A stretch of 40,200 nt of DNA, taken from NCBI GenBank assembly GCA_902571235.1, contig CACGBI010000011.1, positions 1-40,200 on the forward strand. Direction: 5' to 3'. A model generated the notes under the pieces. It saw only the letters and a program-made list of their open reading frames with translations, did no database searches and had not been told where the DNA came from. The position numbers were made by a program, and so were the translations under genes. How positions within the stretch are numbered: position 1 is the first letter of the stretch; each line of letters begins with the position of its first letter. This document shows positions 1 through 40,200 of this stretch, one piece after another. The DNA comes from an uncultured Pelagibacteraceae bacterium (GTDB lineage: Bacteria > Pseudomonadota > Alphaproteobacteria > Pelagibacterales > Pelagibacteraceae).

Positions 1-343
1 AAATGATATTAGTTACTTTAACTATACTTATTTTGAAATAAGTAACCTAAATCAATTTTTTGAATATATCAAAAATGATTTTGATTATGTCTTAATTGAA
101 GAGACAAAACCATTTTATTTGTCACACCAATCTAAAAATGAAAAAATTAAAGAATTTGTTAAGAAAAATTTTTTATTACAAAAAACACACATTAAGGAAG
201 ATTATATATATTTGAGAAGTTTAAGATCAATAATTCATTATTATGCAAATGCTACTAATCGTTTTGATGATGCGCAAAATATAGAGAATAAAAATATGAA
301 AGTAGCTTTTGGGTCAAACTACTCACTATATAAAATAAATTAA
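1..343 (+). CDS. C-terminal fragment of an unrecognised protein (left edge)
   Basis: The frame is open from base 2 with no stop until 341-343, so this is the 3' end of a gene that starts outside the window. The visible 113 residues are rich in Asn, Lys, Tyr and Ile, with no membrane segment and no cysteine. The tail ends in FGSNYSLYKIN. An acidic/aromatic stretch (FDYVLIEETKPF) followed by a short globular end resembles the soluble C-terminus of some multi-membrane-span glycosyltransferases, but this is only a guess and no family motif is visible. An internal TTG at 119 could be taken for a start, but the frame upstream codes just as well. The gene converges on the FAD oxidoreductase with a 29-bp gap. 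Confidence 0.6.
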   Translation, partial: NDISYFNYTYFEISNLNQFFEYIKNDFDYVLIEETKPFYLSHQSKNEKIKEFVKKNFLLQKTHIKEDYIYLRSLRSIIHYYANATNRFDDAQNIENKNMKVAFGSNYSLYKIN

Positions 344-372
344 ATAAAAGAATATTGTTAAAAATTAATCAT

Positions 373-1677
373 CTATGTCTCAGATCTGGCTCTGAATCTT
401 TCATAAATAAGTCTACATTTGACACCTAAAGTTAAAAAAGGATCTGGTGGTAACCAAGTTGTTTTTTTTCTAGATTCTATTACTTTAATTTCTTCAGTAT
501 ATTCTCCACTTGCTTTAATTGCTATTTGCTCACCAAATAAAGTACCTACTCCTATTCCAGAACCATTATAACAACCTGCTACAAATATATTGTCATCAAG
601 TTTCTCAAATATTTGTGAACCATTTCTTGATCTGGAAACAATACCAGACCAGGTTGATTGAATAATATCGTCTGGTAATTGAGGAAATCTTTTTTTAATT
701 CCAATTTTTTGTTTGTTATATCTTTTATTTAAATCTAACTTTGACATTTTATATGGACTATGAATTTCTGCTGTGTTCCTAATCAAAATTCTTCTATCTT
801 TTGTCATTCTTATTGTTGCACCCATTGGTCTTACAGGTAAAACCCCCCATTCTTTTGGCTCACCAATTGATTTGAATTCTTTATCACTTAAAGACCTTGT
901 CATGCTTGCAGTTAAAGTTATCGGAAAATTATAATTTTTTTTAATTCCAAGAGATTTTAAAAATCCATTTGTAGCAAAAATAACATTTTTTGAATTGATT
1001 GAGCCATTCATAAAATTACATGTAATTTTTCCATTAACTTTTTTCCAATTTAATAATAATGAATTTTCATAAAGATTTATATTTTCTGGCAAAGTGTCAA
1101 TCATTGCTCTAACCAATTTACCTGGATGTAAAAGAATTCCTCCTTTTGTATAAAGAGCAACATTATAGAAATTAGTGCCTAATCTTTTAAAAAGATCATT
1201 ATTGAATAATATTTTGTGTTTAAAATCTAATTTAGAAAGAGTTTCAGAAAAATTTTTGAGAATTTTATTATCTATTTGATTTGAAGATGCAAAATATTTA
1301 CCACATTCATTCCAATCACAATCAACTTGATATTCTTTAACAAATTTTTTAACAGCCTCAATTCCCAATTTATAAATATTAGTTTTTTTTTTATAATTTT
1401 CTAAATCTTTGTTAGAAGTAAATCCATCATTTAGCGTTGTATCAACTAAATAACCCGAATTTCTTGAACTTGCACCCTCACCAGCTAATTGAGCATCTAC
1501 TAATATTATTTTTTTGTTTGGTAAAAGTTGGCTTAATTTTCTTGCCGCCGATAATCCGGTATAACCCGCCCCTATAATAAGCCAGTCACAATTTTCATTT
1601 TTTTCTAATGTTTTAATGTTATGTCTTAAACTTAAATCATTTATCCAGCTGCAACTACTATCGTTAATTAATTTCAT
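373..1677 (-). CDS. FAD-dependent amine oxidoreductase (DAO family, PuuB/OrdL/TauY-like)
   Basis: This 434-aa protein has an N-terminal Rossmann dinucleotide fold, GAGYTG at residues 36-41, and the flavin-contacting GASSRNSG stretch at about 68-75. A second FAD-binding segment lies near the C-terminus (CYNGSGIGVGTLFGEQ). The ending WLPPDPF...YERFRAR is typical of the PuuB/OrdL subgroup of the DAO family, which oxidises amines and amino acids. No signal peptide is seen. Its start overlaps the end of the SGNH gene by 14 bp, so the two are translated together. They follow xsc on the same strand. This context makes an amine feeding the sulfonate pathway, such as taurine oxidised by a TauY-like dehydrogenase, a reasonable inference. 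The substrate cannot be read from the sequence. Confidence 0.8.
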   Translation of the reverse strand: MKLINDSSCSWINDLSLRHNIKTLEKNENCDWLIIGAGYTGLSAARKLSQLLPNKKIILVDAQLAGEGASSRNSGYLVDTTLNDGFTSNKDLENYKKKTNIYKLGIEAVKKFVKEYQVDCDWNECGKYFASSNQIDNKILKNFSETLSKLDFKHKILFNNDLFKRLGTNFYNVALYTKGGILLHPGKLVRAMIDTLPENINLYENSLLLNWKKVNGKITCNFMNGSINSKNVIFATNGFLKSLGIKKNYNFPITLTASMTRSLSDKEFKSIGEPKEWGVLPVRPMGATIRMTKDRRILIRNTAEIHSPYKMSKLDLNKRYNKQKIGIKKRFPQLPDDIIQSTWSGIVSRSRNGSQIFEKLDDNIFVAGCYNGSGIGVGTLFGEQIAIKASGEYTEEIKVIESRKKTTWLPPDPFLTLGVKCRLIYERFRARSET

Positions 1678-2698
1678 TATTTTCTTTAAAAAATTCTAAT
1701 AAAAATGGAAAGATTTTATCCGCAATTCTTTTAGAACCTTGTGGAGTAGTGTGGGCTGCATCAAAATAATCATTTTTTTTCATATCTAATATTTCATCTA
1801 AAGGAATGAAATAATAATTATTTTTTAACGCAAAATTTTTTAATTCATTATTTATTAAAAAAAGTTTTTTATCTTTCAAGCCATCATACATTAGTTGATT
1901 TATAAAAATTGGTTTAATTTGAAGATTTTTAATAATTAAATTTAACTTTTCTAATTTTGATCTAAAATTTTTAATTAAAGTTAAGGTTTCTTCATCAATA
2001 TTCTTATGCATTTTTAATGCTGTTTGATAGTCTATATAATCATAATTTTCATAAAGTGAATTATTGCTCAAATCATAAGCGAAAGTATTTTTTGGAAAGT
2101 ATTTATTTTTAATTAACTTAAATTTATCAAAAAAAAAGCTATTATTTTTTATATAATCTTTTAATTGATCGATTTTTTGTTCACTTATTTTATTATCTAA
2201 AAAATCCTTACTGTTCAAATTATTAAACCTATCATTTATTCCAATATAAAAAATTACATATTTTGGATTAAAATTTGGTATTTTAGTAAACCAAAAATTA
2301 AAGTCATTAATGTATCCGCTAACTGACTTTCCATCAGTTGACGCATTATATATTGTTAAATCATAATTTAATTTTTTAAAACTATCATTTAATAAACCAA
2401 CGATTGATAAATTTTCTGGTGTAAATCTTTGATTTCCAGTACTACCACCTTCAAAAATTACTTTTATATCCTTTGGGTTAAATTCTTCTCCTCTAAATCC
2501 CCAAAAATTTCTTTTATAAAAAAAATTATAGTCTTTTCCATAAAATGATGATGTGGTCTGCCAATTAATTTTTCGTTCCTTTCTCATATAAATTCCGAAG
2601 TTTTCTTTTTTAAACCAGTATCCAAATATGACCTCAAGAAGAACTATTAAAAAAAGAAATACAGAAAAATTATAAATGATGATTTTTAAATATCTCAT
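1664..2698 (-). CDS. membrane-anchored SGNH-fold hydrolase-like protein
   Basis: This 344-aa protein has one N-terminal membrane segment (about residues 5-27) and then a domain with all SGNH blocks. Block I is EGGST (candidate nucleophile Ser86), block II is YNASTDGKS (Asn118), block III is GIND (Gly152/Asn154) and block V is DAAH (Asp313/His316). The domain should face the periplasm. SGNH proteins of this layout are often O-acetyl esterases or acyl modifiers of surface polysaccharide, but the substrate here is unknown. The gene sits between xsc (100 bp upstream) and the FAD oxidoreductase (14-bp overlap). It may be co-transcribed with xsc, although an SGNH protein has no obvious part in sulfonate breakdown. 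No clear Shine-Dalgarno precedes the ATG. Confidence 0.75.
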   Translation of the reverse strand: MRYLKIIIYNFSVFLFLIVLLEVIFGYWFKKENFGIYMRKERKINWQTTSSFYGKDYNFFYKRNFWGFRGEEFNPKDIKVIFEGGSTGNQRFTPENLSIVGLLNDSFKKLNYDLTIYNASTDGKSVSGYINDFNFWFTKIPNFNPKYVIFYIGINDRFNNLNSKDFLDNKISEQKIDQLKDYIKNNSFFFDKFKLIKNKYFPKNTFAYDLSNNSLYENYDYIDYQTALKMHKNIDEETLTLIKNFRSKLEKLNLIIKNLQIKPIFINQLMYDGLKDKKLFLINNELKNFALKNNYYFIPLDEILDMKKNDYFDAAHTTPQGSKRIADKIFPFLLEFFKENNEIN

Positions 2699-2715
2699 AA
2701 TGAATTAATCTAATT

Positions 2716-2737
2716 CAATTTATGAGAGAATAAATTG
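2716..2737. promoter_or_regulatory. perfect 8-6-8 inverted repeat upstream of the SGNH gene
   Basis: CAATTTAT and ATAAATTG are perfect inverted arms around GAGAGA. The site lies 18 bp upstream of the SGNH start and about 60 bp after the xsc stop. It could be an operator or a weak AT-rich transcription hairpin. No T-tract follows, so a classical terminator is less likely. Confidence 0.35.
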
Positions 2738-2798
2738 TAATAAGTAGAAAAACTATAAAAAAAACTATGCAAAATTTATGTTAAAGCCTGTCTTGATA

Positions 2799-4583
2799 TT
2801 ATCCATTTAAAGATTTTTGAGGTTTCATATCAGCTTTGTTTATACCAGCAACTTTAACAGGTTTTTTCATAGCATCTCTTCTAAAAGGTTCACCGAGTTC
2901 TTGATTAAGTATTACCTCAATAAAAGTGGTAATCCCTTTCTTTTGATCTTCACAAGATTGTTTTATAGCTGCAGTAGTTTCTTCCATTGTTCTGACTGTT
3001 ACACCTTTTAAACCACAAGCATCAGCAACTTTTGCATAACTTAATTCTGGATCAAGCTCTGTTCCAACAAAATTATCATCAAACCATAATGTAGTATTTC
3101 TTTTTTCTGCTCCCCACTGATAGTTTCTAAAAATTACCATTGAAATTGCTGGCCATTCTTCTCTTGCACATGAACTCATTTCATTCATGCTTATTCCAAA
3201 AGCTCCATCGCCAGCGAAACCTATTACCGGTGTATCTGGACAACCAATTTTTGCTCCAAGGATTGATGGAAATCCATAACCACATGGGCCAAATAATCCT
3301 GGTGCTAAATACTTTCTTCCTTTTTCAAAGGTTGGATAAGCATTTCCGATTGCACAATTATTTCCTATATCACTTGAAATAATTACATCATCAGGCATTC
3401 CAGCTTGTATTGCTCTCCATGCTTGTCTTGGAGACATTCTGTCAGAATCTCGCTCTCTTGCTTCTTTATTCCAAACTGTGCCTTCATCATCATCCTCATG
3501 ATCTAAACTTGAGAGTTTTTGTAACCAAGCTGATTTAGTTTGATGAATGATATCTTTTCTTTTTTGTCTATCAGTGTCCCCAGCAGTTGGTGAAAGTTGA
3601 GCTAACAATTGTTGCGCAACTAATTTTGCATCACCACATATTCCAACTGTAACTTTTTTAGTCAAACCTATTCTGTCAGAGTTCATGTCAACTTGAATGA
3701 TGCTCGCGTCTTTGGGCCAATAATCAATTCCATAACCTGGTAAAGTTGAAAAAGGATTTAATCTAGTTCCTAAAGCTAGAACAACATCAGCTTTTGAAAT
3801 TAACTCCATTCCAGCTTTAGATCCATTGTAGCCTAAAGGTCCTGCTGCTAATGGGTGACTTCCCGGAAAACTATCATTGTGTTGATAACCTGAGCACACA
3901 GGTGCATCTAATTTTTCTGCTAATTTTTTACAATCCTCAATAGCTCCACCAATAACAACACCTGCTCCAGATAGTATTACAGGAAATTTAGCTTTTGATA
4001 ATAAGTCTGCAGCTTTTTTAATTGCATCTACCCCACCAGCTTGTCTCTCTAATCTTACTATTGGTGGAAGATCAATATCAATTACTTGTGTCCAATAATC
4101 TCGAGGAATATTAATTTGAGCTGGAGCTGAACCTCTAATAGCTTTTTCAATAACTCTATTTAAAACTTCTGCCATTCTTGACGGATCTCTTACTTCTTCT
4201 TGATAACAAACCATGTCTTTAAATAAGTTCATCTGTTCAACTTCTTGAAAACCACCTTGACCCATTGTTTTGTTTGCAGCTTGGGGCGTTACTAAGAGTA
4301 AAGGTGTATGATTCCAATAAGCAGTTTTAATTGGTGTTACTAAACCAGTTATTCCAGGTCCATTTTGTGCAATTACCATAGACATTTTTCCTGTTGCTCT
4401 TGTGTAACCATCTGCAATTAATCCACCATTTGTTTCATGAGCTACATCCCAAAAAGTAATTCCTGCATCTGGAAAAATATCTGAGATAGGCATAAATGCT
4501 GATCCAATAATTCCAAAAGAATGTTCAATACCATGCATTTGTAAAACTTTTACAAAAGCTTCCTCAGTTGTCATTTTTGTCAT
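2799..4583 (-). CDS. xsc: sulfoacetaldehyde acetyltransferase
   Basis: This is a full-length 594-aa ThDP-dependent enzyme. Xsc converts sulfoacetaldehyde plus phosphate to acetyl phosphate and sulfite, the desulfonation step for taurine and isethionate. The catalytic Glu is in HE (residue 50). The central NAD/FAD-like fold is at about 190-330, and the ThDP/Mg motif GDG (458-460) is followed 26 residues later by Asn487. RNYQWGAEKRN and FGPCGYGFPS are typical of Xsc rather than acetolactate synthase. The first ATG is preferred because AAAGG lies 8 nt upstream. It is transcribed divergently from suyAB across a 116-bp region and is followed by the SGNH and FAD oxidoreductase genes. The phosphotransacetylase needed to use acetyl phosphate is not in the window. 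Confidence 0.93.
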   Translation of the reverse strand: MTKMTTEEAFVKVLQMHGIEHSFGIIGSAFMPISDIFPDAGITFWDVAHETNGGLIADGYTRATGKMSMVIAQNGPGITGLVTPIKTAYWNHTPLLLVTPQAANKTMGQGGFQEVEQMNLFKDMVCYQEEVRDPSRMAEVLNRVIEKAIRGSAPAQINIPRDYWTQVIDIDLPPIVRLERQAGGVDAIKKAADLLSKAKFPVILSGAGVVIGGAIEDCKKLAEKLDAPVCSGYQHNDSFPGSHPLAAGPLGYNGSKAGMELISKADVVLALGTRLNPFSTLPGYGIDYWPKDASIIQVDMNSDRIGLTKKVTVGICGDAKLVAQQLLAQLSPTAGDTDRQKRKDIIHQTKSAWLQKLSSLDHEDDDEGTVWNKEARERDSDRMSPRQAWRAIQAGMPDDVIISSDIGNNCAIGNAYPTFEKGRKYLAPGLFGPCGYGFPSILGAKIGCPDTPVIGFAGDGAFGISMNEMSSCAREEWPAISMVIFRNYQWGAEKRNTTLWFDDNFVGTELDPELSYAKVADACGLKGVTVRTMEETTAAIKQSCEDQKKGITTFIEVILNQELGEPFRRDAMKKPVKVAGINKADMKPQKSLNG

Positions 4584-4634
4584 TAGTAGGGCCTTTCTAA
4601 ACTAGTAAGTGAAATAATTTTTTAAAAACTATTT

Positions 4635-4662
4635 GTTAATTTTTGTGATTAATATATAAGAT
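4635..4662 (+). promoter_or_regulatory. candidate sigma-70 promoter for suyAB
   Basis: TTGTTA (4635-4640) and TATAAG (4657-4662) are separated by 16 bp, 37 bp before the suyA ATG and within the xsc/suyA divergent region. Such matches are common in AT-rich DNA, so support is modest. Confidence 0.3.
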
Positions 4663-4699
4663 TTTAAAAATTTCAAACAAACAAATCGACACTATTATT

Positions 4700-4984
4700 A
4701 TGGCTACAGACATCATTATTCATGACGAAAAAGACAATGTTGGGGTGGTTGTAATCGAGAAAATTACTCCAAAACAAGAGTGTAAATGCTGGATTATGGA
4801 AAATGACACTTCAACAAACATTCTATCAGTTGATGAAATACCTTTAGGTCATAAAATTGCTATGGTTGACCTTAAAGAGGGTGACACAATTCTTAAATAT
4901 GGACATGATATTGGTAAAGTGGTTAAATCAATTAAAAAAGGTGAACATGTTCACGTTCACAATGTTAAAACAAAGAAGTGGTAA
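4700..4984 (+). CDS. suyA: (2R)-sulfolactate sulfo-lyase, small subunit (SAF domain)
   Basis: This 94-aa protein consists of a single SAF-type beta-clip domain, the stand-alone counterpart of the N-terminus of UxaA altronate/galactarate dehydratases. LKYGHDIGK and the ending GEHVHVHNVKTKKW are characteristic. With SuyB it would eliminate sulfite from sulfolactate to give pyruvate. The gene is 3 bp from suyB, a translationally coupled pair. UxaA small subunits for sugar acids look alike. The sulfolactate call therefore rests on the adjacent xsc, the sulfite-handling apr genes and the anion exporter, not on a residue seen here. No clear Shine-Dalgarno precedes the start. Confidence 0.8.
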   Translation: MATDIIIHDEKDNVGVVVIEKITPKQECKCWIMENDTSTNILSVDEIPLGHKIAMVDLKEGDTILKYGHDIGKVVKSIKKGEHVHVHNVKTKKW

Positions 4985-4987
4985 TAA

Positions 4988-6154
4988 ATGGAAATTCCAA
5001 AGAGTTTTTTAGGTTATAAAAGAGAGAACGGCAGAGCTGGAACAAGAAATCACGTAATAATTCTTCCTGTAGATGATATATCAAATGCATGTGCTGAGGC
5101 TGTTGCAAACAATATTAAAGGTACAATAGCTCTTCCTCATTCGTATGGGAGACTTCAATTTGGAGCTGATTTAGAATTACACTTTAGAACAATGATAGGA
5201 ACTGGCAGTAATCCAAATGTCGCTGCAGTAATTGTAATTGGTATTGAGCCTAAATGGACAAAAAAAATCGTTGATGGAATTGCAAAAACTGGAAAACCGG
5301 TAGAAGGATTTCATATAGAACGTACTGGAGATATTGGTACGGTCATGAAGGCTTCCAAGAAAGCTCAAGAATTTGTAATGTGGGCATCTGAAAAACAGAG
5401 AGAAGAGTGTCCAATTAGCGATTTATGGATTTCAGTTAAGTGTGGAGAGTCAGACACTACCTCGGGTCTTGCTGCTAACCCAACAGTTGGGAATTTAATG
5501 GATAAACTTGAGCCATTGGGAGTGCATTTATGTTTTGGTGAAACTTCAGAACTTACAGGTGCAGAAAAAGTTTGTGCAACAAGAGGAGCTACAAAAGAAG
5601 CTTCTGATAAATTTATGAAAACTTGGAGCGCTTATAATGATTTTATTTTAAAAGAAGCAACAGATGATCTTTCTGAAAGTCAACCTACAGCAGGAAATAT
5701 TGCAGGTGGTTTGACCACTATTGAAGAAAAAGCGTTTGGTAATTTTCAAAAAATTGGAAACTGTAAATTTGTTGATGTTTTAGAGCCTGCGGAAGAACCC
5801 AAAAAAGGTAAAGGATTATATTTTATGGATACCTCTTCAGCAGCAGCTGAATGTGTTACATTGCAAGCAGCAGCAGGTTTTAATATTCATTTATTTCCAA
5901 CAGGACAAGGTAATATTGTGGGAAATCCTATTGAGCCAGTTGTAAAATTGACTGCAAATCCTTTAACAGTAAAAGGAATGGGCGAACACATTGATTGTGA
6001 TGTATCTAAGATTCTTTCAAGAGAAATGAACATGTCTGAAGCGGGAGACAGGCTTATTGAAACTACTCTAAGAGTAGCGAATGGAAGATTAACCTGCGCT
6101 GAAGCTTTAGGTCATAAAGAATTTGTTATGACTAAACTTTATAGAAGCGCCTAA
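4988..6154 (+). CDS. suyB: (2R)-sulfolactate sulfo-lyase, large subunit (UxaA family)
   Basis: This 388-aa protein has the UxaA-type dehydratase C-terminal domain. It starts with the family signature [14 protein letters not shown] (about residues 8-21). It continues with LPHSYGR, the central [11 protein letters not shown] segment and the distal [19 protein letters not shown]. The conserved cysteines, including the one in KCGESD, are candidate Fe ligands. Family members eliminate across a C2-C3 bond; SuyB does so with sulfite as leaving group. It is coupled to suyA (3-bp gap) and followed after 16 bp by a YeiH-type exporter, which would suit removal of released sulfite or sulfate. An altronate or galactarate dehydratase cannot be excluded from sequence alone, but no sugar-acid genes are near. 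Confidence 0.8.
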
Positions 6155-6170
6155 TTTAAAAAAATTTTAA

Positions 6171-7241
6171 ATGTTTCTAAATAAGTATTTGGTAATATTA
6201 CCAGGTATAATTCTTGCATTTATTCTTTACTCTCTTTCACAGGGCTTTAACAATATAATTGGTATTGAACTTTTAGGTTATGATAAAAGTCCTATATCGA
6301 CTGCAATGATTGCAATTCTTCTGGGTATTTTTTTTGGAAATATTTTTAAAGTTCGTGATGGCTTTCGGAAAGGTTTAAACTTTACAAGAGAATATATCTT
6401 AAAACTAGGTATTATTTGTCTTGGAATTCAACTTAAACCATTTGAATTTTTAAACTTTGGTAAGATTGCAATACCACTAATTGTAATTTGTATAATAAGT
6501 GTTTTACTTGTCATAAAGCTCTTAATAATAAAATTAAAAATACCCACAAGGATGGCATATCTAATATCGATAGGAAGCACTGTTTGTGGAACGACAGCAA
6601 TAATGGCTACAGCACCTGTGATTAAAGCTAATAAAACCGAAGTATCCTATGCAATAGCAAACATTACAGTATTTGGAATATTATCAATGTTATTATACCC
6701 ATATTTTGCAAATTTTTATTTTGAGGGAAATTCTTTATTTACAGGTCTTTTTTTAGGAACTGCTATTCATGAGACTTCCCAAGTTGCTGCTGCTGGTTTA
6801 ATCTATGATCAACAATTCAATAGTCCTGAAACATTAAATATAGCAACAGTAACAAAACTTATTAGAAATACTTTTTTAATTGTAATGATCCCACTGTTTG
6901 CTTATTTATATAACAGAGGTTTAGTTAAAGAAAAAAATTACTCTATTATAAATATCTTTCCTTATTTTGTACTAGGTTTTGTGGCAATGATTATATTGAG
7001 AAATATAGGTGATCAATTTTTTGTTGCTTATAATAATATTTGGATTGAAATAATTAACTTTATTAAGTTTTTTTCAAAAATTTTTTTAACAATGGCTATG
7101 GCTGCTATTGGATTATCAACAAACCTTAAAGATATTAAAAGTATGGGTTATAAACCATTCATAGTAGGGTTTATAGCAATGTTAACTGTAGGTATTATCA
7201 GTATTCTAACAATAGAAATTTATTTAAAATTTTTTATTTAG
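6171..7241 (+). CDS. YeiH/UPF0324-family putative sulfate/anion exporter
   Basis: This 356-aa integral membrane protein has about ten membrane segments. Family signatures are the N-terminal AMIAILLGIFFGN, the LKLGIICLGIQL segment and the central SIGSTVCGTTAIMATAPVI with IHETSQVAAAG. UPF0324 members occur beside sulfonate-degradation genes and are proposed to export sulfate; direct biochemistry for the family is thin. Here it is the third gene after suyA and suyB (16-bp gap), which supports a role in clearing sulfite or sulfate from desulfonation. Its 3' end overlaps the 3' end of the convergent TauE/SafE gene by 8 bp, so two exporters of different families lie tail to tail. Confidence 0.8.
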   Translation: MFLNKYLVILPGIILAFILYSLSQGFNNIIGIELLGYDKSPISTAMIAILLGIFFGNIFKVRDGFRKGLNFTREYILKLGIICLGIQLKPFEFLNFGKIAIPLIVICIISVLLVIKLLIIKLKIPTRMAYLISIGSTVCGTTAIMATAPVIKANKTEVSYAIANITVFGILSMLLYPYFANFYFEGNSLFTGLFLGTAIHETSQVAAAGLIYDQQFNSPETLNIATVTKLIRNTFLIVMIPLFAYLYNRGLVKEKNYSIINIFPYFVLGFVAMIILRNIGDQFFVAYNNIWIEIINFIKFFSKIFLTMAMAAIGLSTNLKDIKSMGYKPFIVGFIAMLTVGIISILTIEIYLKFFI

Positions 7242-8328
7242 TTTGCTTTACAGATTTATTGAAGTATTTTTTTCTAAAATTTGAAATAGATCTTCTTATA
7301 AAAGCTGCACTAATTCCAAGGGAGACTGCAAATAAGATAGAAAATAATCCATAAAAAAATGGCATATCTTTTGAAAATTCTTTAATAAATTTGGAAAAGA
7401 AGTTTAAATCTTGGTCTACTACTTTAATAGTTTCTTTTTGAATTTCTTCAGCAAAAAAAGTGTCATAAGCAATAACTATTCCAACGACTAATAGTAAAAT
7501 TGCTAATAAAGCTTTTAATCCTGAGCTATCAATTTGTTCTCCAAGTTTTTGTCCAACTTGAACTCCAATTATTGATCCAACCACCAGCATAACAACTAGC
7601 ATTAAGTCAATTGAACCATAATTAATTGAGTGTAAGAAAGTAACAATTACACTAACGAAAATTGTTACAAATAAAGAAGTACCTGGTACCAATCTTGTTG
7701 GCATTTTAATTATATAAATCATTGCAGGTACTAATATAAATGCACCACCTATTCCCATTATTGCAGCGATAAAACCAACTGCTAGTCCTATTATGATAGG
7801 GGTAAATACACTTTCATATAATTTTGATTTTGGAAATCTCATTCTAAAAGGAAGTCCATGTATCCAGTAATGCACGTGTAATTTTTTTCTTTCTACAATA
7901 TTTTTTTTTGCTTTATCAATTTCGCCAAGACTCTCTACAAGCATTAATGTGCCAATAATCGCCAATATATACATATAAGCTAAAGAAATAACGGTATCTA
8001 TTTTTCCAATTCCTTTAAAATAACTAAAAGTATAAATACCTAAAGCAGTTCCTATAGAACCTCCAATTACAATCATAAAACCCATTTTATAATCTAAAGT
8101 ATTTTTTAAATAATGAGTTGTGGATCCAGATACCGAAGTTGCCAAAATATTATTTGCTTCATTAGCGACAGCGTATGCAGGAGGAACACCCATAAAGATA
8201 AGAAAAGGAGTCATTAAAAATCCCCCTCCAACTCCAAATAAACCAGATAAAACTCCTACGATTGCACTTAGTAAAAGTATTTCAACAGGATTAATTAATA
8301 CTTGTGCTATTGGTAAAAAGACATCCAT
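7234..8328 (-). CDS. TauE/SafE-family sulfite/sulfoacetate exporter
   Basis: This 364-aa membrane protein has the two-repeat TauE/SafE architecture. The first repeat begins VGVLSGLFGVGGGFLMTPFL (about residues 20-40). The second has the matching VGFIAAIMGIGGAFILVPAM (about 184-203). Roughly eight membrane segments are visible, with a cytoplasmic loop near 118-165 and an extra C-terminal segment at about 325-350. Family members export sulfite, sulfoacetate or related anions. It is the last gene of the apr operon, after aprA, the 116-aa gene and the 44-aa gene. Export of sulfite when AprBA is saturated is the simplest reading. The ATG at 8326-8328 fits the family N-terminus. Confidence 0.85.
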   Translation of the reverse strand: MDVFLPIAQVLINPVEILLLSAIVGVLSGLFGVGGGFLMTPFLIFMGVPPAYAVANEANNILATSVSGSTTHYLKNTLDYKMGFMIVIGGSIGTALGIYTFSYFKGIGKIDTVISLAYMYILAIIGTLMLVESLGEIDKAKKNIVERKKLHVHYWIHGLPFRMRFPKSKLYESVFTPIIIGLAVGFIAAIMGIGGAFILVPAMIYIIKMPTRLVPGTSLFVTIFVSVIVTFLHSINYGSIDLMLVVMLVVGSIIGVQVGQKLGEQIDSSGLKALLAILLLVVGIVIAYDTFFAEEIQKETIKVVDQDLNFFSKFIKEFSKDMPFFYGLFSILFAVSLGISAAFIRRSISNFRKKYFNKSVKQTK

Positions 8329-8354
8329 TTAAAATATAAAACTTTAAGTATAGC

Positions 8355-8489
8355 TTATTTAAAAGTTATAAAAGTTCCAACTAAGATAACACCCCAACAA
8401 GCTAATATAGCTGAAAAAATCCCAGTTTTAATAAAAGTTGTTTTTTTGTTCATTATTTTATTAAGGATTTTTATATTTGAAAGGTGCAT
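8355..8489 (-). CDS. 44-aa membrane microprotein in the apr operon
   Basis: This short gene runs from an ATG at 8489 to a TAA at 8355-8357. GAGG lies 7 nt upstream of the ATG, one of the better Shine-Dalgarno matches in the window. The protein has a polar N-terminus (MHLSNIKILNKIMNKK) and one membrane segment at about residues 24-42 containing ACWGVILVG. A second in-frame ATG at 8453 would give 32 aa but has no ribosome binding site. It sits between the 116-aa gene (45 bp upstream) and the TauE/SafE exporter (26 bp downstream), all on the same strand. I do not recognise a family. The arrangement suggests a small partner of the exporter or of the Apr membrane complex; this is inference. Confidence 0.6.
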   Translation of the reverse strand: MHLSNIKILNKIMNKKTTFIKTGIFSAILACWGVILVGTFITFK

Positions 8490-8534
8490 CTATATTCCTC
8501 AATACACCTAGTGGAAAAATTGTCAAATTATAAT

Positions 8535-8885
8535 TTAATATATGGTTGCTCCAAAGACCTTTATCACTCCATCCTCAACTCCAATAACAAGTCTTCCTAA
8601 GAACTCTCCTGGTATTTTTTTATTAGTTTGCTTGATGAGTATCGTTATATGCTCGCCTCTTCTAAGAGTACCAAAAGGTTCGTATGTTTCATTAAGATTA
8701 GTAATAAGTTCATTATTTGCCCATTGTTTTCCAAGCTCAACTTCATTTGCTCCAAACAACATTTGAGTAGAGAAATCTCGAGTAAAACCACCATAATCCT
8801 TTAGATTTGATGATTTAACTAAATTTTCCCAAAACGGTTTGCCTATTTCAAATATCTCTTCATCAGATTTAGCTAAAAGATCCAT
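8535..8885 (-). CDS. uncharacterised 116-aa protein downstream of aprA
   Basis: This is a soluble 116-aa protein with no signal peptide, membrane segment or cysteine. An N-terminal half with helical character (about 1-65, FEIGKPFWENLV and a WANN helix) is followed by a run of predicted strands (HITILIKQT, EFLGRLVIGVE, GVIKVFGATIY). The helix-then-curved-sheet order is what NTF2/SnoaL-like folds show, but no catalytic signature identifies a member, so the fold is a suggestion only. It lies 24 bp after aprA and before the 44-aa microprotein and TauE/SafE, in one transcription unit. A role in sulfite handling follows from position, not from sequence. Confidence 0.65.
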   Translation of the reverse strand: MDLLAKSDEEIFEIGKPFWENLVKSSNLKDYGGFTRDFSTQMLFGANEVELGKQWANNELITNLNETYEPFGTLRRGEHITILIKQTNKKIPGEFLGRLVIGVEDGVIKVFGATIY

Positions 8886-8909
8886 GAATGTTCTACTTTT
8901 TATATATAT

Positions 8910-10769
8910 TTAAGAGGCTTTCTTCTTCTCGTTCTCATCAACTATATGATAAACAGGCACTTTTTCCATGCTGAACTTACCAGTTTTAGGGTCTCTTCTT
9001 GACACTGTTAAACAGTGCCAATTATCATCGTCTAATTTCATGTGGTCACCTCTATAATAATATCCAGGCCAACGAGTTTCTTCCCTAAATAAAGTGTGTT
9101 CTGTTACACATTGAGAGGTCAAAGCTCTATGTTTTAGTTCCCAAGCTCTCATTAACTGGTGGTAGTCCTCAGCACCTACTTTTTCCAAATCCTCTTCTAA
9201 CCAAGCTAATAATTCTAAACCTCTTTTTAGCATATTTTCATTGGTCATATAATTTGTAGCAATTCCACCAACATATTCATCCATTATTCTTTGAAGTCTT
9301 TGTAAACCTTGAATAGGTGATATGTAGCTTGGAGAAACAGTTCCGCCAGTAATTTCATTTTGTGCAACAGTATATGTTTCTAGAGGTTTATAAACTGCAG
9401 TTTTAAAATCTTCACATTGTTTGTCAGAGACATTTATTCCATCAGCTTTTTTGTCCTCTATATATTTAACTGCTGCTTTAGCAGCTAATCTACCTTCGGT
9501 AAAAGAACCAGATGAAAATTTATGTGCACTTCCTCCAACTGTATCTCCTGCACCAAACAAACCATCAATAGTTAACATTCTGTTGTACCCCCAGAAATAT
9601 TCTGGTGGAGATAAATCTTCAGGTCCACTTACCCACGCACCTGAACATGTAGCATGTGAGCCCATTACGTATGGTTCAGATGTTGTTAATTCTGGATTTG
9701 TGTATTTTGGGTCAATATTTTGAGACGCCCAAACTACTGCTTGCCCAACAGTCATACCTAAAAAATTTTCCCAACCGACTGTTTCTAAATGTGGATCTTG
9801 GAAAGCTTCTGTTGTAACCATCTGTATTGGTCCACCACCCGCCATTGTTTCTTGAATGAACGCATGATTTCTCAAACAAGTTGGTGTTGGATGATGATCT
9901 ATATATTCACCAACTAACTCTTTTGTTTGTTCATACCATTTCTTTTCATAATTCTCACCATTTGCATTTTGTGTATACGTTTTTAAATGTAAAAAGTATG
10001 CACCTACTGGACCATATCCATCTTTAAATCTACATAATACAATTCTATTTTCCATTTGAGTCATTTTTGCACCAGCTGCTATAGGTAAAGCATAAGCTGA
10101 GCCATTACTCCAAGGTGCATACCAAGTTCTACCCATACCTTCACCAACAGCCCTAGGTTTGAAGATGTGTGATGCACCTCCCGCTGCAACTATTACAGTT
10201 TTTGCTCTAAATACATGAAAATCTCCTGTTCTCATGTTGAATCCCACCGCTCCACCAATTCTATTTTCTTGAGCTTCATCCATTAATAAATGGGTGATCA
10301 TTATTCTATTATAAATTTTATCTGCAGATTTTTTAGCAGCTTCTGCAACGATTGGTTTATAGCTTTCACCATGTATCATGATCTGCCATTTTCCCTCTCT
10401 TAAATATCTTCCAGTTTTTTCATTTTTCATCATAGGGAGTCCCCATTCATCAAACATATGAACAGTTGAGTCTACGTGACGAGCCATATCATAACCTAAA
10501 TCTTCTCTAACCATTCCCATTAAATCATTTCTTGCGTATCTAACATGATCTTCTGGTTGGTTTTCATCCCACTGCATTCCCATATAACAGTTAATCGCAT
10601 ACAAACCTTGTGCTACAGCTCCACTTCTATCAATGTTAGCTTTTTCAACACAAACAATTTTTAAATCTCTGCCCCAGTGTCTAGCTTCAAAAGTAGCACC
10701 AGTCCCAGCCATTCCTCCACCAACAACTAATACATCACACTCTTCAAAATGAGTTTTATGTTTAGCCAT
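8910..10769 (-). CDS. aprA: adenylylsulfate reductase, alpha subunit
   Basis: This 619-aa flavoprotein subunit belongs to the dissimilatory-type APS reductase. The FAD fold starts at VLVVGGGMAGTGA (about residues 13-25). The middle holds HIFKPRAVGEGMGRTWYAPW. The later GYNRMLTIDGLFGAGDTVGGSAHKFSSGSF is the second FAD-binding region. The C-terminal Arg/Trp-rich segment (LTVSRRDPKTGK) matches AprA. AprBA interconverts APS and sulfite plus AMP; beside sulfonate desulfonation genes and without dsr genes, sulfite oxidation is the likely direction. The ATG overlaps the aprB stop by 1 bp (TAATG), giving 1:1 coupling. Genes of the SAR11 lineage are known to carry aprBA. No ATP sulfurylase lies in the window. 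Confidence 0.95.
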   Translation of the reverse strand: MAKHKTHFEECDVLVVGGGMAGTGATFEARHWGRDLKIVCVEKANIDRSGAVAQGLYAINCYMGMQWDENQPEDHVRYARNDLMGMVREDLGYDMARHVDSTVHMFDEWGLPMMKNEKTGRYLREGKWQIMIHGESYKPIVAEAAKKSADKIYNRIMITHLLMDEAQENRIGGAVGFNMRTGDFHVFRAKTVIVAAGGASHIFKPRAVGEGMGRTWYAPWSNGSAYALPIAAGAKMTQMENRIVLCRFKDGYGPVGAYFLHLKTYTQNANGENYEKKWYEQTKELVGEYIDHHPTPTCLRNHAFIQETMAGGGPIQMVTTEAFQDPHLETVGWENFLGMTVGQAVVWASQNIDPKYTNPELTTSEPYVMGSHATCSGAWVSGPEDLSPPEYFWGYNRMLTIDGLFGAGDTVGGSAHKFSSGSFTEGRLAAKAAVKYIEDKKADGINVSDKQCEDFKTAVYKPLETYTVAQNEITGGTVSPSYISPIQGLQRLQRIMDEYVGGIATNYMTNENMLKRGLELLAWLEEDLEKVGAEDYHQLMRAWELKHRALTSQCVTEHTLFREETRWPGYYYRGDHMKLDDDNWHCLTVSRRDPKTGKFSMEKVPVYHIVDENEKKKAS

Positions 10770-11239
10770 TAGTAATAAACTCCCTTCTTAAAAGAGTCTT
10801 TTGGAACAGAAGGTAATTCTTGATTAGTATTTAATCCTTCTGGTTCGCTGTATAGTCTTTGTGAATTAATCTCTCCTTGATTAGGAGTGTCACCTTCAGC
10901 AAGTTTTGGAATAAATTTTCCCCAAGGTTTTGTTGTTATTGGTGAAACAAAATTTTTCTCTGTTCCATTTCTAAATTTTATTTTCCAAGAGATTGTACCT
11001 TTTTCCTCTTCTCTTCTTACCCTAACACTATGACCCATAGGAGCAAAATCAGCATAACCTCTTACATCAATAGCATGATTAGGACATGCTTTAACACATG
11101 AATAACATTCCCAACAAAAATTTGGCTCTATATTTTTTGCACGTCTTATGTTTTCATCAATGTGCATGATATCTGATGGGCAAATATCGACACAGTGACC
11201 ACAACCATCACATCTTGTCATGTATACAAATGTTGACAT
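10769..11239 (-). CDS. aprB: adenylylsulfate reductase, beta subunit (2x4Fe-4S)
   Basis: This 156-aa ferredoxin-like subunit passes electrons between AprA flavin and the membrane. Two complete cluster motifs are visible: Cys10-13-16-20 and Cys42-45-48-52, each ending in CP. The second is in FCWECYSCVKACPNH, the AprB form with WECYSC. The C-terminal half (about 65-156) is the family-specific tail that wraps around AprA and carries PWGKFIPKL. A clear AGGAG precedes the start region in the 33-bp gap after aprM. It is 1-bp overlapped with aprA. Confidence 0.95.
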   Translation of the reverse strand: MSTFVYMTRCDGCGHCVDICPSDIMHIDENIRRAKNIEPNFCWECYSCVKACPNHAIDVRGYADFAPMGHSVRVRREEEKGTISWKIKFRNGTEKNFVSPITTKPWGKFIPKLAEGDTPNQGEINSQRLYSEPEGLNTNQELPSVPKDSFKKGVYY

Positions 11240-11272
11240 AATTTTTATTTTTCTCCTTTTTTCATTAACATA

Positions 11273-12067
11273 TTAATAGTGTTTTGGCTCTTCTCTTTTT
11301 ATACCCAGGCCAAATTGCTCAGGTGCATCTGCAGGAGGTGGTAGATTATCTCTTGAACCATCTGCTTCAGCTAAATTCTTTTGAATAGCAGCCCCAGGTT
11401 TATAAAACATATGTGCAAATTTAGACCAATAAACTCCACCAAATAAAATTAAATTTGATGCAATAAACAGAGTTAAGAACAAATATGAAAGCCCTATTTG
11501 ACCATTAAATTGAGTGTAAGACCATGCTAACCCAAATGTTGAACAAGCAAGTAACGCTAATACAAATAAATCTGCTTTAATAATTCTATACCAAGGATGT
11601 GCTTCTGCAGATACATCCACTCTTAAAAAAAACCAAAACCAATATCCACCTAAGCAAGTTAAAATAGCACCTATATGCCAAATAAATGACCATGTTTCAG
11701 AATTTGATTTATCTACCCCTGTATAACAAAAAACTAAAACTGCAGACGATATCCAAAATAAAATTGTTCCGTACATCCCCAGTACATGAGCAAGTCTTCT
11801 TTTACCAAAACCTAGTTCTGAAGTTGTTCCAATATCAACTACAGTTGTCTTTGCAATAATAGTTGTTTTTTCCCCAATACCCAATTCTTTAGTTGCAGCT
11901 AACTTTGCTTTTTTTGCATTATTAAAAAAATATGTAAGATTTTTATGATGTATCATCTGAATTATAGTTCCAACTGCAATTAACATAACCATTGCGATAA
12001 TGAATCCTTGCATAGCAATAGGACTTATAATTTCAGCTAAAGTAGAAAATGGATTGGTATTTAACAT
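11273..12067 (-). CDS. aprM: AprM-like haem-b membrane anchor of APS reductase
   Basis: This 264-aa membrane protein has about five segments (near residues 18-38, 95-115, 127-147, 165-185 and 192-213). The ending GGVYWSKFAHMFYKP (about 210-224) closely resembles the C-terminal signature of NarI/DsrM/HdrE-type quinol-interacting cytochromes. His94, His131 and His219 lie in or next to membrane segments and could ligate haem b. The C-terminal tail is Pro/acidic and cytoplasmic. It is the first gene of the apr operon, 33 bp before aprB, where AprM is expected in sulfite oxidisers. Its job would be to pass electrons from AprBA to quinone. The aprM name is by context and motif, not by direct comparison. 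Confidence 0.75.
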   Translation of the reverse strand: MLNTNPFSTLAEIISPIAMQGFIIAMVMLIAVGTIIQMIHHKNLTYFFNNAKKAKLAATKELGIGEKTTIIAKTTVVDIGTTSELGFGKRRLAHVLGMYGTILFWISSAVLVFCYTGVDKSNSETWSFIWHIGAILTCLGGYWFWFFLRVDVSAEAHPWYRIIKADLFVLALLACSTFGLAWSYTQFNGQIGLSYLFLTLFIASNLILFGGVYWSKFAHMFYKPGAAIQKNLAEADGSRDNLPPPADAPEQFGLGIKREEPKHY

Positions 12068-12171
12068 ATCCGCCTTATGTTATTTTATTTTTAATTAATT
12101 TAAAAGATGTCTAATCCATAAAAAAAAATAGATCAATTATTAACTATGACTTATTAAGGTTTAATTACAAC

Positions 12172-12570
12172 CTATTTATCCCTCTTATAATGTTGTTTAT
12201 TAGGGATCACAGATCGTACTCCTCCCTGAGCATTCTCAACATCACCCTCTCTCCTTGGAATTAAATGAAAATGACAATGTAGAATCGATTGACCTGAAAC
12301 TTTTCCAATATTTGTTCCTAAGTTAAACCCTTTTACTGTTTGATCTTTTCTTAAAATTTCTTCTTTAACAGTTTTGATTAATTCATCACATGCAATTAAT
12401 TCATCTTTAGATAAATCAAAATAATCTTTTATATGTCTTTTGGGAATAATTAGGCAATGATATTCAGAAACTGGATAAGAATCGTAACTTGCATAAGCTA
12501 AATTATTTTTATAGGCACATCCACTTTCTTTGATATTACAAAACAAACAAGGACTATTTGGATTTCTCAT
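12172..12570 (-). CDS. HIT-family nucleotide hydrolase
   Basis: This 132-aa protein carries the histidine triad HCHFHLIPR with His98, His100 and His102, the nucleophile-bearing signature of HIT hydrolases. An N-terminal CLFC pair (Cys8, Cys11) with a further Cys18 suggests the zinc-containing branch. The family hydrolyses dinucleoside polyphosphates or nucleoside phosphoramidates. It is the last gene of a six-gene minus-strand run, 3 bp after pabC, so co-expression with folate genes is likely, but a functional link is not evident. Residues 107-132 form a short charged tail. Confidence 0.85.
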   Translation of the reverse strand: MRNPNSPCLFCNIKESGCAYKNNLAYASYDSYPVSEYHCLIIPKRHIKDYFDLSKDELIACDELIKTVKEEILRKDQTVKGFNLGTNIGKVSGQSILHCHFHLIPRREGDVENAQGGVRSVIPNKQHYKRDK

Positions 12571-12573
12571 TTT

Positions 12574-13347
12574 CTAAAATTTATGTTTTTTACAACTTTT
12601 TATCGCAGATTTATAATATTTTGAAAAAACTTTAAACTTATTAAGATTTTTTCTTCTCCAATTAATTTCTTTAATTGTTTTTACTGAGGCAACCCCTTTA
12701 CCAGAGCCTATTAATATTATTTCATCGTAATTTTTTAAATCTTTTAATAAGATATCTTTTTTAATTATTTTTTTAATTTTTGTTTTAAAAAACTTATAAG
12801 TATTACCCTCATAATGATCTTTTACTGGTGCGAAAACTTTTTTATTTCTAATAAATAATAAATTTGAAGTCCCAGTCTCCAGAATCTTTTTATTATATAT
12901 TAAACCAATATCCGATTTAGAATTATCCATTTTAGATAGATGGGATAAAATTTTTTTATATTTTAAATTTTTAAATTCAGGCTTTTCCCGCTTTAAATTA
13001 ATTAATTTCAAATTAAAATTTAATTTTGGGGCAACTCTTTTTCTCAAAGAAATTGAAATGATTTTTTTATTTAAAGCTATTCTTAATAAATGGTTGTATT
13101 TTTTATTTTCATATAAATTTTTATTTATTAATTTAATTATGTCTTTTTTGATAGATTTTTTAATTATTCTGTAGCTTTTAAGTGATTCAATTAAATTATT
13201 TATGTGATTATCAAAAAATAAGATCTTAGCAGGTTTGCCGAATATCCACATCGTAGTAAATATGCCATGATCACCCCATAGATCTTTAAAAGTCGTCTCT
13301 TTAAAACTTTTAAGCTGATAGGATTTTTTTAATGAGTAAGTTACCAT
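12574..13347 (-). CDS. pabC: class IV PLP enzyme, probable 4-amino-4-deoxychorismate lyase
   Basis: This 257-aa protein matches class IV aminotransferases. The N-terminal DHGIFTTMWIFGKPAKILFFDNHINNL corresponds to the PabC substrate entry segment. The late ETGTSNLLFIRNKKVFAP is the PLP-phosphate-binding hallmark. The protein is very Lys-rich, including a lysine-rich C-terminus. PabC releases pyruvate from aminodeoxychorismate to give 4-aminobenzoate for folate. The annotated ATG lies 38 bp inside the end of pabA, a long overlap with no Shine-Dalgarno. A later non-ATG start is possible, because residues 1-25 are poorly family-like. Its position after pabB-pabA supports the lyase call over a branched-chain or D-amino-acid aminotransferase. 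Confidence 0.75.
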   Translation of the reverse strand: MVTYSLKKSYQLKSFKETTFKDLWGDHGIFTTMWIFGKPAKILFFDNHINNLIESLKSYRIIKKSIKKDIIKLINKNLYENKKYNHLLRIALNKKIISISLRKRVAPKLNFNLKLINLKREKPEFKNLKYKKILSHLSKMDNSKSDIGLIYNKKILETGTSNLLFIRNKKVFAPVKDHYEGNTYKFFKTKIKKIIKKDILLKDLKNYDEIILIGSGKGVASVKTIKEINWRRKNLNKFKVFSKYYKSAIKSCKKHKF

Positions 13348-13867
13348 TGATTGTTAAAAAAGATTCTGGGTGAAATTGAAATCCATAAATTTTTTCTTTC
13401 TTATTTTCAAATGACATTGCTACATTTGATTCTAAACATCTCATAGTTATCTCAAAATTTTGTTTATTGAAAGGTTCTTTAAGCTTCAAAGAATGATATC
13501 GACCAACTTTAAAAATTTGACCTTTTTTAAATAATGAATTCTTATTAGTTACATTTACTTTTGACTGGAATCCATGATAAATTTTTTTTTGCTCAATTAT
13601 TTTACCTCCCTCGCAGAACAATATCTGTTGAAAACCTAAACAAATACCGATAATTTTTTTTTTACCTTTATATCGTTTATAAATTTTGGAGGTTTTAGGA
13701 TAATGTTTTGGATTTCCTGGACCAGGTGAAAATACAATTACTGATGCCTTTTCAAGTTTATTTTTATCTATTTCTTTATAATCATCGCATTCAGTTTTAC
13801 CAAATAAAGAAAATTGATGAACAACATTATGTGTAAAAGAGTCCTTGTGATCAATTACGTAAATCAT
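13310..13867 (-). CDS. pabA: glutamine amidotransferase subunit of ADC/anthranilate synthase
   Basis: This 185-aa protein is a class I glutaminase that supplies ammonia to the chorismate-binding subunit. The triad is complete: Cys76 in GICLGFQ, His166 and Glu168 in FHPES. VFSPGPGNP (about 45-53) is the oxyanion-strand motif. The start ATG overlaps the pabB stop by 4 bp (ATGA), giving tight coupling. The nucleophile-elbow sequence is LGFQ rather than the common LGHQ or LGMQ. PabA and TrpG cannot be told apart by sequence; the pabC neighbour favours folate, or a shared role. Confidence 0.82.
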   Translation of the reverse strand: MIYVIDHKDSFTHNVVHQFSLFGKTECDDYKEIDKNKLEKASVIVFSPGPGNPKHYPKTSKIYKRYKGKKKIIGICLGFQQILFCEGGKIIEQKKIYHGFQSKVNVTNKNSLFKKGQIFKVGRYHSLKLKEPFNKQNFEITMRCLESNVAMSFENKKEKIYGFQFHPESFLTINGNLLIKKILSA

Positions 13868-15018
13868 TTAAATAAATCTATTAAAGCTTTTGCCTTTATA
13901 TAATTTTCATTGAATTCATGTCTTGCATTACTATCTATGACTACACCAGATGCTACGGAGATTTCTGAAGCATTTTTAAAATTTAAGATTGATCTAATTA
14001 TAATATTAAATCTCATATCACCGTTAAATTTTATATAACCGAAACTACCTGTATAAATATTTCTATTTTCTTTTTCCTGATTATTTAAAAGATTAAGAGT
14101 ACTTATTTTTGGACATCCTATAACAGATCCACCAGGCATCATTGCTTTAATTATATCAATATTTTTAACATTTTTTTTTAACTTACCTTTAATTAAGCTA
14201 ACATAATGAAAAAGGTCTTTATATTCCTCAACTATCTTTTCTTTTGATAATATAACTGAACCAACATTACAGATTTTCGATAAATCGTTTCTTTCCATAT
14301 CTACAATCATATTATGTTCTTTCGTCTCTTTAATATTTTTTCTAAAATATTTAAGAGCTTTACTTTTATTCATAATTTTAGTCTTTTTAACTGTTCCAGC
14401 AATTGGATTAGTTGAAATTATTGAGCCTTTTTTTGTTAACAAATTTTCTGGTGAACAGCTAATAATAGAATAATTGTTATCTCTTATCATAAAGGCTTCT
14501 GGAGCTAAATTAGTCTTTGATAATCTTACGAAATAATCTAGGGGATCTATCTTGGATTTTGTTTTATATTTAGTGCATATCTTTATTTGATATGTTTCTC
14601 CACTTTTAATTTTTTTTTTAAATTTATTAAATATTTTTGTATATGATTTTTTGTTTATATTAATTTTAAACTTGTAAATTTCATTATAATTATTATTTCG
14701 ATATTCTAATTTTTTTTTAAATGAAATTTTTTTTTCTGGTTTATAAAAGATACCTTTTGGAAAATTTATATCTTTTTGTTTTGGTACACTTACATTTATT
14801 AAATTATTCAATAATTCATAACCAAAAAAACCAATAAATAAATCAGTTGAGGATGATTTTTTTTTATGTTTTTTATTTAGGAAAGTATGAATATTTTTAT
14901 TATTAAGAATAATCTTTTTTGAAAAGTTTGTATAAAGATCAAATCCTTTTTTAACTCTATAAATTATATAGGGTTTACCGGAATTATGTATCTCTGATAA
15001 TTGATTTTTTTTTGTCAA
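13864..15018 (-). CDS. pabB: chorismate-binding synthase subunit (PabB-like with PIAGT motif)
   Basis: This 384-aa chorismate-binding enzyme is shorter than typical TrpE or PabB (about 450-520 aa), the loss being in the N-terminal domain. Family motifs are YQIKICTKY, SCSPENLL, MVDMERNDL, MPGGSVIGCPK and EFNENYIKAKAL. The motif at residues 205-209 is PIAGT. Classic aminodeoxychorismate synthases have PIKGT, with a catalytic lysine, and anthranilate synthases have PIAGT, so this protein carries the anthranilate-synthase version. The N-terminal Trp-binding segment of feedback-regulated TrpE is not evident. Operon context (pabA with a 4-bp overlap, then pabC) argues for PABA synthesis. Anthranilate synthase or dual use is the alternative. 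Confidence 0.75.
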   Translation of the reverse strand: MTKKNQLSEIHNSGKPYIIYRVKKGFDLYTNFSKKIILNNKNIHTFLNKKHKKKSSSTDLFIGFFGYELLNNLINVSVPKQKDINFPKGIFYKPEKKISFKKKLEYRNNNYNEIYKFKININKKSYTKIFNKFKKKIKSGETYQIKICTKYKTKSKIDPLDYFVRLSKTNLAPEAFMIRDNNYSIISCSPENLLTKKGSIISTNPIAGTVKKTKIMNKSKALKYFRKNIKETKEHNMIVDMERNDLSKICNVGSVILSKEKIVEEYKDLFHYVSLIKGKLKKNVKNIDIIKAMMPGGSVIGCPKISTLNLLNNQEKENRNIYTGSFGYIKFNGDMRFNIIIRSILNFKNASEISVASGVVIDSNARHEFNENYIKAKALIDLFK

Positions 15019-15019
15019 G

Positions 15020-16240
15020 TTATTCTGTTTTTAATCTCAAGACCGGTTCTTCTTTAATCGGTAAGTGAATTATTCCTGCAAATACAGATAAAGCAATTGC
15101 TAAATACCACGCATAATCATATGACCCATAAAGGTCGTGAAATAAACCTCCTAAATATGCACCAAAAAAAGATCCTATTTGATGACTTAAAAATACAATT
15201 CCATATAAAAGACCTAAATATTTTGTCCCAAACATATGAGCAACAATTCCACTTGTAGCTGGAACTGTTGAAAGCCATAAAAAACCAAAACTTGCCCCAA
15301 ATATAAAAGCTGTCAGATTGCTCGCTGGTGTGAATATAAATAAAATTATTGATATACCTCTTAAAAAGTAAATTGCACTGAGAATAATTTTCTTGCTCAT
15401 TTTTGCTGAAAGATATCCACTCAATAATGAACCAAAAATATTAAAAAAACCTATCAATGATAAAATAGCGGCTGCAGTCCAATCATCTAAACCTCTATCA
15501 ATTACATATTTTGGTACATGCGTTCCTACTAAGGTAATATGAAATCCACAAACAAAAAAGCCTGACACAAGTAAAATATAACTTTTTGTTTTGAAAGCTT
15601 CAGAGAGAGCTTCTTTTAAAGTTTGGTCTGATATTTTTTCTACACTTTCAGTTTTAGATGGAGATCTGACAAAATAAGCAGCAAATAAGCCTGAAAGTAA
15701 AAATAAAAAAAAGACAAATAAAGTATAATTCCAACCAAATTCTTTTAATGAATAATTTGTAAAAATTGGAGATAAAAAATAACCAAAAGATCCTACAGCA
15801 GTAACAAAACTCATTGCAATTGTTCTTGTTGATAGTGGGAAATGCTTACCAACTATTGACATAGGAATACTAATAGCAGTACCACCTAGACCAATTCCAA
15901 TTAATAAACCCATGTGAATTTGAAAAAAGATTCCTGTATTTGGACCAGTATATAAAAAATAAATACCCAAAGTATAAAATATAAATGCTGAAATTATAGC
16001 TATATGACCACCATAACGATCGGCTATTGCTCCAAAAATTGGACCAGTCAAACCCCACATTAACATTTGAATTCCAATAGCAAATCCAAATGCTGTATTA
16101 CTAATTTTTAAGCTTTCATTAAAATCAACAAAAAATAAACCAAAAACTTGTCTTACACCTAAGGAGATTAAAACAACAAAACATGCAGCAAACAAAGTTA
16201 CAATTGCTGTTTTAGATTGAAAAAATTTTTCTGTTATCAT
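15020..16240 (-). CDS. MFS transporter (12 membrane segments)
   Basis: This 406-aa major facilitator has two six-helix halves. The loop 2-3 signature appears as GPIFGAIADRYGG (about 65-77), and a corresponding LSGYLSAKMSKK lies at about 271-282. The cytoplasmic central loop is at about 195-210 (SPSKTESVEKISD). It looks closest to the monocarboxylate/oxalate-formate type antiporter group, whose substrates are small carboxylates, but no substrate motif is visible. It starts 4 bp inside the end of metC and ends 1 bp before pabB, so it belongs to the metC-pab-HIT unit. No signal peptide is present. Confidence 0.8.
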   Translation of the reverse strand: MITEKFFQSKTAIVTLFAACFVVLISLGVRQVFGLFFVDFNESLKISNTAFGFAIGIQMLMWGLTGPIFGAIADRYGGHIAIISAFIFYTLGIYFLYTGPNTGIFFQIHMGLLIGIGLGGTAISIPMSIVGKHFPLSTRTIAMSFVTAVGSFGYFLSPIFTNYSLKEFGWNYTLFVFFLFLLSGLFAAYFVRSPSKTESVEKISDQTLKEALSEAFKTKSYILLVSGFFVCGFHITLVGTHVPKYVIDRGLDDWTAAAILSLIGFFNIFGSLLSGYLSAKMSKKIILSAIYFLRGISIILFIFTPASNLTAFIFGASFGFLWLSTVPATSGIVAHMFGTKYLGLLYGIVFLSHQIGSFFGAYLGGLFHDLYGSYDYAWYLAIALSVFAGIIHLPIKEEPVLRLKTE

Positions 16241-17412
16241 TTTAAATGTCTTAATGCTTGTTTAATATCTGCAATTAAGTCATTTGGGTCTTCAAGACCT
16301 ATATGTAATCTTACAAGGTGTTCATCTTTAGTTAAATTTAAATATTTTCTATTTCCTGTTTCTCTAAATTCTTGGTGTAGTGCTAAGCTTTCAAAACCAC
16401 CCCAGCTGTAGCCATAACCAAATAATTTAAGAGCATTAACAAATTTTCTGACAGAATTAATATTATTAGATTTTATTTTTAAACCCATAAGACCCGATGC
16501 CCCTGAATAATATTTTTTCCACATTCTAAAGTTGTTAGAGTTTTTTTTATAGGGATATAATAATTTGAATTTTTTATGCTTAGATAAAAAGTTAGCTACT
16601 TTTTTTGCATTTTCTCTATGACGATCTAATCTAACATCAAGAGTTCTTAATCCACGAGTAATTAAATAAGCATCATCTGGTCCTAATCTTAAACCAGTAA
16701 TTCTTTCGGCATTATATACTTTGGAAAAAACTTTTTTATTAACTGCTAAACTTCCCCCCATAACATCTGAATGGCCTGAATAATATTTTGTTGCTGAAAC
16801 AATTGACATGTCAAAACCAAGTTTAATAGGTTTTAAAAAATATGGAGTTCCCCAAGTATTATCAATTGCTGTAAAAATTTTTCTCTTTTTTGCAATTGAA
16901 AGAATCTTGCCTAAATCTTGAAAATCAAAAGTATTACTTCCAGGATTTTCAACAAAAATTAATTTAGTTTTTTTTGTAATATTTTTTTCTAATGTTTTTA
17001 AATCACTTGGATTATAAAAAATTGTATTAATATTAAATTCTTTTAAAAATTTTTCTGTGAGTAATCTTGTTGGGCTATATACAGGATCTGCAACTATGAT
17101 TTCATCTCCAGGTCTAGTTACACTAAATATAGCTAAAAAAACTGCTCCAAAACCGGTTGGTGTTGTAAATACATGATAGCTCTCTTCAAGTTTTGTCAAA
17201 ATTTTTTGCAAAATATAAGTAGTGGATGTTCCCTGTCTTCCGTAATCGTAATGGCCTCCAGTAGGATTTTTTTTAGCTTTAGCTTGTGTTTTTCTAATAT
17301 GCTTCATTGATTTGAAAATAATCGTTGAGGCTCTAACTACTGGTGGATTTACTGACTGATTATGGAAATCCTTAGCTGTATGTTTTAAAAAAGTTTTGAA
17401 TGAATTTGACAT
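16237..17412 (-). CDS. metC: cystathionine beta-lyase (Cys/Met metabolism PLP enzyme)
   Basis: This protein of about 391 aa belongs to the Cys/Met-metabolism PLP family. Visible motifs are YGRQGTSTT (PLP-phosphate contact from the neighbouring subunit), the TPTGFGAVFLAI stretch, VENPGSNTFDFQD, AIDNTWGTPYF and SATKYYSGHSDVMGGSL, in which the Lys of SATK is the PLP Schiff-base residue. The C-terminal SWGGFESLALHQEFR with VRLHIGLED is typical of cystathionine beta-lyases, which make homocysteine, pyruvate and ammonia. I chose the ATG at 17412 over a TTG at 17439, because the intervening nine residues are not family-like and TTG starts are rarer. It heads the six-gene minus-strand run and is divergent from the 27-aa basic peptide gene. 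Confidence 0.85.
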   Translation of the reverse strand: MSNSFKTFLKHTAKDFHNQSVNPPVVRASTIIFKSMKHIRKTQAKAKKNPTGGHYDYGRQGTSTTYILQKILTKLEESYHVFTTPTGFGAVFLAIFSVTRPGDEIIVADPVYSPTRLLTEKFLKEFNINTIFYNPSDLKTLEKNITKKTKLIFVENPGSNTFDFQDLGKILSIAKKRKIFTAIDNTWGTPYFLKPIKLGFDMSIVSATKYYSGHSDVMGGSLAVNKKVFSKVYNAERITGLRLGPDDAYLITRGLRTLDVRLDRHRENAKKVANFLSKHKKFKLLYPYKKNSNNFRMWKKYYSGASGLMGLKIKSNNINSVRKFVNALKLFGYGYSWGGFESLALHQEFRETGNRKYLNLTKDEHLVRLHIGLEDPNDLIADIKQALRHLK

Positions 17413-17487
17413 AAAAAATTTGATAACTATTAAAGACAATGCTATATCCCGCAGATAATTTCAATTAAATTATAACTAAAGGAAAAG

Positions 17488-17571
17488 ATGGGTTACCCGA
17501 AAAAACATAGAGGCCGAAGAAAACAAGGCTCTAAAAAAAGAAGAGCCAAGAGAAAAAATAAGAAAAAATAG
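17488..17571 (+). CDS. 27-aa highly basic peptide
   Basis: A clear AAAGGA Shine-Dalgarno sits 5 nt before the ATG at 17488, and the frame ends with TAG at 17569-17571. Of 27 residues about 18 are Lys, Arg or His (MGYPKKHRGRRKQG at the start), with no acidic residue. Size and composition resemble tiny ribosome-associated proteins such as bTHX/Thx, whose N-terminus also starts MG, or the basic mS38-type tail, but I cannot align it convincingly with either. It is followed after 4 bp by the FRAG1-like membrane gene, suggesting co-transcription, and is divergent from metC. Confidence 0.65.
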   Translation: MGYPKKHRGRRKQGSKKRRAKRKNKKK

Positions 17572-17575
17572 TTCA

Positions 17576-18283
17576 ATGGAACAAATCAACAAGGTTAAAT
17601 CCATAAGTATCTGGGTTTTTATTATACCTTTCGTTGCAGTTAATGCCTGTCTGATAATCACTACTCAACTCCATTTTTTAATAGAGGATCAATATAGAAT
17701 TTTCATGCCATTCCCTTACATTGATGGGGGCGTGTCCATTAGCAGAACAGCAAGATATTTTCCGACTTATTTAATTTTTAAACCAGCTATGTTTTTAACT
17801 TCATTTCTTTTAATCATCTATTGGCTTAATAATAGAAAAATAATCAAACAATTTGATGAGTCTAATAAATATAGAGATAAAATAGTTTATTTTGGTATTG
17901 CCTCAGCAATAGCACTTATAATCCACTCAATTTTTCTTGGAGTAAAATTTGATAACGATTTCTATAAATTATTTAGAAGAATAATTATGTTCGTATTCAT
18001 AATATTTGAAATAGTTGCTCAAGCATATTTAGTTTTAGCTTTGTACTCATTAAAGAATAAAATTTCAAAATTTATTAATTTAAATGTTTTAAAATTAAAA
18101 TTATTTTTAGTAAGTATTCTTATTATTGTAGCTGTTATAAGTATTCCAATTATTAGTTTACCGGGTGATGATTTTTATGGAATAAATTTAAAATATCTTA
18201 AACATGCTTTAGAGTGGGATTATTTTGTAGGCGTAATATCTTTTTATTTGTTAACTTTTTTTATGTGGAAAAAAATTAATTAA
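17576..18283 (+). CDS. FRAG1/DRAM/Sfk1-like six-span membrane protein
   Basis: This 235-aa integral membrane protein has about six membrane segments (near residues 11-32, 62-85, 105-124, 135-160, 175-195 and 212-230). The first extracytoplasmic loop contains YIDGGVSISRTARYFPT and the last segment begins HALEWDYFVGVISFYLLTFF. This pattern is that of the FRAG1/DRAM/Sfk1 family, mostly known from eukaryotes (PGAP2 in GPI-anchor remodelling, DRAM in autophagy). Bacterial members are uncharacterised. The assignment is by motif memory, so moderate. The gene follows the basic peptide by 4 bp, and its end overlaps the VTC gene on the other strand by 8 bp. Confidence 0.6.
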   Translation: MEQINKVKSISIWVFIIPFVAVNACLIITTQLHFLIEDQYRIFMPFPYIDGGVSISRTARYFPTYLIFKPAMFLTSFLLIIYWLNNRKIIKQFDESNKYRDKIVYFGIASAIALIIHSIFLGVKFDNDFYKLFRRIIMFVFIIFEIVAQAYLVLALYSLKNKISKFINLNVLKLKLFLVSILIIVAVISIPIISLPGDDFYGINLKYLKHALEWDYFVGVISFYLLTFFMWKKIN

Positions 18284-18926
18284 TCAAACCCGAGTCCTCT
18301 AAAATATTGAAAGATTGAATATATTTAGAAAATTTTTTAGCTCTAAAATTAAAATTTTTTTTATAATAAAAATCTCTAAAAGAAGACTCGTATTTTGGTG
18401 AAAATTTAAATTCTAAGATGGTCTCATTAAGATTCAAATTAAATGACAAATTATTAATCGGATTTACTATTAAATTTTGGTCAATAGTCGCTCTATATTT
18501 TTTATTATCAGAGATCCAATAAGATCTTAAATAATTAACGTTTAAAACAAATCGATAATTAAATGAATTAAATTTGTTTTTTACCTCATAAAAGTATTTC
18601 TTTAAGTCTCTTACAATGTAATCTTTATTTATTTCAGCATTTATTTCTTTTATAACTTTATTAACCTGAAAGTTTTGTTTAGCTTTTTCCTCTAAATAAA
18701 TATTTCCTAAATCATTATTGTACCACCTAAACCTTATCTTTTTTCTCTTGCTTACACCGTTAATATTGTCCCTTGCAAAATCAAAATTTAAAGTATCTAA
18801 ATAAACTGAGCTTATTTGTCTTGGTTGAAAAATTTCTGAAAATCCATTTTTTAATAGTGATAATTTTAGATTATTTTCTTTTCCTTTGCCAAAAATAAAT
18901 TTTTTTTCTATTCTTAAATCACTCAT
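18276..18926 (-). CDS. VTC-domain protein (CYTH/polyphosphate-polymerase-like)
   Basis: This 216-aa protein is a single VTC domain, a beta tunnel lined with basic and acidic residues. Motifs in order are RIEKKFIF (about 5-12), SVYLDTLNFDFA (about 40-51), KRKKIRFRWYN (about 60-70), YLEEKAKQN, RFVLNVNYLRSYW, KYRATIDQNL and TILEFKFSPKY near the end. In yeast Vtc4 equivalent residues bind triphosphate and make polyphosphate. Stand-alone bacterial members are often paired with DUF4956 and CotH proteins, as here. It starts 1 bp after the CotH-like gene. Whether it makes polyphosphate, or uses nucleotide or a phosphate chain for another purpose, is unknown. Confidence 0.85.
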   Translation of the reverse strand: MSDLRIEKKFIFGKGKENNLKLSLLKNGFSEIFQPRQISSVYLDTLNFDFARDNINGVSKRKKIRFRWYNNDLGNIYLEEKAKQNFQVNKVIKEINAEINKDYIVRDLKKYFYEVKNKFNSFNYRFVLNVNYLRSYWISDNKKYRATIDQNLIVNPINNLSFNLNLNETILEFKFSPKYESSFRDFYYKKNFNFRAKKFSKYIQSFNILEDSGLIN

Positions 18927-18927
18927 A

Positions 18928-21252
18928 TCAATAAAGGAATTCGTTAATAATTTTGTTATCTACATAATCTGTTAAAGAAATATTATTTTTTACTATAAAA
19001 TTATTTTTTCCAACCAAATAACTAAAAGGTTTTTTTCCAATTGAATCTTTTATTTCTAATTTAGCACTTTCATACTCTTTTTTTTTATTAAAAATAGCTA
19101 CATCTAATTCGTTATCCTGTAAAATATACTCAGATATTTTTAAATTTGATCCATCTTTAACTGCTATGCCTAATTTTGAATTTTTAAAATCTACTTTTCT
19201 AATAGTTCCAATTGAACTTTCTCCAAAACTTAAACCCTTATCTTTAATTGAAAATCCCTTTAAATTCATTCCTTCTACGTTTGCTGATGATACATCTAAG
19301 CAATCGTTATTAATATTTTTACAAAATATTCCATCAAAATTTACAGTTCCAAAATCTATATCAATGCCATCAGCAAAACTATTTGAAATTTCTAAATTAT
19401 TTATAATACTTTTTGAAGATATAATATTTATTGAGTCTTCACTATTTGAGGAAAAAATTTTAACATTTTCAATTTGATTTTCTGAATTTATAAGATTGAT
19501 ACCAGAATGCAAAATCTTATCTTTCACTTTTGGATAAGATAAATTATTAAAAATCACATTTTTAAGTTTATAGTTACCATTACTAAGTATAAGTGATCCT
19601 ACTTTATTTTCACTTGAAACTATTATTGGATTATCTTTTGTACCTTCAAAAAAAATTGATCCATTTGATTGAATTATAAAATCATCTTTAAAATTTATTT
19701 TAATACCATTTTTAATTTTAAGAGTTTCGTCTTTAGGTAAATAAAAATTTGAATTAATATCCAAATTCTCTGTTAAATAATAGAATTCATTTATTTTTTT
19801 AATTTTGTTAAGTTGTAAAATATTTTTTGAATTTAAATCATCAATATTTGATATTTGATTTTTAACATCATATCTATTTAAATCGTTTAATCTTGACTGA
19901 ATATAATTAGCTCGGTTTCTTAAATAATTTTGGTCATAAATGTAAGGTCCTATTCCTTTACGAAAAATTTTATCATATTTAGATGTTTCACTTAAAAATT
20001 GATCATTGTAAAAAATAATTTCAGATGAATTTTCTTCAATAAATTTATCTATGAAATTACTATTTGAAATTTTTTTTAGGAAGTTTTTGTAAGAATTTAG
20101 AAATTGATCATTGTTTAAAAATTTCAAAAACCACTCTTTTTCACTACAAATATAATTGCAGTTTGTATTATCTTCGTCAAATAAATCTAATAAAATAAAA
20201 TCATTAAATAAATTTGAATTATAATGACCATCGAAACCTATTGGTTCAAAATATGCTGTTACTGGATTGTAATATAATTTTACACTTTTTGGGATTGACC
20301 CATGATAATTTTGAGTTAAATCAATTATTGCAAAATATAAAGCCCACTTATTCAGGTCAAAATGTTTACTAAAATCAGAATTTTTTTGTTTTATTTCCTC
20401 TAGTTTTGATAATGCACTATTTGTTAAATCTGGAAAATTAGATGACCAATATTCTTTTGAATATAAATCGTGTTCAATATTTGGATATATTTCACCTTTA
20501 GTCTCTTCTAAGCCAAATATTGGGCCATTTCTTTTTTTATTTCTTTCTACTAATTCTTTAGAAAAACCCTCTTCAACGGCGTAAATACCTTGATCGGTAT
20601 CATTAATTAATAAATTAATAAAAAAATATTTAAGTGAGATAAGATTATTAAATTCTAAAAATTTATGAAATATAAATTCATAAATATAATTTCTAGTAAT
20701 AGGTTTTTGAACAGAAAATTCCTCTAATCCCCAAATTCTATCTTCCCCTCTTAGATCAATCTTATAAGATGTTTGATCATTTCTGTAAAAATGTAATGCT
20801 CTATCACCTTTTACTCTTAATTTAATATTGTAATTATTGTTACGAAAATTTATTGATGCTCTAGAATAAGTTTCAACATCCTGATTTAAACCCTCAAGTT
20901 TATTTTTTCTTTGTAATTCTAAATTATATAAATTTTTTTGATCAATATTAATTATTACATTCTCTAATTTATTGCCAAAAATTATAAATTTTAAAGATTT
21001 AATCTCATTTTTTAAATAATCATTTAATTTAAAAAAACTAAAACCTAAATGTTTATCTAAAATTACATTATCTATTTTTTTAAATAATGCTAACGGTTTG
21101 TAACTATGATACATCCCACTATTGAAATAGTAGATAATTGTTAATAAAAACAATATTAATGTTATGGATCCAAGAAAAAAAATAATCCTTGAAATCAATT
21201 TTTTTAACAATTGAATAATTGGAAAATAATTTTTTTTTGGTTTAATTATCAC
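18928..21252 (-). CDS. membrane-anchored CotH-kinase-like protein with beta-helix domain
   Basis: This large protein (774 aa) has an N-terminal membrane anchor at about 14-46. A CotH-like domain spans about 95-440. It contains RVKGDRALHF, SYKIDL, GLEEFSVQKPITRNY, the FFINLLINDTDQGIYAVEEGFSKELVER segment and, in the catalytic area, DLTQNYHG and FEPIGFDGHYN. A right-handed beta-helix-like repeat region follows at about 500-720. It consists of short Asn/Ser-rich strands such as GSIFFEGTKDNP, LEISNSFADGIDIDF and CLDVSSANVEG. CotH proteins are atypical kinases that phosphorylate secreted proteins. The domain should lie in the periplasm. It is between DUF4956 (18 bp upstream) and VTC (1 bp downstream). 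Kinase activity is inferred only. Confidence 0.75.
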   Translation of the reverse strand: MIIKPKKNYFPIIQLLKKLISRIIFFLGSITLILFLLTIIYYFNSGMYHSYKPLALFKKIDNVILDKHLGFSFFKLNDYLKNEIKSLKFIIFGNKLENVIINIDQKNLYNLELQRKNKLEGLNQDVETYSRASINFRNNNYNIKLRVKGDRALHFYRNDQTSYKIDLRGEDRIWGLEEFSVQKPITRNYIYEFIFHKFLEFNNLISLKYFFINLLINDTDQGIYAVEEGFSKELVERNKKRNGPIFGLEETKGEIYPNIEHDLYSKEYWSSNFPDLTNSALSKLEEIKQKNSDFSKHFDLNKWALYFAIIDLTQNYHGSIPKSVKLYYNPVTAYFEPIGFDGHYNSNLFNDFILLDLFDEDNTNCNYICSEKEWFLKFLNNDQFLNSYKNFLKKISNSNFIDKFIEENSSEIIFYNDQFLSETSKYDKIFRKGIGPYIYDQNYLRNRANYIQSRLNDLNRYDVKNQISNIDDLNSKNILQLNKIKKINEFYYLTENLDINSNFYLPKDETLKIKNGIKINFKDDFIIQSNGSIFFEGTKDNPIIVSSENKVGSLILSNGNYKLKNVIFNNLSYPKVKDKILHSGINLINSENQIENVKIFSSNSEDSINIISSKSIINNLEISNSFADGIDIDFGTVNFDGIFCKNINNDCLDVSSANVEGMNLKGFSIKDKGLSFGESSIGTIRKVDFKNSKLGIAVKDGSNLKISEYILQDNELDVAIFNKKKEYESAKLEIKDSIGKKPFSYLVGKNNFIVKNNISLTDYVDNKIINEFLY

Positions 21253-21270
21253 TTTTAGATTTTATCTAAA

Positions 21271-21981
21271 TCACTCAAATGCACCTGACTTTGAATATAT
21301 AGATATATTTATATTTTCATCACAGTATTTTGGGATTTCTTTTAGTAATGCCATCTTTTTATCCTCATCAATTTCGTACCAAAAAATATAATTATGTTGA
21401 GTTTTATCAAAATTTGCTGATTTTAATTTTAAATATTTAAAGTTATTTTTTAATTCCTCTATAATTGTATCAATATTTTTTGCATCTTTAGAAATATTAA
21501 TGGAAATTATATTTGTATCTGATCCAAAATTACCGTCTTTATTTTTATTATCTTTAAAAATATTTCTAATTATTAAGAAAAATACAATTATTAAAGTGGA
21601 TATTATTGAAAGTAAAAATTGATTAGCTCCATTTGCTAGACCAATAGCTATTACAAAAAATAAATATACTAATTCTTCTGGTTCTTTAATTGCAGCTCTA
21701 AACCTTACAATTGATAAAGCACCAACTAGTCCAAGTGACAACGCTAATGAAAATTTTACCACAGTAATTACTAATGTTGTAATAATAGCTAGTGGAATAA
21801 ATGTATCAGAAAAATAGTCTTTATCATTTAATGCTCTACCAACTTTTAAATAAGTTATCTTGACTATAAGTGAAAGTAAAAGCGATAAAAGAAGTGCAAT
21901 AAAAAAATTGCCGAAATTTATTTCAATGTTAGAATTTAAAAAAAAGTTCTCAAGATTTTGTTTATCTATAATCTCATTCAT
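21271..21981 (-). CDS. DUF4956-family membrane protein
   Basis: This 236-aa protein has three to four membrane segments in the first 140 residues and a cytoplasmic domain of about 90 residues. The hallmark is GLVGALSIVRFRAAIKEPEELVYLFFVIAIGLANGANQ (residues about 84-121), near-invariant in DUF4956. The C-terminal domain (NIISINISKDAKN to the end) has an alternating strand/helix pattern like an ACT/ferredoxin fold. DUF4956 genes commonly sit beside VTC and CotH genes, as here. It starts 37 bp after mnmA and is followed by the CotH-like gene after 18 bp. Function is unknown. Confidence 0.88.
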   Translation of the reverse strand: MNEIIDKQNLENFFLNSNIEINFGNFFIALLLSLLLSLIVKITYLKVGRALNDKDYFSDTFIPLAIITTLVITVVKFSLALSLGLVGALSIVRFRAAIKEPEELVYLFFVIAIGLANGANQFLLSIISTLIIVFFLIIRNIFKDNKNKDGNFGSDTNIISINISKDAKNIDTIIEELKNNFKYLKLKSANFDKTQHNYIFWYEIDEDKKMALLKEIPKYCDENINISIYSKSGAFE

Positions 21982-22018
21982 ATAGTTAATTTAATTTGTA
22001 AAAATTTATCTATATCTA

Positions 22019-23134
22019 TCATATAATCCATCCACCACCTAAAACTTTTAAACCAAAGTTGTCTTCATTATAAAAAACACAAGCTTGGCCAGGAGAAATT
22101 CCATCTTCAAAATCTTTTAAAATAACTTCAGCAAAATTCTTTTCTTTTAAGTTTACTTTAGCTTCTAATAATTTTCCAGTAGATCTTACTTTGACTAAAA
22201 TATCATTTGATAATTGTTCTTCACTTACTAGTAAATTAAGATTATTAATATTTATATTTTTCTTTCCAAGATTTTCTCTTGGTCCAACAATAATTTCGTT
22301 TTTATCAGAATTAATTTTTAAAACATAAAGTGGTTCTACGTCTGAAACCTTAATTCCTTTTCTCTGACCAATAGTAAAATTTATAATACCATCGTGAACA
22401 CCGATAACTTTTCCATTTAAATTTTTAATATTTCCTTTTTTAAAAGAGTCAGGTCGAAACTTTCTTATAACAGATGAATAATCACCATTAGGCACAAAGC
22501 ATATATCTTGACTATCTGGTTTCTCAGCTACATTAAGCTCTAATTTTTTTGCGATAGATCTTGTTTCATCTTTAAGCATTCCTCCAAGTGGAAATCTTAA
22601 ATAGTTTAATTGCTCTCTTGTTGTATTAAATAAAAAGTAACTTTGGTCTCTATTTTCATCAATTGCACGATACATATTTGTTTCTGAACCGTAAGTAATA
22701 CTTTTTACATAGTGGCCAGTGATTAATGCATCGGCTTTTAATTCTTTTGAAACTTCAAACAAATCTCTAAATTTTACAGTTTGATTACATTGAACGCATG
22801 GTATAGGAGTTTCGCCCTTCAAATAACTTTCTACAAAGTTATCGATCACACCATGTTTAAATTTACTTTGATAGTATAAAATTTTATGTTCAATATTTAA
22901 TTTCTGAGCTACTCTTTTTGCATCCATAATATCTTGACCTGAGCAACATTGTTTGGATGATGCAACTTCTTTACCATCATCATAAAGTTTTAGAGTTATT
23001 CCTATTACATTATAACCTTCTTTTTTCATCATGCCTGCAACAGTCGAGGAATCGACGCCTCCAGACATAGCCACAACAACAGTTGTATCAGATGGTTTTT
23101 TTTTGAGACCTATTGAGTTTAAATCATCGTTCAT
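22019..23134 (-). CDS. mnmA: tRNA 2-thiouridine(34) synthase
   Basis: MnmA adds sulfur to U34 of tRNAs for Lys, Glu and Gln. The pyrophosphatase loop is [13 protein letters not shown] near the N-terminus. The two catalytic cysteines are in [11 protein letters not shown] and [19 protein letters not shown] and the C-terminal beta-barrel with SPGQACVFY complete the family. The start is set at the ATG at 23134 (371 aa, usual length about 370). A longer frame from 23212 adds 26 residues unlike the family and would overlap the divergent DUF3553 start. It may be co-transcribed with the DUF4956-CotH-VTC genes downstream (37-bp gap). Confidence 0.93.
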
Positions 23135-23174
23135 TAACTGGTATTTATACTTATTTCTAATATAAGTTAAATAA

Positions 23175-23351
23175 ATGATATTAGATTTTGAACCAGGTGA
23201 CAAAGTAATCAATCCTTTAGCTCAAGAATGGGGGGTTGGACAAGTCCAATCAATAATTAAAGAAAAAGTAACAGTTAATTTTCAAAATGTTGGAAAAAAG
23301 GTAATTAACTCAAATTACATAGAACTGAAAAAAATAGATGACAGAAATTAA
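23175..23351 (+). CDS. DUF3553-family small protein
   Basis: This 58-aa protein runs from ATG at 23175 to TAA at 23349-23351. The sequence [23 protein letters not shown] followed by [14 protein letters not shown] is the DUF3553 pattern (FxPGDxVxxPxxxxWGxGQVQS and VxVxFEHxGKxxI), an SH3/KOW-like small beta domain common in alphaproteobacteria. Function is unknown; the fold and size suggest binding to a nucleic acid or protein partner. Its end overlaps the start of the CysQ-family gene by 14 bp, so the two are translated together. It is divergent from mnmA, 40 bp away. Confidence 0.8.
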
Positions 23352-24111
23352 TATTGAAAAACTTATAAGAGATTTGATTGATACATTTTTGAATGCAGGC
23401 ACAATTTCAATTAATCTTAGAAAAGCCGGTCTTACAAAGAAAATAAAATCTGACAACACACCTGTAAGTAATGGTGATTTAGAAGTAAACAAAATTGTCA
23501 GTGAAAAAATAAAGAAATTAACTCCTTCAATTCCAATTATTTCAGAAGAAACATCTGATAATAAGTTGATCAAAGACCTTAAAAATTTTTGGCTTATTGA
23601 TCCAATTGATGGAACATATGATTATATAAATAATCTTGATGAATTTACAATTAATGCAGGTTTAATTTTGAATAAACAACCAGTAGCAGGACTAATTTAT
23701 GCTCCAGCAAAAAAAAGAATGTTTTACTCTTACGGCATAGGTAATGCGTATGAATTTACAGATGGAAAAGAAATTAAGATAGATGGATCTAGAAATTTTG
23801 ATAAAGATAAAATTAAATTCGTTTCATACTCAAAAAAAATTAAACCAGAAATTCAAAAAATTTTTGATGAATTAAATGTTAAAGAATTTACTAGGATGAA
23901 AAGTTCACTTAAATTTTGTGTAATTGCGACTGGAGAATATGACGGATATGTTGCTGAACCAAGAGCATGCGAATGGGATATTGCAGCAGGACATGCAATT
24001 TTAAAACATTCAGGTGGCTCTGTAACAGATTTCCAAAATAATGAAATTTTATATGGTAAAAAAGACTTCAAAAACCCAAGTATAATTTTAAAAAGTAGTA
24101 GACTTGTTTAA
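23338..24111 (+). CDS. cysQ: CysQ/inositol-monophosphatase-family phosphatase
   Basis: This 257-aa member of the lithium-sensitive Mg2+-dependent phosphatase family has EETSDN (metal-binding Glu, about residue 70) and the core metal site DPIDGTYDYI (about 88-97). A C-terminal PRACEWDIAAGHAIL, with the substrate/metal Asp in WDIA, completes the site. The FTINAGLILNKQPVAGLIYAP segment is CysQ-like. CysQ removes the 3'-phosphate from PAP (3'-phosphoadenosine 5'-phosphate), a by-product of sulfotransferases and PAPS reduction; some family members act on inositol phosphates. Assignment within the family is moderate. It overlaps DUF3553 by 14 bp and the 46-aa gene by 1 bp (TAATG). Confidence 0.8.
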   Translation: MTEINIEKLIRDLIDTFLNAGTISINLRKAGLTKKIKSDNTPVSNGDLEVNKIVSEKIKKLTPSIPIISEETSDNKLIKDLKNFWLIDPIDGTYDYINNLDEFTINAGLILNKQPVAGLIYAPAKKRMFYSYGIGNAYEFTDGKEIKIDGSRNFDKDKIKFVSYSKKIKPEIQKIFDELNVKEFTRMKSSLKFCVIATGEYDGYVAEPRACEWDIAAGHAILKHSGGSVTDFQNNEILYGKKDFKNPSIILKSSRLV

Positions 24112-24251
24112 TGGATGAACAACTTAGAATAATATTGATTATAATTGTATCAGTATCTATTTTTGGATTACTGTTATTTGTTTTTGTTAAAAACTACATA
24201 AAAAATAAAATTGATAATTTAGTTAAAGATGGAAAGAAAAAATCAAAGTAA
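24111..24251 (+). CDS. 46-aa membrane microprotein
   Basis: The frame starts at ATG 24111, overlapping the cysQ stop in TAATG, and ends at TAA 24249-24251. The protein has a hydrophobic segment at about residues 7-26 (IILIIIVSVSIFGLLLFVFV) and a basic C-terminal tail ending GKKKSK, so a single-span, C-in topology is likely. The 1-bp coupling to cysQ supports real translation. The last 9 bp overlap the end of recX on the other strand. No family recognised. Confidence 0.6.
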   Translation: MDEQLRIILIIIVSVSIFGLLLFVFVKNYIKNKIDNLVKDGKKKSK

Positions 24252-24806
24252 ATTTACTATCTTTAAATAGTCATTTTTTTCAATATCCATAACTTTTTTT
24301 GAAGTTTCAAAATCAAAACCGTTTCTAGCCAATAATGAGATATCTTTTTTATAAAATAATGGTCGGTTGTCTTCAGTTCTTGCGGGACCAATTCTTCTCT
24401 TTTTACATAATTTGATTGCAGAAAAAAAATCCTGATCAGAGTTTTCATCATTAATCTTTTCAACTGTTTCTTTAATAAATTCATTATTGATTCCTTTGCC
24501 TAATAAATAATTTCTAATTTTATTTATTGAACTTCCTCTTTGAATCATGCTTTTTGCTTTACTTTCTGAGTAAAATTTATCATTTATAAATTTGTTTTTT
24601 TCTAAATCAGATAAAACAATATCAATTAAGTTTGTGACATCTTGTTTTTTAACATTTGGAACTGAAGTCTTTAAATATTTTTTTAAAAGATAGGTTTTTA
24701 GCTGCTGTTTTGAAGGTGCATATTTTTCAACATAGGCAAATGCGAAATTCCTCATTTCTTCAACGGTCACTTTTAATGTTTTTTTTCTGTTTCTTATAGG
24801 AATCAT
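24243..24806 (-). CDS. recX: RecX-family regulator of RecA
   Basis: This 187-aa protein is built from RecX-type three-helix repeats. The first is RNFAFAYVEKYAPSKQQLKTYLLKKYL. The second is FINDKFYSESKAKSMIQRGSSINKIRNYLLGKGI, matching the diagnostic D..fA......r...G...i...L..kGi pattern. RecX binds RecA filaments and limits strand exchange. It stands alone (recA is not in the window), converging on the cysQ operon with a 9-bp overlap. The start at 24806 leaves 28 bp to the divergent ABA4-like gene. Confidence 0.85.
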   Translation of the reverse strand: MIPIRNRKKTLKVTVEEMRNFAFAYVEKYAPSKQQLKTYLLKKYLKTSVPNVKKQDVTNLIDIVLSDLEKNKFINDKFYSESKAKSMIQRGSSINKIRNYLLGKGINNEFIKETVEKINDENSDQDFFSAIKLCKKRRIGPARTEDNRPLFYKKDISLLARNGFDFETSKKVMDIEKNDYLKIVNLL

Positions 24807-24834
24807 AATAAGATTTAATATAATATATTTACGA

Positions 24835-25308
24835 ATGATCGAACAAATTTATAGCTACTTTACAACTGAAATGCTTTACATGTGGGTAAATCTTGGAGTG
24901 TTGCCATTTTGGTTATTAATCATATTTTTCCCCCAATCTCATCTTTGTAGATATCTTGCTACATCAATATTGCCTATTTTTTTATTAAGTGGAGCCTATG
25001 TATTTGTTTTATACAAAGCTTATTTAGGATCATTTGATTTTAATAATAATTTTACTCTTTACTTGGGCATAAGTTATATATCTGAGTTATTTAGAGATGA
25101 TTATTATCTATTAATGTTTTGGATTCATTTCGTATCAATTAATTTATTTATTGGTGGCTGGATACTTAAAGATGCTCAGAAGCTTTTGGTTAACAAAATT
25201 TTGTTAGCGTTCCCTCTTATAATAACATATTTAATTGGCCCGTTAGGTATATTCATATATTGGATTATTAGAATTTTTTATGCAAAAAGTCTAAATTTAT
25301 ATGACTAG
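24835..25308 (+). CDS. ABA4-like (DUF4281) membrane protein
   Basis: This 157-aa protein has four membrane segments (about 15-35, 40-60, 95-115, 125-148). The segments FWIHFVSINLFIGGWILKDAQ and LIGPLGIFIYWIIR match the ABA4-like family, in which plant ABA4 is needed for neoxanthin synthesis. Bacterial members have no established reaction, though some have been linked to carotenoid chemistry. No carotenoid genes are next to it. The stop overlaps the start of the DsbA-like isomerase by 8 bp, so the genes are coupled. Confidence 0.75.
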   Translation: MIEQIYSYFTTEMLYMWVNLGVLPFWLLIIFFPQSHLCRYLATSILPIFLLSGAYVFVLYKAYLGSFDFNNNFTLYLGISYISELFRDDYYLLMFWIHFVSINLFIGGWILKDAQKLLVNKILLAFPLIITYLIGPLGIFIYWIIRIFYAKSLNLYD

Positions 25309-25879
25309 GTCAATAGATTTTTACTTTGATTTTATAAGTCCCTATTCATATTTAGCTCATAAAAAAATAATCAATTTAAATTTAAGAAATATTTTTAATT
25401 ATAAGGCTATTCTACTAGGTGGGTTACATAATTTAGCTGAAGTTACACCACCTGCTTTTAATGAAAGAAAAATGAAAAATATGAAAGAAGATTGTAATTT
25501 AATTGCAAAAAAAAATAAAATTTCATTTAAATGGAATGAAAAGTTTCCAATTAATTCTTTATATTTAATGAGAGGATTTTTAATTATTGATGATAATAAA
25601 AAAAGTACATTTATTGATTTATGTTTTGATGCTTACTGGAAAGATAACTTGGATATTTCAACTGAAAAAAACATACAAAAAATTTTAACTGATTGTGAAA
25701 TTGATCATGCTTTCTTTAAAAAAGAGATAAAAGAGCAAAGAATTAAAGATAAGCTTAAAGATTTAACTGGCGAAGCATTTAACTTAGATGTCTTTGGAGC
25801 TCCAACCTTTTTAGTTAACAACAAACTTTTTTGGGGACAAGATCGATTAGAATATGCAATAGATGAGTCAAAAAATTAA
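25301..25879 (+). CDS. 2-hydroxychromene-2-carboxylate isomerase-like (DsbA-fold, kappa-GST type)
   Basis: This 192-aa thioredoxin-fold protein has an N-terminal FYFDFISPYSYLAHKK, where Ser13 replaces the CxxC of DsbA and would bind glutathione. Later come the helical insertion and the end motif DVFGAPTFLVNNKLFWGQDRL with a cis-Pro. These are the hallmarks of HCCA isomerase/kappa GST proteins. In sequenced genomes such enzymes often occur far from any naphthalene pathway, so the substrate is unknown. It is coupled to the ABA4-like gene (8-bp overlap), and the glycosyltransferase-like gene follows after 12 bp. Confidence 0.82.
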   Translation: MTRSIDFYFDFISPYSYLAHKKIINLNLRNIFNYKAILLGGLHNLAEVTPPAFNERKMKNMKEDCNLIAKKNKISFKWNEKFPINSLYLMRGFLIIDDNKKSTFIDLCFDAYWKDNLDISTEKNIQKILTDCEIDHAFFKKEIKEQRIKDKLKDLTGEAFNLDVFGAPTFLVNNKLFWGQDRLEYAIDESKN

Positions 25880-25891
25880 GTAAATAAAAAA

Positions 25892-26872
25892 ATGAAAAAA
25901 CTTTTTATAAGATTAGCTAAAATTTTGGGTTATGAAATTATTGATCAAAATAATTTTATTTCACCGACGTTAAAAAAGGAATTAAATGAAGATCTATCAA
26001 ATTTTAATGATAGCTCAATTATTTTACCACTTGGTGAAGTAAAAATTACAAGAAAAATTAAATCATTATTAATTGTTTTCAGAACAAATACTTCTGTTGA
26101 GATATGGGACCAAAACAAGAAAAGATTATTTGAATATCCAAAAATAGAATATGCAACCAGATCATTAAATTCTTTAATAAAATCAATTAAATTTTTAAGA
26201 CAAAAATTACCTGAAATAAATATTAAATTAATTATCTTAGATGATCATTCAAATAATGAAAACCTTGAAAAAATCAAAAAAATATCTGAACAAGAAAAAA
26301 GTTCGGAAATAATTTCATTAGATCATGATAAATATAAATCTGTAATCTTAAAACAAAAATCAGCAGAAACGTTTTCAAATCTTGCAAGTTTATTAAATTC
26401 TTTTGAAATTGGAAAAGAGCTTGGGGAAGATTTAGTTTTTTTTGTTGAAGATGATTATTTACATTTTGAAACAATGTTAGAAGAAATGATTTCCTCTTAC
26501 CAAAGAATATCTTCTCAATTAGATAAAGATATTTTTATGTGCCCTTCAGACTACCCTTATCTATATATGGGTAATGAAAAAACAAATGTTTTAATAGGTA
26601 GTAAACGTCACTGGAGAACAATAGATAAAACTTTATGTACCTTTTTAACTTCTAAAACATTAATTAATAAATACTGGGATAATTTTAAAAAAAACTGTGA
26701 AAATAGACATGATCCTTTTGAAAAATATCTAAATGAAATCTATCAAAAGGAGATTTGCATTTCTCCTCTTAAAAGTCTTTCTCTTCATTTAACAAATATT
26801 AATTCAAGCTACGGATTAGCACCATTTATTAATTACAAAGAATTGTGGGAAGAAAATAAGATTAATCATTAA
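25892..26872 (+). CDS. glycosyltransferase family 2-like protein
   Basis: This 326-aa soluble protein begins with an unrecognised 50-residue segment and then has a GT-A-like core. LIVFRTNTS and LNSLIKSIKFL are followed by KLIILDDHSN (D-D nucleotide-binding strand). FFVEDDYLHFETMLEEM provides a DxD-like EDDY, and CEN..HDPFEKYLNE comes further on. No membrane segment is seen. The donor and acceptor sugars cannot be inferred. It is the last gene of the ABA4-isomerase run, ending just before the amt terminator. Confidence 0.6.
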   Translation: MKKLFIRLAKILGYEIIDQNNFISPTLKKELNEDLSNFNDSSIILPLGEVKITRKIKSLLIVFRTNTSVEIWDQNKKRLFEYPKIEYATRSLNSLIKSIKFLRQKLPEINIKLIILDDHSNNENLEKIKKISEQEKSSEIISLDHDKYKSVILKQKSAETFSNLASLLNSFEIGKELGEDLVFFVEDDYLHFETMLEEMISSYQRISSQLDKDIFMCPSDYPYLYMGNEKTNVLIGSKRHWRTIDKTLCTFLTSKTLINKYWDNFKKNCENRHDPFEKYLNEIYQKEICISPLKSLSLHLTNINSSYGLAPFINYKELWEENKINH

Positions 26873-26887
26873 TCTTTACACTAAATA

Positions 26888-26912
26888 AAAAAAGGCCCCG
26901 AAGGGCCCTTTT
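26888..26912 (-). terminator. UUCG-loop intrinsic terminator of amt (bidirectional)
   Basis: On the minus strand AAAAGGGCCC-TTCG-GGGCC is followed by TTTTTTT-ATTT: a GC-rich stem with one bulge, a tetraloop of the UUCG type and a seven-T tract. It ends amt, whose stop is 32 bp upstream. On the plus strand the hairpin is followed by TTTTC only, so termination of the glycosyltransferase gene would be weaker. Confidence 0.85.
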
Positions 26913-26943
26913 CATTATTAACTAAAGAGAGAAAGTTAATTTT

Positions 26944-28245
26944 TTAATCTCTTATTGCGTATGCAATTACACCTGTCTCAGTAACATCGGTACCTTTAGT
27001 TTCACCTTCTTTACTTAGCCTTAGGCCAATCGTTGCTTTAATTGCACTAAACACTATGTAAGCTACGATGAAAACAAATGCATTAACTGCTATGACACCA
27101 ATTAACTGATTACTAAAAGATGCATCTGCATTAGTTGCTGGCACTATTAATGTACCCCAAATACCAGCAAACAAGTGTGCTGGTATAGCACCTACTACAT
27201 CATCAATTTTTAATGAGAATAATAGTTTAGTTCCATAGACAACTATTAAACCACCAACTGCACCAATTAAAATAGCTGCAAAAGGTGATGGAGCTAATGG
27301 CTCAGCAGTAACTGCAACTAATCCACCAATACAACCATTCAACATTTGGATTACATCTGTTTTACCAAAATGTAATCTTGTAATTACAGCAGCACCCATT
27401 ACACCGCCAGCACCAGCTAAAAATGTATTTATAAAGATAGTTGATACAGCAATTGCATCATCAGCAGTTCCCATAGCTAATTGTGAACCACCGTTGAAAC
27501 CAAACCAACCTAACCATAAAATAAATACTCCAATTGTAACTAATGGTATTGATGAAGCAGCAAATGGTTTAAGTGGAGCTGGAGCACCAGACTTTGTAAA
27601 TCTTCCAAGTCTTGGACCAATTATTATTGCACCAGCTAAAGCAGCTGCACCTCCAGTTGAGTGTACTAAAGTCGAACCGGCAAAATCAGAAAAACCTAAT
27701 TCTGCTAACCAGCCTCCACCCCACTGCCAACCCATTACGATTGGATAAATAATTCCTGAAAGAATTGCAGCGAATACGAAGAATGGCCATAACTTTATTC
27801 TTTCTGCCATTGTTCCAGATACAATGGAAACTGTAGTTGCACAGAATACCATTTGGAAATACCAATCCGAACCATCCGAATAACCTGTATCTACTGCACT
27901 TGCATCAGACCATGGTATGAATTTACCAATATATCCGCCCTCTGGAATACCATAAGCTAAGTTATATCCTACCATCCAGAACATAATTCCTGCAATTGAA
28001 AATAAACCTATATTTTTTGCACAGATAACGGATACACTTTTTGACGTAACCATTCCTGATTCTAACATTGCAAACCCAGCTGCCATAAACATCACCAAGA
28101 AACCACAAATTAGAAATAACAAGGTATTAAATATAAAACCCACTTCTGCAGACACTGTAGTATCCGCCATTCCTGCACTACTCATATTTAATAAAAAAAT
28201 TAAACTTATAAGTGGTGCACTTATTTTTTTTAATATTTTAGTCAT
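26944..28245 (-). CDS. amt: ammonium transporter Amt
   Basis: This protein of about 433 aa has an N-terminal signal-like segment (MTKILKKISAPLISLIFLLN) and then 11 membrane segments. Family motifs visible are GFMVMFMAAGFAMLESGMV, FQMVFCATTVSIVSGTMAERIKLWPFF, DFAGSTLVHSTGGAAALAG with the pore His, and HLFAGIWGTL with the second His. It carries ammonium across the inner membrane. The start is the ATG at 28245, preceded by GGGAGG at 5-nt spacing. An ATG at 28257 lies inside that Shine-Dalgarno and would add only MGGL. A hairpin pairs the GGGAGG (see separate entry), and no glnK is adjacent. Confidence 0.93.
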   Translation of the reverse strand: MTKILKKISAPLISLIFLLNMSSAGMADTTVSAEVGFIFNTLLFLICGFLVMFMAAGFAMLESGMVTSKSVSVICAKNIGLFSIAGIMFWMVGYNLAYGIPEGGYIGKFIPWSDASAVDTGYSDGSDWYFQMVFCATTVSIVSGTMAERIKLWPFFVFAAILSGIIYPIVMGWQWGGGWLAELGFSDFAGSTLVHSTGGAAALAGAIIIGPRLGRFTKSGAPAPLKPFAASSIPLVTIGVFILWLGWFGFNGGSQLAMGTADDAIAVSTIFINTFLAGAGGVMGAAVITRLHFGKTDVIQMLNGCIGGLVAVTAEPLAPSPFAAILIGAVGGLIVVYGTKLLFSLKIDDVVGAIPAHLFAGIWGTLIVPATNADASFSNQLIGVIAVNAFVFIVAYIVFSAIKATIGLRLSKEGETKGTDVTETGVIAYAIRD

Positions 28246-28249
28246 AAGA

Positions 28250-28268
28250 CCTCCCATTTAATGAGAGG
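28250..28268 (-). promoter_or_regulatory. hairpin sequestering the amt Shine-Dalgarno
   Basis: In the amt mRNA, CCUCUCAU (28268-28261) and AUGGGAGG (28257-28250) form an 8-bp stem with one G-U pair and a UAA loop. The right arm contains the GGGAGG ribosome binding site 5 nt before the ATG at 28245. Flanking A-U adds a ninth pair. Sequestered translation initiation is the natural reading. A chance stem this exact over an SD is unlikely but not excluded. Confidence 0.55.
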
Positions 28269-28318
28269 TTTTATAAATTGATGAATTTTAAAAACTAACG
28301 CTGATTAGGAAAAATGGG

Positions 28319-28335
28319 TATGCATAATTTGCATA
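28319..28335. promoter_or_regulatory. perfect 6-5-6 inverted repeat upstream of amt
   Basis: TATGCA and TGCATA flank TAATT, about 74 bp upstream of the amt ATG. It is the length and symmetry expected of a dimeric regulator site. A nitrogen regulator is plausible given the target, but the sequence does not match the classical NtrC consensus closely. Confidence 0.35.
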
Positions 28336-28338
28336 TAG

Positions 28339-28379
28339 AAACAGCCTCAATGCTTATTTTACAAACATTAAGGCTGTTT
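28339..28379 (-). terminator. 14-bp hairpin after the HU gene
   Basis: AAACAGCCTTAATG and CATTGAGGCTGTTT (minus-strand reading) form a 14-bp stem with one mismatch and a 13-nt loop, starting 10 bp after the HU stop. No strong T-tract follows beyond TTT, so it may be a stabilising 3' hairpin or a weak terminator. It separates HU from amt. Confidence 0.55.
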
Positions 28380-28388
28380 AAAAAAGTG

Positions 28389-28664
28389 TTATCTATTGAA
28401 TACTTCTTTTAAAGCTTTTGCAGGTAAGAATTTTACCTTTTGTGATGCTGCAATTTGAATTTGCTCACCCGTTCTAGGATTTCTTCCAACTCTAGCTTTT
28501 CTCTTAGCTACTTTATAAGTGCCAAATCCAGCAATTTTTACTGAATCATCACCTTTTAAAGCATCTAAAATAGTGTTGGTAATTGTATCAAAAGTTCTTT
28601 CAGCATCAGCTTTGCTTAAGTTCAAAGCGCCTGAAAGCTTTACTATTAACTGTTTTTTGTTCAT
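28389..28664 (-). CDS. hup: HU-family DNA-binding protein
   Basis: This 91-aa protein shows the HU/IHF fold: MNKKQLIVKLSGALNLSKADAERTFDTITNTI (helical dimer core), GFGTYKVAKRKARVGRNPRTGEQIQI with the RNPRTGE beta-arm that inserts proline in the minor groove, and KVKFLPAKALKEVFNR. It compacts DNA as a dimer. The start is supported by GGAG 5 nt upstream. It stands alone between amt and rseP. Arm sequence favours HU rather than IHF, but the two cannot be fully separated without comparison. Confidence 0.92.
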   Translation of the reverse strand: MNKKQLIVKLSGALNLSKADAERTFDTITNTILDALKGDDSVKIAGFGTYKVAKRKARVGRNPRTGEQIQIAASQKVKFLPAKALKEVFNR

Positions 28665-28749
28665 TTTAGCTCCGGTTTTATTGGTTAATTTCTATGTTTC
28701 AAAAAAACTAAGCAAAATCAATCTTTTTTTTAGTATTTCAAATTTATAT

Positions 28750-28769
28750 ATATACAATATGTTGTATAT
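28750..28769. promoter_or_regulatory. 8-4-8 inverted repeat upstream of the HU gene
   Basis: ATATACAA and TTGTATAT flank TATG, a perfect 20-bp palindrome about 86 bp upstream of the HU start and 52 bp past the rseP stop. It could be an operator of the HU promoter. AT-rich composition raises the chance level, but 16 matched positions is notable. Confidence 0.35.
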
Positions 28770-28820
28770 TATTAAATAAACATTGATTTTATTGAGTTTT
28801 TTTAGATTTACTAGTTTATT

Positions 28821-29933
28821 TTATTTAAATAAACCAAGGTCTTTTAGATCATTAAAAGTTGTAAAAAACATCAAAGATATCAATAAAAACATACCGATTC
28901 GAAAAAAACCTTCTTGAGTTTTTTGAGACAAAGGCCGACCTAAAACTTTTTCAAAGGCATAAAACATCAAATGTCCACCATCTAACATTGGTATAGGAAA
29001 TAAATTTACCAAACCAAGACTTATAGAAATATAAGCCATCATGCTAATAAAAGCTAAAAAACCAATATCAGCAACTTGTCCTGAAATTTTAGCTATCCTT
29101 ATTGGTCCACCTAATTGTGAAGTATCAGCTTTACCAACTATCATTCCACCGATGTATTTTAGGGACGAGATACTTACATAATATACCTCATTAAAGGCAT
29201 GCAATAATGATTGAGCTGGGCCAAGTTTAATATGATTTATTTTATCATTATATGCACCCAGTTTAATACCAACCATTCTTTTATTAATTTTATTTCCTAA
29301 ATTATCTTCACCTTTAACCATATTAGGTTTTATTCTTAATAAAATTTCGTCATAAGAACGCTTTACCTTAAAATTAATTAAATCATCAGTAGACATCATA
29401 ATATATTTGGAAACATCCATGATGCTATGAACCTTATTATCATCAATTTCTAAGATAACGTCGCCTTTTTTAATGCCGCCAATCATTGCAGGGCTATCTT
29501 TTTGAACTTCGTTTATCACTGCTGGAGTAAAATCTTTTCCAATAAACATATAAATTGAAGAAAAAATAAATAACGCCAATAAAAAATTGGCAAATGGGCC
29601 ACCAAAAACAATTAAAGCTCTTTGATATAAAGGTTTTAATGTAAATAATTTTTTTTGCTCCTCTTTATTATATCTATTTAAAATTTCTTCATGATCCGCT
29701 TGTGAATATACATTTCTATCACCAAAAAACTTTACATATCCGCCAAGGGGTATCCAGCAAATCTTCCATCTAGTGCCTGATTTATCATTCCAACCAAATA
29801 TTTCTTTACCAAAACCAATTGAAAAATCAGTAACTCCCACACCATATCTTTTTGCAAAATAATAATGACCATATTCATGTATAAACACCACAATTAAAAT
29901 TAAGAATATAAATGGCAAAATATAAGTTAGCAT
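28821..29933 (-). CDS. rseP: RseP-family site-2 zinc metalloprotease
   Basis: This 370-aa intramembrane protease has HEYGH (His19, Glu20, His23) in the first membrane segment. The PDZ domain spans about 130-200 (PAVINEVQKDSPAMIGGIKKGDVILEI). The second zinc ligand is in LFPIPMLDGGH in the penultimate segment. Only one PDZ is visible where E. coli RseP has two, and the length fits the shorter alphaproteobacterial form. It releases sigma factors or cleaves signal peptides by intramembrane proteolysis. It starts 9 bp after the rhodanese gene. The usual neighbours cdsA, dxr and bamA are absent from the window. Confidence 0.92.
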   Translation of the reverse strand: MLTYILPFIFLILIVVFIHEYGHYYFAKRYGVGVTDFSIGFGKEIFGWNDKSGTRWKICWIPLGGYVKFFGDRNVYSQADHEEILNRYNKEEQKKLFTLKPLYQRALIVFGGPFANFLLALFIFSSIYMFIGKDFTPAVINEVQKDSPAMIGGIKKGDVILEIDDNKVHSIMDVSKYIMMSTDDLINFKVKRSYDEILLRIKPNMVKGEDNLGNKINKRMVGIKLGAYNDKINHIKLGPAQSLLHAFNEVYYVSISSLKYIGGMIVGKADTSQLGGPIRIAKISGQVADIGFLAFISMMAYISISLGLVNLFPIPMLDGGHLMFYAFEKVLGRPLSQKTQEGFFRIGMFLLISLMFFTTFNDLKDLGLFK

Positions 29934-29942
29934 AAATATTAA

Positions 29943-30326
29943 TTAAACAATTTTGAAGTCACTTTGTTTTATCGAGCTAAAACCTCCTTCGATATGGGAT
30001 ACTTTTTCAAAACCCATATCCTGCAAAGATTTTGCTGCTAAAGCTGATCTTGCACCTGCAGCACAAAATAAAACCATTTCTTTTTTAAAATCTAATTTTC
30101 CTTCTTTAAAATATTGACTATTGGGATCTATCCAAAATTCCAACATTCCCCTTGGAATATGAACTGAATTTTCAACTCTGCCTTCTTTTTCTAATTCTCT
30201 GACATCTCTAATATCAATTAAATTACATTTATTTTCTTTAAAAAGTTTTAATGCTTGATTTGCATTAATTGTTTTAATTTCTGAATATGCTTCTTGGACT
30301 AATGTTTGTGCTGATTTAATTGGCAT
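29943..30326 (-). CDS. rhodanese-domain sulfurtransferase-like protein
   Basis: This 127-aa protein is a single rhodanese domain. NLIDIRDVRELEKEGRVENSVHIPRG is the family entry motif, and the active-site loop is VLFCAAGARSALAA with Cys88 as the persulfide-carrying residue. No signal peptide is seen. A small C-terminal extension (SHIEGGFSSIKQS) follows. Such proteins move sulfur or act in redox and detoxification roles; the substrate is unknown. It is 9 bp upstream of rseP, suggesting co-transcription. Confidence 0.85.
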   Translation of the reverse strand: MPIKSAQTLVQEAYSEIKTINANQALKLFKENKCNLIDIRDVRELEKEGRVENSVHIPRGMLEFWIDPNSQYFKEGKLDFKKEMVLFCAAGARSALAAKSLQDMGFEKVSHIEGGFSSIKQSDFKIV

Positions 30327-30450
30327 ATACTCTTATATATCAAAAAAATTAAAATTTATATAAAATTTAATTAATAATAAATTATTTAATTAGATTACAA
30401 TAAACTAGATTGTGGTTGAATTATTAGATATTTAATCTACCTATTAGACT

Positions 30451-30960
30451 GTGAAAATTTTTAAATTTATAGTTTTATTTGTTGTTTTTTTATCTAATCA
30501 AAATTTGTTTGCAGAGGAAAACAATTCGAAAATTTATGAAGGAAAATGGATTATAAATTGCTCTTCCAAGTCTAAAGAAAACGAAAAAGAATGTGCTCTT
30601 GAAAGAAGCATTTTTATTGATCAAGAGATGAAAAAAAAGCTCATCACAATCATTATGCAAACAAAACTGCCTTCTAAAAATGTTAGATTTGTTTTAATTA
30701 GCCCTCTTGGAACGCAAATTCCATCTGGTGTGAGAATTGGTTTCGATGGTAAATTTATTAGTGATAAAGGGTTTGGCTTTAATATTTGCCGGAAAATTGG
30801 TTGTATTACTTCAATGATGGTTAAAAAAGAAACTTTAGATCGATTTAAAAAAGCAAAAGAACTAAATCTAGAATATGTGGGTGGAAATGGACAAAAAATT
30901 AATGTTAATTTCAGTTTGGATGGTTTTGGTGAAGAATTCAAAAAAATAACAGAAATCTAA
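30451..30960 (+). CDS. IalB-family secreted protein
   Basis: This 169-aa protein starts with GTG (30451) and has a cleavable signal peptide: MKIFKFIVLFVVFLSNQNLFA, with cleavage expected after LFA. The mature part matches invasion-associated locus B (IalB) proteins: WIINCSSKSKENEKECALER holds two conserved Cys, and FNICRKIGCITSM holds two more, probably forming disulfides in the periplasm. FVLISPLGTQIPSGVRI is the conserved middle. The role of IalB proteins in free-living alphaproteobacteria is unclear. It stands alone, divergent from the rhodanese-rseP pair. Confidence 0.82.
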   Translation: MKIFKFIVLFVVFLSNQNLFAEENNSKIYEGKWIINCSSKSKENEKECALERSIFIDQEMKKKLITIIMQTKLPSKNVRFVLISPLGTQIPSGVRIGFDGKFISDKGFGFNICRKIGCITSMMVKKETLDRFKKAKELNLEYVGGNGQKINVNFSLDGFGEEFKKITEI

Positions 30961-31061
30961 TATTTATATAAATAAGAAATTTTAAGTATTCTTGCTATTG
31001 TCATAAAAAGATATATTCATCCACATACTATTAATAAACTAATTCTATTTATCCTCACATA

Positions 31062-32477
31062 ATGAACTTTTCAGATTTACAAATAGAAAATAAACTAAAA
31101 AAATCAATTGAATTAGCTGATTTTAAAAACCCCACTCCTATCCAAAAAGAAAGTATACCAGTAAGTTTATTAGGTAATGATATCTTAGGAACAGCACAAA
31201 CTGGAACTGGTAAGACTTTGGCATTTACCATTCCTATGCTCAATAAATTGATAAAAGATAAACATGCAATGGCTTTAATTATTTGTCCAACGCGTGAACT
31301 TGCTACTCAGGTAATGGCAACTGTTCTAAAATTAAATGTGAGAGAAATTGGAATTGGTAATGCTCTTTTGATAGGTGGGGAGAGTATGCAAAAACAATTA
31401 AGAAAATTAAATAAAAGAGCAAGAATAATTGTTGGAACCCCAGGACGAATTAATGATCATTTAAAAAGAAAAAGTTTAGAATTATCCAAAGTAAATTACT
31501 TAGTGTTAGATGAAACAGATCGAATGTTGGATATGGGTTTCACTCCTCAAATAGAACAAATTTTAAGATTTGTTCCAAAAGACCATCAAACATTATTATT
31601 TTCTGCAACTTTACCTGATAATATTTTAAAAATATCTCAAAAATATTTAAAAAATCCTGAAAGGATTTCAGTTGGTTCATTATCAACTCCAATTGAAAAG
31701 ATTAAACAAGAAACTTTTGAGATTACACAAGATAAAAAATACCATGAGTTAATTAATCAATTAGTTGAAAGGACAGGTTCAATTTTAGTTTTTGTTAAGA
31801 CAAAACATGGTGCTGATAAAATTGTTAAAAAGTTGAAATTTGATGGTCATAAAGCAGACGCTATTCATGGAAATCTAAGACAAAGTAAAAGAGATAGAGT
31901 AATCAATGGCTTTAGAAATGGTCATAGTAGAATATTAGTTGCAACAGATGTTGCGGCACGTGGATTAGATATCCCAGTTATAAAACATGTTATTAACTTC
32001 GATCTTCCACAAGTTCCAGAGGATTATATTCATAGAATTGGAAGAACAGGTAGAGCTGGCAAAGATGGTTCAGCTTTAACATTTTTAACTCCTAGTGACC
32101 GATCAATGTGGAATTCAATTAGTAAATTAATTAATCCAAATTACAAATCTTCTCATCAGCAAATTAAGAAAAAATTTAAAGAAAAAAGAAAAGATAAACG
32201 TTCATTTAGAAAGAAAAATTTCTTAAAAGGAGAAAAAAATCTTTTATCAAAATTTAAAGGTAAAAAGAAATTTTCAAAAAACAATAAAGAAAATAAAAGA
32301 AGATTTAAGGAAAAGAAAAAAACTTTTGGCTACACTAATAATCCAAAATATTTTGATAAAAAATCTGATGAAAGTAATAAAGAAATTAAAAAAGTATTTT
32401 CATTTAAGGGTAAAAAGAAATTTAAGAATAGAAAAAGACCTAAAAACTTTAAATTTAAAAGATTTAAAAAAAAATAA
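31062..32477 (+). CDS. rhlE: RhlE-like DEAD-box RNA helicase (DETD variant)
   Basis: This 471-aa helicase has the Q motif (Gln28), motif I AQTGTGKT (45-52), Ia PTRELATQV, Ib TPGR, motif II DETD (150-153, instead of DEAD), motif III SAT, then RGLDIP and HRIGRTGRAG. Around it LDETDRMLDMGF is otherwise the RhlE form. After about residue 345 comes a long Lys/Arg/Phe-rich tail (about 125 residues, repeated KGKKKF and KKKF blocks), typical of RNA-binding extensions. It probably unwinds structured RNA in ribosome assembly or mRNA decay. Its stop is only 4 bp from the stop of the convergent SRAP gene, leaving no room for a terminator. Confidence 0.9.
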   Translation: MNFSDLQIENKLKKSIELADFKNPTPIQKESIPVSLLGNDILGTAQTGTGKTLAFTIPMLNKLIKDKHAMALIICPTRELATQVMATVLKLNVREIGIGNALLIGGESMQKQLRKLNKRARIIVGTPGRINDHLKRKSLELSKVNYLVLDETDRMLDMGFTPQIEQILRFVPKDHQTLLFSATLPDNILKISQKYLKNPERISVGSLSTPIEKIKQETFEITQDKKYHELINQLVERTGSILVFVKTKHGADKIVKKLKFDGHKADAIHGNLRQSKRDRVINGFRNGHSRILVATDVAARGLDIPVIKHVINFDLPQVPEDYIHRIGRTGRAGKDGSALTFLTPSDRSMWNSISKLINPNYKSSHQQIKKKFKEKRKDKRSFRKKNFLKGEKNLLSKFKGKKKFSKNNKENKRRFKEKKKTFGYTNNPKYFDKKSDESNKEIKKVFSFKGKKKFKNRKRPKNFKFKRFKKK

Positions 32478-32481
32478 TTTC

Positions 32482-33108
32482 TCAATTATTTATTGGTTGT
32501 ATCAATGATGCGGTATTATTAGTTGGTTTATTTACATCTTTTGAAATTTCATAAAAAACAAGATTTGGTTTTTTACACTCTTTCAAAAAATTTGAACCTG
32601 ATAATTCTAAATTTAAATATCGATTTACATCAGTTTGATTGAGAATTACAGGTTGTCTGTGATGAACATCTTTAATATTTTCTGATGCTTCTTCAGTTAT
32701 TAAACAAAATTGATCTTTTTCATAAATGGCTGCGAAAAAAATTGGTTTTTTATCAACTCTTAAAAAATAATGAGGAATTTTTTCTTTTTCATCTCTTTTC
32801 CATTCATAAAATCCATCTGCAACTGCAACACATCTGAAATCCTTAATTAATTTTTTAAATGATATCTTTTCGTCTATTGTTTCAAGTCTTGCATTAATTA
32901 ATGCTTTAAAATCTTTATCTTTTGCCCAGCCAGGGACTAAACCCCATTTTAAGTTTTCTAAAGTATTACCATTTTTATATTTCTTTATTACTGGAAGTTT
33001 TTGGTAAGGGTGAGCATTATAATTTTCATTATCTTCAACCTGAATAGCTGATTTAACTAACTTATCTGTTTTAGAAACAGGACTAGTTACAACATATCTG
33101 CCACACAT
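32482..33108 (-). CDS. SRAP-domain abasic-site processing protein (YedK/HMCES type)
   Basis: This 208-aa SRAP protein begins MCGRY, where Cys2 becomes the N-terminal nucleophile after Met removal and crosslinks to abasic sites in single-stranded DNA. Other family residues are in NAHPYQKLPVI, NARLETI, FYEWKRDEKEKIPHYF with the active-site Glu, and HHRQPVIL with the His. It shields abasic sites at replication forks. It is probably separate from the amidotransferase upstream (27-bp gap on the same strand), although co-transcription is possible. Confidence 0.92.
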   Translation of the reverse strand: MCGRYVVTSPVSKTDKLVKSAIQVEDNENYNAHPYQKLPVIKKYKNGNTLENLKWGLVPGWAKDKDFKALINARLETIDEKISFKKLIKDFRCVAVADGFYEWKRDEKEKIPHYFLRVDKKPIFFAAIYEKDQFCLITEEASENIKDVHHRQPVILNQTDVNRYLNLELSGSNFLKECKKPNLVFYEISKDVNKPTNNTASLIQPINN

Positions 33109-33135
33109 AAATTCTTAAAGTTTTAAAAATTTTAA

Positions 33136-33927
33136 TTAATTAATTATTATATCTAACCAATTTCTAATTTCATGAGTTTTATTAATGAAATCTAAATTTT
33201 TTTCCTCAGATTTAATGAAATCAATATGTTTTTTAAATGTTTCTTCATCCTTAAAATAATTATTAGCAATCATTCTGCCTATTCTTGCATTGGATAAATT
33301 TATCATCTGCCAGTATTCATAATCAGGATGATATTGTAAGCCCCAAATTTCAGAATTACCTGATTTAAAATATACACCCATGTTATTATTGACTTTATCA
33401 CTAGCTAAAAGAGTTGCTCCTTTTGGTAATTCAACCACTTCGTCAAAATTAAAAGCTGGAGTATTAAATTTAGGTTTTTTATTTTTGTAAATAGGATTTT
33501 TTTTTCCATTTTCATTAATTTCAACATCAGTTGCTATACCTATGTGAGCACCATTTTTACCAGGTGCAACCTTACCACCTGCTGCAGTCGAACAAACTTG
33601 TAAACCCCAACAGATTGCGAGGATCTTGTTGTTATATTTAAAACAATCAATAGCAAAATTAATATGTTTTTTAATCTCATCAGTCATATCGTTTAATCGC
33701 ATGGCTCCACCAGTAAAAATAATTCCATTATATTGATTCATGTTTTTCAGCGCTTCTTTAGTTTCATTGTCATTTGCTGGATTAATAATTTTAATATTCG
33801 ATCGTGGTTCTAACTTTAAAACTATATTTTTTAAATTTTCTGAACAAGAGGCCTTTGCGGCCTTAATAAATACTTCTGAATCTTTAGGATTATTTCCTTC
33901 AACAATTAATATATTTAAATTATGCAT
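33136..33927 (-). CDS. class I glutamine amidotransferase-like protein
   Basis: This 263-aa protein is a free-standing class I amidotransferase domain. IFTGGAMRLND is the oxyanion strand, Cys106 lies in AICWGLQV, and the His of LQYHPDYEY pairs with an Asp/Glu. KFNTPAFNFDEVVELP lies where GuaA-like amidotransferases carry their H-x-D region. No synthetase domain is attached. Related proteins include GuaA-like domains and gamma-glutamyl hydrolases, so either a glutaminase or a gamma-glutamyl hydrolase is possible. It is 3 bp after the alcohol dehydrogenase gene and shares its operon, pointing to a metabolic rather than nucleotide role. Confidence 0.75.
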   Translation of the reverse strand: MHNLNILIVEGNNPKDSEVFIKAAKASCSENLKNIVLKLEPRSNIKIINPANDNETKEALKNMNQYNGIIFTGGAMRLNDMTDEIKKHINFAIDCFKYNNKILAICWGLQVCSTAAGGKVAPGKNGAHIGIATDVEINENGKKNPIYKNKKPKFNTPAFNFDEVVELPKGATLLASDKVNNNMGVYFKSGNSEIWGLQYHPDYEYWQMINLSNARIGRMIANNYFKDEETFKKHIDFIKSEEKNLDFINKTHEIRNWLDIIIN

Positions 33928-33930
33928 TCA

Positions 33931-35094
33931 TTAAAAAAGAGTTCCAGTCATGCTATGTTGATACATAATTTTCATATCAGCTTCTGACAATTTTTTTGGA
34001 TTTCCTCCTGTTGATGGGTCTGCTAATGCCATTTTTGATAATCGATCAAGTTGTAAGTCATTTTCATCAATTATATCTGATAATTTGTGTGGCATATCTA
34101 ATTTTTTTCTAAGATCTAAAACCCAACTTACAAATCCGTCAAATGATTTATCTTTTAATTCTAAGTAGTCACAAATTTTAACCACCTTTTCTTCAATTAC
34201 ATCTCTGTTAAAAGTTAATACATAAGGCATAAAGATAGCATTGGATAATCCATGATGAATATTATTTAAAGCATTTACTGGATGGCTTAGTGAATGTATT
34301 GCACCCAGACCTTTTTGAAATGCTGTAGAACCCATGCTTGCAGCAGTTAACATATTCATTCTTGCCTCTAAATTTGATCCATTATTTACAGCTTCGAGCA
34401 ACCATTCATTTATTAATCTCATTCCTTCTAAGGCAATTCCATCAGCCATTGGATGATATCCAGGTGCACAAAATGCTTCAAGATTATGTGCGAGAGCATC
34501 CATCCCAGTTGCAGCTGTGATTTTTGAAGGCAAACCAATAGTCAAAACTGGATCTAGAATTACTATTGAAGGTAAAAATTTTGGATGAAAGATAATATTT
34601 TTTACTCCTGTTTCTTCATTCAAAATTACTGAGGCTCTTCCAGTTTCAGAGCCTGTTCCTGCAGTTGTTGGAACTGCTATAATTGGCGCTATTTTATTTG
34701 AATTAGCTTTAGTCCAGTTATCTCCAACATCTTCAAAATCCCAAATAGGTAATGTTTGACCAGACATAAAGGCAACTGCCTTTCCAACATCAAGACCACT
34801 ACCGCCACCAAATGCAATTACTCCATTACAATTATTTTTATGGTAACTCTCAACTCCCTCATTTACATTAGTTCCGGTTGGGTTACCAACAACATTAGAA
34901 TATAATTCTGCTGAAATACTATTATCTTTTAAAATTGAAAGTGTTTTCTTTACAATTTCTGTTTTAGCTAAACCATTATCAGTAACTAATAATGGTTTTG
35001 AAATGTTTAAATTTTTACATGCTTGAGCAATATCATTTATTCTATTTTCACCTACCCACATGGTAGTAGGATAATTCCAGTTATATTTTTGCAT
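33931..35094 (-). CDS. iron-containing (group III) alcohol dehydrogenase
   Basis: This 387-aa NAD(P)-dependent enzyme has GGGSGLDVGKA and TAGTGSETGRASVI (nucleotide-binding). Metal-ligand segments are GMDALAHNLEAFCAPGYHPMADGIALEG, then IHSLSHPVNALNNIHHGLSNAIFMPYVL. The overall pattern is the Fe-ADH family, which includes 1,3-propanediol, lactaldehyde and long-chain alcohol dehydrogenases. The substrate is not indicated. The ATG lies 72 bp from the divergent aldehyde dehydrogenase start, so one control region probably serves both sides. Confidence 0.88.
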   Translation of the reverse strand: MQKYNWNYPTTMWVGENRINDIAQACKNLNISKPLLVTDNGLAKTEIVKKTLSILKDNSISAELYSNVVGNPTGTNVNEGVESYHKNNCNGVIAFGGGSGLDVGKAVAFMSGQTLPIWDFEDVGDNWTKANSNKIAPIIAVPTTAGTGSETGRASVILNEETGVKNIIFHPKFLPSIVILDPVLTIGLPSKITAATGMDALAHNLEAFCAPGYHPMADGIALEGMRLINEWLLEAVNNGSNLEARMNMLTAASMGSTAFQKGLGAIHSLSHPVNALNNIHHGLSNAIFMPYVLTFNRDVIEEKVVKICDYLELKDKSFDGFVSWVLDLRKKLDMPHKLSDIIDENDLQLDRLSKMALADPSTGGNPKKLSEADMKIMYQHSMTGTLF

Positions 35095-35166
35095 AATAAT
35101 ATTATAGTGTTTTATGAAATTAGATGCTGTATATCACTTTATAAAGAAATTTTTAACTAAAATATT

Positions 35167-36543
35167 ATGCAAAAAACTATTACACCAATTGATAATACAA
35201 TTTACGTAGAAAGAGAATATCACTCAAACAAGATTGAACACACAATAGATAGTTCAATGAAAGCTCAAAAAGATTGGGTAAATTTAAACGTAAATGAGCG
35301 AGTTAAATTCCTTAAAAATTTTGTTGATGATTTTTTATCAAGAGGTGATGTTATTGGAGAAGAATTAAGCAGGCAAATCGGAAGACCTATTTCTCAGGCT
35401 GCCGGTGAATTAAATGGTTTTAAGGAGAGAGCTGATTATATGTTGTCAATTGCAGAAAAAAAATTGGCTGATATTGATGTTACTAAAGATGATAATTTTA
35501 AAAGTTTTATAAAAAGAAGAGCGCTAGGAATTGTATTTGTAATAGCTCCATGGAATTATCCTTATCTTGTGGCTGTGAACTCAATTATACCTGCAATGGC
35601 TGCTGGAAATTCTGTTATTTTAAAACATTCTGCACAAACACCTTTATGTGCTGAGCAACTTTATGAGTCAGCAAAAAAAACATTGCCCAAAGATGTTTTT
35701 AATTATCTACATTTAAATCATGAAGATGGATTAAAAGTTGTATCCGATAAAAGAATTAATTTTGTGTCTTTTACGGGATCTGTGAAAGCAGGGTATGATG
35801 TACAAAGGGCAACACACACTAAGTTTATTGATATGGCATTAGAATTAGGAGGAAAAGATCCAGCATACGCAAGGCATGATTGTGATTTAGAAAAAACAGT
35901 CGAAAATCTTGTAGATGGTTCTTTTTTTAATTCTGGTCAATCCTGTTGTGGAATTGAGAGAATCTATGTTGATGAAAAAATTTATAATAACTTCATAGAG
36001 TTATTTGCCTCTAAAGCTTATAATTATAAACTTGGTAATCCTCTTGAAAAAGAAACTAATTTAGGTCCTGTGGTAAAACTATCTGCAGCAAATTTCATTC
36101 ACAAACAGATGGAAGATGCTATTAAAAAAGGTGCCAAGAAAATAATTGATGAAAATAAATTTAATTTTCCTAAAGAACACAAAAATTATATGGTTCCTCA
36201 AGTTTTAACTAATGTTGATCATAATATGGGGTTCATGACTGAAGAAACTTTTGGGCCTTGTGTGGGAATAATGAAAGTTAAAGATGAAAATGAGGCTATT
36301 AAATTGATGAATGATAGTCCTTATGGTTTGACAGCATCTGTGTGGACTAAAGATTTAGAAATCGCTGAAAATATTGGTAGTCAAGTTCAAACGGGAACAT
36401 TTTTCATGAATAGATGTGATTATTTAGATCCTGCTTTATCTTGGACTGGAGTTAAGGAAACTGGCAAAGGTTGTTCATTATCTGAAATTGCATATGAAAA
36501 ACTTACTGCTCCAAAGAGCTTTCATTTAAGAAAAGAACAATAA
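35167..36543 (+). CDS. NAD(P)-dependent aldehyde dehydrogenase
   Basis: This 458-aa aldehyde dehydrogenase has VIAPWNYPYLVAVNSIIPAMAAGNSVILK (cofactor-binding and N-terminal catalytic support), FTGSVKAGYDVQ, the Glu of LELGGKDP as general base and the Cys of SGQSCCG as nucleophile. EETFGPCVGIMKV and SPYGLTASVW close the fold. Proteins of this length and pattern are often succinate-semialdehyde or related aldehyde dehydrogenases. It would oxidise the aldehyde made by the divergent alcohol dehydrogenase. The SDR gene begins 1 bp after its stop. Confidence 0.9.
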   Translation: MQKTITPIDNTIYVEREYHSNKIEHTIDSSMKAQKDWVNLNVNERVKFLKNFVDDFLSRGDVIGEELSRQIGRPISQAAGELNGFKERADYMLSIAEKKLADIDVTKDDNFKSFIKRRALGIVFVIAPWNYPYLVAVNSIIPAMAAGNSVILKHSAQTPLCAEQLYESAKKTLPKDVFNYLHLNHEDGLKVVSDKRINFVSFTGSVKAGYDVQRATHTKFIDMALELGGKDPAYARHDCDLEKTVENLVDGSFFNSGQSCCGIERIYVDEKIYNNFIELFASKAYNYKLGNPLEKETNLGPVVKLSAANFIHKQMEDAIKKGAKKIIDENKFNFPKEHKNYMVPQVLTNVDHNMGFMTEETFGPCVGIMKVKDENEAIKLMNDSPYGLTASVWTKDLEIAENIGSQVQTGTFFMNRCDYLDPALSWTGVKETGKGCSLSEIAYEKLTAPKSFHLRKEQ

Positions 36544-36544
36544 A

Positions 36545-37300
36545 ATGAAATTAAGTTTTAAAGGAAAATCTGCTATTGTAACAGGTGCAAGTGGTGGGAT
36601 GGGTTTAGACGTTTCACAAAAACTATCAGAAAATAATATTCAAGTATTAATGTTAGACTTAAGAAGTCCTAGTAAAGAATTTTTATTAAAAAATAAGAAT
36701 TGTCATTTTAAGAAAGTTGATGTGACAAATTTTAAAAAAATGAAAACATGTATTGATGGCTTTTACAAAAAACAAAAAAGAATTGATTATTTAATAAATA
36801 CCACAGGAGTTTTATGGTTTAATAAAGATGTTTCGGCTGTTGATATTAATTCTGATATTTGGGATAAAGTTTTTAAAATCAATTTAAAATCAATGATGTA
36901 TTTATCTAAAATTGTTGTTCCATTAATGACAAAAAATAAATTTGGTTCTATGGTTCATATTTCTTCAATTGATGCTTTATCAGGCGATGATAAACCTCAA
37001 GATGCTTATGGAGCATCTAAAGCTGCAATGATTAGATTGTCTAAATCTTTTGCAATTCAGTTTGCATCTAAAAACATTAGATCAAATATTATTTTACCTG
37101 GCCCAATTGAAACAGGTATGCAAATTAGATGGAAAAAAAATCCAAAAACGAAAAGGAATTTAGAAAAATTTATTCCTTTAAGAAGAGTTGGGAAACCAGC
37201 AGATATAGCTAATGCTTCTGTATTTTTATTAAGTGATCAGGCGAGTTATATTACTGGAACAGAAATAATTGTTGATGGTGGTTTAACTTCTAAACCCTAA
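36545..37300 (+). CDS. short-chain dehydrogenase/reductase
   Basis: This 251-aa classical SDR has TGASGGMG (NAD(P) site, about 14-21), VDVTNF, the NTTG version of the NNAG strand, Ser in HISSIDAL and the catalytic pair in YGASK. LPGPIETGM and the C-terminal IVDGGL are typical. The NTTG replacement of NNAG is mild and seen in other SDRs. It is coupled to the aldehyde dehydrogenase (1-bp gap) and ends just before a strong bidirectional terminator. Confidence 0.88.
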   Translation: MKLSFKGKSAIVTGASGGMGLDVSQKLSENNIQVLMLDLRSPSKEFLLKNKNCHFKKVDVTNFKKMKTCIDGFYKKQKRIDYLINTTGVLWFNKDVSAVDINSDIWDKVFKINLKSMMYLSKIVVPLMTKNKFGSMVHISSIDALSGDDKPQDAYGASKAAMIRLSKSFAIQFASKNIRSNIILPGPIETGMQIRWKKNPKTKRNLEKFIPLRRVGKPADIANASVFLLSDQASYITGTEIIVDGGLTSKP

Positions 37301-37307
37301 TTTTAAC

Positions 37308-37335
37308 TAGGCGCCTTTAAAAATAAAGGCGCCTA
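37308..37335. terminator. perfect 12-bp bidirectional terminator
   Basis: TAGGCGCCTTTA and TAAAGGCGCCTA form a perfect stem with an AAAA (or TTTT) loop, 7 bp after the SDR stop and 11 bp after the dctP stop on the other strand. T-rich runs on both sides (AAATTTTT on plus, TTAAAATTAG on minus) are modest. It is one of the few GC-rich stretches in the window, consistent with a terminator serving both converging units. Confidence 0.8.
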
Positions 37336-37346
37336 AATCTAAATTT

Positions 37347-38423
37347 TTATCTGTAAGGATATCCTGCTTTTTCCATTGTTGCCGCATACCTTTTAAATGC
37401 ATCAACAACTTTTTTAGCTCTTGGACTAATCTTAGAAGTTTCATCCCAGAATTGTTCAGAGTCTTTAACAACTTGACTCCACTCATTAGCTGGAAGACTT
37501 GTTAGTTCCATTTTCTTACCATTAACACGTAGGTCAGCTTCACCACCCCAATACCATACTTGTCTATAATAGTGAGAGTCATTAATTGACATTCTGTATA
37601 AAGCTTGAAGTTTCGGACTTAACTTATCCCAACTTTTTTGGTTGGCAAAATATGATCCAAACCATGCACCTGTTACAGAGTTAGTTAATGCATACTTACA
37701 AATATCAGCCCAACCTACTTCGTAGGCCTCTGTAAATCCACACCAACAAACACCATCTAATTCTCCAGTTTGCATAGCTACTTCAACGTCATCCCATGGC
37801 ACGATTACTGGAATTAATCCATATCTTGCTAAAAACTTACCCGCGGTTGGAACACCAAACACACGTAAACCTTTCATGTCAGATAGTTTTGTAATTTTTT
37901 TATTTACAGTGAATAAATGGCAAGGATCCCATGCGCTAGTACTTAACCATTGAACTCCTTTTACTTCACTATAAGCTTCATCCCAGATCTCATTTAAACC
38001 ATAATATTTAAATAAAGATGGAACATCTAAGCTATATCTTGTTGCAAATGGAAAGTATCCACCAAAAACCTGAATGTCTACTGGTGAACCCATTGTTGCA
38101 TCATCACTTTGAACAGCATCAATAGTTCCAGCCTGCATTGCTCTAAATAATTCGTCAGTCGGAACAAGTTGATCTGCATAATATAGCTCAATTTCCATTT
38201 CGCCATATGCTGCTTTGTTAAAAGCCTCAATTTGAGGTTTGATAACGTGTGCACCAAGCGGAGCTCCAGAGTAAGTCTGTAATCTCCATTTAATTGGATT
38301 TGATGCAGAATAAGCATATGGAGCTTTAACTGCAGTCGCTCCTGCTGCACCTAACGTTAGTAAACCTGCTTTTTTAATAAACGAACGTCTTTTATTCGTT
38401 ATTATTTTCTTATCTTTTTTCAC
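37347..38423 (-). CDS. dctP: TRAP transporter solute-binding protein (DctP family)
   Basis: This 358-aa periplasmic protein starts at GTG (38423) with a strong GGAG 6 nt upstream. A twin-arginine-type signal reads KRRSFIKKAGLLTLGAAGA, with cleavage near AYSA (about 41). The mature fold shows IKWRLQTYSGAPLGAH, the MKGLRVFGVPTAGKF segment and AMQTGELDGVCWCG with an aspartate in the ligand pocket. This is closest to the TakP-like subgroup that binds 2-oxo acids or related carboxylates, often as dimers. The ligand is unknown. Transcription order is dctQ-dctM-dctP, with a 148-bp gap before dctP that includes its own TATAAT-like element. Confidence 0.85.
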   Translation of the reverse strand: MKKDKKIITNKRRSFIKKAGLLTLGAAGATAVKAPYAYSASNPIKWRLQTYSGAPLGAHVIKPQIEAFNKAAYGEMEIELYYADQLVPTDELFRAMQAGTIDAVQSDDATMGSPVDIQVFGGYFPFATRYSLDVPSLFKYYGLNEIWDEAYSEVKGVQWLSTSAWDPCHLFTVNKKITKLSDMKGLRVFGVPTAGKFLARYGLIPVIVPWDDVEVAMQTGELDGVCWCGFTEAYEVGWADICKYALTNSVTGAWFGSYFANQKSWDKLSPKLQALYRMSINDSHYYRQVWYWGGEADLRVNGKKMELTSLPANEWSQVVKDSEQFWDETSKISPRAKKVVDAFKRYAATMEKAGYPYR

Positions 38424-38446
38424 TTGGTCTCCTCTCGTTTTTATAA

Positions 38447-38452
38447 ATTATA
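38447..38452 (-). promoter_or_regulatory. candidate -10 element for dctP
   Basis: TATAAT on the minus strand lies 24 bp upstream of the dctP GTG. No convincing -35 hexamer is seen at the expected distance, but four AT-rich 9-bp repeats lie further upstream. A dctP-specific start would allow the binding protein to be made in excess of the permease. Confidence 0.3.
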
Positions 38453-38490
38453 AGAAAAATATTATTATAAATTAAAATCTTATTAAACTT

Positions 38491-38528
38491 AATAATTTTA
38501 ATAATTTTAATAATTTTAATAATTTTAA
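38491..38528. repeat. four tandem 9-bp repeats
   Basis: AATAATTTT is repeated four times in perfect tandem (38491-38526) followed by AA, in the 148-bp gap between dctM and dctP. It may act as an UP-like element, a spacer, or simply slippage-prone low-complexity DNA. Confidence 0.7.
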
Positions 38529-38571
38529 GAAGTTTTAATTAAAAAAAAAATAAATTAAACTTGAAGTTGAA

Positions 38572-39909
38572 TTATCTACTTAAATATTTTTCAGGAAGGT
38601 ATGTTGCGATTTCAGGAAAAGCCATAACTATTGCTAAACCGAGTACCATGATTAACACAAAAGGAATTATTGATCTGTAAATATCTTGTAAAGTGATTTC
38701 TTTAGGTGCCATTGCTCTCATCAAAAATAAATTATATCCAAACGGAGGCGTCATGTAAGCTATCTGACAAGTAATAGTATATAAAACACCATACCAGATT
38801 GGATCAAAGCCTAATGAAATTATTAAGGGGACATACAATGGTGCTACAATTACTAACATTGCTGTATCATCTAAAAACATTCCCATTAAAATATAAGAAA
38901 GTTGCATCATTATTAACACACCCCATGGAGTTAAGTTCCATCTTTCAATAAAAAGAGTTTCAATCGCACGACCTGCACCTAAACCATCAAATACAGCTCC
39001 AAAAGTCAAAGCCGCTAAGATGATCCACATAAACATACATGAAACCCCTAAGGTCTTCTTAAGAGTATTTTCTATAACTTGTTTATTGAATCTCCTTTTG
39101 TAAATTGCTGCTAAAGTTGCCAAGAATGCACCAACTGCTGAACATTCAACTAAACTTGCAATTCCCATCAGAAATAACCCTGTCATGAAGAAAAAAATTA
39201 GAAAAGGAATTATCCCAGCTTTAAGTAATCTTATTTTTTCCAGAGTACTCACTTCTCTTTCTTCTTTTTTCAGAGGAGGACCAAGTTCTGGCTGTAATTT
39301 ACATCTTACGTAAATGTAAATTAAAAATAATGAGGCCATTAATAAACCTGGTAGAATTCCAGCCATCCAAAGTTTGCTTACAGGTTGGCGCGCAATCATT
39401 CCATATAAAACCATTACAACACTTGGTGGAATTAAAATACCAAGTGAACTTCCAGCTTGTACAACGCCAGTAATCATTCTTTTATCGTAATTTCTTTTTA
39501 ACATTTCAGGTAAAGCTATAGTTGCTCCAATTGCCATACCCGCAACACTTAAGCCATTCATTGCTGAAATAGCTACCATCATAAACATTGTTCCGATCGC
39601 TAAACCTCCTTTTAAACCTCCAAATAATACATGAAACATTTTGTAGAGATCATTGGCAATTCCAGACTCTGATATCATGAAGCCCATGTAAATAAACAAA
39701 GGTAATGTTAACATTGGATACCATTTGAAGAGTTTCCATGTAGCTGTATAAGGCATTTCCATTGAGCCCTCACCCCAAATTAAAAGAGCTGAAGCTGCTG
39801 CAACAAAACCAATAGCTCCAAAGACTCGTTGTCCAGTAAACATCATCACTAACATTGTTATGAACATGAATAATGCTATGAATTCATAACTTAGATATTG
39901 TGCTAGCAT
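38572..39909 (-). CDS. dctM: TRAP transporter large permease (DctM family)
   Basis: This 445-aa protein has about 12 membrane segments and the DctM hallmarks: MNGLSVAGMAIGATIALPEM, the SLGILIPPSVVMVLYGMI segment, and a C-terminal half with MGMFLDDTAMLVIVAPLYVPLI and the YMTPPFGYNLFLMRAM substrate/sodium region. It moves the DctP-bound solute with Na+. The start is 2 bp after the dctQ stop and GAGAGGAAAAT lies upstream. It is followed by dctP. Confidence 0.92.
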   Translation of the reverse strand: MLAQYLSYEFIALFMFITMLVMMFTGQRVFGAIGFVAAASALLIWGEGSMEMPYTATWKLFKWYPMLTLPLFIYMGFMISESGIANDLYKMFHVLFGGLKGGLAIGTMFMMVAISAMNGLSVAGMAIGATIALPEMLKRNYDKRMITGVVQAGSSLGILIPPSVVMVLYGMIARQPVSKLWMAGILPGLLMASLFLIYIYVRCKLQPELGPPLKKEEREVSTLEKIRLLKAGIIPFLIFFFMTGLFLMGIASLVECSAVGAFLATLAAIYKRRFNKQVIENTLKKTLGVSCMFMWIILAALTFGAVFDGLGAGRAIETLFIERWNLTPWGVLIMMQLSYILMGMFLDDTAMLVIVAPLYVPLIISLGFDPIWYGVLYTITCQIAYMTPPFGYNLFLMRAMAPKEITLQDIYRSIIPFVLIMVLGLAIVMAFPEIATYLPEKYLSR

Positions 39910-39911
39910 TA

Positions 39912-40200
39912 TTAAATTTTCCTCTCTTTAACTTTTGCAATATCTTTAAACAAAGTTGAGAATGCTTGGAGTAACATCAATAAAATACCTATCAGCATTA
40001 AAGCTTTTATTGGCCAAACATACGGTGCCCAAGCTGTGAATAATTTTTGCTTAGTTTCTATTGTATAAATCAAGCTTGTTATTGATCCAAAAAATAATAA
40101 AACTAAATAAAAAATAAGGAAAACACTTGTGAAAATATCCATTTTAGCTTTACCTTTTTTTGAAAGCCTACCATAAAATAAATCCATTCTTACATGATCA
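39912..40200 (-). CDS. dctQ: TRAP transporter small permease (DctQ family), partial
   Basis: The frame stays open to the right edge. Reading DHVRMDLFYGRLSKKGKAKMD before the annotated-looking ATG at 40187 matches the DctQ motif HVRVDxxYxRLSPRxRAxxD, so the real start is outside. What is visible has two membrane segments (about residues 20-42 and 60-80 counting from 40187). The missing N-terminal half would carry the first two. It partners with DctM. Confidence 0.85.
   Translation of the reverse strand, partial: DHVRMDLFYGRLSKKGKAKMDIFTSVFLIFYLVLLFFGSITSLIYTIETKQKLFTAWAPYVWPIKALMLIGILLMLLQAFSTLFKDIAKVKERKI

Follow-up and report, generated by a model that had tools for sequence, protein, structure and literature searches.

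The genome of a SAR11 bacterium (Pelagibacteraceae) encodes, side by side, a DUF4956 membrane protein, a CotH-fold protein fused to a right-handed β-helix, and a VTC-domain protein; we tentatively read this trio as an envelope phosphate-transfer module, and put the probability of this reading at somewhat under 40%. A new observation is that the cluster of the trio includes a gene for an exported inorganic pyrophosphatase in several relatives. In the window, the whole stretch of 40,200 nucleotides that was analyzed, the three genes lie on the minus strand: the DUF4956 gene (21271-21981; 236 amino acids; PF16316) is separated by 18 bp from the CotH/β-helix gene (18928-21252; 774 amino acids; GTG start), which is in turn separated by 1 bp from the VTC gene (18276-18926; 216 amino acids; PF09359). 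The open reading frames, the Pfam matches, and profile and fold comparisons bear out the three-gene arrangement, the domain calls and both gaps that the preliminary description had given. A promoter scan near the trio yielded 48 sites against 47.4 expected, and the accompanying terminator scan found none there. A phage origin and a role in anti-phage defence were both rejected, as the three proteins had no matches to PHROGs (E 0.001) or PADLOC (E 0.01).

The trio is a patchy accessory module. It is present in 15 of 101 genomes (that of the host and 100 relatives), and no part of it was detected in the other 86, many of which are incomplete; among the 22 genomes that are at least 90% complete, three possess VTC. 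VTC was found in 15 and DUF4956 in 14 of the 101 genomes, with both in 14, and a set of 349 genomes of the phylum contains each of them eight times and both together in seven; the CotH protein is present in 14 of the 101 genomes versus 7 with a match to PF08757. The module genes travel together, and absent parts coincide with the ends of contigs. Since the arrangement recurs in 15 of the 101 genomes and also in other phyla far from SAR11 and in a rumen isolate (L154), it is beyond chance, and its recurrence in bacteria was correctly anticipated. The emphasis that had been placed on its retention in a minimal genome was misplaced, given an assembly of 897 kb with a completeness of 72.55% and the many relatives in which no module was detected. 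The wider survey draws on the 80 best of at least 586 confirmed stretches. Among the 94 module loci there are three pairs whose DUF4956 proteins are identical, and two of these pairs represent the same stretch in two collections. Across 49 loci, the three proteins DUF4956, VTC and CotH have correlated distances (r values of 0.81, 0.67 and 0.57, with host kinship still contained in them). A replacement of PPK1 by the module was considered and rejected: PPK1 (PF02503) is found in 32 of the 101 genomes and in three of the 15 with the module (G036, G042, G048), and the module is therefore neither a constant substitute nor a constant partner of this enzyme.

The tunnel domain is present in the VTC protein (PF09359; 68.6 bits, cut-off 23), and the family profile matches yeast Vtc4 with E values of 1.6e-13 and 2.2e-13 in two profile comparisons. 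The preliminary description had singled out the tunnel residues beforehand as a test of its proposal, and they are conserved: R65, R67, K81, R134, R145, E172, S200 and K201 are invariant in a 58-row alignment (57 of the 58 open reading frames in the length range, plus the window). They align with R264, R266, K281, the arginines of the YNR and VRISLD motifs, E426 and K458 of Vtc4, numbers that we take from a chain counted with K200 in register, and the last segment (E426, K458) pairs weakly at 4.5 bits. The Vtc4 variant R264A/R266A/E426N is impaired, according to the portion of the work consulted (PMC9911596). R5 and K174 of the window protein are basic, and E7 is acidic where Vtc4 has a threonine, so that one glutamate of the acidic patch is kept, a point against the envelope phosphate-transfer reading. 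We take these three positions to be equivalent to those of the second-metal glutamates in hydrolytic tunnel enzymes. At the positions matching R5 and K174, hydrolytic tunnel enzymes carry Glu, as described in excerpts of PMC4641920. Neither a membrane segment nor an SPX domain was seen in the 216 amino acids, and the protein is predicted to be a cytosolic polyphosphate polymerase.

DUF4956 (PF16316; 61 bits, cut-off 30.6) was modeled with a pLDDT of 85, and the predicted structure contains helices at residues 23-47, 61-75, 79-95, 101-118 and 122-148, the third of which may be re-entrant, followed by a C-terminal ferredoxin/ACT-like domain (residues 157-229). A 65-row alignment (64 of the 68 open reading frames in the length range, plus the window) reveals the conserved core ALSLGxxGALSIVRFRxxIKEPEEL, with R93, R95 and K99. 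The main loop charges point to an outward N-terminus, by which the conserved basic loop is predicted to be cytosolic, and this fits relatives that possess a signal peptide and an extra exported N-terminal domain. Two short stretches are at odds with the proposed topology, namely the loop 76-78 (net charge +0.95, predicted outside) and the stretch 146-158 (net charge -0.06, predicted inside). Because the protein has no sequence relative in the PDB and a fold search returned nothing below E 1e-3, a pore formed by DUF4956 is a guess. An assignment to MgtC was rejected, as the match is sub-threshold (16.8 bits versus a Pfam cut-off of 31.4).

The CotH-fold domain (19876-20973; residues 94-459) was delimited by profile, fold and alignment, and the β-helix (18949-19842; residues 471-768) by predicted structure and alignment. 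An hmmscan of the window gene against Pfam gave no hit, and PF08757 was matched in the profile search of the genome set (32.5 bits, cut-off 23.8). The family profile matches the solved Bacillus CotH structure 5jd9 (E 1.5e-8 and 2.4e-15), as does the predicted structure (mean pLDDT 86; Foldseek E 5.2e-13; Z 27.3 over 326 residues). An N-terminal membrane anchor at about residues 11-44 predicts that the protein faces outward, in keeping with what had been proposed. The view of CotH as an ordinary kinase did not hold: the place of the catalytic Asp228 of Bacillus subtilis CotH is taken by His317 in the alignment, and among 58 rows of the β-helix type, which were not deduplicated, 51 have His and none has Asp at this position. 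The D228Q variant of CotH is inactive, as stated in the consulted part of PMC7821199. Phosphate transfer by the window protein is uncertain because His replaces the catalytic Asp in this type. Asp341, equivalent to Asp251, is retained (47 Asp, 3 Glu and 8 unaligned among the 58 rows), and other CotH residues are conserved as well. In a 37-row alignment (the window, L075 and 35 of the 44 β-helix-type CotH proteins longer than 800 amino acids) H317 appears invariant through a selection effect, since five of the nine proteins left out (L089, L103, L105, L110, L113, L124, L133, L147, L151) have a residue other than His there. The β-helix bears stacked conserved residues (D606; D628, D631, D633; D650, D653; D671, K672, E678; K699, D700), and enzymes that act on polysaccharides, alginate epimerases among them (4nk6/4nk8; Z about 26, 8% identity), are found among the solved structures closest to it in fold.

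The intact catalytic residues of VTC, the exchange of the CotH aspartate for His, and the exported phosphohydrolases that adjoin the module would all suit a scheme in which exported polyphosphate is the end product: VTC and DUF4956 would make the chain and release it to the cell surface, the CotH/β-helix protein would be an inactive scaffold that holds or primes it, and pyrophosphatase and phosphoesterase would trim it. We regard this scheme as unlikely, though the foremost among the alternatives, for an inert scaffold has no need of Asp341 and the other conserved CotH residues, and the conserved acidic ladder on the helix would be an odd surface for binding a polyanion, unless it does so via a metal. 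The loss of the catalytic Asp also coincides with a partner that removes PPi, as would be expected if the CotH/β-helix protein transferred a nucleotide or split an NTP, releasing external PPi for the pyrophosphatase, with VTC and DUF4956 feeding or regulating the nucleotide pool. SelO sets a precedent for nucleotide transfer, and AMP and Mg2+ are named in the title of the solved CotH structure 5jda. This route would leave the conserved polymerase residues of VTC unused. It would also lack a source of ATP, as we know of none in the periplasm, and it appears distinctly improbable to us.

Phosphate chemistry beyond the membrane, already part of the preliminary description, is strengthened by the exported pyrophosphatases in the clusters of relatives. 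The Pfam family PF00719, the only search independent of profiles seeded from module neighbours, is found in four of the 101 SAR11-order genomes, and all four copies reside inside the cluster of the trio and have a signal peptide or, in one case, are fused to CotH. Module-linked pyrophosphatases also turned up at four additional loci, two from SAR11 and two from flavobacteria, with one of two neighbour profiles that were themselves seeded from module neighbours. All eight have intact active-site residues, and inspection by eye together with hydrophobicity indicates that each begins with a signal-like sequence or is joined to an exported partner; the PDB matches of the L061 enzyme include acidocalcisomal pyrophosphatases alongside many other family-I enzymes, of which several scored better. 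A role as the ordinary cellular pyrophosphatase was rejected, as a membrane H+-PPase is present in 78 of the 101 genomes; of the four genomes that encode the exported enzyme, G011, G036 and G042 also have the membrane type, and G041, which is 77% complete, does not. Three observations count against our preferred reading: other members of this group of exported pyrophosphatases sit outside the module in two module genomes; 11 of the 15 SAR11 modules, that of the window among them, are devoid of the enzyme; and neither PF00719 nor a membrane PPase was found in the incomplete assembly of the window genome. Phosphoesterases with a signal or anchor lie at most two genes from the module in 17 loci; the first-motif Asp is absent from this family, whose members may be inactive, and the family profile, searched without a positive control, gave no match in the 101 genomes. 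The host is a marine oligotroph, and the exported pyrophosphatase in the cluster could accordingly be viewed as part of phosphorus scavenging, in which exported hydrolases and the CotH/β-helix protein would bind and degrade dissolved polyphosphate or pyrophosphate from seawater for import by DUF4956 and VTC. We hold this to be very improbable, given the trio's presence in distant phyla and the rumen isolate, a cytosolic VTC with mostly polymerase-type residues, and a pyrophosphatase in only four of the 15 SAR11 modules.

In the envelope phosphate-transfer reading, the polymerase activity, export, donor and target of which we infer, the cytosolic VTC protein, with its tunnel residues in place, would polymerize the phosphate of ATP into polyphosphate, as yeast Vtc4 does. 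The basic cytosolic loop of DUF4956 would receive the chain and move it through the inner membrane, standing in for the membrane portion of yeast VTC. The anchored CotH/β-helix protein, presumably located in the periplasm, would then modify an envelope target, for which the exported chain would serve as donor or would itself be attached; the target is probably a glycan, as suggested by the polysaccharide enzymes among the nearest folds of the helix. Where an exported pyrophosphatase is linked to the module, it might clear PPi and short chains and thereby drive the reaction onward; the window's own locus has genes for the first three steps only. A more specific form, in which the His-type CotH is a kinase-like periplasmic enzyme that uses polyphosphate from VTC and DUF4956 as phosphoryl donor for an envelope glycan while the exported pyrophosphatase removes the last PPi, seems doubtful to us. 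If true, a polyphosphate-powered CotH would be a bacterial, outward-turned counterpart of the acidocalcisome phosphate pathway. The widespread trio and the exported pyrophosphatase of several lineages suggest a concrete, testable way in which bacteria could phosphorylate targets beyond the membrane, in a compartment expected to be free of ATP.

The preliminary description was right that the trio has no established function, yet the three families had already been described, since CotH, poly-phosphate polymerase and DUF4956 are accessory genes of Gram-positive Pel loci in the consulted sections of PMC7112168 and PMC12345266. According to the latter, all four accessory mutants of Streptococcus intermedius still aggregate and make Pel; mutants 1592 (MgtC/ACT-type) and 1594 (CotH) are altered in aggregation and Pel level, and no change is reported there for the VTC mutant 1593, which counts against the envelope phosphate-transfer reading. 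We infer that the MgtC/ACT protein of these sections, which do not use the name, is DUF4956. Such loci and mutant effects suit a glycan accessory, in which the weakly MgtC-like, ACT-type DUF4956 and VTC would sense phosphate or nucleotide state and tune an envelope polysaccharide, the CotH/β-helix protein would perform ordinary chemistry, and no polyphosphate would be exported; so do the PF06439 domain on the N-terminus of one DUF4956 relative (L096) and the glycosyltransferase, Wzy_C and MBOAT families among 90 scanned neighbours. That scan covered 90 of 137 operon neighbours, leaving out the SAR11 pyrophosphatases and most known ilv/leu genes, and the two pyrophosphatases in it are not a frequency. 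A sub-threshold glycosyltransferase-2 match lies at 25892-26872 of the window. We judge the glycan-accessory explanation to be rather unlikely, as it leaves the in-cluster exported pyrophosphatase unexplained and as the 29 of 42 window open reading frames scanned (at least 80 amino acids, direct neighbours included) revealed no glycan-synthesis cluster apart from that match. With the envelope phosphate-transfer reading, the unexplained CotH, VTC and DUF4956 genes of Pel loci gain a biochemical hypothesis, and the trio is not tied to Pel.

As far as the consulted sections go, Gram-positive Pel loci share with the SAR11 module the three adjacent families, an exported CotH, and a membrane protein with an ACT-type C-terminus. 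They differ in that the same 29 window open reading frames contain no pel-type family and the trio is not beside pelDEADAFG, in the β-helix and the His for the catalytic Asp of the SAR11 CotH, and in the exported pyrophosphatase of relatives. The Bacillus spore-coat kinase CotH (5jd9/5jda) has the fold and the Asp251 equivalent in common with the SAR11 protein, which is membrane-anchored, fused to a β-helix, and has His at the Asp228 equivalent; the likeness to the periplasmic alginate epimerase AlgG and related β-helix enzymes is one of fold only. The yeast VTC complex (Vtc1/3/4) resembles the module in its Vtc4-type tunnel domain; the SAR11 VTC protein is without SPX domain or membrane segment, its partner is DUF4956 and not Vtc1, and the CotH/β-helix protein is added. 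Together with the acidocalcisome pyrophosphatase, the yeast complex may nevertheless follow a common logic with the SAR11 module: cytosolic synthesis, passage through the membrane, and a pyrophosphatase in the lumen.

The trio lies on the minus strand of the window, an entire contig (C11; 40,200 bp) of an 897-kb, 72.55% complete assembly (G000) that is placed, judging by its named relatives, in the Pelagibacteraceae (SAR11). It runs in the order DUF4956 membrane protein (21271-21981), CotH/beta-helix protein (18928-21252) and VTC protein (18276-18926), and the tight linkage reported in the preliminary description, with gaps of 18 and then 1 bp, was confirmed by ORF coordinates and domain matches. 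The DUF4956 and VTC proteins score above the Pfam cut-off; the CotH gene gave no match by hmmscan and exceeded the PF08757 cut-off in a profile search of the genomes. Upstream, on the same strand and 37 bp away, lies mnmA (22019-23212); downstream, a convergent membrane gene that is weakly Frag1-like (26.3 bits versus the Pfam cut-off of 30.3) overlaps the end of the VTC gene by 8 bp. Among the matches listed, the nearest DUF4956 protein is that of isolate AG-325-B10 (L075; L numbers denote fetched loci of relatives, G numbers the genomes compared), with 74% identity. This SAR11 genome also encodes in the window an ABA4-like membrane protein (PF14108; 24835-25308) and, near the trio, a protein (25892-26872) with a weak, sub-cut-off glycosyltransferase-2 match.

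Among 101 genomes (the window's own and 100 of the same genus or order), VTC was detected in 15, DUF4956 in 14 and the CotH protein in 14; the missing pieces fall at contig ends, with one contig starting inside CotH (G033) and one locus divided between two contigs (G019). All 15 module genomes belong to the window's genus. A phylum sample of 349 genomes contained DUF4956 in eight and VTC in eight (seven above cut-off), with both in seven; the exceptions are G350 (DUF4956 without VTC) and G266 (sub-threshold VTC without DUF4956). The best 80 of 586 loci from a DUF4956 search yielded ORFs for DUF4956 in 73, VTC in 60, CotH in 61 and all three in 48, counts in which some genes were truncated at contig ends or masked by an overlapping ORF. 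Module loci are also present in Bacteroidota, Planctomycetota, Omnitrophota, Chloroflexota, Marinamargulisbacteria and Kordiimonadaceae. Across 49 loci, the pairwise protein distances of the trio genes correlate (r = 0.81, 0.67 and 0.57; 0 of 999 permutations as high for each), values that still contain host kinship. Within SAR11, the module is located next to mnmA (window, L075, L077), between ilvC and leuA (L061, L062, L080, L129 and the split L071/L072; the ilvC flank also in L060, L081 and L084) and at further sites, and it therefore behaves as an accessory unit. On a Kordiimonadaceae contig (L095, 7216-16428), two modules face each other with a group-1 glycosyltransferase between them, one module running to the locus end. 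The order in L063 (14580-20000; genome G027) is DUF4956-VTC-CotH, and an autotransporter gene that includes a C-type lectin domain lies immediately upstream.

In relatives, the module is tied to an apparently exported family-I inorganic pyrophosphatase with a signal-like N-terminus, encoded ahead of DUF4956 (L059), between CotH and VTC (L061, L068) or in fusion with the CotH C-terminus (L064). A Pfam search detected PF00719 in only four of the 101 genomes, exactly these copies; the chance that all four would fall among the 15 module genomes is 3.3e-4, with position not yet counted. Further module-adjoining copies occur in the SAR11 loci L078 and L083, whose genomes yielded no other PF00719, and in the Flavobacteriales loci L101 and L148, whose genomes each have a second PF00719 enzyme elsewhere. 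L059 and L078 are closely related, so that the SAR11 cases represent about five lineages, and the varying position within the cluster speaks for selection acting to keep the genes together. The N-termini were assessed by eye and by hydrophobicity, not with a signal-peptide predictor: seven of the eight enzymes begin like a signal peptide or a lipoprotein, and the eighth is joined to an exported protein. All eight keep 13 family-I active-site residues. Counting against the link, G457 and, weakly, G455 have pyrophosphatases of the same tree group at sites apart from the module, and the gene is lacking in 11 of the 15 SAR11 modules, including that of the window.

A calcineurin-like phosphoesterase family is encoded at most two genes from the module in 17 loci, directly adjoining it on the same strand in 12 (gap of at most 86 bp in 11, 384 bp in L117). 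The chance of all 17 lying so close is 7.7e-8 by gene counts, a figure subject to the bias of two module-neighbour seeds in the profile; with the seeds excluded, 15 of 15 hits in the loci were this close. The N-terminus is signal- or anchor-like in all 16 proteins with a complete start (L087 is cut). The family has neither the Asp of the first motif nor the final GHxH that is usual in calcineurin-like enzymes, and its phosphoesterase activity is therefore doubtful. A 'GHxYG' first motif in place of the usual one with Asp, together with signal-like starts, is seen in L093 (8716-9855), L103 (7048-7911), L148 (13024-13914) and others. Pyrophosphatases or phosphoesterases of these kinds accompany 23 of the 94 module loci (including three pairs with identical DUF4956). 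L135 encodes a CYTH-domain protein (3965-4864) between DUF4956 and CotH; its start is signal-like, and it has a membrane anchor at the C-terminus.

Profile and fold comparisons both link the CotH family to Bacillus CotH, the latter with Z 27.3 over 326 residues. PF08757 was detected in seven of the 101 genomes versus 14 found with the window's CotH sequence, some of the latter matches covering mainly the helix half, with the CotH half joined by alignment. According to PMC7821199, D228 and D251 are the catalytic residues of B. subtilis CotH. In the alignment with 5jd9, to which these numbers were transferred by their 23-residue spacing, their counterparts in the window protein are His317 and Asp341. 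At the D228 place, the helix-type proteins (58 of 81 rows) carry His in 51, Glu in three, Ala in two, Trp and Ser in one each and Asp in none; the 23 rows without a detected helix carry Asp in 11 and His in seven, with five unaligned. Five of these seven His-bearing proteins reach the locus end, and two (L077, L153) appear complete; that of L077 (8709-10358) is a SAR11 CotH of 549 aa. The counts therefore define a distinct His-type CotH subfamily that is nearly always helix-bearing, and its members may be altered kinases, other transferases or inactive proteins. A right-handed beta-helix makes up the C-terminal half of the window protein, and conserved residues are stacked along it about every 22 positions (D606, D628, D650, D671 and N609, D631, D653, S675). 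Alginate epimerases are its nearest solved folds, with Z about 26 at 8% sequence identity; numerous further beta-helix proteins match as well, and the likeness is one of fold only.

Invariant over 58 VTC rows are R5, E7, K9, Y42, G57, K63, R65, R67, Y69, E79, K81, K90, R134, R145, T147, D149, E172, K174, S200 and K201. By profile, K9 falls on K200 of Vtc4, R65 and R67 on R264 and R266, and K81 on K281; R264A/R266A/E426N is described as impaired Vtc4 in PMC9911596. Later motifs align to the segments with E426 and K458, the last weakly (4.5 bits). With the acidic-patch places set partly by the ExExK motif of tunnel enzymes, R5 and K174 occupy two of them in the window protein and E7 retains one. 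This patch binds a second metal in hydrolytic tunnel enzymes and is missing from Vtc4, as stated in PMC4641920. The balance of residues favours a polymerase. PPK1 of another genome (G042:C15) is split into two reading pieces, of which one contains an internal TAG; the gene may be broken or the sequence faulty.

The DUF4956 model (pLDDT 85) has five hydrophobic helices and a C-terminal ferredoxin/ACT-like domain. Mean net charges over 65 rows are -1.28 for the N-terminus, +2.86, +0.95, +2.00 and +0.08 for loops 47-60, 76-78, 92-101 and 118-122, and -0.06 for stretch 146-158. The two strongly basic loops fit a predicted N-out, C-in topology with five crossings, to which loop 76-78 and stretch 146-158 lend no help. 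Five loci from Chloroflexota and an acidimicrobial genome (L096, L122, L126, L137, L149) carry N-terminal extensions of about 240-320 residues, which by eye open with a signal peptide in four and with extra residues ahead of it in L137; PF06439 was found in the two scanned, above cut-off in L096 and below it in L137. Such extensions support an outward N-terminus and hint at a glycan. We infer that VTC polymerizes polyphosphate, that DUF4956, perhaps as a pore, exports it and that it serves CotH/helix as donor for an envelope target.

Titles and abstract beginnings of the papers listed on CotH with polyphosphate, VTC with CotH, polyphosphate as an extracytoplasmic donor, and pyrophosphatase with SAR11 or polyphosphate contained no proposal of such a mechanism. 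PMC7112168 places CotH, a poly-phosphate polymerase and DUF4956 next to Gram-positive Pel loci. PMC12345266 describes a Streptococcus protein, taken by us as a DUF4956 homologue, that has four segments in the membrane and an ACT domain inside the cell. There, four accessory-gene deletion mutants of S. intermedius all aggregate and produce Pel; the MgtC/ACT-type mutant (Pel up) and the CotH mutant (Pel down) lose more than half of aggregation in one medium, the polyphosphate-polymerase mutant is without reported change, and the authors state that they did not find this synteny beyond the Pel locus. In contrast to these Gram-positive loci, the window trio stands without adjoining Pel genes; the trio itself is already known, and what is new is the His-type CotH/helix variant and the link to the pyrophosphatase.
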